DNA of 64,000 nucleotides from Catenaria anguillulae PL171 (Eukaryota; Blastocladiomycota; Blastocladiomycetes; Blastocladiales; Catenariaceae). The stretch's first letter is position 1. Each line of letters starts with the position of its first letter. The stretch lies in the NCBI GenBank assembly GCA_002102555.1, contig MCFL01000013.1, positions 475,410 to 539,409 of the forward strand. Reading direction: 5' to 3'. The notes under the pieces are model-generated. The model did not search any database and was not told where the DNA came from. It was given only the letters and a program-made list of their open reading frames with translations. A program made the translations under genes and the position numbers. Positions 1 through 64,000 of this stretch are shown piece by piece.

Positions 1-347
1 CGTGGAAACCCGCTCAGCTTGTCCATATACACGCGCGGGTCCGACGCCAGGTCGTCCATGTTGGGCGGGGCAGTGATGGCGCCGTCCATGGGGAGCAGCG
101 GGGCGGCCGCGCCGGAATGACTCTGGCCTTGATCAGAGGTGGGCGGCCGGGTTGGTGAGGAGGAACGTGACGATGACATAACTGGTGGCGGCGTGTTGGT
201 CGATGATTGATCACTCAAAGAGTTGGTAGAGTCGGATGGAGGTGGCGGCAGACGTTTGCTTGAAAAGTGCTGGAAATCCGTTTGGGTCAAAGGGCGAACA
301 TGAGCATGAGGCGATGATGCATCGAGTGTGGAAATAAAGTCGTTCAT
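1..347 (-). CDS. Partial low-complexity protein, 3' end off the left edge
   Basis: Open minus-strand frame from an ATG at 347 running off the left edge (115 codons, no stop). The visible protein is rich in Ser, Pro, Thr and Asn, with runs such as LPPPPSD and SSSRSSSPTRPP, and ends in a more ordered stretch, DPRVYMDKLSGF. No domain is recognisable because only the N-terminal disordered part is present. Disordered Ser/Pro-rich N-termini of this kind are common in fungal regulators, but the function cannot be called. The ATG is the first in frame, and the 5' neighbour is the 3' end of the UBC8-type gene about 410 bp away. Confidence 0.5.
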   Translation of the reverse strand, partial: MNDFISTLDASSPHAHVRPLTQTDFQHFSSKRLPPPPSDSTNSLSDQSSTNTPPPVMSSSRSSSPTRPPTSDQGQSHSGAAAPLLPMDGAITAPPNMDDLASDPRVYMDKLSGFP

Positions 348-758
348 TGAGACTCACAATCATCGTCTTCGTGATGGACATATATTTGTATAATAGATCC
401 TGTCAAGAACATGAAAGCGCAAACTTGACAAATCATCCACTGGGTCGTCAATATGAATAAATGAGGAGCCCAAACTTCAATAAAGTGGTGAATGGCAAAT
501 GTACGACGTCCGGAATTGCCGTCCAAATGCGGGGTAGGGGTTGCAAAAATGAGGGACGGGGCCTCAAGAGATTAGGAAACGACGGCGTATGAAGGCGAGG
601 ATAAAAGGGCGAAACCAAGAGCAGAGTTTGGAGGTTGATGGCACAATGGGGGCGGATTCCGCCATTGAATGACGGACCAAGGAAAGGATTGAAGAGTACG
701 AAGCTGTGATTCCAATAGCAGTAAAACAACAACAACAACCTCTACCGAAAGAAACTAT
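348..758. other. Intergenic, no gene seen
   Basis: About 410 bp between the left-edge partial gene (its promoter side) and the 3' end of the UBC8-type gene. Short frames here have no domain-like composition. No RNA gene or repeat was recognised. Confidence 0.5.
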
Positions 759-1502
759 TTACATGTCCATGTCCGGTCCGCCATCCGACTCCTCGCCGCC
801 CGACGACAATGACTCGATGCTGGAATCGTCGTCTTCGTCCGATTCCGCTGCATCGTTGGCTGCCGCATACGCTTCCTTGCTGGCAAAACGCTTGACATAA
901 TCCTTGACACGCGCTTCATACGTCTTTGGGTCACGCATCATGAGCGCAGCAGCCTCGCCGTTGAGCGGGTCGGTCGGGTTCGGGTACCGCAGGAGCTGCG
1001 GGAGAAAGACTTCGAAGATGTTGATCATATCTGGCAGACAGATGCACGAGAGACTGTGTCAGACTGCAAACTGCGTACCCGAGAAACAATAGCCAATACA
1101 ATCAAGACGAAAAAAGAAACGGACCAAACATGGGACTCCACGTCTGGTTAATCACATCAAGGCACACGGACCCGGAACGCTCGTCAATGTTTGGGTGAAA
1201 GATCTTGTTTGTAAACCCAATCGACGGCGACTTGTACGGGTACTGGTCGGGCAGCTCAACGTGCACCTTCCACACGCCCTCGGCAAACGGCGTGTCTTCC
1301 GGACCGGGGAAGCGGACGTAAAACTCTTGCATGTTGTCATTGACCAATGTGACTTCATAGTCACTCATGAGGCTATGTGTGAGCAAGCGGTGGCGGTGGC
1401 AAAAGGTGAGTTGCAATCCAACGACGCTTATCCAAGCGGGTGGCAAGTGAAAACGAACAGTTTCATGACGTCGGTTTCGATGCGACGGCGAGGGGAAGAC
1501 AT
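759..1502 (-). CDS. UBC8: Ubiquitin-conjugating enzyme E2, UBC8/UBE2H type
   Basis: Three exons: 1502-1459, 1372-1125 and 1030-759, introns 86 and 94 nt, giving 187 aa (human UBE2H is about 183 aa). Exon 1 encodes [15 protein letters not shown], matching the UBE2H N-terminus, which fixes the start. The UBC fold has the HPN motif (FHPNID, near residue 74) and the active-site Cys at about residue 85 in [13 protein letters not shown]. The C-terminus is an acidic Ser/Asp/Glu tail, also typical of UBE2H. In yeast, Ubc8 works with the GID/CTLH E3 complex in glucose-induced degradation of gluconeogenic enzymes; that role is inferred by family. It is divergent from the plus-strand gene beginning near 1995, so the two share a promoter region of about 490 bp. 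All splice junctions keep the conserved sequence in frame. Confidence 0.95.
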
Positions 1503-1994
1503 GATTATGCGTTTTTCGGGATGTCCTTGGCGTGCGATGACGTTTGTAGTCAGGGGCTAAAGACGGCGAGAGGGGCAGAGTGGTGAGAACGCGGTCGGTT
1601 GAAGCGGACGGCCGGGAATTCGAGATGTCGGCGAAAAGGGTAATGGGTGTGGGCGTGGGTGATGTGCACAATGTCCAAGAGTCGATTGCACAAGGTTTGG
1701 CAGCGTACATGATTGGGGTCGTGGGAATCAATGAGCTTGGAATAATTTCAGTTCCCTTGACGAGGGCCAATCGCGACGAACTTTGGCAATCTGCGGTTCA
1801 AAGAACCTCGATCTTCCTTCACCTTTACAAGTCGTGTCCTCACCCAGACGGTGCAACTCGTTCGCACTGTCTGCGCCCCCACCGGGAAGACGTGCTACCT
1901 GATGATCCACACCGTCGCAAGACGCTCTCAAAGACGAAGCGTTGACGGATCCGAATGCATTCATGTCACAATGCCACATGCAACGCAACTCAAT
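1503..1994. promoter_or_regulatory. Divergent promoter region, UBC8 / large flagellar-type gene
   Basis: Roughly 490 bp separates two divergently transcribed start codons. No TATA-like element stands out. Any 5' untranslated exons of either gene would lie here. Confidence 0.4.
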
Positions 1995-4900
1995 ATGGAG
2001 AGAGACATGGACGCCTCATACTATTCGGTCGCCACGGCCGAACCAGAGCACACCGTCCGCTTCACTGTCGAGCTCCACTACTTCCTCAATCGCGAACTCG
2101 ACCTCAAGGGAAGGAAAAAGGTCAACAAATCCACCGTTGATATCAAGGACAAGATTACCCAGCAACAGCAGCTGCACGGCACGCCAGCTCGCCAGGCTCA
2201 GCACGTGCACGATACTGGCGGCGGCTCACATTCGCATGCTCACGCCAGCGGAATCGACCACTCGGTCGGATCAGTCGTGGATTCCATTCCAAGATACTAC
2301 GTCACGTACAGTATTGGCTCCGCCTGCGAAGGCCGGTCCGAAGTCCTCCATCCGTCCAGTTCCTTTTGGTCGTCCATGCATGAGATTGACGTGAGTTTGG
2401 AGTTCCTTGCCGACCTGTACGAGGGTCCCATCGAATTCAAAATCTTCCAAATCAAAAAAGTATGGTCCGATGATCCCAACGAAGTCAAGGAAGCCAATGG
2501 TGGGCCAGATAACAAGCTCGGCCATGCCCTGTCCAAGCAAACACTCTTGTTCCGTCGAGCATCCATCAATGCCATTGCCAAACGGCTCGTGACTTTGTCG
2601 CGGACAGAGGCGCTGTCCCCAAAGACACGCCGTAAGATTGACTCGTTTCGAACCTATGTGCTTAACAATTACAAGCAATTGCCCGTGGCCGTCAAGGTGG
2701 TCGCGCCGACATTCCCGCCGCCAAAGCCGTCAACAGCAGAGTCGGTCAAGGTCCCAATGGCACCCCATTTGGCTGGGTCGACGAATCCTCGAGCGGCGCT
2801 CATCAAGGAGTCGGCAAACAGCTCGAGGGCAAGCTCGGCTGGGTCTCGAAAGTCTGTAGGCGCAACGGCAAACAATGATGTACCGGGAGACAATCTCGGC
2901 TCCAATCATCCAGCACGGCCATCCATTTCCATCGGCGCTGCCAATGGCGGCGCGACAAGCCTCATGTCATCCGTGAACGGCCCAGCATCCCAGCACCATC
3001 CACCCACCAAACAGGCTGCGCATCGCCCGTCCAAATCTACCATCAACGCGGCCGAAGATTTGACTTCCATCTGCTCCTTTGTCCGGCCAAAGACCCCGCC
3101 GCAGCCACATCACTTTGACGAGCCCGAGCGCACATTACCTATTGTCGCCGACTTACCGCGCAGGCATAAAGTTTTGATCGACAAGCACATTCACGTCGGG
3201 AGCATTTGGGTCGACCCAAGCTTTTTCTTCATTGGCGATGTGCACGCAAAAGGCAAGCTCGAGTCTAAGGTGGATGGCATGCAGGACGCAGAGGTTGGAC
3301 TGTCATTATCAGGACCGCTGTTGACTCACCGGCAGCAGGAGAGGTATGTTTTCACTTCCATTTGGAATCTGTGAGCTTGACTCTAAGCGTTGTATTGTTG
3401 CTTTCCAGTCTCAATCCTATGGTCATCACGTTCAATCTGTCGAAAACCTGCCCGATCGGCCCATTCCCTACGATCAACTCCAACGGATATGCCATCCAGT
3501 GTACACACGCTTTTCTTTTCTCGACCACCCATCGTCCCGCCACCGGTCCCGTATCTCGGTTGCGCAGCAAAAGCACATCCGCCTTGACTCGAGACACGTC
3601 ATTCTAACTGGTCTTCACGATGAGGACGCCCTTCGCGACCTCTTTCTTCACTCCAAACTCATCGTCGAGCTGCACGACCGCGACAAACGGTCCAGTAGCG
3701 GCGCGCTCGAACAAGAGCGGTTGGCTAGTGCACAAAACTATGGCGTGGCGAGGTTTAGTTTGGCCGAGTTGGTGGCGGGCGCAACCAGCTTGAACATGAA
3801 GGCGAGTGTGGTACCAAGCGATGCGGCCAAAATCTTGGGCGCGACGCACGCCATTTCGCCTGGATTTTATCTCGAATGTGACACTGTCGTCAAGATCAAA
3901 GTTGAGGCAACTTGTCCCATCTTTGGGTTCACAGAATCTTCGAGTAACATGTCGAGGGCAGTGTTTGTGATTCCGTACGCTGCCGGCGTTCACAACTTGA
4001 AAAGAGGGGGAACTCCAACTTACTCTCTCCGTGGATCACTTTGTTAGGAATGACTGCTTTGACATTGCCAAGCAAATCCTCGACTTTGTCGAAGAACATA
4101 ACCGTACTGTTCTCGAGCTGGACTCGAAGGAGATGCTCTACGAGTACAAGTTGCCAAAGGACATGCGCCAAAACACATACGTGGACTTTATCACCGGTTC
4201 TTCATCACAGACGGCCGCCTTGGTGTCTTGTTTCTGGAAGGCTTGCGTGAGCGTCGGCATGGAGAAGCTCCTCTTGTTTATCCAATCGTACGATGTGCCA
4301 AAAAGCCGGCGAGACAATGGCTTGAGTCTGACTGACCCCCCAATTCTCCTTCATTCCAGACTAACATGCGCAACATTCAACAGTTTATCGACCTCAACCT
4401 GACCTTCTCTTCACGCACATGGGCGGGCATCAACGCCAATGTTGGCTGGATCCACTTACCCAAACGCTTGACCGATCTCATGAAGGATCCCAAACTGTTT
4501 GTGCGGTCAAAGTTCCCACGTGGGGCATTCCAGGTGCTTCGCAGCTGCAACGACATTTGCGAGCACATGTTTTCCACCATCTTTGATATCTCGGCTCATG
4601 GGCTGCTGCCGACCATGGAGCAGTTTGAAGAGCTGGCGAATGCGCCAGGAATGATCACGTCCATGGACCAGGTACCGTGGGAGCGAGTCGCAAAGGTGAT
4701 CCCGAGTGTGTTCGTATTGTTGGCTGGGCAAGAGATATTGGACGGAATGATGGCTACGACAGATATCGAGTCTGATTCCACAGAACAGCAGCACCGAGGC
4801 AAGAGCAAGAAAAAGTATGGCATTGATTCACATTTCCCACGCTCAAACCCAATCTACAATTGGCTCGTCGAGCACGACCGTCGACAGTCAGGGGCTTGTC

Positions 4901-5618
4901 GGCAAAAAATCACATCTCCGCCAACATCGAAAAGCACTCGTCCACATGTCCGCGTTCCGGTCCACTCGAGCGTGTTCCGTACAATGTCAACGACACGCTT
5001 TTTCTCTACTCTCCACAATCCCTCAACGACCGCGAGGCCATCCGCCTCGAAAAGATCCGCCGCGTCATGTCACAGCATCCGGGACAAGTGCTTGTCACCT
5101 CCCCTGCCGGTTCTGGGACTTCTCCGGCAACCTCAAAGCCCGTACCCGTTCATGAGGTGCGCGCTGCACCGTGGGATGAGCAAGCAAACAAGCTGGAAAT
5201 GTACCCGCTGGAATGGTTGGGCCAAGCGCCGGCATGGAACTGCCGGCTTGGCAAAAGCCGCGAGCACAGTGACGCTGAAAGCGCTCGCGAGCCATCGTTG
5301 AGGGTAGAGTCACCATATGTCTCGCCACATCCGTTGGATGTGTTGGCTATGCATCCGCCAACGGTCGCAGGAGTGGACAAAGGCAAGCCGCGCTTTACGG
5401 TTGAGGCACCCAAGCGACCCGTTGTCGGTGAGGGTGACTGTCGCGTGATATTTGTGTCTAGGGATGCGGCAGAAGATATAAACATGGTCGAGCGGAGGAT
5501 GAAGGTGAAGCAAAGGATCGATTGGGATGCGTCATTTCCAGGCAAGGCAGGGAATGGCTTTGTCGGTGGTCATGGTGGCGGAGGGGTGGCGGTGAGCGGA
5601 AGAGAAGCAGCGAAATGA
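1995..5618 (+). CDS. Large conserved protein, possible CFAP92-type flagella-associated protein (frame broken)
   Basis: Envelope of three exons, about 1995-3343, 3409-4294 and 4360-5618 (introns 65 and 65 nt), roughly 1,160 aa. The start ATG at 1995 is the one nearest the first ordered sequence; 1971 is also possible. The N-terminal part (HTVRFTVELHYFLN...) precedes a C2-like segment with LNPMVITF, NLPDRPIPYDQL and HPVYTRFSF, then a helical C-terminal half. Overall length and these segments recall CFAP92/KIAA1257-type proteins, but this is from memory and tentative. Three single-base frame changes interrupt it: one base missing near 3434, one G too many in the G5 run at 4006-4010, and one G too few in the G4 run at 4891-4894. 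Each restores a conserved-looking protein on both sides. Flagellar context is supported by IFT121 in the same window. Confidence 0.5.
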
Positions 5619-5679
5619 AGCGTGTGCAGAATGTGTTTGTAGTTTCAGTTCGGATATATACATCAATGTGATCATTGAT

Positions 5680-7922
5680 TCAAGTCTCTGTCGCCTTGCT
5701 TGCGGCCGCGCTTGCCTCGGCCTTGTGCGCTTGGCCGATCCGCATCACTGTATCTGCAGCTTCCTTGACCCAACCCGCATCCACACGACTCACTCCGCGA
5801 ATGAACCATCGGCCCGTGTCGCCAGCAACCAATTCCACAAAGGAAACTACGGGCACGTTTCGCCGTCCAAAGAGCACACTTGACGGATGAATTGAGACCT
5901 CATGGCGGCCAGACACGGTCGAAAACCGGCCGTTGGGTTGCAAGAAGGCGACTTGGCCAAAGAAGCCACGCAGGAGCTGCGGCAATAGCTCATCTGGAGC
6001 CGCGTGACGAGTGGTGACGGACGATGCTCCGACCTGGTCAACAAGTTGTTTGCGGACATTCTGAGACATCCAAGCAAGCGAGTGAGATTCGGCTTGCAGA
6101 ACCGGCGATGATGTGGCAACATACCAAAACCTGTCGAATATTCCGCGCATTCACATAATGCCCTTGACACCATTTGTCGTCGCCCTTGACTTCCTCATAT
6201 GCCCGCACCACATTCAGCCACGTAATCAAGTCCCCGTCACTCGACACAAACTTTCTCCGCTGCTCCAATGCGTCATCCCTCGCATCGCCACCAGACGGCG
6301 TATAAAACACCGTCTCTTGCGACAAGAGGGCCAACACCGTCAACAAGTCCAACGTCACGTTGGCGTTCTTGACCGCATCCACCAGCACGCGCGAAACACT
6401 GGGATCCAACGGGTACTTTGACATGTCACGGCCCGTCGGGGTCAGCGCACGTGTGGCACGATCAATGGCGCCGAGCGCAACCAGAGTTTGATGTGCAGCG
6501 ACGAGTGCATCCTGCGATGGCCGCTCGATAAAGTCGAAATCAAGGACATTGTCGACACCAGCGGCCTTGAGCTGCAAGACAACGTTGGACAAGTTGGCGC
6601 GCTGGATTTCGGCCGCCGTGCTGCGCTCGAGGCCGTTGAATGTGTCCTCCATGTACAACCGGTACACATGCCCAGGAGCCTCACGGCCCGCACGGCCCGC
6701 TCGTTGGAGTGCTGACGATTGCGAAATGGGAGACACTACGAGTGACTCGAGGCCAACGCGGGCGTGGTAGACTTTGATTTTGGCAAGACCGTGGTCAACG
6801 ACATAGCGAACGCCGGGGATAGTGACTGAGGTTTCGGCAATGTTGGTGGAGAGCACGACTTTACGTTGGCCGGCGGGAGTCGGCTCAAAGACGGCCTTTT
6901 GCATGGAGAGGGGTAGATTGGCAAAGAGCGGTGCAATGACGAGATTTGGGTAAAAGTCTTGGTATTCGCGGAGGAGAGAGGATGCAGCTTCAATGTCTTC
7001 TTGGCCATTGAAGAAAGCAAGAACGTCGCCCGGAAGGGGTTGCTTTTGATGAATGTTGAAGATGGTGCGCAGAGAAGCATCGACATAGTCGTTGGGTGGT
7101 GCGTGGGCATGGAATACGCGAATCTCGTGGAGACGGCCGGGAATGTGGAGCAAGTGAGCACTGGAGAACAGTGATCAGTGGATATGGTCAGCGACCTTGC
7201 ACAGGTGGATGGATAAAAGGAAAGAGAACGGTACCCAGGAAAGAAATTGGTAAAAAGTCCAGATTCCAGCGTGGCCGACATGACAATGACTTTCAGGTTC
7301 GGCCGCTGCTTCAGAATCCGCTTGACCATGCCTGTCGGGAACACGATCGGTTCATCAACCTGAGAAAATGTCAAGTCTCTGCGGAAAAAAAAATCAATGT
7401 ACCGAGCAACACATCAGTCCGAACACTCCGCTCGTGTGCTTCATCCAGCACAATCGCATCATATCGCTGGAGCATTGGATCAAGCAGCAGCTCTCGCAGC
7501 AGCATACCGTCCGTGACAAACTTGATCTTGGTTTCCTTGGACGACACATCATCAAAACGAACGGTGTAGCCGACCCGCTGACCGAGCTGCACGCCCTGCT
7601 CCTGCGCAACACGCTGAGCAAGCGAAATGGCGGAAATCCGTCGTGGTTGGGTTACCGCGATGGACTTGGCCAACCCTGCACCGAGCAAAAACTGTGGGAT
7701 TTGTGTCGTTTTACCAGAGCCGGTCTCACCAACCACTACGGTAACTGCATGTTTGCGAACTGCATCCACGATTTGGTCCCGATGGTGCCAAACGGGCAAG
7801 GTTTTGCGAGTTTTGAGGAGCTTGTCCTTGAGTGACTTGCGCGCGTCGACCAAAGTCTGCTTTGCCGACGCAGCTCCGACTGTTGCAGTCGATTCATGTG
7901 GGTCAGTCATGGTTGGCAGCAT
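5680..7922 (-). CDS. DEAH-box RNA helicase, DHX33/Dhr2/Prh1-like
   Basis: Four exons: 7922-7403, 7331-7235, 7160-6125 and 6060-5680, introns 71, 74 and 64 nt, 677 aa. ATP-dependent RNA helicase with motif I GETGSGKTT, motif II DEAH, motif III SAT, motif VI QRAGRAGR, then the HA2 winged-helix region and an OB-fold C-terminus. The short N-terminus before the helicase core and the total length fit DHX33/Dhr2/Prh1-like enzymes, which act in ribosome biogenesis, rather than Prp22 or Prp43. That sub-assignment is inference. The first intron was chosen because joining at 7403/7331 gives LLGMVKRILKQRP, which is collinear with the family. A second in-frame ATG lies at 7910. Confidence 0.85.
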
Positions 7923-8587
7923 TCATTTGGGCTGTCGAACTTGTCCTTGCGATGTACCATACAGGCAACCTTTCCTCAAGAAGTGCGAGAGAACACGCCC
8001 GGTTTCTGTTTGTTCACACTCACGTGATCCGTATCCAGGTCCTGCCTGTTCGCGCGACTTCCCATTCCCACAAGACATTGGGTAAAATACAGCCGCAACG
8101 TATGAGGGAGTCTCCACTGAGTGACGAGGGCATGGGTCAATGCCATTAAGAGGGATACGCCCCAAGGCGTGAGTATGACCAGGATTTCACATTCTCTGCA
8201 AACATGCAAACCACCACGATGGTATAAAAAAACAATCTGTGATCCGCTTGCCACATTTGTTGCTCGATTGGTTGTTCCGGATTGTGCGTACGCATGTATG
8301 AATGTGTACAAACCTGTGAACACGTCAACGCGACAAAGGCTGTGCCCCTAAGTATCGGCATACCGTGAACGCAGATACGTTGCCTTGCTTGACCTGACTC
8401 GTCAGCGATTCAATGAAGGACCGGCTATGCACGGCTTTACAACTCGTGTTGTGAACGCGCGTGTTGCATCGTTGCTGCCGCTTTGGCCATGATGGGACCA
8501 GCCAATACGATGCAATGCCAATGAGCTACTCAATGCAAACCATATACAGCTCGTCGCAAACTGTCTTGCGCTGAAAGTTACCCAGTC
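7923..8587. promoter_or_regulatory. Divergent intergenic region, helicase / P4-ATPase
   Basis: About 665 bp between two divergent genes. It must hold both promoters. No clear TATA box or repeat was recognised. Confidence 0.4.
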
Positions 8588-11500
8588 ATGCAAACTGCTC
8601 AACGGCGGTCGCTTCGGCGCCATGCAAAGGCTGCCCCGTCATGGATTCCTCTCCCATTACGCAACCTGATGTATGGGGCTGTCAACCCCGATCAGGTTGG
8701 TCGACTCATTGGCCTTAATACCAAAGTCACGACGGGCACGATATCCTCCCAGCAGCAACAGCAGCAATTGCAGCCTCCCATACAGGCAATTCCCGCGTCG
8801 CCCAGCAATCTCTCAGTCTCTCCAGCCGTGCAGACATCTGCATCGGCGCAAACACATGGTTTGGAAGTACCCTCGTCCCCATCCACACCGGGTGGCTCAC
8901 CTAGTCAGACTGGAACGCTCAACAAACAGGCAGGCACCCTCAACAAGCAAGGCACCCTCAACAAGCAAGGCGGAACACTACAAAAGCAGCATCTTGGTAC
9001 CCTCTCGCGACCGCCAGGCTTCCTGACCATCACACCCATAGCAACTGGCCGACGCGACAATAGTCGATATCAAACCACCGGTTTCATTGACAATCGCATC
9101 ACCTCTGCCCGTTACAATGCAGCAACCTTTCTTCCAAAACAGCTCTTTGCTCAGTTTAGCAAGCTCGCCAACGTCTACTTTCTGCTCATTGCCGGTCTAC
9201 AGCAGGTCGAAGGATGGTCTCCAACTGGCCAATACACAACACTCCTCCCACTGGTCATGTTTGTTGGGTTGGCCATGCTTCGTGAGGCGTACGATGACCG
9301 GATGCGACACAAACGTGACGAGGCGGAAAACAAGGACTTGGCCGAGGTCTTGGTCGGGAGCATGAGCGCAGGCGTGCCAGCTCACTGGGAGTACAAGCAA
9401 TGGGAGACGATTCAGGTGGGCGACGTTGTTCGCGTGCGCAAGGACAAGCCGATTCCCGCCGACATGATTTTGCTTCGGACGGCACTGGATCAAGGATTAT
9501 GCTATATCCAAACGTCGCAACTCGATGGCGAGTCGAATCTCAAGCAAAGGGCTGCCATTTCCCAAACTCAAGCCCAATTGAACACGCTCGAAGATGTTGC
9601 TTCCTTCAAGGGTATTGTTCGGGTTCTGTTCTCGCTCACTTCAAAGTGTTCATGCCTGATCTAAACCACTCAGCTTGCTCTCTCATTGTTCAATTCCAGC
9701 TGTCCTCGAAGCCGAAGATCCGAACGAAGATATCTACAACTTTGACGGCTCGGTAACAATGCCCGACAATTCCAAAGTTCCGCTCACGATCGTTAATATG
9801 CTCCTCCGTGGCACTACGCTGCGCAACACACCCGAGGCAATTGGCGTGGTCGTCTTTACCGGCGAGGAAACCAAAATTCGCATGAATGCCAACCGCAACA
9901 AACGCACAAAAAGCCCTCACATGGAAAAGCAAACCAACCAAGTGGTCGTCATTATCTTCGCTGTCGTCATTCTTATGTCCATTTTTACGACGGTTCAATC
10001 AGTCGTGTGGGAATCAAAGCCTCGGTGGTTCATCAGCCGGTTTGCCAAACCGGAAAGCCCGGCTGCTATCTTCTTCACCTGCGTCATTCTCTACAATACC
10101 ATGATCCCCATTTCGCTCTACGTCACGCTGGAAATCGTCAAGCTGATCCAAGCTGCGTTTATCAACAACGACATTCTCATGTATCATGAGCCAACCGATC
10201 AGCCAGCCGAAGCGCGGACTGCGTCGCTCAACGAGGAGCTCGGCCAAGTGTCGTACTTGTTTACAGACAAGACTGGAACGTTGACCGAGAACCAAATGCT
10301 GTTTCGGCAAATGTCGGTGGCGGGCATTTCGTTCTTGCACGCGACTGAGCAGGAGGAAATGGATGCTGTTCTCATGGCCGCCAACGGCAACGATGCTGGG
10401 CGGTTGGATGGCGGTGAAGGCGGACCAGGGGGCGGCATCGGAAATCAAACGCAAGACAACTTGGGGGACAACATGTTGGAGACGGCCGAGTCGATTACCC
10501 AATTATTCCTCACCCGACCGAGCACGGCCGCGACCAATGTGGCGAGTATAGTGGTTGGTGGAGACGACGGCGCAGTTGCAAGCGCCACGACAAGTACCGT
10601 CAATGTGCCTGCCCTCAACAAAGGCGGGACGTCGGATGACGCCTCCCATGCTGAACGGATGCGGCGTGCAAATTCGGATCACGGCGCTCCGCCACGCACG
10701 ACAAAGGATTTGACTCGTCATCTTCTTGAAAATCCGACTCATCCGCTCACCTCCAAGATCCACTTGTTCCTGCAAGCCATCGCCCTGTGTCACCAAGCAA
10801 TGCCCGATAACGACCCGGCACTCAGTGGGACCAAGCATTCGTCCATGCACACCGTGGATGGGATGGCCTCGCCAGCCAGTACGGCGCCTCGAAACGGTCG
10901 CGTCACTGACGACGCGGGAAACACTGTTCCAGTGCAAGAAGGCGGGCAGCTTCCGTCAATGCCGTCGAGCTTGGAAAATTCACGATTTCGTTCGCTTGTC
11001 TATCAGGCAGCGTCACCGGATGAAGTGGCGCTGGTCACGGCTGTTCGCGAGTTTGGGTATACGCTGACGTCACGGACCACAACCAACATGACTCTGGTCA
11101 TTCCCAACCTCAATCAGGGGCAGACATCCGACTCGTCATCATCGTCTCAGCGCCTCAAGTACGAAATTCTTGATACCATCGAGTTCACCTCGTCCCGCAA
11201 ACGCATGTCGATTGTGCTCCGTTTCCCAGACGGCCGCATTGCGCTTCTGGCAAAGGGTGCCGACAATGCCATGCTGGAGCGATCCAAGCCGTTACAGGAC
11301 TATTCCGCAGAGGAACAAGACGTGTATAATGCGACTGTCGCCCATTTGGAGCGTTTTGCAACGGCCGGTTTGCGGACGCTCGTGTATGCAATCCGGTACT
11401 TGTCTGAATCAGAGTATGCGCGGTGGGCACGACTGTACTTGGACGCGTCCACGTCGGTCACTAACCGTGTCAAGAAACTTGCGGATGCAGCCGACATGAT

Positions 11501-13504
11501 TGAAAAGAATTGGATCATTATTGGTGCCACGGGTGTCGAGGATCGGTTGCAAAAGGGTGTTTCGCACACGATTCGCATGCTTGAGCGGGCAAACATCAAG
11601 GTTTGGATGGTTACGGGTGACAAGAAGCAGACCGCCATTTCTATCGGGTACTCTTCGGGACTGGCCAGGGATTCCTCTCGCTTGCTGCAGCTGGAGTCGA
11701 CGGGGCCGGATGGGCTCGAGTTGACAGACGCAGCCTTGTTGGAGCAGATCCGCAAGCTTCAAGCCGAGATCACGGCATGGGAAGAGGCAATCAGTCTCCG
11801 AGCGAGGACCTTTTCCCGTAAGACTGGTACAAGTGCACACAATAGCTCAACGGCGGTTAACGTTGTCCCGACTCTCGCCCCGACTCAGGTGCCTTCGGAC
11901 CGACAACAGAGCAATCGCCGGACCTCAGCCGGAAATGTGATGCCAGCACGGGGGAACACATCCAGCAATCCATTCGTGCTGGTCGTCGACGGGCCCACGA
12001 TTGCTCGAGTATACGAGGTTCAAGGCGAGTTATTCCGTGAGTGCATGAAGCTGGCTTGCAGCGCCATGACTGTTCTTTGCTGTCGTGTTTCACCTCTTCA
12101 AAAGTCACTGGTCGTTCGTTCTGTTCGGTACTATCTGCCATCGGCCGTGACGGCGGCAATTGGCGACGGTGCCAACGACATTGCCATGATTCAGCAAGCC
12201 CATGTCGGGATTGGTATCATTGGTCGCGAGGGAATGCAAGCTGCTCGGTCGTCCGACTATTCGATCGCTCGATTCCAATATCTGAACCGCCTCCTCTTTG
12301 TTCATGGCCACTGGGCCTACATTCGGGTCGCCAAGTTCACTCTCGGCACCTTTTATAAGTGCATCATGTTCTACTGCACTCAGCTCTACTTCCAGCTGCA
12401 CTCGGGATACTCGGGACGTCATTGTACGAGCAATGGACCTTGACCATGTACAACATCATCTTCTCGTCGCTCCCAGTGATTCTCCTCGGCATTTTCGACC
12501 GTGACTTGCCCTGCCGCGTCCTCACCGAGTTCCCAGAGCTGTATCGCGTGGGTCAGCGCAACGGCGAATTCAACACTAGGATCTTTTTGTTGTGGCTCGT
12601 CAAGTCGATTGCTCAGACCATCATTGTCATGCTCACCACGATTCACTTGCAAGCCAGCCGAGTCCCTCAGATCCAAAATGGCAGGACAACCTACGAGTGG
12701 AGTTGGACCAGCAGATTCATATGCGACGCTGTACACGATGGGAACAATTGCCTACACATCTGTAGTTCTGACTGCAACGATTCAAATCTGCTACATCTCG
12801 CCATCGACAATCACAGCACCACTTCACGCTTGCGCCGTGTTGACGATTGGAGTATGGTTCTTATGGCAGTCGGTTTATTCAGTCGTTTGGCCAATGTGTA
12901 CGTCCTTGCTTGTTTCAATCAATCAAATGACCATCACCTTACATCAAACTCCTTCTTTGGTGGATATCTTTTATCAGTCGGCCTCCGCACGGGCTATGAG
13001 CAAGCCGGAATCTTTGGGCAAATCATGGGTGCCACCATTTCAAGTATCGTGAATAGAAGCCCCAACGAAGCAAGTCTGTGGTGGGCCGTCGTCGGACTGG
13101 CAACTACCTTGGGCGTTGCCCCCGAATGGGCGTTCTACAAGATCCGACGATACTACTTCCCAACCGATGCCGAGAAACTACGCGAGCTGGATGTGCTCCG
13201 TGAGCGTCACGCCGAGCAACGAAAACGGCTCGCACACCTCGTGGATGAGGATCCTGGCGGTAGACCTGGCTCATCACCGAATGGTAAGTCAGGTCGGGAG
13301 GCAAGTCTCAAGCCCAAACGGCGAAGCTTGCAAGCGGATCTGGAAATGGGTGCAAAGGCCACAACAGTCACGCCGCTGGCGACGAGATCGGCAATTTCTT
13401 CCACGATCCCATCATTCCCATCAACAACTCAAGCTGGGCCAGCGGCTGTGTTTTCGGCGAAAGGTGAGGGCAGCGCTCGGGCACAGCCAGGTTTGGAGGC
13501 CTAA
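8588..13504 (+). CDS. P4-type ATPase (phospholipid flippase)
   Basis: Exons 8588-9611, 9700-12897 and 12978-13504 (introns 88 and 80 nt), about 1,580 aa, at the long end for the family. It should flip aminophospholipids across Golgi, endosomal or plasma membranes. Motifs: actuator DGESNLK, phosphorylation DKTGTLTENQ, nucleotide-binding KGADNAML, hinge MVTGDKKQTA and GDGANDIAMIQQAHVG, then the last membrane helices. The N-terminus is Gln/Ser-rich with GTLNKQ tandem repeats, and large insertions lie between DKTGTLT and the nucleotide domain. Two single-base frame changes break the 3' part: one base missing at the GGG at 12413-12415 (between HSGYSG and TSLYEQW) and one extra base near 12710. Conserved helices continue on both sides, so assembly error is likelier than loss of function. 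Confidence 0.88.
8912..8989 (+). repeat. In-gene GTLNKQ tandem repeat
   Basis: Four imperfect 18-bp units encoding GTLNKQ-like hexapeptides (the last is GTLQKQ), two of them offset by one or two extra codons, in the disordered N-terminus of the P4-ATPase. Confidence 0.8.
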
Positions 13505-13741
13505 CGCTTCTGCTGCCTTTCTTTTCACATTTTTTATTTTGCTTCAAGTTCCAACGTGCGAAAGTAGAACGCAGCCGGCTTCTCGGCCATACCGTCTCTC
13601 GTTAGTCTGTTCTGACGTTATCACCTTGTGCTTCTTGTTGTTGTACATCTTGCTCTTGTTGACAGTTTCGTCAAAATCATGAAAGGTTTTGTCTGAAAAA
13701 GAGTGTCAATGTAGTAGGATGCAAAGAACGTCTTTCATGCC

Positions 13742-16700
13742 CTATTGCAGTACTGAAGTGTGACAAAGCGGGCATGCTGAATACATGGCCATTTCTTGCT
13801 CCAGCGCGCTGTGTTTGCACTGTCCGCAAGTCCACGCTTGCATCATGTCGCCAATGACCCGGCCGCTGGCCGTGCAGACAGGATAAACGGTATGGCATTC
13901 CCGGCATGCGTTGTCCCTACACGACAATTGGAGGCAAATTCAGCACGTTGTTGCGTGAGGGGATCAGGAATCAACTGCACATACAACTCGCCCATGAGGC
14001 CGTTGCAGTTGGTGCATGGAACTTGAGCGCGGTTGTTGAGATCGGTGACAGGGTGGCTGTGATCCAAAGGGTCAGCTCATGTAGTTCGAGCAAGAACGAT
14101 CAGACAAAAGGGGAAAACGCACTTGGTGAAAATATCAATCGCAATCTGCTCATATGTAGCCTTATCCTGCTCGTCCATGGCAACGGCTTGAAGCTTGCCC
14201 AGCGCCCTCGAGCACACTTGGTAGTTCCTCGACTTGTACGCAAGCAAAGCAATCAACGAGTACACCGTCTTGGTGGTAAGGACGTCGTCATACCCGCGCA
14301 GCACCATGGCGGTTCGCAACGCCGACTCGGCATCGCCCATGTAAAACTGCCGCTGGCTGAGCAAGTAGTAATGGTAGGCTTCTGCCCCACGCCACGGTAC
14401 CTCTAGAGACTTTCCCTCGCTCCCCTTGATGGCCGCGTCTTCAGACAGTATGTTGGTGCTGTTCCCACCTGCACTGCCGAATACTCCACCCGGCGCGTCC
14501 CGAAGTCCATCACTTGGTGTATCTTCGTTCAATGTCACACCTGCTCCGTGCAGGGCATGGTACCGCTCGACTTCAAGGGCGCCAAGTACAAACATCTTCT
14601 TCAACCGCACTGGATCGACTTTTCCCGCCTTGCTCGCGCTTTTGGCCGCCTCCAAAAGAACGTTTGCCGCCTTGAGCGATTGGTTCGCTGAACGATACAG
14701 GGCAACCAACTGTGTCCCATCGCCCAAGGAAAGTAACTGCGACTCGATACGTGCAAATGACGCATCCACCGAAACGCCCGGCGTGCTTCCCGCCGGCATT
14801 GACCCAGCAAGCTCGACGGCCAAGTTCCACTGATTCAAAGCCAGGCACACAGCCATGGCCTTTACGTGTGCCCCGCGCTTGGTGAGCGCATATGTTGCCT
14901 CCTTTGCCATCCCCAATCGCGCCAAATACTCACCAACCTTGTCCAGCGTCGCCGTCGCCGTCACTGGCAGCGCACGTGCGAGTGCATCGAGTGCATTCAC
15001 ATCCTCAGCCAGAAAATGACATTCCGCCAACGCCTCGAAATCCCTCGCCTGCGCCAAGTATGTTGCTGCCTGCCGATACTTGCGCTGGGCAAGACACTCG
15101 CGGCCAAGCATGGACCAGCACTGCTCCATCTTGGCATCATCGACGCCAGCTCCCGGGCCTTTGCCACCAAGCTGAACCACACGCGTCGCGTCTCCAACAC
15201 TCATTCGGAGGTCCACGGCCAGGTCATGCCGGTCCATTTCCAGATAGATTTGTTCGGCGGCCGACACGTTACCGAGGTAAGCGGCAACCGCTGCGCGCTG
15301 TTTCGCAGCGGCATCGGGCGTCGAGCCACCCCAAGACATGATTTGCTTGAGCCATTGCAGGCCGGCGTAGTCCATGAGACGGGCCAGGCAAACTTGAGCG
15401 ACTTGCCATTCGCCGAGCTCGAGGGCCGCGTCCGAAACGAGGCGCCACAGTTTTGGGTGAGGGTGGGTCTCGACAAAGCTGAGGGCGTCGTTGAGGCCGA
15501 CTTGCGAGAGGATGGATTGGGTGTCGCGCAGCGTGCGCGTCGAGATGTGCTTGACAACAGATGCTGTTGGTGCTGTAGCAGTCGAGATTGAGGACGAGCT
15601 GCCTTGACTTGACGCAATCAACGTATCCAAATCCACCACAGTCAACTCCAAATCATGAAACCCGCTCAAGTACCCTTGCATGGCAATCGGCTCTTCTGGG
15701 TTCCCGCCACGCATCACGTACATGCGCGACTTTTCCATGATGGCATACATGTCGCGGTTATCATCGGACCAAGTCACATTCCACACGTCTTTGCGTTCGA
15801 CATCGAGAAGCTGTGGCTTCTCCACGGCCGTAGAGGATCCGTTGGGTGGGGCGTTTCCCGGCGCGGACGACGGGCCGGGCATGGCAATCAACCGTAACAC
15901 GCCTGCCAAATCAATCACGCTCACAACACTGGCATCCGCATTGACACCAATCCGAAACGGCTTGATCCCCGCAACGGCGCCAGAGCACACCCTGGTCATC
16001 CCTGGAAACGCATACTTGGTGAAATGGCCCGACGTTTGTGCTACGACTAGCCAGTCGTCCGTGCATGCCATGGCGACAATCGGATCCTTTGCGAGGGCGG
16101 CCGCCTCCGACCCACCCACGTCCGAGGCATTCGAGACTTTGGTATCAAACCACAACGGCTTCGGACACACTGCCTCCTTCGCCGACACGCACCATCTTTG
16201 TCAAGCTCTCGCGCTGCCACAGCATGGCACTCAGAACGGACGCTGTGCCCGTGAGCTGGTACGGAAAGTACACAACATGCATTCCGTCCGTGACGACCAG
16301 GTAATTGGCCGTCATGCACGAGGCCGTGGGCTTGATCCAGGTCCCGAGCGACCGCGTGTCGAGCGGCGTGCCGACTGAATTGACCACAGACGCAATTGTC
16401 TCGAGCTGGTCACCATTGGCTGTGTCTGCGCCCGAACGTCTGCGCTCGGAAACGATCCCTACGTGTTCGCCGTTGGTCGACAACATGCGCAGGCCTGGCA
16501 CTTGAATGTCGACTTGTCTTGCGTTACTTGCGCTGGATTTGCCGTACTCGGCCAACACCACCTTTGTACTCTCGTGCTTTGCGAGTCCTCGGCCAAATGC
16601 GGCTGCAACGGGATGCGCATAGCACACGGCCGTCCGCGTGCACACAGCTTCATAGTCGGGATGCACGTTGCAAAAGAATATGGACGCGTCGATTCCCAGA

Positions 16701-17784
16701 GCGAGCCTCAACCCGGACGAATCCCACGAAAGCGACGTGAGCGTCTTGCCCTGCGGCACTTTGAGGTACGGACGTATTGGCCCATGGCTGTGTACAGCTG
16801 GACGACGATCGTGGGCTTTTCCGTGCCTGTCTTGTTGTCTTTGAGCATTTGGTGGCCACCCACGGCGAGGTGGGTGCCTTGCGGCGACCAACGGGCAGTG
16901 ATTCCGGTCATGGACGTGTCAATGATGATCGGCCGAGGGTCACGCTCGTGTCTATTGAGTTGCACTTTGCCGTTGTCAAAGGAAATGGCGAGGTTGGGCA
17001 CGTCTGGGCCGATGCCAAAGCGAGTTGACCAGGCAAACCTGGGATTGCGTGTCAGATGGATTGTATCGTCAGTCGGCTAACAAAAACACGCGGCTTGCAG
17101 GAAGGAACAGGCATACCATTCCAATCCAGTGACAATTGCCTTCTCACCGGCATACAGTCCGACCTTGTGCTGATAATTGGCTTGTGCGTCAAACAACCTA
17201 ACCACCCCATCGCTCGTCGCAAACAACAAGAAGGCGGCATCCGGCGACCACGCCACATGCGTCAACGGCAGTTCCAAATCCTTGCCCAATAACCTGTTGC
17301 CCTCGACACCGCCCAAAATTATGTTGCCGTCCGCATACGCAATCGCAATTTTGTCGCCATTTCGGGTCCACTTGAGATCGGCCACGCGCGATTTGGCACG
17401 ATCATTGACCATCTCCTCGTACCACATGCCCTTGTAGAGCACCCACACAATGATCATGCCGTTCGAGTCGGCCGTTGTCAGTTTGGTGTGCGCATCGTTC
17501 CATGCAACCTTGACCACCGAGCCCGAGTGGCCCTCCAGAGATTGTGAGAGCGAGAGACTTGCGGGCGCTTGCTGGACGCTGCCGCCAGAGGTGGCCGCGG
17601 GTGGACCAGTCGGTGCTGCTGGTGTGGCGCCTCCTGTGGTCGTGTTGGAATCTTGCAGACGCAGGACCTTGAGCAGGGCGTTTTCGCCGCCGCACGCGAC
17701 CCAGCTGGACGTGTTTTCCCATGCCAGGCAGCACACGGGCGTGTTGTTGGGGATGGATATTTTTTTGGACAGGTACATGAACAT
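13742..17784 (-). CDS. IFT121: Intraflagellar transport protein IFT121 (WDR35)
   Basis: IFT-A complex subunit for retrograde intraflagellar transport and cargo import into the flagellum. Exon 1 is 17784-17117, starting MFMYLSKKISIPNN like animal WDR35. Intron 17116-17039 is followed by a long exon to 14123, then intron 14122-14057 and the last exon to 13742. N-terminal WD40 propellers (EGHSGSV, IIVWVLYKGMWYEEM, RRDVW-like ERKDVWNVTW, MEKSRMYV, DPEEPI-like NPEEPI) lead to TPR-like helices with LEMDRHDLAVDLR and NQWNLAVELA. The C-terminal zinc-binding end has CGQCKH and CPLCHTSV. Three single-base frame changes are apparent: near 16775 (one base missing), near 16187 (one extra) and near 13923 (one missing). 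Homology continues across each. The gene is strong evidence that the organism makes a flagellum. Confidence 0.93.
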
Positions 17785-18202
17785 GATTGCATCAAATCCT
17801 TTCTGCTTCCGTGGACAGCGCGAGCGACGGTGACGTTTAGGTGAGGCGGCCAGCGAGCGGGTGCATGGGAAGCTCAGGCGTTCTGTTCATCCACGTGGAA
17901 TGGTTGTGGAAGCTCCAAGCACGTGCGCTCACGTTCCAGAATCCACGGCCAAACAGACGTCGATCGACTCAAGCCGGTTTGCGACTGAGAGTGAGCCCGG
18001 TGGTGCTGCCTGCTGGGCCGCGGCTGCTCCTGCTCCCCGTACCGGGCTCGTGCCGACGACACACGACACACGATACACTTGCAATGCATGCGGCCATCAA
18101 TTCTCATTGATTGATTTCACGACCCACGACTCCCCGCTCATCCATCCGTTAACCCCACAACCCATCGCCCACAACTCAACTCAACCCACCTCCGCCTCCA
18201 CC
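17785..18202. promoter_or_regulatory. Divergent promoter region, IFT121 / ZC3H15
   Basis: About 418 bp between divergent start codons of a flagellar gene and a translation-associated gene. I looked for an RFX-type X-box (GTTRCCATRGYAAC) and saw none. Confidence 0.4.
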
Positions 18203-19640
18203 ATGCCGCCCAAGAAGGAAAACAAGAAGCAAGCCGAAGCCAAGGTCAAGAAGGTCGTCGAGGACAAGACCTTTGGCATGAAGAACAAGAACAAGTCCAA
18301 GAAGGTCCAAAAGTTTGTCGAGGAGGTCAAGAAGCAAGCGCAAAACGCCGTCGTGCAAAAGAAGGGCGCGGATCCCGCCGCCGCCGCTCCGTCCAAGAAG
18401 GAGATCCAGGCACAGCGCAAGGCCGAGCTTGCTGAGATCTTCAAGCCCGTCCAAACGCAAAAGGTGCCCTTTGGCGTCGACCCAAAGACGGTGCTGTGTG
18501 CCTTTTTCAAGCAAGGGTTGTGCACCAAGGGAGCAAAGTGCAAGTTCTCACATGATTTGAATGTGGAGCGCAAGGGTGCCAAGATTGATGTGTACGCCGA
18601 CAAGCGCGATCAGGAGAAGGAGGGCGGTATGTTTGCGTTTGTTGTTGATTGTGCAATTGCCTGCGGCTCAAGTCTGACAGCTGATGACGCTGGCTCTGCG
18701 TAGATACCATGGACAACTGGGATCAGTCCAAGCTCGAAACCGTCATTTCGTCCAAGCACGGCAACCCTCGCACCACCACCGACATTGTGTGCAAGTGCGT
18801 CTTCTCATCATTGTGTGACTTGCGCATGCGCTTTTTCGTACTGCTAACCTCGCCCTCATTTTTCCTCGGCTGTCAGGCACTTCCTCAATGCTGTACGTCC
18901 TCATCGCCGTCGAAGTAGACATGATCAGTATTCCTCACACCCGCTTCCTCATGTAGATTGAGGACAACAAGTACGGCTGGTTCTGGGTGTGCCCCAATGG
19001 TGGTGACCAGTGCAAGGTATGTCCCCTCTTTCTCCAGCTTCTTCTTCAACCCGACATCTCACCCCTGCCGCTTGTACCTCCCGCATCGCAGTACCGCCAC
19101 GCCCTGCCCCCAGGCTACGTGCTCAAGAAGAAGGACGCCAAAAAGGATGCGTCCGAGGAAGAGACCATGTCCCTGGAAGAGTTCCTTGAGTCCGAGCGCC
19201 ACAAGTTCCTGGGCGACAACCTGACGCCCGTGACGCTGGAAACATTCACTGCCTGGAAGAAGCGCCGCATCGAGCAACAAGAGCAGTCGGATGCCGATGC
19301 GCTCAAGGCAAAGACAGACGCGCTCAAGGCCGGCCGCCGCCAAGGCCTTTCTGGCCGCGACTTGTTCACCTTGGACGATTCGATGCAGGATGGCGACGAC
19401 GATGGTGTTGACGACGGGTTTGATTTGGCGCAGTACAGGCAGGACAATGAGCGGGCAGATTTGGAGGCTGAGGAGGAGGCAAAGAGGCAGGCCGAGGATG
19501 CCAGGAACGCCATGGGCGGTGGAGGTGAGGCCGCGGGCGAGTTTATGGGTGATGAGGCACCGAGGGGAGCCAGCTCGTCATCGAGTCAGGAGTTGGCGCA
19601 GGGCATGGAGGCGCTGACGGTAGAGGATGTGGATCAGTGA
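18203..19640 (+). CDS. TMA46: Zinc finger CCCH protein ZC3H15 / Tma46 (DRG-family regulatory protein)
   Basis: Five exons: 18203-18626, 18704-18794, 18877-18892, 18957-19016 and 19092-19640, 379 aa. Partner of DRG/Rbg GTPases on translating ribosomes. It starts [12 protein letters not shown] and has the conserved [10 protein letters not shown] block. CCCH finger 1 is [19 protein letters not shown] (C-x7-C-x5-C-x3-H). The second finger is split over three exons and ends in [17 protein letters not shown]. After that come the [12 protein letters not shown] and ETFTAWKKR blocks and an acidic tail. Exon 3 is only 16 nt (KHFLNA junction) but is needed to keep the finger intact. No frame breaks. Confidence 0.95.
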
Positions 19641-20526
19641 TGCAGGGTAACGAGTCGGGATTGAGTGTTTTTGTACAAGATGCTGGTTGTTTTCGATTCA
19701 TATGCAGTAAACATCTCATGTGTATTTGAGTAGCATTTCAGTGCATTTCAGTTTGTTGGCAGTGTTCTTCACAACGACCGAACACTACGACCGGTCCACT
19801 AGCCGATTCTCCTGGGCATACATCCGCAATGAACTCCCAGACTTTATCCAACTTGAGCGCGGCCAAACCGCTCCGCTCGCGCGGCAATCGCCGACACCGA
19901 TTCGTGCTCTTTTGCGACATAGCGCCACTGCACAAGCGGATTCCCTCCGTCACCGGGCACCAGTTGGTATGCGAGCCATTCGTGTTGGCCCCTTTTGAAA
20001 AGCTCGTTGAGCATTTCCTTGAACCACTTCCATCGCGTCTAATAATGGTGCTCGTTGGAGGCAAGTTGAGCGATGGCAGTCAGGATGACAACAGGATTGC
20101 CTGCAATGGCGGGGAACCAATCGTCCCAAAGCTCGACAGGATTCGTGTGAAGGTGAAGCCGGAGGCGAGTTACTGGGCGACTTGGAAAATGACATGATAA
20201 AGGTTCAGAGAGTGCATAAAGTTGAATACATAGCTTCATTTTGAAACTTGACTTGGCCGCACCGGATACCTTGGCTTCTCGCATTTTTGTTGTTTGTGTG
20301 GCATTATCGCGAGGCATAGGTAACCAACGACAAGTGTGCCAGAATGTAACCAGTACATACATGAATACAACAAACAACAAGGGGAGCAATACAAAACACA
20401 AGTGGAAACGGATACACCAAGGAAAAAAGTTGTGGTAAAAACAGAAGCACACCAAGTCAACACGACCCGCCGATCCAGGCAGTCGCTCCGCCAGCCATAC
20501 ATGATTCACGCCCAAAATCATTCACG
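19641..20526 (-). pseudogene. Broken ORF of unknown family
   Basis: Between the ZC3H15 and LRR-protein 3' ends, minus-strand frames show ordered protein-like sequence that changes frame. One frame has ELWDDWFPAIAGNPVV and QLASNEHHY, then an in-frame TAG at 20041-20039, then WKWFKEMLNELFKRGQHEW and VQWRYVAKEH. It then shifts to a frame with LDKVWEFIADVCPGE ending at 19738. Together this suggests a protein of about 130-160 aa, either decayed or hit by sequence errors. No family recognised; the remainder of the interval shows nothing else. Confidence 0.3.
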
Positions 20527-23500
20527 TTACCCTTCTTTACCCTCCTCAACAGCCATCTGGCCTATGGCCCGCTGCCGCACCTTCCACCGCGCCAAACACT
20601 CGTCCTCGCCCACGTCGCGATCGCCCGCAGGCAAGATGACCGTGGCCACCTCGTCTTCCTCGTCTTCCTGTTGATCCGCCACAAGACCAGCAGGCGGCGG
20701 CCACGTTGCTGACGACACTGTCAAGCCAAGGCCATTGACAGTGGCAGCCGCCGCCATCTTGGTCAACTCGCTCGCACTCCGCGACCGTCGCACCTGCGCC
20801 GGCTCGAGCACGAGCCCGCGCGTCACGATCCTCGGCACTGCGGCCTTGGACGCCTGAATTGCGTGTTTTGGGACGGGTGCCGTGGATGGGCGCCTTGAGA
20901 CTGCCGTTTCCGACGATTGCAACGCGGCATGCGCCATCGATGAGGGTGTTGGTGTGGTTGGCGAAGATAAGAGCGAGTGCGGCGGTGACACGGGCTGGGC
21001 GTTTGGGAGGCGTGCGCGCAAATGCGACAGGAGCGATGTTGGGCGGGACCGAGGCATGGATGGGGAAAGTGATGACACGTGCTGGGCGACAGCGGGTGTC
21101 GCAGGATCAGCAACATAAGCGGGACCGCCAACAGATTCACCGAGTCCCGTGGCGGGCGGTGGGACATATGCCTGGACGTCGGGCTGCTTGTCATCCTCTT
21201 CCACGACAACATCCAGGTCCTGGTCCCTGCCAACCTGATTGCCCACCTCGGGCACAATGCACACGAGCGGAAACACGCCCATGACATTGCGCGTCAGATT
21301 GGTGCCTGCGCCCCACCCGTCCACAAACACGCTCTCGACCCATACGGCGTCGCCAGGGACAAGCGCAATTTCGTCGCCCATGTCGGGCTCATGCGAGTGC
21401 ACCACACGGGCGGCAAACGGGTTGGGTGGAAACCGTGCCGTGATGGCCTCGATCTCCGGGACACCCGCCAAGGCTGCAGGCGGGAATGACGAGGCGGAAG
21501 GCGACGGTGTTTGGTCCGGAGGCGCCAGGAGGTGGAGCGGACCATGATGGTCGTGCGTGCTGGGCGACGCCGAGGTTGGCGACGACGTGGCGATTGGGCC
21601 GAGATGAGGATGATGATGAGCAGGCGATGACACCGATGTGAAATGCTGGTCGACGGCATCCGATGCAGATGAAACAGCCAGTGATGCACTCTGGACATTG
21701 GGTGACGACCCGTTGCCCACGCCCACAGAACCAACGAAACCGGATGCGGTTGTGGGCGACGCCACAGATGCGGGTAACGCATGGTCTCGGACCCATGCAG
21801 ACGTGAGCAGCTTTGACCGGCGCGATTTCTCGGACTGATGGTCGCCAAACTCAAAGTCGTAGGCGTACTTTGTTGGGTCCAAGTGCGATGGTTTGCACGG
21901 TGGCGATGGTGGCAGTTTCGTCGTGCGGACAGAGCCAAACAGTGAAGAGACTGTGGATGGCCGGCGCCCATGTATCGGATCGGCATTTACAGCGCCATCA
22001 CCGATGATAGGCGAAAGTGGAGAGCCCGAAGAAAGTGATGTCGAGAGCCGGGGTGGGTTGTTGGGTGTGGATGGACGCGAGGGAGGAGAGGGAAAATACG
22101 CTTGGCTAGGTACTGTGGGTGGTTGGGGCGGGACCGGCGAAGATTGCAGGTATACATGGCCGGGAGGCAGGGCCGGTTGCGGAACGGTAACGAGTTGCCG
22201 AGTTGCTGATGGCGGCGGAGGCGACATGATGGACCCGAGCCCGCCAGGTCCGAGTGAAGGTGTTGCCGTGGGATACCACTGCATGCTAGGTGACGGAATG
22301 GCGGTCGCATACATGGTCGGCGCTCCCGGTGCCGTGGGTAAAGGGTAAACGAGCGTGGTTCCCGTATGCAAATGCGGCGATGAGATGATGGTCGATGTTT
22401 GCGTTTGCGAGTGCAACTGCGGCGGTAGATGCGATAGCAGGTGGGGTGGCGCAAGTGGTGGTGGTGGTGGTTGACCCGGTTTCGACGCGATGGACATGTT
22501 GGACATGTCATATCCGGCTTCGTTGGCGGCGCGGTGGGCACGTCTGCGGCGCTTGCGGTACTTGAACCACTGCCGCCCACCGTACACGAGAATGACAATC
22601 ACGGCGCACATGGATACACTCAGTGCGCTGGCGCGAATGGCAATATCCGTTGAAGTTGCTGTGCTCGTCTCCAATCCTGTTGTGGGCGGATCCACCAGAT
22701 TGGTTGTCGCACCTCCGCTGCCGCCAGGGCACCTTCGTACGACTCCGCATGTCTCTGCAAGCGTCCGATGCGTGCTGGCAGATGACGTTGCTGCCAATTG
22801 CGAATCTGTCACGCGGCCCGTCTTTGCCGTCACAGATGGACCGACATCCCCGGCATTGCTTCCAGTACCCCCCGGTTCCATGATGCACGCTAAATCGGCG
22901 TCCAATACACAGGACAAGCCGACACCGATCGGAACCACTGCCCGTGGCGAAATGAAAACCTTGACGCCGCCCTGGGCAATCAACTCTTTGAGCTCATACT
23001 TGCCAGCATGCAAGTAGAGTGTTAATGCAGCGCTGCCCGAGACGTGGACATGCTCGACCGCGGGCGGGATGGTGAGTGCGGAGCGGGCATTCGGGTTGTT
23101 GGCAAAGCGCAGGGTGCGCAGGTTGGCCGGCAAGAGGGACGGAAATTCCGTGAATGCGTTGTTGCTTGCGTCGAGGAATCGAAGATCCTTCATGTCGGAG
23201 AGATTAGGAAAAGAGCCTTGGAACTGGTTGGACGAGAGGTCGAGTGTTGTGAGGTATGGGAGCTTTTGGGCGAGGGTTGAGGGGACGGCGCCAGTGAATT
23301 TGTTGTCGGTGAGGTTTCTGCGTGGGGATCGGGAAAAAGAGTCAGCATTCCACTACAAGACGGTCATGAAGAACAGTGCAAATACATACAAAACAGAAAG
23401 CAGCCCCTTGTCCAGGATGCTGACAGGAAACTCACCAGACAATCCATTCTTTGGGACCAGGAGATGCTGCAAGTTGGACGACGAGGAAAACGAGCCGTTG

Positions 23501-23892
23501 ACGAGCTGGACATTGGTGTTGCGATACAGCTTGAGGTAGCTGAGTGTGTTGGCCTGGGTGAGATCAAGCGAGCCTTGGATCGAGCTGTACACAGTGAGCT
23601 TGTTGAGGTTGCGAGCAGACAGGAACTCGCGGGGAATCGAGCCCGTGGGCGAGCTGTAAATGCCAATGGCGGTGCCTGGTGAGGAGAGCCCAGTCGGTGG
23701 GATGCAGCCGTTGGTGGAGATGCCCGATCTTGGGTCCGGGTCCGAGTCGCTGATGAGGCCCGCGGGCGGCGGGGCGGCGCTGGACGTGCCGGCCGTGGGG
23801 GTAGCGCCGGGGTCGCAGCACACCCAGTTGGCGGCGAGCGAGTCTGCGCCATCGAGGCGGCCGAGTTGGGCACAGGACGGCGTCAGTGCCAT
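20527..23892 (-). CDS. LRR - transmembrane - SH3 domain protein
   Basis: Exons 23892-23390 and 23317-20527 (intron 72 nt), 1,097 aa. An N-terminal Cys-containing cap (ANWVCCDP) is followed by leucine-rich repeats at about residues 90-260 (LLSVLNLTDNKFTGAVPSTL, TTLDLSSNQFQGSFPNL). A juxtamembrane region precedes one membrane helix near residue 395 (SALSVSMCAVIVILVYGG) and a basic stop-transfer KYRKRRRRAH. Then come a very long Pro/Ser-rich cytosolic region and an SH3 domain near residues 800-860 (ALVPGDAVWVES, DGWGAGTN, GVFPLVCIVP). Reads as a cell-surface receptor or scaffold linking outside signals to Pro-rich partners. No obvious signal peptide follows the ATG at 23892, so an upstream exon is possible. 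Exact ligand and role unknown. Confidence 0.8.
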
Positions 23893-24017
23893 GATGGTGT
23901 GTCGCTGGTCATGTGTTGAGTTGAGGCGATGGAGCGGTTCGGGACGGAACGGTGCCGGGCGGGGCCAGCGGTGTATGGAGCGAGCTGGGGGTGGGGTGGG
24001 GGAGGGCGTCTACGGTC

Positions 24018-24026
24018 TATATATTT
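24018..24026 (-). promoter_or_regulatory. TATA-like element upstream of LRR-SH3 gene
   Basis: AAATATATAG on the minus strand, about 125 bp upstream of the start codon at 23892. Placement fits a core promoter; not otherwise tested. Confidence 0.35.
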
Positions 24027-24505
24027 ACTCTTGTGGTGAAGGATCAGCCGCCAGAGCCGGAGACTTGGGCGGGCCAATCAATGTCGGGGTGAATGGGCGA
24101 GGGGACCGTGTGGGACAGGAGGATGGGTCGGACGGTCTAGAACAGCTGGAGTGTCTGGGCGGTGATGACGAGTGCACAATTATATTGCAATGTGGAATCG
24201 TTTCCTATATGTCATGGAATATAGAGTATCAATACTTGGGGACCGGATGGACGATTTGCACCGAGTACCTATACCTTGAGAATCGCACAGAAGGCCCGTA
24301 GAACGGCCGCAGACCTTTGGATCTTGGATCGGCAGGGCTTCCGCCTTCCAGAACCTGCATCCTGGCTCCACTCAGCACCCTCACAACGTTAACGGCAGCC
24401 ACTCAAAAACGGCACATATCGACAGCGAGACGGAGGATCAGAAAGGTAAGGTATACGAAAAAAAAACAGAGCTAAATGTGTGACCTAAATAGTGACATGG
24501 ATTCG
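24027..24505. other. Intergenic, no gene seen
   Basis: About 480 bp upstream of the LRR gene, ending at the TRM5 3' end. Only short unconvincing frames. Confidence 0.4.
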
Positions 24506-26405
24506 TCACTCATCTACTTTTGCCTTCTTTGCACCCTCAGCCGCGCCCTCTGCCTCTCCTTCACTGTCGACCTCGCGCCGTCCGCGTTTCTTGCCACCGA
24601 CACTCTCATCACTGTCGCCCTCGCCCTCGCCCTCTTCTTCATGCAAATCATACTCCAATTCCACTTTGACGTCCCCACCCACCGTCTCCCCAAACAAGAC
24701 CGACTCGGGCACCCTAAAACTCGCACAACACATGTCCTTTCTCGGCGCCACCAACCGGACCCGATGTACCTCGAGCTCCTCGGGCTCGGCACCCATCACA
24801 TATGCAATACGAGCCTTTGCGTCGCGGTGAATGGCCGCCTCCTCGGACTCGCCGTCTGTGCGACCCACAAATCCCGCACGCGTAAAATAGTATACATGTA
24901 CCATTGGCCGCACCGTCCTCAAGTACGCGCGATGCTCGGCGTGCTCGGCCCACATGCCAAGAAACCCGTCGAGAAAGCCAAGCGCAGACGCGGGCAGGTT
25001 CATGACGTAGTGTGCAAATACGTGCACGGGCACCTCCTTGTCGGTCCACTTTGCAATGCTCGCTTGGTACTGCTTGACGAGCGCCAAGTGGGACGCCGGA
25101 TCCTTGCCCTTGCTCTGCTTTGAGTCTGCACGTTGCTGCTCGGCGGCCGCCATGCGTTCAAACGTTGGGACAATTTCCGATGCAAGCAAGGTTGCGAGCC
25201 TTGACGTGGATGTCCGGATAAAGTCGCGGCCGCACTCGTTGACGGGCTTGACATAACCTGCAGGCGGCCGGTCGCCCTCGCCCGCGGCGGCTGAGGTTCC
25301 GGCCAGGCCATTGATCTCAACATTCTTGACCAACCACCGGTAGCTTTCCGGATTCAAGTCGTTGGCCACAACCGCACATCCCTTGTTCTTTGCGGCGGGC
25401 AACGCAAATGGCCCAATCCCGCACATGGCGTCGGCTACAAGGTCGCCCGGGCTAAAATACTTGTGCACAAGCCGATGGTGCTCCGTGTGCAAGCGCGAGT
25501 TCCAGTACACGGTGGCAAAGTTGAGGTGGTATTGGCACCCATTTTCCGACAGCGTGGTTTCGAGGCTCGTGGGCGTGTGGGCAGGGTTACGCGAGGCAAG
25601 CAGTTCGAGTGGGAAGGTGCGGAATTGCGTGTGGATGGACGAGGTTTTGTTGACAACGGTGGTCAGGCGAGCCGTTTTCTGTTGTTGGATCGGATCACTT
25701 TAGAGACATTTGCGGATGAATGGGAAGGTTTTTGGCCGGACGCACATCAAGAATAACTTGGCCAATCAAGTGCTTGTAGGGCAAGACATGGTCCCGCAGG
25801 TTCATGTGTGCAATGTCGCCGATGGTTTCGAATGCGGTAATGACTTCAATGTCTTCGGGCAGAACGGCCTTGAGGATTTCGTCTGACACACATACAAAAG
25901 GACGGTAAGCTCGGCATCCAGCCAAGAGAGCAATCAAGAATTGTCGAACCTGCAGTCCAATACTCGTATCCAACCTTTACCTCAAACGACGTCTTTTCCA
26001 CGGGCACGCCCGACAAGGCTGTCTCGAGCACCGAATCAAGACCCTGGATCTCACCTAAATCTACAACCCACAGTACGCTCCAGGGTCAGCCATGTCGCTC
26101 TGTCGACTTCGTATGACGAAGGGGATGGACAAACCCGTTTCTGGAGCTGCATCCAGCAAAACCAACCTCTCCTTTCCCTCGCCAACCAGGTTTTTCATCC
26201 TGGGCCAGTTGAGCAAGTACGGCCCAAGAGCCTTCATGGCCGTGTTTGCCTTTGGTGCAGGCACCTTGAGTGCGAGACATGGGACCACTTTAACAAACTG
26301 GGCTCGGTCGAGCGTGCGCATGGATCGGTGGATGGGCGGGGTGCGCAGGGGCGCCAGCGAGCAGTGGCGAGTCAGAGAGTTCATTTCAGCGTGCTGTTGC
26401 TTCAA
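24506..26405 (-). CDS. TRM5: tRNA (guanine37-N1)-methyltransferase Trm5
   Basis: Four exons: 26405-26135, 26054-25950, 25882-25746 and 25678-24506, introns 80, 67 and 67 nt, 561 aa. Makes m1G37 next to the anticodon, which prevents frameshifting in cytosol and mitochondria. It matches yeast Trm5 along its whole length: [12 protein letters not shown] near the N-terminus, [52 protein letters not shown]-binding [21 protein letters not shown] and [11 protein letters not shown]. The C-terminal tail is acidic then Lys-rich. The 80-nt first intron (G|GTTTGT donor) was preferred over a frameshift because it keeps the frame. The exact start among nearby ATGs is uncertain. Confidence 0.93.
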
Positions 26406-27731
26406 GTGTGCAGCGACTCGATGTACATTGAAGTTGGTGTGGATCTATTCCCATATGTCCAAGCTTGTCATTCATCGATATCACAAACAATGGGATCGGA
26501 TCGGCACCTCGAGGTTCAGGGTCGCCGATCCGACCTTGGTGAGACATTGCGCAGTTGCTCAGTCTTTCCGACTCACAGGACCGTCACAATTTTCTCGCCT
26601 CCCCGACGCAGCTGGTGGGTGAAGACCGGATCCTCTTCAGTATTGAACGTGAAAACTGTTTGTTTAACACTCGGTGCATTTAATGAACGGGGGGCGGCTC
26701 TGGTCTCATCTTCCCCCATTCACAAGACGCAAACAATAGATACAGTACTTGCAGTCCACGCTCACGGAACATGAATCAGTCATTCCCATGACATTGCTGC
26801 AAGGCTCCTGGCAAATTTGAAGGCTCACCCCCCGATCCGTTTGTCCCTCACCGATTGAGACATGGAAAGTGGAAAGTGCTTGTTGTCGCTTTTGTCGGCG
26901 GTTGAGTTTGCCTTGAGCGGCGCCTGTCCGATTGGACGGAAAAATTATGGCCGCGCGGAGGAACCTCTCTGCTCATGGCTTGGGTACATCTGTTTGGTCC
27001 AAGAAAGTCACATGCGGCCTACCGAACTGGACCCTAGCCCGCACATCTGTTCCTGTTGCCCGTTGTCTTGTGCACCAACGGTCAACACTCCATGGCGTTC
27101 ACCAGCGTGAGAAAAGGTGCCGCATGAAAAAGCCCCATGTGTGTGCCGAATTGTCGAATGCTTCCCATCGATGCGGTTGAACGCAACTTGGTGAGGTAGC
27201 TGCCTCAGCCTCTGGCCATCAGCCGCGAACATTCATGAGTCTCGCAATGAAATGAAAACCGACTGACGACGCGCATACAGTCAAGCCGTCACGCGTCTGC
27301 CGCGAGCCGACTGATGATGTTTCACGGTCAGTGTAGATTGCGAACAATACCGTCGACCTCGCCGCCATCTCAAGCCAATGCAAGGAAGGGGCCTTGCAAT
27401 GAATTGTTGGGCATTTGCGTGGTTGGTCCACAACTCGTTCCCAGGCCTCATGCCGTTGGACAAAGGTTGTTCAGCACTCTTATTCTGATTCCTGTACAAA
27501 TACCACCTTGGAACCCCCCATCTCCGCCCTCATTCATTTTTTTCCCCATCAGGCTGTGCCTTTTACTCCTACGCTCACCTTTTCCTTTTTCCTTTCCCAT
27601 CCCTTTCAGACTCTCCCATAGACGCAAGCCCGTCTCTGGCCGCTTTCCTACTTCTTTCCTCTGACCTCCCGTCCAATCCTTACCGTCGCCGGTCGTCGGA
27701 TCATCCACCTTTTATTCTCAACAAACCAACC
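26406..27731. other. Gene-poor stretch with pyrimidine-rich leader before subtilase
   Basis: About 1.3 kb with no supportable gene. From about 27,490 to 27,720 the plus strand is strongly CT-rich (for example CACCTTTTCCTTTTTCC). Pyrimidine-rich leaders are common just upstream of strongly expressed fungal genes, and this one abuts the subtilase start. Confidence 0.4.
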
Positions 27732-29486
27732 ATGTATTCCACCAACAACCCCCGTACCTCTCGCCGCCGCTCGTCGGGCGTCGTGACGCTCCTGGCCCTT
27801 GCCGCCGTCTTCCAGGTCGCTCTCGCTGCGCCCGCCTCGACCGACAAGTGGATCGTCGAGCTTGACAATGTCCAAGAAGAGCAGCAAGCGCAAGCCATCT
27901 TTGCCGCTTACAAGGCTCAGGGCAAGACGACCTTTTCGGCCGGCGATGGCGAAATCATTCGTGTCGGCAAGTGGGCCGCCATGACGTTCCCTGCAGGTGA
28001 TGACGCTTTCAAGGCCGAACTGCTCAAGCTCGGGCCCGTGCGCGCTGTGGAACGCGAACAGACTTGGGGCATCACGGGTCGCCAGGCAAACCCGCCCGCC
28101 GGTCTCGACCGTCTCGACTCGCGCAACGGCCTCGACCAAGCCTTCAACTTCCCCGACAATGGCGGCTCTGGCGTCGACGTGTACGTCATTGACACTGGTG
28201 TCACGACTCAGCACCCCGATTTCGGTAACCGCGCCCAAACGTCCGATGTGACTGGCGAGGGCGCCACCGATGCCAACGGTCACGGCACGCACGTTGCTGG
28301 TACCATTGCCGGTCAAACCTTTGGTATTGCCAAGGCTGCCAACATTATCGGCATCAAGGTCTTTGGCGCGTCTGGCCGAGGATCCAACGGAGCCATTTTG
28401 CGCGCTCTGCAGCAAGTGTCGCAGTCGGTCCAGCAACGCCGTCGCCCTTCGGTTGTCAACATGAGCTTGGGAGGCCCTCGCGGCAACCCCAATGGCCGCT
28501 CAGCGACCGAGAATGCCATTGAGCAACTTGTCCAGCAAGGTGTTGCTGTTGTTGTTGCTGGTACGCTTCAATTCATCCATCGTTTCCTGGACACTTGACA
28601 TTGTCGCTGACTCCATTCCCATTTGAACAGCCGGCAACGAGTCCCAGGATGCTTGCCAAGTGTCGCCTGCCTTCATTCCCAATGCCATTACCGTCGGTGC
28701 GATTGATCCCCGCAACGATCAGATCGCCTCCTTCTCGAACTTTGGCCGATGCGTCGACCTGTTTGGACCTGGGGTACGCACCGAAAGCGCAAGCAACGCA
28801 GGCCGTGGCTCCAGGATCCTGTCCGGCACGTCAATGGCAACGTACGCAGTTTTCACCTTGTCTCGCGTTTTGAACATTCAGCTCACCTGGTTGATAACCC
28901 CGATTAACAGCCCTCACGTCGCCGGTGTCATGGCCGTCCTCATGGGCCAAGGGCTCAACCTGCAACAGGCCACCCAACGTCTTCTCGAAACTGCCACTCC
29001 TGGCGTCGTTCGTGGCAACATTCGCGGCTCTCCCAACCGTTTGCTCTTCCTTGACTCTGCCGGTGCTGGTGCCCAACGCCCTCCCGCCAACGGCGGCGGC
29101 CGCAACCAACGTGACGGCGAGCAGCCTCCTCAACAGCCCCAGCCGCCTGCGCAACCTCCTCAGCAGCCCGCTCCTCCCGCCAACCCTCCCCAAAACCCTG
29201 GCACCCCCGACCAGAACCAGCCGCCCAAGCAGCCCACTCCCCTCAGCGCGGTGGCAACAACGGTAACGGCCAGGGCCGCAAGATGCGTCGTCGTCGCCGC
29301 AACGGTGGTCGTCGTAACGGTCAAGGACAAGGCCAAGGAAAGCGCGCCAACAACCCTGGCCGTGGTATGCGCGATGGACAGCCTGGTGCTGGCCAGGGCC
29401 AAAACGGCAACGGCGCTGCTCGTCCTCCTTGCGACCAGGCTAAGAAGGCAAAGGCTGGTGGTGTTACTTCGGTCACCTCTGCGTAA
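27732..29486 (+). CDS. Secreted subtilisin-like serine protease (proteinase K type, S8)
   Basis: Exons 27732-28560, 28631-28841 and 28911-29486 (introns 70 and 69 nt). Signal peptide (VVTLLALAAVFQVALAAPA), then an inhibitor-I9 type propeptide (DKWIVELDN...), then the peptidase. Catalytic triad: Asp154 (VIDTGV), His184 (GHGTHVAG) and Ser344 (GTSMATPH); the oxyanion Asn lies in AAGNES. Beyond the catalytic domain is an atypical tail: a Pro/Gln-rich spacer followed by an Arg/Gly/Asn-rich segment (MRRRRRNGGRR, GQGQGQGKR) and CDQAKKAKAGG. One C appears missing in the run at 29239-29242; the downstream RG-rich frame, ending TSVTSA at 29486, is clearly the real one. Likely extracellular protein degradation. 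Confidence 0.92.
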
Positions 29487-30067
29487 AGCGTCCATTCCAT
29501 TTGCTTCTTATCCCCTCTCAATGACCTTTCCTTGTACCTTTCAGAAAAGACTGTATTGCAATAAACATTGTTGGTTTCTGGAACCAGTATGGATACATGG
29601 AGCGAAACTGCTGTCTCACCTGGCTTGCGTTCAGGTTGCTTGTAACCAGCTCAAGGAAGACTTGTGCGTTGTGCCTCGCCATCTCATCATTCTCGTCCAC
29701 TTCAATCGATCCAATCATGCGTGGACCCCCACTCCCCTTACCCTCCTCCCCTTACCCTCATCTGTGCCCCGCAGGTTAACGACGACACTTTCCGGCAAGG
29801 TGATGGACTTGAATCGTTGCTTGCGATGGTTGGCAGTTGCCTTGGATGGCCTTGCCGGTGTTACGTGTCGAGACCAATGCCTCTGCGAGACATACGAACA
29901 CAGTTTTGGTATGAGCAGCAGCGCGACCAGCCCTGGTGAATACACTTGGGAATCCATGGACGTCTATGTATTTTCTCTGTCAACACATCCTCTACGACAA
30001 CACACCAGTCCATTTCTCTTGCGCAGACTCACAAACACGCGGTTGGACAACCTGCTACACTTCTTCA
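29487..30067. other. Intergenic between convergent subtilase and amylase genes
   Basis: About 580 bp between two 3' ends. It holds an AATAAA at 29560-29565, about 75 bp after the subtilase stop, a plausible polyadenylation signal. No gene recognised. Confidence 0.45.
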
Positions 30068-31987
30068 TCAATAGTTGCCGCCCTTCTTGGCGGGGTGGCA
30101 CTTCTTCTTGCCACCAGTCGCCACAGCCTTGCCGGACACTGGCACGTCAGGCCGGACTGTATCCTTTTCCTCCGCAGCGGCACCCTCTTGCTTGTACGGA
30201 GACTCGGCCTCGGTGGCCGGCTTGTAAGCAGGCTTCTTTGCCGGCTCTTGGCCGTACTGCGGCTGCTCGCCATGCTGATACTCGTTATCGTGCTTTTGGT
30301 CTTGATCCTGATCCTGGTCTTGATCTTGGTCTTGGTTCTGGTCACCGCCGTTGCCGCCATCGGCAGTAGCCAGACTTGCCTTGACGTGAATCGCCAACAC
30401 ACCATCCTTGGGAATCGTCGCATCCACCAACTCGCGCTTGGCATTCACCTTGTACACGGGCCCCGTGCACTTGCCCTTGACGAAATCACCATTGGCCACA
30501 TCGCAATACTCACCCTGGGGCAACCCCGTCTTGAACGTGCGCGTGACGGTCGAGTTGCGTGCAAACCCAACAAATGCACGCTTGCCACGCCCAAACGCAA
30601 TCTGGTCCTTGCCATTGGTCCACTTGTGCGACACGCGCGCCTCGCCCGCAACATTGTGCAACTCGACCAGGTTGGAAATCGAGCGCCAACGGTGCTCGCA
30701 CTCCCACCCATTGCCGCACTCGACCTGCTTGGTGGTGCCGTCGGCAAGCGCGGGCGGGCCTTGGTCGTGCCCGTCAAACGTGTAGCTCGACATGAGAATG
30801 GGCTGGCCGTAGCCGTATGCGAGCAAAAAGGCTTCGGCTTGCCCGTACAGCGCGCCGTCCTTGTACTTGAGTGGATTACGGTCCGAGCCAGCAGATCCGC
30901 GTTGAGTGTCGTGGTTGTCGATGAATGTGAGTGCGTCCTTGGGCTTGAGCTGCTGGTACTTGGAAACGTCGAGCAGCTTGACGAGTTCGCCCGAGCGGAT
31001 CACATCAGAGACGTTCTGGCCGAGGCGGAATTCGGTGATCTTGTTGGCACCCACGGGCAAGTACGACGTTGGTTGGACACCTTCGGGCTCGCCAGCCGTG
31101 CCAATGACTTCGAGGTACTTGTACCCCTTGACGGGCTTGAGGATTTGTGCGAGTTCCTTGGCCTCGACGTGCTTGGCGGCATCAATGCGGAAACCGTCGA
31201 CGCCAAGGGAGAGCAGGTCGTTGAGGTACTTTTGGAGACCGCGCTGGACACGAGGGTTACCAGTGTCGAGATCGTTGAGGCCTGTGCCAATCAATGGACA
31301 TGATGCCGAGTGTCAGGGCTTGGATCACGGGATCAAGTCGAAGAATGGATGGAGAAATGCATACCAGACAGCTCGCACAATTGCACTTGCCATTGGATCT
31401 TGTAGTCGATGCCATTCTCGCAACCCTTGGTATGGTGAAAGTCTGGGTATTCCCATGTTCCGGGGAACTGAAAGCTCGACAGTCAGCGTCAAATTCCTCA
31501 AGCAGAGAAAACAAAAGAGACACGGAAGACGAACCGAGTAGTTGCCAAACTTTGTCCCTGCCGACCCGACTCCACCCATGGCCGCCATGTGGTTGACGAG
31601 TGCATCAGCATACACCTTGACACCAGCCTCATGGCACTCGTCAATGGCCTTCTTCAACGCTGCACGGCCGCCGCGGCGCGACTCGAGCTTATAGGAAACG
31701 GGCTGGTAATCTTGCCACCACGGATACTCGACTTTATCGTTCTTGATAATGACGTGCTCCTGGGCAGGCGACAATTGCACTGCTCCAAAGCCCTTGGGAC
31801 CGAGGAATTCGCGGCACTCACGGCCGACTGACTCCCAAGGCCAGTTGAAAAGGTGCACAATCACGTCCTTGTTCTTGTCGTGCTTGCGCTCGGCAACGGG
31901 CGAGGCGGCGGCTGACGACAAGAGAACTGCCGAAAGGACCAAGAGTGTGGTAACGATCATGGGCGTGCGAGAGGCCGAGGTGCGCAT
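30068..31987 (-). CDS. Secreted GH13 alpha-amylase, animal-type (copy 1)
   Basis: Exons 31987-31535, 31467-31365 and 31281-30068 (introns 67 and 83 nt), 589 aa. Endo-hydrolysis of starch or glycogen outside the cell. Signal peptide (IVTTLLVLSAVLLSSAAAS), then the (beta/alpha)8 barrel: VIVHLFNWPWESV, GFGAVQLSPAQEHV, PWWQDYQPVSYKLE, VYADALVNHMA, GFRIDAAKH (nucleophile Asp), LEVIG (acid/base Glu), FIDNHDTQRG (third Asp). These blocks resemble animal and actinobacterial alpha-amylases more than fungal Taka-amylase; this is a recalled comparison. No starch-binding domain. Instead the C-terminus has a (DQ)n repeat, a Lys/Glu/Pro-rich segment and a basic end (KKKCHPAKKGGNY). Paralogue of the gene at 39060. 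Confidence 0.93.
30295..30345 (-). repeat. DQ dipeptide repeat in amylase copy 1
   Basis: Imperfect hexanucleotide repeat encoding seven consecutive Asp-Gln or Asn-Gln pairs in the C-terminal linker. Confidence 0.8.
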
Positions 31988-32888
31988 GATGGTGGTGAAC
32001 AGTGCAAGGGTGGAGAGTGACTTGATTTTAAAGAAAATGATACGGTTGTAATTGAATGGTGGAAGGCGACCAAGCAAGTCGCTAAGAGCATCAACGGATG
32101 AATGGGTTCGGTACAATGACGGTGGACGAGGTCGCGGGTGCCTTTTGACTGGGCAGCGGCGGAAGCGCTGACGGCGCTGGCGGTTGGGGAGGGCCCCCAT
32201 CATCGATATCGTCGACGGATGAGTTTGCAAGTATACTGTACATTGTGGCAGCACAGAGGGGATCTGGAAACGGCAATCAATGCCGATAAGCGAGCAGTAC
32301 GTTGAGAATCTGGTGCGTCCGCGCTGCACCTGCAAGGTGGCGGCTGAGTGGATCACCTCACTTCGATCGATCGTCTGGCAGCTCCAGCAGGTGAAACAGG
32401 TCCAATCCATGCACAAGATTTGCAAGATCCAACCATGCATATGCCGATAGAGTTGATCAACGGCAAAATCTCGACGCAGACACGCTGGGCAGGAGTCGCA
32501 TTCATGTCATGTGTGAACGGACACACAATGCATGCAATAGACGAGGACTACTTCATGCTTGCCTCTGGCGGAACGGTCATGGCCTTCCAAATCCACATAT
32601 GCCGGCCTGTTGAAGATGGCAGAATGCTGGCAAGGGCCATGTCTGATTTCAGCGACCATTCATTGCGAGCACGACGCTGGGAGGGGCAGGCTGCGCCGAG
32701 ATGGCGGCTGGGGCTTGAGTAAAGCAGTGAGTCAGGATCTTGTATCAATCAAGTGTTTGTTTCTCCCGGCTTCGACATGATCATGTCTCAAAGGCAGCTG
32801 AATAATGTCATCACAGCAAAACGACCCCAGTATATGTACAAACGACGGCAGAGCACATCAATAACCCAAAAGATTCGACAAAAGAAGT
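31988..32888. other. Intergenic between amylase copy 1 and small secreted protein 1
   Basis: About 900 bp, containing the amylase promoter (a TTTAAAA-like element lies about 40 bp upstream of its ATG) and the 3' flank of the small secreted gene. No gene recognised. Confidence 0.4.
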
Positions 32889-33407
32889 TCAGATTCCGAC
32901 TTGACGACCAACATCCACGACCCCACCAACAATATTGACCCCGCCTGCAGCCACATCTGCAGCCGCATCCACGATGGGGCTGACGATTGGGACCTTTGCG
33001 CCAACATCTTGGACGACACCCACGACTTGACCGGCAGCATCGAGAACGCCGCCTACAACTCCGCCAATTGCGCTTGACAAACCGCCGCCACCGATCAACC
33101 CTTTGTTGCCGCCGCTACCGGCAGTCGGAGGAGGAGGTGTGCGCGGACACGGGATGGGTTGACCGTTCATTGTGCAGACGTTTTGCGGAGGAGGTGTGGG
33201 GACTTGACCGCGTTGAGGAGGTTGCTGCATTTGCGGCGGCGAAGGTGGCGAGGGCGAAGAAGCTTTGGGAGGTTGCTGCGTAGCAACAGCGAGTGACTCG
33301 ATTTCTTGCGAATGCTGTTGGACTGGGGCCGAACGAGCGACCGAGGCAGCAAGAATTACCATGATCATGGCCAGCACGATCAAGACGGGACGTTGAGAGA
33401 GCGCCAT
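32889..33407 (-). CDS. Small secreted protein, NGQP/VDVGRQVGI family (member 1)
   Basis: Single exon, 172 aa. Signal peptide MALSQRPVLIVLAMIMVI... to ARSA, then a Ser/Pro/Gln-rich stretch, one motif CTMNGQPIPCP, a Gly-rich linker and a C-terminal half of about 75 residues almost entirely Gly, Ala, Val, Ile and Asp. The last residues, NIVGGVVDVGRQVGI, also end the paralogue at 35784. The two motif cysteines could form a local disulphide. No known domain recognised. The C-terminal pattern could be a membrane-active, aggregating or cell-wall segment; that is speculation. The start at 33407 places the signal peptide correctly, although the frame is open further upstream. Confidence 0.8.
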   Translation of the reverse strand: MALSQRPVLIVLAMIMVILAASVARSAPVQQHSQEIESLAVATQQPPKASSPSPPSPPQMQQPPQRGQVPTPPPQNVCTMNGQPIPCPRTPPPPTAGSGGNKGLIGGGGLSSAIGGVVGGVLDAAGQVVGVVQDVGAKVPIVSPIVDAAADVAAGGVNIVGGVVDVGRQVGI

Positions 33408-33501
33408 GGGTGGGAGGTACTCGTGGTCAAAGAAAGAGAATTCGGAAAAAAGCAGTAAGCAGCTGTGACAGGACACATGTGCGGATGATGGGACAGTGTC
33501 C

Positions 33502-33511
33502 GCTCTTTATG
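33502..33511 (-). promoter_or_regulatory. CATAAAGAGC core-promoter-like element (member 1)
   Basis: CATAAAGAGC on the minus strand about 95-104 bp before the ATG of small secreted protein 1. The identical decamer lies about 135 bp before the paralogue's ATG, so it is a candidate TATA-type element. Confidence 0.45.
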
Positions 33512-34321
33512 CTGTTCAAACTCAAATGGCCTCGACATCAATGGCCACCACGTTGTATCCGAGCATGACACAAACCGCTGCAGCGCAGGTCGATGCGCTG
33601 CGGCCTGGTTGGTTGGGAATCGAACGGAAAAAGTTGCTCAGCTGAAAGCACGAGCGTAAGGCCGTATTGCTCGAACGAGACAGGAGGCGGCCAGGCTGAC
33701 GAGTTCAAGCCAGGTTGGCTGGATCTTTGAGCCATGTCCGCAGTGACCAACGCGCTTCAAGGCTCGTAGCACTGAATCCGCTGCACTATGTACCTGGAGA
33801 TCCTCATGTAATGTCAGGAAAATGAGGGTCCGTTCTTTTGGTATCCCCGCCGTGGTCGGCCGCATTCCTCACATTCACTGTCGCCATCCGCCCAATGCTA
33901 GTTGAGGACTGTCGGACTCAGCGTCGGCGGGCCGATGCAGATGTCACTTTGTGCAAGAGGTTGACCCCATGGCTTTCTGCTGCAAAGACCCCTTTGTGCC
34001 GACGCCGACCAGGAATCGCGAAAAGGAAAAGAAAGCTTCGGAATCAAGATTCTCGCGTTGGCAGAGTGGCGTGGAAGGCAGGCCATGCATAGGAAGGCAC
34101 GAGGATCAACCCAGCTCCAGCCCAGCCCAATCGGGAGGCACATGCATATGTGCGAGAATCGAGTAGAGCGGACCTGATTTGACCGGATAATTTCGGACAA
34201 TCAGTCACGTCATGTCCGACAACCACCACACGCAGGTTTTATATCAGGAAATACATACGTGAAGACAGATGATTCGCTCGCATGTAAGTCGCATATCAGA
34301 ACCCTCAGCAATATCGCCGTC
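33512..34321. other. Intergenic, no gene seen
   Basis: About 800 bp between divergent genes. A TTTTATATC element near 34,237 lies about 85 bp before the ABA4-like start. Nothing else recognised. Confidence 0.4.
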
Positions 34322-35124
34322 ATGTCGTCTATCCTTGTTGCCCTCATGCAATACGAACCTGCCACGATCGAGTGGTTGTACAAGACCCTCAACATGCCAC
34401 GTCCGTCTCGCTCCTACTCTCTCCCTGGTATTGCGGCATTAGAGGATCTTGACCTGACCGTGTCTCGCACTTGGGCGATTCGTACACAACATGTAACAGT
34501 TTTTGCCTCGTGGATTCTTTGTGCCACAATTCCGACGCATAGGCTCACGCGGACCCTGGTTCTCTCAACCATCATCGCCATTTCGGCCATGTACGTCTGG
34601 GTCGTGCCTTCCTTCTTTTTGACCGTCGGTACGTGTCTGCCCTCCATTGACGGGGCATGAGTGTTGTGTTGGCAAATGGAATGACGTATACGGACCTGAC
34701 ATGTGTTTGCGATGCCGTGTCAGTTCCTGATGGTGCCGGCGGCCAAACGATCGCCGCTGGCCCTCCGTTTGATTGGTCGACGATCGCTGGTGTTGCTGCC
34801 ATGTTCCAGTCGGCCGGACTCTCGCAAATGGCCGGCGCATGGATCCATTATTTGGCATTTGACTTGTTTGTGGGTTGGACGATCGCTCGGGATGCAGCCG
34901 CTGTACGTCCTTTTGCTCCATTTGCTCACATTTGGGCATGGTGACCAATTCGCTCGCTTTTCTCACTTCTCTTGTCAACACATTTTGCGCAGGTGGGCAT
35001 CTCCAAGTTTTTTGTCGCCCCGTGTCTGCTGTTCACGTTTGCGCTTGGGCCGACAGGCGCTCTCATGTACCTTGGTTTGAAGGGAGTCTTGGGACGCTCA
35101 GGTGTGCGTGGTCAATTGATTTGA
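34322..35124 (+). CDS. ABA4-like (DUF4281) membrane protein
   Basis: Exons 34322-34628, 34724-34902 and 34993-35124 (introns 95 and 90 nt), 205 aa. Four membrane helices with the family signatures: a first helix FASWILCATIPTHRLTR, then AGAWIHYLAFDLFVG, a helix after GISKFFVAPCLL, and ALGPTGALMYLGLK. ABA4 of plants is needed to make neoxanthin from violaxanthin; the wider family, present in bacteria and algae, is mostly uncharacterised. A role in carotenoid or isoprenoid metabolism here is inference only. The N-terminal 60 residues before the first helix are not recognised and may include a targeting sequence. Splice sites keep the conserved blocks in one frame. Confidence 0.75.
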
Positions 35125-35783
35125 ATCGTTGTGCAGGTTCACTCGTCCGCCTTCTGGTTGTTGTTGTGTTACATATTCTGCCCTAAGATCTGCAATGGGT
35201 CTTTACGGATAGCTTGAACTGGTTGGATACAACTCTCTCAGTCCCATTTTTCCTGTCAAGTATTGGCGCGCAGACAGAGGACATGCCCTGAACTTGCGCC
35301 GAAAATGCCCGACATTCATTGTATTCATCTAGCGTTGCGGACAAATGTGTCGTGTGCAGGAGAAAAACGCGAGCAGAACTCGGCGGCCAGACTGGCGTGA
35401 ACATGTCATCGTCTTGTCGCTGTTAGCAACACTCTCGTTCATTGTGAAAGCCGTCCCGAGCAACTATCGATGTGCGAATCCGAAAAAATTCTCAATCTCT
35501 CATTCGTAGTCCGCTGCATTGGCCGCAGTTGGTCATTGCGCAGCGGCCACGGTCATAGAGTGGGAGCGAAACACCGAGCCAAGGGAGAAGCGAGCTTATG
35601 CGGCCATGGACACTGCGCTTTGCCATTATTCGAGAGACGGATACAGCCCATAAAGAGCAATCGTTTTCCCACTCTGCTGGTGGAATTGTCTGCTATCAAC
35701 TCCATCACCATTCTCGCTGATACTCAACTCCACCACCCTTCTCGCGTACACTCACGCTCACACATCACCTGCCGTCACGAAAC
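35125..35783. other. Intergenic upstream of small secreted protein 2
   Basis: About 660 bp, no gene recognised. It contains the shared decamer listed separately. Confidence 0.4.
35649..35658 (+). promoter_or_regulatory. CATAAAGAGC core-promoter-like element (member 2)
   Basis: Same decamer as upstream of small secreted protein 1, here about 135 bp before the ATG at 35784. Confidence 0.45.
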
Positions 35784-36383
35784 ATGCCGCGCCAGCTCCT
35801 CTCGCACCGCTTCGTTTTGGTCGTTTTGGTCATGATCGCGGCCATTGTCGCCTCTTCCGTCATTTATGCGTCCCCACTTCCTCAGCAAGACCAAGCGTCC
35901 CCGTCGCCCGCAGCGCCGCAACAGCACCAGCAAGCGCAACAACAATATCCGGTCATTGCACCGTCGCTCCCGCCGCAGTATCGGCAACCTTCTCCTCAAT
36001 ACATGCGCGCTCACATGCCCCCCGCGCAAAGCGAATGCACTCGCAACGGGCAGCCGATGCCGTGTCCACCGGTCCCACCTGTTTGTACACGCAATGGGCA
36101 ACCTATGGCATGTCCTCCCGCTCAGTCTGCCCCGCCTGTCAAGAACGGCGGTGGAAAGAAAGGATTGGATGGGCTGCTCGGAGGCGGAGCCTTGTCCACT
36201 GCTGTCGGTGGAATTGTTGGCCCCGTGTTGGATATTGCCGGCCAAGCTGCCGGGGTTGTGCAAGACGTAGCGGCAGTGGTTCCGATTGTTGGGCCAGTCG
36301 TGGACGCGGCAGTTGGGGCAGCCGCGGGAGGCATCAATATCGTTGGTGGGGTCGTGGACGTTGGCCGCCAGGTCGGAATTTAA
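35784..36383 (+). CDS. Small secreted protein, NGQP/VDVGRQVGI family (member 2)
   Basis: Single exon, 199 aa. Signal peptide (FVLVVLVMIAAIVASSVIYA), a Gln/Pro-rich region, then two copies of the motif C-T-R-N-G-Q-P-M-x-C-P (CTRNGQPMPCP and CTRNGQPMACP) where member 1 has one. A GGGKKGLDGLLGGG linker leads into the Gly/Ala/Val-rich C-terminal half, which ends in the same NIVGGVVDVGRQVGI as member 1. Divergently placed relative to member 1, with the ABA4-like gene between. Function unknown; candidates are a cyst or cell-wall component or a secreted surface-active protein. Confidence 0.8.
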   Translation: MPRQLLSHRFVLVVLVMIAAIVASSVIYASPLPQQDQASPSPAAPQQHQQAQQQYPVIAPSLPPQYRQPSPQYMRAHMPPAQSECTRNGQPMPCPPVPPVCTRNGQPMACPPAQSAPPVKNGGGKKGLDGLLGGGALSTAVGGIVGPVLDIAGQAAGVVQDVAAVVPIVGPVVDAAVGAAAGGINIVGGVVDVGRQVGI

Positions 36384-37077
36384 GTGCCGTAAGCAGTATC
36401 TCTTTCCGTCTAAAAAAAAAAAAGCTTTTCATTCTTGATTTTACCATCCTTCGTTTGTGTCTTTGCATTTTTCCGCACACATCCCTCCTTGTGCGCGTCC
36501 TTGACGTTTGTAGTGTCTTTACGTGAAGTTGATTGAGCGTAACCCACTCCACCGGCAAACTCTGAGCATACACCGTTTACAGGTGCCATGTAGGCATTTA
36601 CATTTAACACTTGCAGCATTTGCTCCCAACTGCACATATATATTTCACACTTGAAACGTCACTGCGAGACATGTGAAGCGTCGCGTGCCGTCAGTCGCCA
36701 ATGTTGGCTCGCTTTGTTGTGATTTATTGGCAACGGCCGAAGATCCTCAAGAATCATCCAAGTCAATGAGAGACATCATGTACGATCCTTCAAACATCAA
36801 GCAATATCTCTGTCCGTACCTCTTGTGGCCACAGGCCACGGCCCGATCGTTGACACTGGGCACCATCCTTTGCCATGACTACAGGTCACGGTGGGTTGAC
36901 AACGGTCCAAGTCATTCGCTCGCCCGTTCACTCGCTGGCCGGGGATCCCCGAAGGCCTATGGATATATAAATCGCAGCCACCTCATCTATTGACTCCGCT
37001 CCTCCTCAAACGAACGCAGAGCCTCGCACCATCAGCCATCAGCCTGATTCCCGACATTATCCTTGACCAAATCCAAC
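36384..37077. other. Intergenic, A-rich run after small secreted protein 2
   Basis: About 690 bp. A run of 12 A residues starts near 36,412, close behind the stop. No gene recognised. The Maf TATA-like element is listed separately. Confidence 0.4.
36962..36971 (+). promoter_or_regulatory. TATA box upstream of Maf gene
   Basis: GATATATAAAT about 110 bp before the Maf start codon. Confidence 0.45.
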
Positions 37078-37836
37078 ATGATCGACATTCTCAAGGACAA
37101 GAAGGTGATTTTGGCGTCGAAATCGCCTCGCCGGGTCGAAATCTTGACCAAGCTGGTCCGTCCCACCCGCTCTTTTCGCTTAGCGCCAGTCGCTTTCCTC
37201 TTCTGATACACACATGTGGTATCCGGCCAGGGCATTGAATTCACTGCAGTTGGCTCCACCTTCCCTGAACTCCTCGCCCACGACGACTTTGACACGCCGG
37301 CCGATTACGCCATGACCAATGCCCGCGAAAAGGCCCTGGAGGTGTACCGAACGCTCACCATAAATGGCCAGCAACCACCGGACCTTGTGATTGGCGCCGA
37401 CACCGTCGTCGTGTACGAGCCGCCGGCCGCCAACGCGGGCGAACGCGCCATCATTCTCGAAAAGCCCAACGACGAGGCGCACGCCAAGCAAATGCTGATC
37501 ACGCTGCGTAACGCGAAAACCCACGGCGTCGTCACGGGCATGTGTTTTGTTTTTCCGCCGTCCGCTGATGTGGTTGAAGCGGATGACGGTGGCGATGCGG
37601 GCGAGCCCAAAGTCGTGACATTTTTCGAGCACACAAGCGTGACTTTTGGCAGTCAAGTCACGGACGCCATGATTGACGCTTATGTGGCTACGGGCGACCC
37701 GCTTGACAAGGCTGGCGCGTACGGGTACCAGAGTAAGGCCATGTTTCTGGTTGAACGTATTGATGGGTGTCATTTCAACGTTGTGGGTTTACCAGTGTAT
37801 CGGATGGTGGTCGAACTGCAACACCACATCAAGTAG
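37078..37836 (+). CDS. Maf-like nucleotide pyrophosphatase (dTTP/UTP type)
   Basis: Exons 37078-37155 and 37231-37836 (intron 75 nt), 227 aa. House-cleaning enzyme that hydrolyses non-canonical or excess nucleoside triphosphates to monophosphates. Motifs: ILASKSPRRVEIL with the SKSPRR phosphate-binding signature at the N-terminus, GADTVVVYE with the catalytic Asp, EKP, and KAGAYGYQSKAMFLVERIDG near the C-terminus. The splice junction gives TKLGIEF, which is collinear with the family. Length is normal for eukaryotic Maf. It lies in the right arm of the amylase/small-protein arrangement but is not related to it. Confidence 0.92.
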
Positions 37837-39059
37837 AGGCGATGTTGGCTGTTTGATTGCGCGATGTTTCCGACGGTGTTAAATGCAGGATGAATGTCCT
37901 TTGCTCGAGTGTACTCGTGGCGATACTTGACGAGTCCTGGAGAGACGCATCTGATCTGCGCACGCTCCTGCACCTCACAGATGGACACACTTGCACTTCT
38001 CGCTTGAACCTTTCTAAAGTTGTTACTGTAGGTAATTACTGCAATGGGTCCATGATGGATGTAGGACGACAGGTAAACCACCATCATGCCACGCTTGAGT
38101 ACATACATGCGCCGTTGACCGCCGCATGAGCCGGGAGAAATGTACTCGAACGCCTGAAAACACACACATATCACCTGACATTGCCCTAAGCTTGAGAAAC
38201 TTGAAGATTCAGCACATCATTGCGCACGGCCGATGATGATGCGAGCCATCGTAACCCTTGATCCTCGGCATCCAGAGCGATCCCAAGGATCTGGCCGCGT
38301 GCGTTTTGAATCTGGTGGGTGTCCACTTGTCTCGCGTCACGCTGACATCCAGGTTTTGCGTTTGCATTTTGGTGCTTGGTGCTGCTGTGTAAGCCTCGGC
38401 CATACACTGTATTTGATGCAGGGTTTCCTTTTATTGACTTCTTTTTGCCGTCGATGACGAGTTACTGACGACTTACTACTGGCCAAAGGAAGACTTGCGC
38501 AGCTTCTGCCTGCTGCCGGAAAGGCCAAAGTCAGCCGAGCTAGGAACATCACGATGCAGCCCAACGTTTTGTTGTGCAGAATGTCACGCAGTCCCTTCAT
38601 TTCAAATGTGGTGCCGCTTACCAGTGGGGTCCCTGCACGGGGAGTTCCGCAAGGACTGTGCTGCTGTGGCATCCTGTTGGCTGCCGGCTCCTCTCAAGCA
38701 ATGCCAACTCCGTTACGCTTGATTCCCGTCTGCTCTGCCAGCCAGCGGGAACGATCAAGGTATAAAGGCGAGCCACAACCCAGACATGTTGCGAGGGAGT
38801 GAGCACATCATCCTCTGTCTCTCCTGCGACTTGTTTGGCCGCATTCATTCCAACCATCGAACACGGTCAAGTGTTCGTCTTTCCCATCACACCCCCTCTC
38901 ACATCACTCCACCAAAGCTCGCATTGAGCTCCTTTTCCTTTTCAGTCAAGTACATACGATTTCATCACATTCAAACGCTTTCCGTTATCCATGCATGGAT
39001 CGTTGACACATCGGTGTTCCGTGCCTAGACTCAACTCCAGATCAATTCCTGTCTTCAAG
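37837..39059. other. Gene-poor stretch upstream of amylase copy 2
   Basis: About 1.2 kb without a supportable gene. A TATA box (GGTATAAAGG, 38759-38768) lies about 300 bp before the amylase ATG, followed by a CT-rich leader, suggesting a long 5' untranslated region. Confidence 0.4.
38759..38768 (+). promoter_or_regulatory. TATA box upstream of amylase copy 2
   Basis: GGTATAAAGG about 300 bp before the ATG at 39060, followed by a pyrimidine-rich stretch. Confidence 0.45.
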
Positions 39060-40958
39060 ATGATGCGTTCGACATCATACCGCACCCCACTGCTTTTGAC
39101 TTCCATCCTGGCTCTGGCCGCGGTCCTGTTCCTGACCGCCTCTGCCGCTCCCACCACCACCACCAACAACAACAACAAGGACGTGATCGTGCACTTGTTC
39201 AACTGGCCGTGGGATTCTGTTGCTCGCGAGTGTCGCGACTTCTTGGGTCCCAAAGGGTTCGGCGCCGTTCAAATCTCGCCGCCGCAAGAGCATGCCGTCA
39301 TCAAAAACAACAAGGCCACTTACCCGTGGTGGCAAGACTACCAGCCCACGAGCTACAAGCTCGAGACTCGCCGTGGAGGCCGTGCTGCCTTGGCCAACGC
39401 GATTCGCGAGTGTCACAATGTTGGCGTCAAGGTGTATGCAGACGCTGTTATCAACCACATGGCAGCCATGGGCGGCGTTGGGTGGGCCGGCACCCGGTTT
39501 GGCAACTATGTGTTCCCAGGCACCTATGGCCCGAACGACTTTCACCGCACAAAGGGCTGCCCGAACGACATTGATTACAACTTGAAATGGCAAGTCCAGA
39601 CGTGCGAGCTCGTCGGTACATACGCTTCTTCTTTTGTACCCCCTCCTTGTCCAGTATTCTCATGAAAGCTGCAAACAGGTCTCAATGATCTCAAGACATC
39701 CGACTCGTACGTGCAACGCCGCATCCAAGAATACCTCAACGACTTGCGCTCGCTCGGTATCGATGGTTTCCGTGTTGACGCGGCCAAGCACATCGACGCG
39801 TCCGAACTCGCCTCAATCCTCAACCCAATCTCTGGCTTCAAGTACCTCGAGGTCATTGGCACCGCTGGCGAAGCCGTGCAGCCTCCAGAGTACACATCGA
39901 TCGCTCACGTTACCGAATTCAAGTTTGGCGAAGACGTTTCGGCGGCCTTCCGCTCGGGCTCAATTTCGTCCTTGGCCGATGTGGCCAACCGCCAACAATT
40001 GCCCTCGAACCGTGCCATCTCATTCATTGACAATCACGACACGCAACGTGGGGCCGCGGGCGCGCAGCGCAATCCGCTCAAGTACAAGGATGGCGCAGTG
40101 TACGTGCAAGCCGAGGCGTTCTTGCTCGCGTACGGGTATGGTGTGCCCGTGGTCATGTCAAGTTATTCCTTCAGCAACCACGACCAAGGGCCGCCGACAT
40201 TTGACGATGGAACAACCAAGCAGGTCGAGTGCGGTAACGGATGGGAGTGCGAGCACCGCTGGCGGACTATCGCCAACTTGGTTGCGTTGAGAAACGCGGC
40301 AGCTGGTGCGGGGCTCAATGACATGTGGTCCAATGGCAGTAACCAGCTTGCGTTTGGTCGCGGCGACAAGGCATTTGTTGGATTCAGTCGCGGTGGCGAT
40401 GTGATGCGCACTTTCCAAACTGGCTTGCCCGCCGGCACCTACTGTGACGTGGCCAACGGCGACATTGTCAACGGCAAGTGCACTGGTCCCGTGTACACAG
40501 TCGATGCTTCGCGCAAGGTCACGGCCAAGATTCCCAACAATGGCGTGCTTGCTCTTCACGTCGATGCCCGCGTCGGCGGTTCCACTGTCGATCCAACTCC
40601 AACTCCGACAACCACTTTCACATCGACCACCCGTGCGCCGACGCCCACACCAACCGATGGCGCTTGCACATCGCAGACGGTCACGATTGAGGCCCGCGTC
40701 GAGACAGTTTGGGGCCAGGACGTGTATGTTGTTGGCTCGGATGACAAGCTCGGTGCCTGGAACCCCGCCAATGCGGTTCCACTTGCGCCGAATGCTTACC
40801 CAGTGTGGCGGGCCACCGTGAGCGTACCTGTCAACAAGAACATCGAGTTCAAGCTGATCAAGAAGACCAAGGCGGGCCAGATTGAATGGCAAACTGGTGG
40901 GAACAGGGTTCGCAATGTTGGTTCCGAATGCACGTCGACGTGGACCGAGAGCTGGTAA
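39060..40958 (+). CDS. Secreted GH13 alpha-amylase with CBM20, animal-type (copy 2)
   Basis: Exons 39060-39615 and 39679-40958 (intron 63 nt), 611 aa. Signal peptide (LLLTSILALAAVLFLTASAA), then a GH13 barrel close to copy 1: GFGAVQISPPQEHAV, PWWQDYQPTSYKLE, GFRVDAAKH with Asp219, LEVIG with Glu243, FIDNHDTQRG with Asp306. A short Thr/Pro linker leads to a C-terminal CBM20 starch-binding domain (TVTIEARVETVWGQDVYVVG, DDKLGAWNPANAVPL, NKNIEFKLIKK, IEWQTGGNR). The copy-1 intron between GNY and FPG is absent here; the GLNDL intron is shared. The starch-binding domain suggests attack on raw granular starch such as pollen or plant debris. Confidence 0.95.
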
Positions 40959-41218
40959 GCAAGTCAAGGTGTGCGCATTTTACATGTAGACGAATGTTGG
41001 ATGTCTGGTTGTTGAATTTGCGATAGTTGCCAGAGTTTCACACTACATGGTATCGAATTGCATTGAAGAATGTATACACATGATGGACTTGAGCGATCTG
41101 AGCCGCCTTTACGCAACCCGACCAGAGACCCTTGCATCCACCCACATGACTCCGCGACTGAAAAACTCGAGGGTTCCATCCCCAACCCAGTGCAGAGCTA
41201 CGCAAAAACACAGTGACA

Positions 41219-44200
41219 TTAGGATCCGACATCGCACCAGTTAACTTGCAAACCCAACGTACCGTTCGGCACTGCCACCAACGCCCTCCACACACCTGCA
41301 CGAATCACAGCCCCAACGCCATCTACTTCCCCCGCCGCCGCGGCTGCTGCTGCTGGGCCGCCATTCACCTCGGCTTCGAGTGCTTCAATGCCCTCCTTCA
41401 TGGCTGACACCATTTCATCCGACTCGCGCAGCTTTTCGGCCGTGGACGTGGCCGTATACTGCAAGCGTGATAGTTGCGTGTGCAGATCCTCGGACCGGGT
41501 GGTGAGCCGAGCAGAGTGAGATTTGAGGTCAATGATTTGGTCGCGATAAGCCTACACAAGTGAGAAATGCAAGGTGAGATGAATCAATGATGCAACAAGT
41601 GACAGATATACAAACCTGGACTTCATTGATGCGGTGATGGTAAAGCTCCTTGACCGCCTCGATATCTGCGGCAATGTCCCTGGCTGCTTGCTACATGAAT
41701 TGACCAATTGTCATAACCTCTGTCAGTTTCACTCCGGGACCAACGTGCACCGAAGCTCGTGACGTACCTCCAGCTCATCCACAGCAAGATTCAAATACTC
41801 GACATTGCGCCTCGCCTCGCCGACTCTGGCGACAACCACACCCACATCCTCGCGGACCCTCGCCCAATGCTTGCGCAACACCAAGCTGTCCTTTGCCCTT
41901 GCCACCGACGTCGAGTTTGCCCGGCGCCGGACATACATGAGATCCACGGGCGTGTGTCTTACTGGCGGGCCGGTCACGCCCGCAACGCTCACGTACCGCG
42001 GAATCGAAATGGCGCGCCGGTGCCTAACTTCGGCGCGCACATCGCGCCGAATGCGGTCAACAAGGGGAGGATCGGGAAGTGCCGAGGCGGAGAGCAGTGT
42101 GGCGGATCCGGTAGGGTCCCAGAATGAAAATGAGACGGCTGCAGTCCCTGGGGTTGTGGCTCCGGGCGTGGATGCAACGCCTCCGACGGCAAATGCGCCG
42201 CCGAGAAGCGACAAGTGGATGGACCCAGGCGGCGCGGGCGATGATCGGTGCGTCGACGAGCTTGCTGACTGTCCACCGGCTGCGGCCAAGACACGTGTGG
42301 ACGACCGGATCGAGGGTGCAATTGTCGGCGAGCTTGCGCCGCCGCCGCCACCGCCGCCGCCCACTGGTGTAGCAGGAGACGGTGACGGTGATGGAGAAAA
42401 TCCAGGGAATGCGCGCGACCCAAGAAGACCTGTTGTGAGCAAACTGGTGGCAGTGGCGCCTGCGGATTTGGCTGCCTTTTTCGCCTTGGACATGGACTTT
42501 GTCTTGGACCCCGAACCGGATCCGGACAGTTTGGACTTGTGTCCAGGAACTGGTGGCGACCCATCGGCTGTCGTGGGCGACACGGGCGGAGACACGTTGT
42601 CGGTCTCGGACGTCTTTGGTGCAGACCGCGGCCGGCCACGGCCAAGGATCGAATTGGCCAACGCCCTCGGCCCGCGCTTGACCATGGTCGGGACAACACC
42701 AGTGTCACGCGAATCGCTCTCCTCACCCGCCGAGCTCGGCGATGAGCTTGGCGCCCGTGACGCAGAATGAGGTCGCGCGAGCATGGACGTGTCAATGAGC
42801 GGCACAAGTCCCATGCCCGCCAAGCTGGCACCACTTGACGACCCACCCCCACCGCTCCGGCCCGACTTTGTACCGCGCGACTTGCTCTTGCTTCGCTTTT
42901 TCGTCCGCCTTAACCTCCCGCCCATCAACCCACCGCCACCTTCGTCTCCCGTCCCACGATCGTCCGTCAGGCCCGCAAACACAGACTCGCGTTCACGCTC
43001 ACGCTCACGCTCACGTTCGCGCTCTCGCGCGGCGGCCTTGTCGCGTTTGCTGCTTGCCTTTTTCAGCAACGTCGATGCAATAAACTCGCGGCCGCCCTGC
43101 AACAATCCCGGCTCGCGATCGCGGTCGTCACTATCATACTCGCCTTGCGACGGGGTCACCGCAACAACTGCGTCTCGCTCCAAATCGTACTCGTCCAAGG
43201 GGCCATCCGCATCAAACGCCTCCGAATAATACCCACCGGGAAGCCTGCCGCGCATCGAGTCCGAGCCCGCGCGCTTGGCGGCGGCCGTTCCGCCCCTGCG
43301 CGAAGTGTTTGGAACCAATGCGGTGGCGGCCGCAGCGGCGGGCGATGTGGGCGACATGGACGACACGCCCGTGATGAGGCCGCCCACGACACTGGTTGCA
43401 AAGCTGGACCCGCGCTTGTGCTTGCTGATGGAGCCGCCGCCGCTAGGGCCATTGGTGCCGGCGCTCAAACCCTTGCCAGCGTCCAAGCCACCGCCGCCGC
43501 CGCCGCCACTGCCCGAGGAGGCTGAAGCGCCCTGGCCCCCCAAATCGCCTTTGCGTTTGCGCGCGTGCCACAGCTCGCGCGTCGCGTCGCTTTGCAAAGT
43601 CAAGGCCAGGAAGTTGTCCAAAGACGCTTGCGTGTTGATGGCGTCGAGCCGCGTGCGCAGCATGCGCGCGGGACGCGATTGGCCCAGCGATGACATGACG
43701 AGTGCTTGGTCAATGAGGTGGCAGGTCGAGCTGTCGAGCGTGCGAGTGAGCGGAAGTTGTTTGGATTTTTGGAACGAGGCGATCTTTTTGGTGAAGAGGT
43801 TCGGGTCGGTGAATGGGTCTTTGGTCACCTGTTTGGAATAGCGAATGCGGAAGTAAAGTGATTGAGTGAGTCATGAAACAAATACAAGGAAAAAAGTGCA
43901 ATGAACATACCTCCTTGACGAGCATGGACAGCTTTGTGCGCCACACAAACACTTTGACCACCACGGCCATGACCACTTGCATTGAACAAACAACGCCATC
44001 CACACTCCCCACGTCCGCCGTCGCCGATACGGGCGTGCCTGCTTGCTGCTCGACCGCCATAAACGCCCGCACGGCCTCGAGCGTCTGATCGCACACAAAC
44101 CCATCGCCCACAGCATCCTGTGGGCTCAAGTACGCGAGCAACACGAGCGCGCGCTTGAGCAGCTCAACGAGCAACACGACGTACTCGATAATGACCCGTG

Positions 44201-44954
44201 GGGATTGCGCGGCCCCAGGAAGTCGCAATTGGAACCCACGCACCACGCGCTCGAGCTGTGCGTCGCTGGGCCATCGGGTTGCAGACACGCCACCCGATCC
44301 GCGCGACCCGCACCCGAGTCGCCTAAGTGTCAAGTGGAGTTGGACCAGCGGGGCCGCGCGGAGCATGTCGCCCGAAGGCACGTGAATCAGGGACAGTGAC
44401 GTGGGGAATGTGGCGAGCGACGCCACATGCAGCATGCCAAGGGGTGTTTCGTACGTCGACAGGCCATATGCATCAGCCATGGACGCCAGCGTTGCGAGAA
44501 AGAGCTGCGCAGATGGGGATTGCGGCGACAGTCGAATGGCGCACACGTGGACAAGGTGTGTGTCGTCGTTGGTGGGCACCAGGATCGAGGCGAGGGGCAG
44601 CGACCGGTTGGCGAGCCATTGATCGATGGCGTGCAGTTGGAAGCCTCGCAGGGTGAGGTGTGGGTCGACGAGAAGGGCTCCGGGAGACGCCGAATTCGAA
44701 GGTGGGAAGAAGCGCGGGTGGAGGACAAAGTCGCTCGATGCTCGATGAGAGGCAGACGTTGGAGACGAAGGAGTGGGCGGTGGCCAGGAAGAAGGCGATT
44801 CGACGGCAGCGAGGAAATCGTCCGAGTGACCAGTGCCGTTGGCTCCATTGGCTGCCGATGCCCGCATCAAGAGTCGGTGGCGGTCAGCAAACAGGTAAGT
44901 GGTGACGGCCTGCCCTCCTTGCGCTTGCGGGTCTGGTGCCGGTAACGGATTCAT
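41219..44954 (-). CDS. Large Ser/Gly-rich protein with STB6-like N-terminal domain and coiled-coil end
   Basis: Exons 44954-43911, 43828-41768, 41690-41616 and 41551-41219 (introns 82, 77 and 64 nt), 1,170 aa. The ordered N-terminal part (LTLRGFQLHAIDQWL, SILVPTNDDTHLVHVCAIRL, further blocks to residue 400) recalls the N-terminal domain of fungal STB6/STB2-type Sin3-binding proteins; this is tentative. A second ordered block (LDSSTCHLIDQALVMSSLGQSR) is followed by a very long disordered Gly/Ser/Lys-rich centre with an (RE)n run. The C-terminus is helical: a coiled coil starts near ARAKDSLVLRKHW and continues through VKELYHHRINEVQ and AYRDQIIDLKSHSARL. The listed TTG upstream start was rejected for the ATG at 44954. 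Function unknown. Confidence 0.7.
42980..43040 (-). repeat. RE dipeptide repeat
   Basis: Imperfect CG-rich repeat encoding alternating Arg-Glu (RERERERERERERE) inside the STB6-like gene. Confidence 0.8.
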
Positions 44955-45555
44955 CGTGTGAAACTTGGATGGATATGGGCGCTCAATACTCGCCCTGTAC
45001 AATGCATTGCCCGATGTCTAGTGTCGCCCTTTAATTTCAAAGTCTTCTCTCGAGTGAGTGCACTACATACATCCGTACTTCTGCGGGGCCTCTGGGGCAC
45101 TGGGCGCGTGCCTCCCTTCTCTCGATCTCCCAGTGTGACCTGTTGGTATGGAGCTGCGCCGCCAGGGTAGAATGCAATGGCGCTCGTTGGCAGGACATCC
45201 CGACTCGATGAGGAGCTGGGGCTGTCTGCATTCCTCGGTGCCGAATCCTTCGCTGCACTTGGGCATCCATCAACGCATAGCTCCAGGCAAACGCAAACAC
45301 ATCGCCGAGATCAGTCAACGACGGTCTGCTTGACATGAATGAGCAGTGAAAACTCTGAGCGGGGATGGCGACATGGCCGCGGCACGGGCAAAAAAGACAC
45401 TTGAAGCCGAGGGAGGATTGTTGCAAGCTGGGGAGGAAAGGTGCAGACAAGGGCAGGAGGGGTGTATTACATGACAATGACGGTACGTAACGGTACGAGA
45501 AACAAATGAAACGGAATGGTGGCAGCAATCCCGATCCAAGAAAAGGTGGCAACAT
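44955..45555. other. Intergenic, no gene seen
   Basis: About 600 bp between the STB6-like start and the ATP19 3' end. No supportable gene. Confidence 0.4.
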
Positions 45556-45929
45556 TTAGTGGGCCTTGGCGGGCTTCTCATCCTTCTCGAGCTGAAGATT
45601 GCGAGGAACATGATGGGCACAGTCAGACAATTGAAAGCACATTGAGAAGAAAAGAAAAGTATACCTCAGCCATGAACTTGGCAACAAAGTCGCCCTCCTC
45701 GGACGGCAGCTGCTTGATCTGCTGAGCAACGGGGGCTTCGGCCTTCTTGCCGCCGCCGAGCATCATGCCGAGACCGGCAATGGCGGCGAGGGTACCGACG
45801 GCGAGCTGGAGTGGTGCACGACATGGTGGTCAGAGTGGCGATGTCGAGATAACGGAGGGTAGGGGGACATACGTAGCGCGAGGGCACCTTGGCGCCAGCA
45901 ATGATGTAGGTCTGGGGTCCTCCGGCCAT
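45556..45929 (-). CDS. ATP19: Mitochondrial ATP synthase subunit K (Atp19-like)
   Basis: Three small exons: 45929-45873, 45805-45665 and 45591-45556, 77 aa; introns 67 and 73 nt. Single-pass inner-membrane subunit of the F1Fo ATP synthase, associated with dimerisation. It has the N-terminal YIIAGAKVPSRYLAVGTLA block (compare yeast Atp19 AIPPHQLAIGTLG), a membrane helix, a short Gly/Lys loop and the acidic end GDFVAKFMAELEKDEK. The exons are too small to be seen as one reading frame. Length (yeast about 68 aa) and layout agree with the family. Confidence 0.8.
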
Positions 45930-46243
45930 TTTGAAATGTGGTTTTGCTTTGCGTGAGGCGTGTGTTGAGGTCGCGACGGATATCAAAGGGCGACGGCAAA
46001 TGCTGTTCCGCCTGCAACAAATGTAAGAAAGCACAGCCAAGCCAACCAACGGGGGGATCGGGATCGGCGCTGTTGAGCGCGCAGGATGGGCCTCCGATCC
46101 ACTCGGCTGTGACGTCTGATCAGCCCACTCATCCCATCATTGTGCGTGCAGCAGTGCGCGAGACATTCAACATTCACGCCTCACTTTGTCTTTCTTGATT
46201 CATTCATTTGGAATTTCAGTCACACCGTTAGTAGCCAGTCGCC
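45930..46243. promoter_or_regulatory. Divergent promoter region, ATP19 / adenylate kinase
   Basis: About 314 bp between two divergent nuclear genes for mitochondrial proteins. No specific element recognised. Confidence 0.35.
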
Positions 46244-47032
46244 ATGTCCTCTTCTGCCGGCCGTGCACTTCGCCTCGTCATCATGGGCGCTCCCGTACCT
46301 ACTTGCGCTTTCTCTGTCCTCGCCACCTTCCGCACCCGCTTACCCAGTATTTCTATCCCGCAACCCAACACATGTGCATAGGGCTCGGGCAAAGGCACCA
46401 TTTCGACCCGGCTGACGCGCGCCCTCCCGCACCTCGTGCCCATCTCCACGGGCACCCTGCTGCGCACCCACATCCGCAACGCCACCCCGCTTGGCCAACA
46501 AGCCGCGCAGCTCGTGCAATCGGGCCATTTGGTTCCAGACTCGCTCATCAACTCGCTCGTCGCGTGCGAACTCGCCGACCGCCCCTCCACCCATTTGCTT
46601 CTGGACGGATACCCACGCACCGTTGCACAGGCCGCGCAGCTCGACGACTGGACTTTGGTGCAAGCCGTTATCAACTTGGACGTACCGCGTCATGTCATTT
46701 TGGACCGCGTGCTCAACCGGTGGGTGCATCCAGGGTCGGGCAGGACCTATCATTCCACATACAGTCCGCCCAAGGTCGCGGGCAAAGATGATGTCACGGG
46801 TGAGCCGCTCGTGCGCAGGGACGACGATCGCAAGGAGGTGGTGGAGGAGCGCTTGAATGAGTATGATCGGCTCACGCGCCCACTGGTCGAGTACTATGCA
46901 ACGAAACGGACGCCTGCGGGCAAGAGCGTCTTGGTCAATGTCAAGGGCAACACGTCCGACGAGATTTTCCCCGTGGTTAAGCGAGTCGTCGAGGATTTGA
47001 TGGCACAGGCGAGTGGCGGGGCAAAGCAATAG
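46244..47032 (+). CDS. Adenylate kinase family, AK3 / GTP:AMP phosphotransferase type
   Basis: Exons 46244-46294 and 46382-47032 (intron 87 nt), 233 aa. Transfers phosphate between nucleoside triphosphate and AMP; AK3 types act in the mitochondrial matrix and prefer GTP. The P-loop GAPGSGKGT (residues 15-23) is rebuilt exactly across the intron. Also present: the NMP-binding region (STGTLLRTHI, GHLVPDSLI, LLLDGYPRT) and a long LID domain (SGRTYHSTYSPPK, DDVTGEPLVRRDDD), then VEERLNEYD. The Gly-Tyr-Pro-Arg in place of Gly-Phe-Pro-Arg is common. No clear mitochondrial presequence, although the N-terminus is short and basic as in AK3. Divergent from ATP19. Confidence 0.9.
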
Positions 47033-47213
47033 GCGCCTGCAGGCGTGTGGATTCGTTTGTGCGAAAAGCGCGCGGTGTACATTTGCAAATTCGTGTGGAG
47101 CATGTGTATCAGCATACAATTACACCACACCTAATCTGAGGCCACCTTGGTGTATACGTTCAAAAAATCTATGCCTCGTCCCAAACTAGAGCCATGGGTT
47201 CAAAAACAAGGGT

Positions 47214-49207
47214 CTACCTCCTCACATCAGGCTGCGCTCCACCAGTCGGCCCGTTGCCCGTTGGCAAATACAGCTCTTCCCTCTGTCCCCCCGCCGTCGG
47301 TAAATACAGCATCTCATCCGCATCGCGAATCTCCAACTCCACATGCCCCGCGCCTGGCGCACCACCCATGGCCATAGGCGGCGGCGGACCAGCGGAGCCG
47401 GCAGCCGCAGGCGAGGTAAACAAATCGGCATACGGATCCACGGCTGCCGCGGCCATGGGCGGCGCCGGTGCAGTGGACACGCCAAACTTATGATCCACAG
47501 GCGTGCCGCCGGAATTGCTGTTGGTGTAGGGCGCAAGGTGCGGGGTGGCGGGACTCGCAGTGTATGGCGATCCGGGACCGCCAGGCACGGGCGACCCGGG
47601 CGTGTACGTGATGGGCGCCGGAGTGGGAAGCGGCGACGTTGGCGGGTAGGGAGAGTTTGTCCCTGATTGGGTTGTGGGCTGCGAGAGCGGCGCGGGTTTC
47701 GAGAGCGCCGATTGTTGCTGGTTGCGCTTGCGCAAGTAAACGAAAGCGCCCATGCCCTGTCAGCACCAAAAGTAAAATATTAGAATGTGTCGGGTAAGTT
47801 GGGATGCGAAACCAAGAAGAGCACCAAAAGTTGGGCAGGCAGAGAGGATACGTACGCCAACGCCAATGACGCACACCACAATGGCAATAATCATGCCAAT
47901 GTCCATTCCACCGCTGGGTTCCGGTTCAACCACGGGGTTGGCCGTGGCCGGAAGTGGGGTGAAATTGTCGGCCCTACAACGACAAAAGGTGAGACCTAGC
48001 GACTGGGGTGATTGCGAACAAGAAGGCATCTAAGTAAGTACCAAGCAAACGACAAGACACCTGCCTCCTCCTCCTTGATCTTGATGACGCCAAACTGCAT
48101 GAAGTCGCTCCTCTGGTTTTCCTTGAGACTGGCACCAAACACGAGAATCTGATCGCCCAGCAACAGCGCCTGTGGCTCAATCAATGTCTTGACGTCCGGC
48201 TTGCCTGCCACATTGGGCCGCTTCCACTCGCCCGACTTTGACACATCGGCGTACTCGACCAGCGGCGATCCATCCTGCCCGCCAACCACAATGGCAAACG
48301 TGGCATTGGCGGCCGACTTGTACACGACCGTCGTGTGCAAGAACCTCGGCATGGTCAAGTCGCGCGGGTACTTTGTCCACTTGTTGTCCTTGAGATCAAA
48401 CGTCCACGCATCCGCCAACAAGATCTCGGACTGCTGGACGGCGGTATCGTTGAACCACCCGCCCGTGAGCAAGAGCCGCGACTCGTCAATGCGTACGAGC
48501 GACGCACTGTTGCGCTCGCGTGGTGTGGGCGATCCAGCAGCTACGGGCACGGACCGGAACGTCCGATCGGCCGGGTTGAATGATTGCAAGGTGCGAATGT
48601 TGCGGTACGTTTCAATGCTCAGCCCGCCAAAGACGTAGACGGAGTTGTCGCCGGGAACCACAATTGGTCCACGGTTGGGTTGGGGCTTGTAGTCCTTGCT
48701 CACGGCCATGACCGTGCCGGAATGACAGCCCCACTTGACTGAATACTTGGGCTGTGGTGTCGACACGCCCACGCTGGTCGAAAGCGACTTGCCGCCATCG
48801 GTTGTTGTCAGCGACCACAAGTCTTGGCTGATGCCCTTGTTCATGTTGACGCCGCCAAACAGCGTCACATCGACCGACTTGCCGTCATCCGATGTGCGCG
48901 CAGCCGGGGTTAGGAACCGGAAGGCCTCGGGCAGAGATTGTGGCAGCGCATCGATTTTCGGGCTAGATGTGGCAAAGCCCGCGGAGAGGTCCATGGACAC
49001 GAGCACTTTGGAGAAGGAGTTGAGGCCCACGGCGCCGCCCGCGAGCAGCACGCGGTTGTGCGGCTCTGGAAAGTAGATGACGGATGATCCGGGCGTGATG
49101 CCTTGGGTGTGGACGGTGCTGGCCAGGAGCACGAGCTGGGCCAAGACGGCGAGGGTCAGGCCCAGGACTTGCCGAGTGCGAGAGCGGCGGGCGGGTTGGT
49201 CGTGCAT
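47214..49207 (-). CDS. Kelch-repeat single-pass membrane protein
   Basis: Exons 49207-48042, 47973-47856 and 47756-47214 (introns 68 and 99 nt), 608 aa. Signal peptide (VLGLTLAVLAQLVLLASTVHTQG), then a Kelch-like propeller over about residues 40-390 with repeats such as NSVYVFGGLSIETYRNIRTL, SRLLLTGGWFNDT, WTFDLKDNKWTKYPRDL and FAIVVGGQDGS. A single helix near residue 415 (GMIIAIVVCVIGVGGMGAFVYL), KRNQQQ stop-transfer and a Pro/Ser/Ala-rich cytosolic tail follow. The layout fits an extracellular recognition domain on the surface of the cell. The exon 1 donor (TG|GTACTT) was chosen because it keeps the last propeller strand in frame. Partner unknown. Confidence 0.85.
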
Positions 49208-50842
49208 GTTGAAACGGCGACAGACGGCAGGACGATGCATGCGATGTGATGGATGGGAATCGTTCCAGCGTTGGATCATGCACTCATTATTGATGCATGG
49301 TCGGTGGGAGGGGTTTGCATGACATGATAACGTCGGAGGGAGATGATGATGGGGGCGCCGCAATTTGCGGATGCATCCTGGAAAAGCTTGCCGCTTTCTT
49401 GCTGCTGCACCGCACCCTCCATATTTATTGCGCCTTTTGCCTCGAGTGGCCCCCAGATCCATCGCTTTATTCATCGGCACGCCAAACTGGCGGTCAACCG
49501 CAATGCACGTTTGACGGCCGACGCGAGACACGGATGGTGGATGGGGGTCGACATACGTACATACGGGCCTGACCTGCAGGTCAGGTCTCTCGTGCCCGCT
49601 GGCAAGAGTTCTTGACATGGCCATCACAACGTCAATATCCGCAAAGTACATATTTATGTACATAGTTCATGCATGGGGATTGACGTAAGTATGGGAATCG
49701 AATCGGGATGGAACCCTCCTAGCCTACCTATTGTCTATTACTGTGTCAAATGGACGGACACTGGCTGTTCCATGGATACTTTGCGCATGCCATGGTACAG
49801 GGGACTGTGTAACTGGGATGGTGGAATTTTTGGACTCAGCACTATGGTGTGTGCATGTTTCGCGGCCTGACGCTAGCGAAAGAAATAGCAAGAGACGTTT
49901 GGCAAGGACAATCCTTTCGGCAAACGACGCACACTTGAGGTGGAAATGTCGGGCACCCGCGAAACTCGAACAGTTATTCTACCCGACACCTTGCATGCAG
50001 GGCCCTCATTGCCTCCCCCGCCTTCCTCCCTGTCCGCAAGCGAACAACGACAAACTTGGGAAAAACAAGTCAGGCAACTGCAGCGAGTTGCCGGAAAGAT
50101 CGCTTTGACATCAAAACATGAACGTCGAGCATTATAGAATGGCCGTACACTCTACATCCGAAATTTAGGTAGCTCTTGTGAGAAACAGCAACAGGCACCA
50201 GGTAAGCAAGGATGAGACTACGTAAAGAGCCCTCATGGTGTTGCTGGGCAGTGATTGGTTTTGTTGGATGACGAGTGGGAGGCGGGCTTGTGTGCATTCG
50301 AGGCGAGTGAGATCATGTGAGCGGTTTCCATGCCTTTCGTCTGCTTACATCACGGTTCTGACCAGTCCGTCCTGGTCCGGCATTGCATGACTACGGTATG
50401 ACGTATGCTATGAGCAGGGCTCGAGGCATGCTCCCGCCGCAGTCGCTGCCACACGGCCACCGCGGCCGAGGTCTTGCTCGTGCTCGTATTTTCATCGACG
50501 ACATCATGCTGAGCAAAATGCTTGGCCCTGCCAAGCCACAGGATTCCGCGGCGGATCGCCGACCCCACCCAGCTCGTCCATCATTTCTTTTTCGTTAACA
50601 TTCAAATGCTCGACAAACACAAGGTCAATGCAAGCAGCCCTTCACCATAAAGAACCAGAAACCCACAGCAATTCACAGCCACAGCCATTCTTGAGCCATT
50701 CTGAGCTCCATTCCCATCCGCCGTCTTTGGCCCACACCAGAGCAATCGATTCCCATCCTCAACCAACACAGTCTATCCATCGCAACCCAACGGGGCCGCA
50801 AACACACATCCTTCAGCAACCATTCCGTCGTCCATCTCCGCC
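49208..50842. other. Gene-poor stretch, 1.6 kb
   Basis: Between the Kelch gene start and the PRELI gene start, both divergent. No supportable coding region, tRNA or repeat. A short palindrome GACCTGCAGGTC lies near 49,571. A noncoding transcript cannot be excluded. Confidence 0.4.
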
Positions 50843-51554
50843 ATGAAGGTCTACACTCAAACAACAGACTACGAGTACATACGCCTCTCTACCCGCTTTT
50901 CTCATATCGGGCAACATTCTTTTCGACTCACCATACCATAAACCCACTAGAGCGTCGTGGTCCGACGTCTCGTACGCCATCTTCAACAAGTACCCAAACC
51001 CGTTTGCCTCGCACGTACTGCAATCCGATGTGCTCTCACGCACCTTGCACCCAACCACTGGCCTGCTGTCAACGATTCGCGTGCACGTGAAATCCGGGTC
51101 GGTGCCCAGCTGGGCCAAATCGCTCTTCAAGGCGAATCCCGTGTCTTACATTCTGGAAGACTCGACCGTAGACCCAGTGGGGCGGCGCATGCTGACGCGC
51201 ACACGCAACATGGACCATCGCCGGTTCTTGTTGATTGAAGAGACGCAAGAAATTGTGCCGCATCCATCCAAGGAGGGGGTCACGCGCGTGGTCACGACAG
51301 CCAGGGTGTCGAGTGGGTTGGGGTGGGGGTTGACGGCCAAGCTGGAAAAGTTTGGCGTGGGCAGGTTTGCCGAGAACTTGGCACGCAGTCGCCAGGGCTT
51401 GTTGCATGTGTTGGAAAAGGTGGGCAGGAGGATGCAGCCGGGCAGCGGCAGCGTCGCATGCGAGGGCGCTGGGACGGCCGCGGCATCGGCAACGGCCAGT
51501 GGGGCTGCGGGCCGCCGGGCTACCGTCGTTTTCGAGTCGTCGTTGGCAGAGTAA
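50843..51554 (+). CDS. PRELI/MSF1 domain protein (Ups/PRELID family)
   Basis: Exons 50843-50874 and 50951-51554 (intron 76 nt), 211 aa. Intermembrane-space lipid-transfer protein family that moves phosphatidic acid or phosphatidylserine between mitochondrial membranes with Mdm35/TRIAP1. Hallmarks: MKVYTQTTDYE start, WSDVSYAIFNKYPNPFASHV, VLSRTLHPTTGLLSTIR, and helical end LTAKLEKFGVGRFAENL. The short first exon is required to supply the N-terminal strand. The Ala/Gly-rich tail after about residue 165 is not conserved. Which subgroup (Ups1 or Ups2-like) is unclear. Confidence 0.88.
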
Positions 51555-51954
51555 GCTTCGCACACGGGGTCCCGTATGTCGGACCCTGCACACTGGGCCA
51601 AGTGGTGATGGAGGTCAGACGGGGCTTGGATGGTTAGCTTTAGTGTTTTGGTGTGAGTACTTGTATACTGTCTTTTTTTTTTGTTTCGCTGCTTGTGTTT
51701 TGGTGCACATTGTCTTTCTCTCTTTCCGCTCTTCTCGTTATCCCTCTTTCCAGCCGTTTTTCCTTGCCGTTGTTGTTATCTTCTCTCAGTTTACATACAT
51801 GAGCATTGATTCCCCAGTATCCATATACAGTACGGGATTGAGCCGAAGACAAGCTGCATGTTCTCGTGGAGGGACAGCAAATACATTACAAAGAACACAA
51901 GTGAACCCAGATCTATGAATGGACAATCTAAATCCTTATACAAAAGGACCACAA
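51555..51954. other. Intergenic between convergent genes
   Basis: About 400 bp between two 3' ends; pyrimidine-rich (T9 run near 51,673). No gene recognised. Confidence 0.4.
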
Positions 51955-52992
51955 TCATGGTCCAGATGACGGCAATGATGACGAGCTTTGGCCAGCAATC
52001 TCGTCGGCCTGGTCAGCGACCTCATTGCCCGACGCTTCCACGACAACGGATGGCACACTTTGCCCACTTGGAACCTCGACGTGCCTGAGTTGCTCCTCCT
52101 GGTCGTCCGCCAAGGACCGAGTCTCCGACACTGGATCTGAATTGCCCGTCAATGGTGCCGTGACACTGGCAGGCGACGCGGAATCGGCCACACTCATGGC
52201 AACACTGGATGCCGGCACGGGTCCGCGCGCATGTTCTGCGTGCTCTGCCCACGACGGCGGCGGCGTCACGCCTTGACCTTGGAGCGTGTCCAAGTCGACC
52301 TCTTCGTCTGCTGTTACTCGTTGCACCACCGGCATGGGTGCCGCCGCGCCAACATCGCCATCAGCAGCCGCCGCCGCCAATCCACCACCCAAACTGGCAT
52401 ACCGCGGCAATGTTTCCCCACCTTCCACCACCACCACGCCCAACTCTGGATCGCGCACAACCATGATGCGGCCTTGGTCATCGACACCTGCTCTTCGGCC
52501 ACCGCCACCATGCCGAATTGGGTCGAGCATGCGGGGGCTGGCGGCTTGCAATGCGAGCTCGCGCTGGGTTGTGCGCACCGTGCCCGCCGACGTGACGGCG
52601 CGAGCGAGTTTGAGCCACACGCGAAACAGTGGTTTGGAGCAGTAGACGCCCAGGTAGATGAGCAGCACAACTGTCAGGACGATGAGGTTGCCGTAGTTGA
52701 CTTGGGGCGAGGACGAGGACGGCGAGGGGGCTTGCGGGGAGGAGGGAGATGTTGAGGTGGAAGTGGGAGTAGGAGTGGCAGTGGCAGTGGCAGTGGCAGT
52801 TGTGGATACAAGAGATGACGTGGGGGCGGGTGGTGTTGGTGTTGGGGTGGATATTGGAATGGGGTCGGAAGTGGAAGTGGGTGTGGATTGGGCAGCGGTA
52901 CATGGGAGCAGGCTAGCCGCCGTAGTACAGACAATGAGGAAGGCAAGCGCAACGTGTGAGTGTGAGCGGGGAGTGGCGGCTATGGGGTGCAT
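51955..52992 (-). CDS. Ser/Thr/Pro-rich single-pass membrane protein
   Basis: Single exon, 345 aa from the ATG at 52992. Signal peptide (VALAFLIVCTTAASLLPCTAAQ), a mucin-like ectodomain of about 70 residues dominated by Ser, Thr, Pro and Ala (TATATATATPTPT), one membrane helix (LIVLTVVLLIYLGVYC) and a cytosolic region with basic then acidic parts (RRAGVDDQGRIMVV, DEEVDLDTLQGQG, LADDQEEQLRHVE). The frame is open further upstream to 53160, but that extension is a His/Thr repeat and gives no signal peptide. The architecture resembles wall-stress sensors of the Wsc/Mid2 type in outline only; no conserved Cys domain is present. Confidence 0.65.
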   Translation of the reverse strand: MHPIAATPRSHSHVALAFLIVCTTAASLLPCTAAQSTPTSTSDPIPISTPTPTPPAPTSSLVSTTATATATATPTPTSTSTSPSSPQAPSPSSSSPQVNYGNLIVLTVVLLIYLGVYCSKPLFRVWLKLARAVTSAGTVRTTQRELALQAASPRMLDPIRHGGGGRRAGVDDQGRIMVVRDPELGVVVVEGGETLPRYASLGGGLAAAAADGDVGAAAPMPVVQRVTADEEVDLDTLQGQGVTPPPSWAEHAEHARGPVPASSVAMSVADSASPASVTAPLTGNSDPVSETRSLADDQEEQLRHVEVPSGQSVPSVVVEASGNEVADQADEIAGQSSSSLPSSGP

Positions 52993-53098
52993 CTTGGGAA
53001 GCGCTAAGCGGCTGCTGTGGGAGGGGCCGTGCTGGCCAGGCATGGTGATGAACATTGCAGGTGGTTTGCTTGGGTCCATTGTCCATTCGTGAGCTCGA

Positions 53099-53112
53099 GT
53101 GTGTGTGTGTGT
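53099..53112. repeat. (GT)7 microsatellite
   Basis: Seven GT units, then a degenerate GT-rich continuation to about 53,145. Confidence 0.9.
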
Positions 53113-53442
53113 AAACATGATTGTGTGCTTGTGCGTGTGTGTCAGGGTTCCCAATTGCATTGCAAGTCCTGCTCAAGGTACTAGTATGTATGACATGTTA
53201 ATCAGTACATGCGTTAACATCAATTGGATTGGCACTGACATCCATCACCATCAGCGTATGCACTGTTTTCAAGCGGTTTTCAGAGGTTGGCGGCGTAGTT
53301 GCGTGGCGCATTGAGTCAGCAATCCTCTTCGGCTGGGTCTTCTAGAAGAACACTGGAAGACCTCTGGAAGCTCTCTACCTTTGAACGGAAGACGGAACCG
53401 AACCGATGATAAAAGCCCGGATTGTATGGAAAATCAGTTAAG

Positions 53443-53453
53443 TGCATATATAA
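53443..53453 (+). promoter_or_regulatory. TATA box upstream of WDR70
   Basis: GCATATATAAG, about 45-50 bp before the start codon at 53495, implying a very short leader. Confidence 0.45.
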
Positions 53454-53494
53454 GACCAGGAAAGACACTCGACGCAATTCCCGCAAACATCACA

Positions 53495-55498
53495 ATGTAC
53501 TCGAAATCGAAACCGACCGCTAAAGCCAAGCAAAAGCCAACAAAGGCTCCGTCCGAGTGGGATCAGCTCAAGGCCATGATGCTGCCAAAGGGCTTTGGCC
53601 TTTCTTCTGCCTCTGCTCGCACTCCGCCAACCAATCCAAAGCAAAAGGAGTCGCCTCACTCTTCTCCCGAGCTTGGCCCCATGCCATTGCCCCCTCCCCC
53701 TCCCCCTCCCGCCGACCACACCGCACACCCACCCTCCGACAGCATGCACATGCACATGCACATGGACATGGACACGGACGCACAAGCACACGCACGATCG
53801 GAATCGGAATCAGATTCAGATTCAGACTCGGACTCGGACCAGCCCTCTGACGACCTTTCCACCCTCCCACTCACCCACACCTTCCCTCTCCCGACCTCCT
53901 CCAAACCCTTACTCTCGCTGAGCTGCGACCCCTCTGGCACACGCCTCGCCACGGGGTCGGCCGATTCGTCCCTGCGCCTGTTTGACTTTGCAGGCTTGTC
54001 GCCACACGCCCCGCACCCATTCAAATCCCTGGACCCGAAATCGGGCTCGGACGCGGCCGCCCAGCCCATCGTGGACGTTGCGTGGTCCGCCTCGGGCGAC
54101 TCGTTGCTTGTAGCCACGAGCGGCGGGTGCCAACCAATTGTGTATTCGCGCGATGGCTTGAAAATGTGCGAGTTGGCAAAGGGAGACATGTACATTCGCG
54201 ATTTGCGCCGCACCGAGGGCCATACGGCAGGCGTCACGGGTGTTGCGTGGGATCCACTTGTCAAGGGCAAATGCATGACGGGCAGTAGTGATGGGACGAT
54301 TCGTGTTTGGGATGTGACCAAACCCAGGAAATCCAGTGCCGTCATTGTTTACCGGCAAGCTTCCAGGGTGGGCGTCACATGTGTTGCTTATGCGCGCAAC
54401 GGGGCTTGGATTGCGGCGGGCGCTGCGGATGGGTCCATTCGGGTATGGAAGGCTGCGGGACCGTCGTACAGCGTGCCGGCGTGCGACATTGGTGCGCGTG
54501 GCTCCGGGTCCGTGGTGGCGGTCGAGTTTTCGGGCGATCCGCGCGTCTTGTTTGCACGGTACGAGGATGGGTCCGTGGCGAGGTGGAACTTGGCGCCGCC
54601 GCCGCCGCCGTCCGGGTCGGGGTCGGGGTCGGTGCCTGCCGACAAGCTCATGCCCAAGCTCGCATCGCCTGCAGCCACGTCACAAGGGTTACCCTTGCAC
54701 GCACACTTGCAAGGCAACTTAGCCCAGTCCCCCTCGGACACACTTGTTCTGGTTGGCGGCCTGCATCTCGCCTCCCCCTCAGCCGATCCGCGCACGGCGC
54801 CAGGCCGCCTGCTCGTTCTCGACGCACGCACGCTTGCGCCCATGACGCATGTCGACCTCGACCCGCACTTTGGCGGCGTTGGACGTGTCCACTGGTGCTC
54901 GCGCACCAACCAAGTTGTGGCCGCCACTGCCTCGGGCGCATGTGTGGTGCTGTACAGCGACGAGCACAGCGACAAGGGCGTCAAGCTATGTGTCGGACGA
55001 GCGGGCGCATCCAAGCGCAAGACACAATGGGTCGACGAAGAGCTCGAGCAAGTCCTGTTGGAGCGCGCAGGGGCAGAGCTCGAGATTGCCGCACAGCGCA
55101 TGGCCAAAGGCAAGGGCAAGAAGGGCAATGCCCTGGTTCAAGTACACGGCGGCAAGATCTCCAAGCGGCAATTGGCAGCCATTCGTGGCGACGTTGTGCC
55201 AGCCAAGCGTGTGGCAGAGCGCGGCAAGTTGGCGGCCCAGTCCGAGGGCGGCGGGGCCATCTTTTTCGCGCAGTCGGATACACACAGCAAGCCGCCCATG
55301 GACCGCGATGTGGATCCGAGGGAGGCCATCCTCAAGTATGCAGAGGTTGCGGCAAAGGATCCGTACTGGATCACGCCCGCGTACAAGGCCACGCAGCCCG
55401 AGCAGGTGTTGGCAGACAAGGTGGTGGAAGAGGATGAGGCAGAGAGGGTGATTGCAAAGGAGGATAAGCAAAAGGTGTTGCGCAGGAGGGATTTTTAA
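53495..55498 (+). CDS. WDR70: WD40 protein WDR70 homologue
   Basis: Single exon, 667 aa. WDR70 is linked to H2B monoubiquitination and DNA double-strand-break repair. A disordered N-terminus carries Pro runs, a (HM)n tract and an (SD)n acidic tract. The propeller follows: SCDPSGTRLATGSADSSLRLFDF, KGDMYIRDLRRTEGHT, CMTGSSDGTIRVWDVTKP, GAWIAAGAADGSIRVWK. The diagnostic C-terminus is RGAKLCV-like KGVKLCVGRAGASKRKT and DPREAILKYAEVAAKDPYWITPAY, which matches animal WDR70. A Gly-Ser run at about residues 370-378 is encoded by a (GGGTCG) repeat. Start chosen at 53495, close behind a TATA box. No frame breaks. Confidence 0.93.
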   Translation: MYSKSKPTAKAKQKPTKAPSEWDQLKAMMLPKGFGLSSASARTPPTNPKQKESPHSSPELGPMPLPPPPPPPADHTAHPPSDSMHMHMHMDMDTDAQAHARSESESDSDSDSDSDQPSDDLSTLPLTHTFPLPTSSKPLLSLSCDPSGTRLATGSADSSLRLFDFAGLSPHAPHPFKSLDPKSGSDAAAQPIVDVAWSASGDSLLVATSGGCQPIVYSRDGLKMCELAKGDMYIRDLRRTEGHTAGVTGVAWDPLVKGKCMTGSSDGTIRVWDVTKPRKSSAVIVYRQASRVGVTCVAYARNGAWIAAGAADGSIRVWKAAGPSYSVPACDIGARGSGSVVAVEFSGDPRVLFARYEDGSVARWNLAPPPPPSGSGSGSVPADKLMPKLASPAATSQGLPLHAHLQGNLAQSPSDTLVLVGGLHLASPSADPRTAPGRLLVLDARTLAPMTHVDLDPHFGGVGRVHWCSRTNQVVAATASGACVVLYSDEHSDKGVKLCVGRAGASKRKTQWVDEELEQVLLERAGAELEIAAQRMAKGKGKKGNALVQVHGGKISKRQLAAIRGDVVPAKRVAERGKLAAQSEGGGAIFFAQSDTHSKPPMDRDVDPREAILKYAEVAAKDPYWITPAYKATQPEQVLADKVVEEDEAERVIAKEDKQKVLRRRDF

Positions 55499-55757
55499 AT
55501 TCGTCGACATCTCTCCCTCTCTCTACATTTCGTTTGTGGACATTGGCCCTTGTGCTTTTCGTGTCACATTTCCATCCATTCGTGACCACGCGTGTATGAA
55601 TTTGTGTGTATGGATGCACACGACTTGAAGTGTTGTCGACACAATTTTCAACAAAGCAGAGACCGATCCAGCATCATCAGCATCAACATTCAAGTCAATC
55701 GCACCACGTCACTTGATGCATCCTTGGATCAATGCTCAATACAACCCACAGTAAATC

Positions 55758-56915
55758 ATGACTCTCACTCCCCCGTCACCCACTCGCCCGCCGCTTACTC
55801 TGCCCGCCGTGGCCTCCACAGCGCTTGCTGTCTTAAGTTCCCACGTGTTCCCAGCAGAAACCAACATGCTTGCGTTCCCACTCACCTTGGCACTCATTGC
55901 CATCTTTGGTGTCCCGCACGGCGCCGCCGACCACCTCGTACATGCATGGCGACATCGCCCAACGGGCCGTAAGGGCGGCGACGCAAAGTTTTTCGCTGGA
56001 TACATTGCGCTCGTGGTTGCACACGCCACGCTCTGGTATCTTTGCCCACCCGCCGCATTTGCACTTTTCCTATGCATGGCCGTGTGGCATTTCGGGCAGG
56101 GCGAGTATGAATATTTGGGCGGGCGCAGTCCATTGGCGTACTATGGATGTGCAGCCACGTGCACTCTGGACGCTTGGGTCGTGTATGTGTCGAGGGGAAT
56201 CATGATCCTATCGCTCTTGACGTTTGCGCAGCCAAACCTCACGTTCCCCGTGATTCAAGCCGTCACGACGCTCGATACAGAGTGGATTCCAGATCCATCC
56301 GCTCCATCGACATGGGCCGCTTGCCGAATGGCCATGACTGCTGGCGTTGCCCAACATGTCCTCCTCTTGACCTACCTGCTCGGACACTCAACCCGGCCCA
56401 CCGCCTTTCTCCGAGACCACGTTCCAAAACTCGTTGCCTTGGCGCTGCTCTACACGCACGTCAACGCCTACCTGGCATTTGGCATATACTTTGGGCTCTG
56501 GCACGCGCTCGAGTTCTTCTTGTCTGTGAAATCGTCGCTTGCCCTCACGACGCGTGGGATGATTGCATGGGCGGTTGTCCCGCTCTCGCTCCCTGTGCTT
56601 GGTGCCATGCTTGTCATGGGCATGTATTGGGACCAGGTTGGGATGGCTAGCGAGGTGGCGTATTGGCGAGCGTTTCTTGTGGTGGTGTCGTCGGTCACAA
56701 CGCCGCATGTGGTGTATCTGGAGGGATTTGTTCAGGTGCGGATGGCGGGCGGGAGCAAGGAGCCCAACAAACAAATGCGACCACAGCGAGAGAGCAACGA
56801 GGTCGAGATCATCAAGTCCGCCGTCGTCAATAGCTGCGAAAATTCGCGAAAAGCGCCCGTGGTGTCGCAATTGGCAAAGAGCCCAACAGTCGTGTGCGTG
56901 GGAAAAAGTCGATAG
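55758..56915 (+). CDS. blh: Brp/Blh family protein (beta-carotene 15,15'-dioxygenase type)
   Basis: Single exon, 385 aa, polytopic (about eight to nine helices). The family, known from rhodopsin-bearing prokaryotes, splits beta-carotene into two retinals using non-haem iron held by His residues. Visible signatures: FGVPHGAADHLVHA (His54), AVWHFGQGEYEY (His111), SRGIMILSLLTF after it, YFGLWHALEF (His248) and TTPHVVYLEGF (His316). The order and spacing match the family throughout. The form with WHAL and no second His four residues later (WHS-x-RH in the marine bacterial enzyme) differs from the characterised enzyme, so activity is not certain. After the last helix there is a hydrophilic tail of about 60 residues not expected in bacterial members. 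It lies 260 bp after WDR70 and faces the 7TM gene tail-to-tail. Fungi normally make retinal with a CarX-type oxygenase. Confidence 0.85.
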   Translation: MTLTPPSPTRPPLTLPAVASTALAVLSSHVFPAETNMLAFPLTLALIAIFGVPHGAADHLVHAWRHRPTGRKGGDAKFFAGYIALVVAHATLWYLCPPAAFALFLCMAVWHFGQGEYEYLGGRSPLAYYGCAATCTLDAWVVYVSRGIMILSLLTFAQPNLTFPVIQAVTTLDTEWIPDPSAPSTWAACRMAMTAGVAQHVLLLTYLLGHSTRPTAFLRDHVPKLVALALLYTHVNAYLAFGIYFGLWHALEFFLSVKSSLALTTRGMIAWAVVPLSLPVLGAMLVMGMYWDQVGMASEVAYWRAFLVVVSSVTTPHVVYLEGFVQVRMAGGSKEPNKQMRPQRESNEVEIIKSAVVNSCENSRKAPVVSQLAKSPTVVCVGKSR

Positions 56916-56979
56916 CCGGCCATGCAAAGGAGGGTGAAAAAAGCACTCAATCCTCGTTAAAATATCAATACACATGCAT

Positions 56980-58164
56980 TTAGAAATTCATTTGTGGATT
57001 CTGTTGGTCATCAGCCCTTGACCTTGCCACATCCAGTAAGCTCTCACCCACCATGATCTCACTGTTGCCCCCACCGTCCCTCGTTCCCGTTTCGGCAGCC
57101 GCGTGCACTCCCTGCCGCCGTAGCCCTTTCCTCTGCCGATTGTGCATCTTGAGAAGACGCTCAAATGACGACTCGAGGGCAATTGTCGTGGTCATGACCA
57201 GATTCAAAAGGGCGTTGTTGCGCACGGGGCCGATCATGGGAACAACCGCCAGCAAGGATGATGCGATCCATGTGAAGAAGATGCCGTAGGTGAGGACACG
57301 AAAAGTCTGAGTCAGTGGATAGTTGATTTGCGCTGGCTTGCCGCCAGTCGGCGGCCGATACTGGGACACAGTGGTCACGGTTGTTGTTGTAGAGCCACAG
57401 TGTGGTAAATGATTGGGCGCGCCGAGTCTGTTGGGTCCGATGCCGCAGTCGACGTCAAGGTAGTTGCCAACGCCAGAGAATCCTTGCGCCTTGTTGACCC
57501 GTCGCCGCTTGCACCTGTAACTTTAGATGCAGTGCTTGGCTCAGTGGCCGACCGTCGGCTCACCATCCTCAACGACCACACGGATCCGCCAACTGCAATG
57601 AATGGAATCATCCCTGTTCCAACGGTTGCCCACAATGGCACCCACCGTTCCGCGAGCAGCACGCTTATCGGCATGTTTCCCGTGTCTACAATAGCAATGG
57701 CCTGATACACGACGCCGCTCGCATGCAACGCCCACGCGCAAAGACACGCCACCCGCGTCCACTGCACGAACTTGGTACGTTGCCCTGGATCCGTCACCAC
57801 AATGACTGCACAGCGATAGCTCAGGCACATGACTGAAAGCGGCGCAATGCCCGAAAATGTCATGGCGAATATGAGCCGATGGACCAAGACGGGATACACG
57901 CCGTATTGCCAGGCTAGTGTGAAGTGTGCAATGTTGTTGACGGCATCCCGCAAAGTTGGCGAGTGCAAGTGCGAACAATAGGTTGGCACGAATGTGGACG
58001 TAGCGCAAGGACGAGTCCGAGGCAATGAACCGTGACCGATGCGAGCGCGGGAAGGCTTGGGGGCCAATGTATAGGATAAGCAGCGGGAGGCAGAGCACGG
58101 CACTTAGTGACCAGGTTGAGATGGAGGCAAGGGCGGTCAGAGGCGGGAGAGCAGGTGCGGACAT
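56980..58164 (-). CDS. Seven-transmembrane protein of unknown family (copy A)
   Basis: Envelope from the ATG at 58164 to the stop at 56980, about 390 aa. Helices: STWSLSAVLCLPLLILYIG; VHIRANLLFALALANF; VHRLIFAMTFSGIAPLSVMCLSYRC in two parts; VACLCAWALHASGVVYQ; VPLWATVGTGMIPFIAVGG; FRVLTYGIFFTWIASSLLAVV; and LLNLVMTTTIALESSFERLL, then basic KMHNRQRK. A Ser/Thr-rich loop lies between helices 5 and 6. Two frame changes: one extra G in the GGG at 57947-57949, judged against copy B (LATMLDALNN versus LANF-ADAVNN), and another in the loop near 57,400. Layout is receptor-like, but no known GPCR family is recognised, and helix 7 has no Lys for retinal binding. Confidence 0.6.
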
Positions 58165-58439
58165 GATTGTAGGTCGTTTGGCGAGCGTAGCATTCAGGGA
58201 AACTTCATTGCGTCATTTTGCGCTTGACTGGGCAGCGATCGCGACAAGATTGCCTGCGAGGCCATGATCTCCTAATGCCGGGGATGGTGTACTCACGCCC
58301 CAACAGAGGTTGTAAACACGAGACAGCCGCTTTTGGTAGTAGCAGACATTTAGAACATACCTCTGCATGTTCCGTGCTTCTTGGATCGGGAACATTTCGT
58401 AAATACCTATTCGTAGTCATTGGCTCGCTCGCCAATTTT
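58165..58439. other. Short intergenic spacer in 7TM pair
   Basis: About 275 bp between copy A start and copy B stop; nothing recognised. Confidence 0.4.
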
Positions 58440-59646
58440 TCACTGATTTGTTCTATTCAAAAACTCTCCCGCAACATCCAACAGACTCTCACCTACCATT
58501 TCACCATTGCCATTTCCAACCCTCGTCGTTTTCTCCTCCCGCGCACGATCCGCCTCACCTCCAACCCGGCGCTGTGGGATTGCACGCCGATTGTGCCTCT
58601 TGAGCAGCTGCTCAAAAGACGATTCGAGTGCAATGGTCATGGTCATGATAAAATTGAAGAGAGCAATTGTTCCGAATCGGGCCAACCATGGGAAACAGGA
58701 GCAGGATCGTGGCCAGGACCCAGGTTGTGAAAATTCCATACGTCAAGATGCGAAAGGTCTTGGTCAGTGGGTAATTTATGGGCCCAGGAGACCGCGAAAG
58801 AGTGAGCGTGGTCGGTGAAACACCGGCGACAAGACTTCGACTCAGCGACGCCGTCGCTGAAGTGCTGGTTGGTACCTGCGACCCATCACAGTCCTTGACG
58901 GTCGCCAATACACTGCTCTCCCGCTCAGCCGAGTGCCACTGATCCGTCTTGGCAGCGCCTATTACTACATGACTTGTGTGATCGTCTTCGGCAGCTCCTC
59001 GCATCTTTTCCTCTGTCGCCGCCCATCGTACGCCAATCGCAACGACCACGCGGACCCACCCACGCTATAAGGGCAACACCGCAGTCCCAGCCGTCCCCCA
59101 CAGCGGTACCCACCGATCGAGCAGCTGGAGTTCGGTGGTACCCCGTCCGCGTGATCATGGAATACGTCATCACAAGCACGCCCGCAGCATGTAATGCCCA
59201 AGCACCGATGCAGGCGACTTGCGACCCTTTCACATACCTCGTGCGCTGCACCTGGTCAGACACAATGATTACGGCACACCGATAGCACAAGCTGAGAACT
59301 GCAAGCGACGGAAGCGGCGAAAATGTCACGGGCAGCACGAGCCTATGCGCCAAGGTAATGTACTTGCCCCAGGCCATGCAATCGTAAAATGCGTCGCATT
59401 GTTTAGCGCATCCAACATCGTGGCAAGCGTGAGTGCGAACAAGAGGCGCGCTCGGATGTGCACGTAACGTAGTGACGATTCCGAGGCAATGAAACGGTGG
59501 CGGTTGGAGCGTGGGAATGCTTGGGGAGCGACGCGGAAGGCAGGAATGGCACGAGGACCACAAAACTGAATGACCAGGTCGCAATGGATGCACCGCGACA
59601 GCCTCTGGATGAGAACGGGTGGCTCGGTGGAGGGAGGTGCGGACAT
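58440..59646 (-). pseudogene. Seven-transmembrane protein, copy B, many frame breaks
   Basis: Tandem paralogue of copy A in the same orientation. Matching blocks are MSAPP at the start, APQAFPRSNRHRFIASESSLRYVHIRA, LDALNNATHFTIAW, LAHRLVLPVTF, ACIGAWALHAAGV, LLDRWVPLWGTAGTAVLP, SVGGSAWSLRL, INYPLTKTFRILTYGIF, and IALESSFEQLLKRHNRR. These lie in different frames, needing about seven single-base changes (for example near 59,375, 59,150, 59,085, 59,040 and 58,665). This is more than in copy A over the same length, so real decay is possible, but clustered assembly error is not excluded. Confidence 0.55.
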
Positions 59647-59809
59647 TTTTGGGCGGGTGCATTAAATGCTGTACTTTGGTATAAGACATGGGTTCCTTGG
59701 GTATTGAAGATGTGTTGCTTGAAGTGCTCTTTCATATACGTTACGTTTTGTATTTGCATAAATGTTTTAATCAATGTCCTGTCAATACCCGACCGCGACA
59801 ACCAAAACT

Positions 59810-60389
59810 TCACACAGCCGATTTCCACAGCCCGTTCACACAACTTCCCTTTTGCGAGATTGCTCGTCCTTGAATCTTGACCTTGTACTCCTCGGCGAAT
59901 ACCCTCGAGTACACAACCAACACGTACGCCCAGTAAGCATCCACGGCGAAATGCGCGCTCGTAGCTGCCCAATACCCAACCGTCTCGGACTCAATGAACG
60001 GCCACAGACATGCGCGGTACGGCTCCTGTCGCTGCTTGTATTCTTGAGCGATGACCAGCGATCCGTAAACGGCGAACGCAAACGAAGCCACCAGAAAGAC
60101 CGGATTAACCAGGGTTAATGCCCGAAAGCCTAGCGGATTGTTCGACACAATGAAGAAACATGCCACCAGCGAGAAACCCGTTGAGGTAGCCAAGAACGCT
60201 GTCGGCAGCGATTACGAATGAGTTGTTGATGTAGATTGTCGGGGTGGGGAGGAAAAACGGAAGGACGATCGAGATCAAGGTTAGGACAAGGATGGTGATG
60301 GCCCCGAACTTGAGAGGGATGAAGACGCAGCAGGTCCGCGACTGCCGCTTCGCGAGCTTGTCGGTCGGTTGTGGAGAAGGGGTCATCAT
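59810..60389 (-). CDS. Four-transmembrane protein of unknown family
   Basis: Envelope from the ATG at 60389 to 59810, about 190 aa. A short cytosolic start ends in SRTCC; helix 1 is IPLKFGAITILVLTLISIV, helix 2 lies in DSVLGYLNGFLAGG, helix 3 in TLVNPVFLVASFAFAVYGS, helix 4 in AHFAVDAYWAYVLVVYSRVF. A frame change lies between helices 2 and 3 near 60,165 (FLAGG then CFFIVSNNPLGFRAL). The CC plus FIPLKFG start faintly recalls LAPTM4-type tetraspan proteins; this is weak. It sits between the 7TM pair and another polytopic gene, all on the minus strand. Confidence 0.5.
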
Positions 60390-60841
60390 GCTGCCGGATG
60401 GGATGTCAGCGTGAGGATGTTGCCATTCTTGCTTTTTGGTGCGAGTAGCAATCAGTCAAGGGAACCTTCCGACATTCATATTTATTGGACTCGGATGGAC
60501 GTGCATGTCTCACTTTCTCGCAGCTTGAAGAACCAGCAGGGCAGGGAGTGATCCCAGAGATGCGCTTGGCGTTTCAAGCTATGGAGGCTCGCCAAGTCGT
60601 ACCCCTACTTACTACCTCAGTTGTCTTGTTGACGTTAAGTGGATAAACAACGAAATCCAGCTGTTGATTTCAAATGCCAAGACAAAGCGCATCGAGGTTT
60701 CGGCTCACTCACCTGGTCTTTGCCCCAAGCAAATCATCAGACATGCAGCGGCTAGGTACTGCGTTTACTGCGAAAGCTACAATATCTTCATGAGTGGGAC
60801 GCATCTACTGCAAGCGCTAAAAAACAGTCGAGGAATTGAGA
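60390..60841. other. Intergenic, no gene seen
   Basis: About 450 bp; the start side of the four-TM gene. No gene or RNA recognised. Confidence 0.4.
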
Positions 60842-62200
60842 CTACTGACGTCCGCCAGTCGTTGGCAACAACTGCGACGTCGATGCTGCACTGCCTGCAA
60901 CTGCTGCATGTGATTCTGCTCGCACGGACACGAATGTATCAAACCTGACTGTCCCCAAACTCTCAGCTTCCGCGCTCTTGACGGCCGCCCTGACTGCGTC
61001 AATTGCCGGCTGCTCCATCAGCACCTTTTGGAACTTTTCCACTGTGCCGCCCACATCGCCACCGGCGGCCGTGTAGACAGTGTGAACAAGCCCATGCCTG
61101 CGCTTGTCTGCATCGCTCATCATCCACGACGCCTCTGGCCCAGTGAGCACCTTGTTTTTTTCGAGGGCCATGAGCCAATTGATTATGTCTGCACCGAGGC
61201 CTTTGTGAGCCCACCAACGCTGTGAATCGAGCTGCTATCGCCACCAGACGATCTCTCCGACGACGCATATGACGACGAGGACGCATCAAACGCCATGACT
61301 TTGGCAAACCGAGACTGCAGCCGGCGGTGCTCGCGGGCGCGCGGGATGATGATGGATCTGTACTTTCTCCGAATGGCAGCAACGCCGCAGATAAAGACGA
61401 GGATCCACATTGGCACGAGCGCTGACAGGAAAGGTGTTGGGTCAGTCGTGCCCATGGCTTCGCCAACAGTCCGAACACGGCAGAAATGAGTGCACAACCA
61501 ATCCCAACGCCTTGTACAATGTGCCACCATTTGATGTTTGTTGACTTGTGGTGAGACAGGACCAAGGCAAGGAGCCCAACCATGGCAAGCACTTGGATGA
61601 TTTGGACCTCCCAAAAGTTGTGTGGCAGCACGATATTGAGGGCAACCAGAGTTACCTTGAGCCACGTGATGGTCAGCGTCATCCAGTTGGCTTCGATGAT
61701 GTCAAGGTGGTGCTGGATTTTCCACCAAGCTTGGGCAAAGAATGCATAGCTACAGTGATAGAACACAATAAGTACACCCATTGTGTGCGCAAGTTCAGCC
61801 AACAGGTTTGGTCGGCTCACGTACATGGGCACAAATGTCCACAAGGCCACGGCGACAGAATCGCCGTGGTCCAATGTCCAGTCGTCCAAACCAACCCTGT
61901 ACAATCGTCGTCGAGGAAGCAATTGTTGTGCGTGCAAATAATTGCGAACGGCCCAGCAAGTCCTTGACAATGGGAATCAGGATCCAGTTGTACATGGGCA
62001 AGATGTAACCCGTGAAGACAAACGCTAACGGGCATGGACTTAAGCTTGGCCAGGATGGCCTTGTTGGCCAAACAGACGACGAGTATCAAGTAAAAGTAGG
62101 CAAAAAAGAGCCCAAACCAATTGCTGGCAATGACTGTGTCGGACCGCTGGATTCCGATGATGTTGTACGCAAACGACCCAACCCATGGAATGCGCGCAGG
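60842..62200 (-). CDS. Polytopic membrane protein with cytosolic tail (5' end unresolved, frames broken)
   Basis: Begins after a probable 3' splice site (CTTGACAG ending at 62201). Membrane segments: FAYNIIG... LFFAYFYLILVVCLANKAIL; VFTGYILPMYNWILIPIVK; VAVALWTFVPMYV; TMGVLIVFYHCSYAFFAQAWW; WLKVTLVALNIVL; IIQVLAMVGLLALVLSHH; GIGCALISAVFGLLAKPW; and FLSALVPMWILVFICGVAAI. A basic then Ser-rich tail (SSSSYASSERSSGGDSSS) follows, continuing in another frame as DIINWLMALEKNKVLTGPE and ending at 60842. Several single-base frame changes are present, so coordinates are an envelope. It may be the 3' half of the receptor gene to its right. No family recognised. Confidence 0.45.
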
Positions 62201-62364
62201 CTGTCAAGAAGGTGAAATGCGGGGAGCTGTGAGTCATCGTGATCATGGCAGTGAGCGTGCAGCAGCAAGGGAATCGGGCGAACCAAAAACAAAAAAGTGA
62301 AGGTCACAAAATCCGCGACGAACGAGCAATGCAATATAATTGGCTGTCGAAGGCCGAATCAAGA

Positions 62365-64000
62365 CTATTGGCTCCCTCTTGTGAACGCTTGCCCATTCAC
62401 ATCCGCCTTGGACAAGCCTGCCGGTGCGGTTGTTGACACTGCTACAACACCTGCAAATACAGCGGGCAATGCTCCGCTCTTCAGCTGCTGAGTAGACGAT
62501 GCAGATGCAGACCCGCGGCCACGACTCACTGATCGAGCAGGCGACATGACTGGACGAGAACTGCCTGGGGCACCCATCATCAAGAGGCCGATGCCGTTTG
62601 CTTGGCCGTTCCTTGACTCTTTTCGCGCTTCATCTTGCGCTCACGCATCTTGAATAGAGACAAACCCAGCAGAGCACTCCCAAACAAGAGCACAAACAGA
62701 CCGGCAATCACGACCGTGTAAAAAATTGTTCCTTGTGGGCTGTATCGCATGCCACGCTGCATGTCCGTCCAGACCGATTTTCCGTACAGATGGCGGACTT
62801 TGCAAGTGGGCAGACGCACGCGCAAGGACGCAGAGGGCGGAACCCCGCATGATGGGAAAGAGTACTCTTCAACGATGAAGCGCCGAGAGACTGAACAAAG
62901 ATAGAGGTGAGGCCTTGGCGGCAGAACGGCTGGGCGCACGAGCTTGCGTTGGTCGGCTGACTGCACTGCGCGGTAATGGGATCGAGGTACGGCCCAACTC
63001 GAATGGGTGTCTCGGTCGCATCAAACAAAAGATATTCACGGTTCAGGAGCGATGCGCGAATGAAGCTCGCGCCGTTCTCCGGATCGGCTAGGGATGAGAT
63101 ACCTCGAATGAGTGTACGAGTGGCAAGCACGCCTTGCAGAAACCCATTGTCTCGCGCGTCGATGGAGCGATACTCAGGGCTGTGCCCAACGCGTCTGTGT
63201 GCTCGTACAGACTCGAGTACTTTGCCAGACCGCGCGGCGGCGTGGTTTTCACATGAAGCACGGGCGGAGAGTTGGCAGGAATGAATGCATTGGTCATGTC
63301 GAGGTACGACCCAACACCGACAGTGATGTTGCGCTTGAGGGCGACCAGGTTGATCAAAACTTGCGAGAACGATTGCAGGTTTGGGCCAACGTAGATGATG
63401 GCGTCCACTGCGCCCGTCAAAGACATGTCGTCCTGGAGAAGCAAGTTTGCAATGGTGTCCTCCAGCAGCGGTGCCGATGGCGTAAGCAAAAACTCTTTTG
63501 CAAACGCAGGAACCATGTTGAGCGTATCAAACGCCCGGCGAGCCTGAGAACAAATGCGAACGAATTGTGACCCGTCGCCCGTCACGCATGCCAACCCAAT
63601 GCGCTTGAGGTTGCGTTGAAGGTACAATGCATCGAGTAGCCCGTAAAAATCAGTGAATAGGACGCCCGGTGAGGTACAATTTGCGTCGTTGCCGGCGAGT
63701 CATGGAACGGCGCATCGCCGCCCAAAATGCCCACGACAGGTCGACCATTCAAGTCGTTGAGCATTTCGGCCAACTCGCCAGTTGTCGTCGACCCAGCGAC
63801 ACTAAGATGGGAGGATCCAATGATACCCGCTGCATTGTACTCGGCCACGAACCGCTGAATCGCATTAGCCTGGGTTGCACCAGACGTCGAGTTGGATGAA
63901 GAAAGAATGGATTGATGCCCGACATCCTGTTGCCCTTCCAGTCCAGATCTTCCGTGTGGAGTACAATGTTGGACAATCCTCCACCTTCAATCTCGTTGAA
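62365..64000 (-). CDS. Receptor-like protein with type-1 periplasmic-binding-protein fold (5' end off the right edge)
   Basis: Minus-strand gene entering from the right edge. The ectodomain looks like the ANF-receptor / bacterial amino-acid-binding fold: QRFVAEYNAAGIIGSSHLSV, LNDLNGRPVVGILGGDAP, LKRIGLACVTGDGSQFVR, SLTGAVDAIIYVGPNLQSF and RNITVGVGSYLDM, with Cys-rich membrane-proximal segments. One membrane helix (TIFYTVVIAGLFVLLFGSALLGL) precedes KMRERKMKREK and a Ser/Arg-rich tail whose frame changes near 62,583 and ends at 62365. Further frame changes occur near 63,900, 63,630 and 63,110. Family knowledge: such ectodomains bind small ligands in class C GPCRs and receptor guanylyl cyclases; neither catalytic domain is visible here. 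Confidence 0.5.

What the first reader, a model, noticed from the sequence alone, without database searches (positions are those of the whole stretch)
55758..56915. Intact microbial-type Brp/Blh retinal-forming gene in a flagellated fungus
The protein carries the family's ordered His motifs (PHGAADH, WHFGQ, YFGLWH, TPHVV) in a full-length single-exon frame flanked by ordinary fungal genes, so it is not contamination by a separate contig. Fungi are known to make retinal with CarX-type oxygenases. Blastocladiomycetes steer zoospores with a rhodopsin-guanylyl cyclase that needs retinal. A Brp/Blh gene could therefore be the retinal source for zoospore vision, obtained by transfer from bacteria or retained from an early ancestor.
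Basis: partly seen in the sequence, partly recalled or inferred. Interest (0 to 1): 0.88.

Follow-up and report, generated by a model that had tools for sequence, protein, structure and literature searches.

The report
Bacterial-type retinal-making gene in fungi
A swimming fungus, and relatives in two other genera, carry a native copy of a gene family that bacteria use to cut beta-carotene into retinal, so it may supply the pigment for fungal spore vision, though another kind of carotenoid-cutting enzyme is in the same genome and nothing has been assayed.

Summary
Window 55758-56915 (+) is an intact, intronless 385-residue Brp/Blh gene (PF15461 114.7 bits, cut-off 28; TIGR03753 118.4, cut-off 95.25). 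The genome is Catenaria anguillulae: a named database protein is identical to the copy on contig C121. The gene sits beside WDR70 and recurs with it on three more contigs, so it is native. Orthologues occur in Blastocladiella emersonii (the phototaxis model; annotated 'hypothetical'), Allomyces javanicus and A. arbusculus. The four form one clade, 100/100: one origin at or before their common ancestor fits best. The donor is unresolved, and other eukaryotic Blh could not be included. The genome also has beta-carotene-pathway genes, a rhodopsin-guanylyl cyclase, and RPE65/CarX-family oxygenases, so Blh is a candidate for the visual retinal synthase, not the only one. All four fungal proteins have Phe where their nearest bacterial relatives have a His. 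Fungal Blh is mentioned, with no species named, in a published tree (Rius 2023, PMC10016063); no held paper has both 'Blastocladi' and 'blh'. New member of a known kind; the vision role is plausible and untested.

The parts
55758..56915 (+). Brp/Blh-family gene, 385 aa, single open frame
   Evidence: PF15461 114.7 bits (cut-off 28); TIGR03753 118.4 bits (cut-off 95.25)
55914..55934 (+). PHGAADH motif, residues 53-59, with invariant H54 and nearly invariant H59
   Evidence: 58-row alignment; column counts
56085..56099 (+). WHFGQ motif, residues 110-114, with invariant H111
56487..56519 (+). YFGLWHALEFF, residues 244-254, with invariant H249 and the fungus-only Phe253
   Evidence: Phe in 4 of 4 fungal rows, His in 23 of 23 near rows and 47 of 105 others
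56700..56714 (+). TPHVV motif, residues 315-319, with H317
53426..55498 (+). WDR70 gene, upstream neighbour (start codon uncertain)
   Evidence: E 2.4e-55 to WD repeat-containing protein 70
56983..58212 (-). downstream neighbour, no Pfam match, reading frame split in this copy; host context only

Best explanation
The gene encodes an integral-membrane Brp/Blh beta-carotene 15,15'-dioxygenase that is native to Blastocladiomycota. Conserved histidines in four long predicted helices (H54/H59, H111, H249, H317) would hold a non-haem iron in the membrane and cleave the central bond of beta-carotene, made by the fungus's own phytoene synthase/lycopene cyclase and desaturase, to two all-trans-retinal. 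That retinal would load the rhodopsin-guanylyl cyclase that steers zoospores, possibly together with an RPE65/CarX-type oxygenase of the same genome. The gene was probably acquired once by horizontal transfer, at or before the last common ancestor of Catenaria, Blastocladiella and Allomyces. Shown: family membership, native location, presence in three genera, one fungal clade, co-occurrence with pathway and photoreceptor genes. Inferred: catalysis, metal site, use for vision, source and direction of transfer.
For: Both family models over cut-off. Conserved His set. Confident all-helical model, pLDDT 86.2, pTM 0.82. Orthologues in B. emersonii on a 2.64-Mb contig and in two Allomyces. One fungal clade, 100/100. 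Same locus on four contigs, two alleles with dN/dS 0.33 and none of the 11 amino-acid changes at an invariant position. CarR-type lycopene cyclase with phytoene synthase on C403 and C311, crtI-type pieces on C235, rhodopsin and guanylate-cyclase domains side by side on C405. B. emersonii phototaxis is lost under norflurazon and restored by retinal (Avelar 2014, PMC4046227, passages).
Against: RPE65-family loci exist in the same genome and B. emersonii has a listed 'carotenoid dioxygenase' whose family I could not check. All four fungal proteins have Phe253 where all 23 near rows have His; I recall, from no call, that this His is annotated as an iron ligand. No expression or activity data. Donor not resolved. 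The dN/dS of 0.33 rests on 22 differences.
Confidence: 0.6

Rival explanations
1. The RPE65/CarX-type oxygenase makes the visual retinal, as assumed for other fungi. The Blh protein is redundant, works in another life stage, or acts on other carotenoids.
For: C420 carries matches to nearly the whole RPE65 profile (positions 3-83, 117-229, 230-303, 318-468) and C223 a partial set (200-293, 321-469). Pieces of both match carotenoid cleavage dioxygenase 6vcf best, with RPE65 and beta-carotene 15,15'-monooxygenase also on the lists. GT-AG joins that leave the C420 frame open exist. Literature counts a 'carotenoid oxygenase' in the pathway.
Against: Blh is kept in three genera with its histidine set intact, which argues for a function. 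The RPE65-type genes' substrate and bond are unknown; no full gene model was made.
Confidence: 0.25
2. A diverged homologue that has lost dioxygenase activity and serves another role, for example carotenoid binding.
For: Long stem to the fungal clade (1.54); 22 fungus-only invariant positions, among them E252-F253-F254 beside H249 and H89; His253 of the near rows replaced.
Against: H54, H111, H249 and H317 kept in all four rows. Position 253 is not His in 58 of 105 other family rows, one of which (L088, Ser) lies directly beside a rhodopsin gene. The TIGR03753 cut-off is passed.
Confidence: 0.12
3. On origin: the gene came from another eukaryote, or was kept from an early eukaryotic ancestor, rather than directly from bacteria.
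For: Rius 2023 (passage) places fungal Blh in a cluster with cryptophytes, dinoflagellates, an arthropod and an amoebozoan. My tree resolves no bacterial sister.
Against: The reported eukaryotic distribution is patchy.
Confidence: 0.35
4. Bacterial contamination of the assembly.
For: None found.
Against: Same 539-kb contig as WDR70; same WDR70 neighbour on three more contigs. GC3 0.66 against 0.71 in WDR70, codon-usage correlation 0.53. Orthologues in two other genera form a fungal clade with it.
Confidence: 0.01

Closest known systems
Brp/Blh family, TIGR03753 / PF15461 (bacterial and archaeal beta-carotene 15,15'-dioxygenases)
   Same: Profile matches over both cut-offs, conserved His set, helical membrane protein
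   Different: Fungus-only E252-F253-F254, H89 and other positions; long stem; only 18-28% identity to the non-fungal rows of the 58-row alignment
Eukaryotic Blh of Thecamonas trahens, Oxyrrhis marina and cryptophytes such as Guillardia theta (Rius 2023 PMC10016063; PMC7714340; passages)
   Same: Blh-type enzyme in a eukaryote with microbial-type rhodopsins
   Different: T. trahens Blh is fused to the carotenogenic enzymes, O. marina's is single-domain; the Catenaria gene stands alone.
RPE65 / CarX / BCO1 carotenoid oxygenases (PF03055)
   Same: Expected product, retinal, for some members
   Different: Different protein family: the window protein has only a PF15461 match. Other loci of this genome do match PF03055

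Membership tests
Brp/Blh family (TIGR03753, PF15461) | Score over the curated cut-offs along the whole profile | tested here: met
   118.4 against 95.25, profile 4-257 of 260; 114.7 against 28, profile 2-261 of 267
Brp/Blh family (TIGR03753, PF15461) | Family-wide histidines (H54, H111, H249, H317; H59 nearly so) | tested here: met
   H54, H111 and H249 in 132 of 132 rows, H317 in 131 (one gap), H59 in 124
Brp/Blh family (TIGR03753, PF15461) | Second His four residues after WH (recalled as an iron ligand of characterised Blh; not shown to define the family) | tested here: inconclusive
   Absent: Phe in 4 of 4 fungal rows. But His is also absent from 58 of 105 other rows, one of them rhodopsin-adjacent, so it does not define the family
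Brp/Blh family (TIGR03753, PF15461) | Polytopic helical membrane protein | tested here: met
   All-helical model, long helices; 6 strong hydrophobic stretches by a simple hydropathy scan
Brp/Blh family (TIGR03753, PF15461) | Cleavage of beta-carotene at 15,15' to retinal | not testable with these tools
   Needs an enzyme assay
CarX / RPE65-type carotenoid oxygenase (PF03055) | PF03055 match in the window protein | tested here: not met
   Only PF15461 listed at E up to 0.1

The most novel reading that the evidence does not exclude
In Blastocladiomycota the main retinal synthase of zoospore vision is a Brp/Blh enzyme gained once by an ancestor of the group, with an active-site region in which a histidine of its nearest bacterial relatives has become Phe. 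The RPE65/CarX-type step assumed for fungal vision would then be wrong, or only a backup, in this phylum.
Probability: 0.35. Interest if true: 0.7.

Novelty: new member of a known kind. Interest (0 to 1): 0.5.

Why it matters
The retinal source for fungal zoospore vision is described as a 'carotenoid (di)oxygenase' (Avelar 2014 for B. emersonii; Galindo 2021 and 2022 in surveys; passages). A Blh orthologue in B. emersonii itself, annotated as hypothetical, gives a second candidate that can be tested in the model organism. If it is the one, a eukaryotic eye-like organelle depends on a bacterial-type chromophore enzyme, and surveys that count only RPE65-type enzymes misjudge which zoosporic fungi can make retinal (Galindo 2022 reports no carotenoid oxygenase in most Rhizophydiales, passage).

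Tried and rejected
Contamination was considered and rejected (see rivals). A paralogous expansion was considered for the four PF15461 hits and rejected: the other three contigs carry the same upstream neighbour and align at 97-99% over the stretches compared. A viral or mobile carrier was sought: three scans of viral contigs and one of the phage collection found no relative; plasmids gave 2 Methylobacterium records with one query and none with another. No solved structure of the family was found by sequence. Naming the donor was tried and given up: three alternative placements gave p-AU 0.379, 0.235 and 0.431, and fungi with the 'near' group, already in the best tree, has support 68/87. No structural library search was run.

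Rows dropped before the counts: the prokaryotic loci L046-L165 gave 117 open frames with the PHG motif; with 77 of 81 database proteins (the four fungal ones set apart, P0001 not used because it is the C121 allele of the window gene) these made 194 rows, cut to 128 at 62% identity, plus 4 fungal rows. The 73-row tree used 69 of those 128, picked by me, plus the 4. The 'near' group was named after the first tree was seen.

Full report
The gene. Window 55758-56915 (+) is one open frame of 385 residues, ATG to TAG, with no intron. It matches TIGR03753 'blh_monoox' with 118.4 bits (cut-off 95.25) and PF15461 with 114.7 bits (cut-off 28), along nearly the whole of each profile. No solved structure of the family was found by sequence. 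An AlphaFold2 model on a 58-row alignment is confident (pLDDT 86.2, pTM 0.82) and all-helical; H54/H59, H111, H249 and H317 lie in four different long helices.

The organism and the locus. The closest database protein, P0001 (97%), is from Catenaria anguillulae PL171 and bears the name 'beta-carotene 15,15'-dioxygenase-domain-containing protein'. It is identical to the protein of contig C121 of the window's assembly. So this genome is Catenaria and the gene already has a domain name in public databases. The genome is 41.07 Mb in 457 contigs. PF15461 rings at four places: C35 (this one), C127, C121 and C117. The CDS on C127 is identical; that on C121 differs by 22 bases (11 amino-acid changes, none at an invariant position; dN/dS 0.33); C117 is broken in frame. 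All keep WDR70 beside the gene; C127 and C121 align over the 9.7 kb compared at 98-99%. I read this as one locus in several haplotypes or redundant contigs. The rhodopsin-cyclase gene on C405 has similar doubles with split frames on C221 and C235.

Distribution. Three protein searches found a B. emersonii protein (P0002, 45%, 2.64-Mb contig, 'hypothetical protein H9P43_003719'), an A. javanicus protein (P0017, 38%) and an A. arbusculus protein (P0044, 38%). With the profile of three fungal rows these and P0001 score 468-642 bits, partly because three of them made or nearly match the profile; the next protein scores 67. No other protein named as eukaryotic appeared among the 16, 34 and 52 hits. 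Searched with the same fungal profile, 23 of 396 genomes of the phylum of an Ilumatobacter locus and 57 of 395 of the phylum of a Balneolaceae locus had a match at E 0.001.

Phylogeny. In a 132-row FastTree and a 73-row IQ-TREE the four fungal rows form one clade (100/100), Catenaria with Blastocladiella (99/90), Allomyces outside. The stem is long (1.54). The fungi lie on the far side of a branch (100/99) that sets off 21 rows, among them rows from the Ilumatobacter-phylum genomes and named actinobacterial proteins. They fall nearest Balneolota, Rhodothermota and Ilumatobacter rows with weak support (68/87). Holding them with the 21 rows, with 25 rows mostly of Bacteroidota, or with the Rhodothermota/Ilumatobacter subset is not rejected (p-AU 0.379, 0.235, 0.431). 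Haloarchaea and the known eukaryotic Blh are missing from my tree, and many rows have an unusual amino-acid make-up (tool warning).

Active-site region. Across 132 rows H54, H111 and H249 are universal and H317 is missing only from one gapped row. At position 253, four after His249, all 23 near rows and 47 of 105 others have His; the other 58 have Ser 32, Val 11, Ala 8, Gly 5, Thr 1, Asn 1; all 4 fungi have Phe, within a fungus-only E-F-F. I recall, without a call, that databases annotate this His as an iron ligand in characterised Blh. It is not kept family-wide: L088, with Ser there, encodes a Blh directly beside a rhodopsin gene, though that protein's activity was not tested either. A motif screen found such a rhodopsin neighbour in 4 of 120 loci. 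H200 is shared by the fungi and 10 of 23 near rows and by none of the 105 others; H89 is in the 4 fungi only.

The rest of the pathway. Phytoene-synthase and CarR lycopene-cyclase matches lie together on C403 and on C311; crtI-type desaturase matches lie on C235 in pieces, each below the model's full-length cut-off. C405 has a bacterial-type rhodopsin domain (PF01036) followed by a guanylate-cyclase domain (PF00211, E 1e-56) in another frame, consistent with the fusion that Avelar 2014 reports for Catenaria (passage). RPE65-family matches lie on C420 (nearly full profile in four pieces) and C223 (profile 200-293 and 321-469 only). The pieces searched match carotenoid cleavage dioxygenase 6vcf best in the PDB, with RPE65 and beta-carotene 15,15'-monooxygenase also listed. 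So both families that can form retinal are present. Cryptophytes with both Blh and Rpe65 are reported too (Rius 2023, passage).

What is in print. Avelar 2014 (PMC4046227, passages) shows that B. emersonii phototaxis needs carotenoid-derived retinal and lists a 'carotenoid dioxygenase'. Galindo 2021 (PMC8371127) and 2022 (PMC9616733) (passages) survey 'carotenoid oxygenase'; their query set included cleavage enzymes of a giant virus, so a Blh query may have been among them, which I could not check. Rius 2023 (PMC10016063; [quoted passage not shown] its main text has no occurrence of Catenaria, Allomyces or 'Blastoclad'. No held paper contains both 'Blastocladi' and 'blh' (open-licence PubMed Central papers only, no preprints). 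The presence of Blh in some fungus is therefore not new. Its identity as a Blastocladiomycota gene with a B. emersonii orthologue, and its candidacy for zoospore vision, I did not find discussed in the searches (listings; passages only from the papers named here).

Verdict. A real, native Brp/Blh gene of Blastocladiomycota, most likely a working retinal-forming enzyme (0.6 for the whole account), with the RPE65-type oxygenase as the main rival for the visual role. A new member of a known kind, of clear interest because the question can be tested in a model organism. The odds given to the origin rival and to the function rivals are not exclusive of each other.

Noticed in passing
56983-58212 and about 58470-59655 (-): Two tandem paralogous genes of unknown family downstream of the Blh gene; the nearer one has a split frame in the window's copy but a whole 410-residue frame on contigs C127 and C121; no Pfam match.
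   Followed up: partly
P0035 (database protein): A 653-residue protein with both a lycopene-cyclase domain (PF05834) and a Blh domain (PF15461): a natural fusion of the last two steps to retinal.
   Followed up: no
L032 (C405), L033 (C221), L034 (C235): The rhodopsin-guanylyl cyclase gene occurs on three contigs, with an open rhodopsin frame on C405 and split frames on the other two; like the Blh copies this suggests redundant haplotigs with sequence errors or decay in the assembly.
   Followed up: partly
L088:2043-3795: In a Candidatus Sericytochromatia bacterium MAG a rhodopsin gene lies directly before a Blh gene whose protein has Ser at the position of Phe253.
   Followed up: partly
L031 (C223:273660-274689): A second RPE65-family locus matches only profile positions 200-293 and 321-469: divergent, incomplete or decayed.
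   Followed up: no
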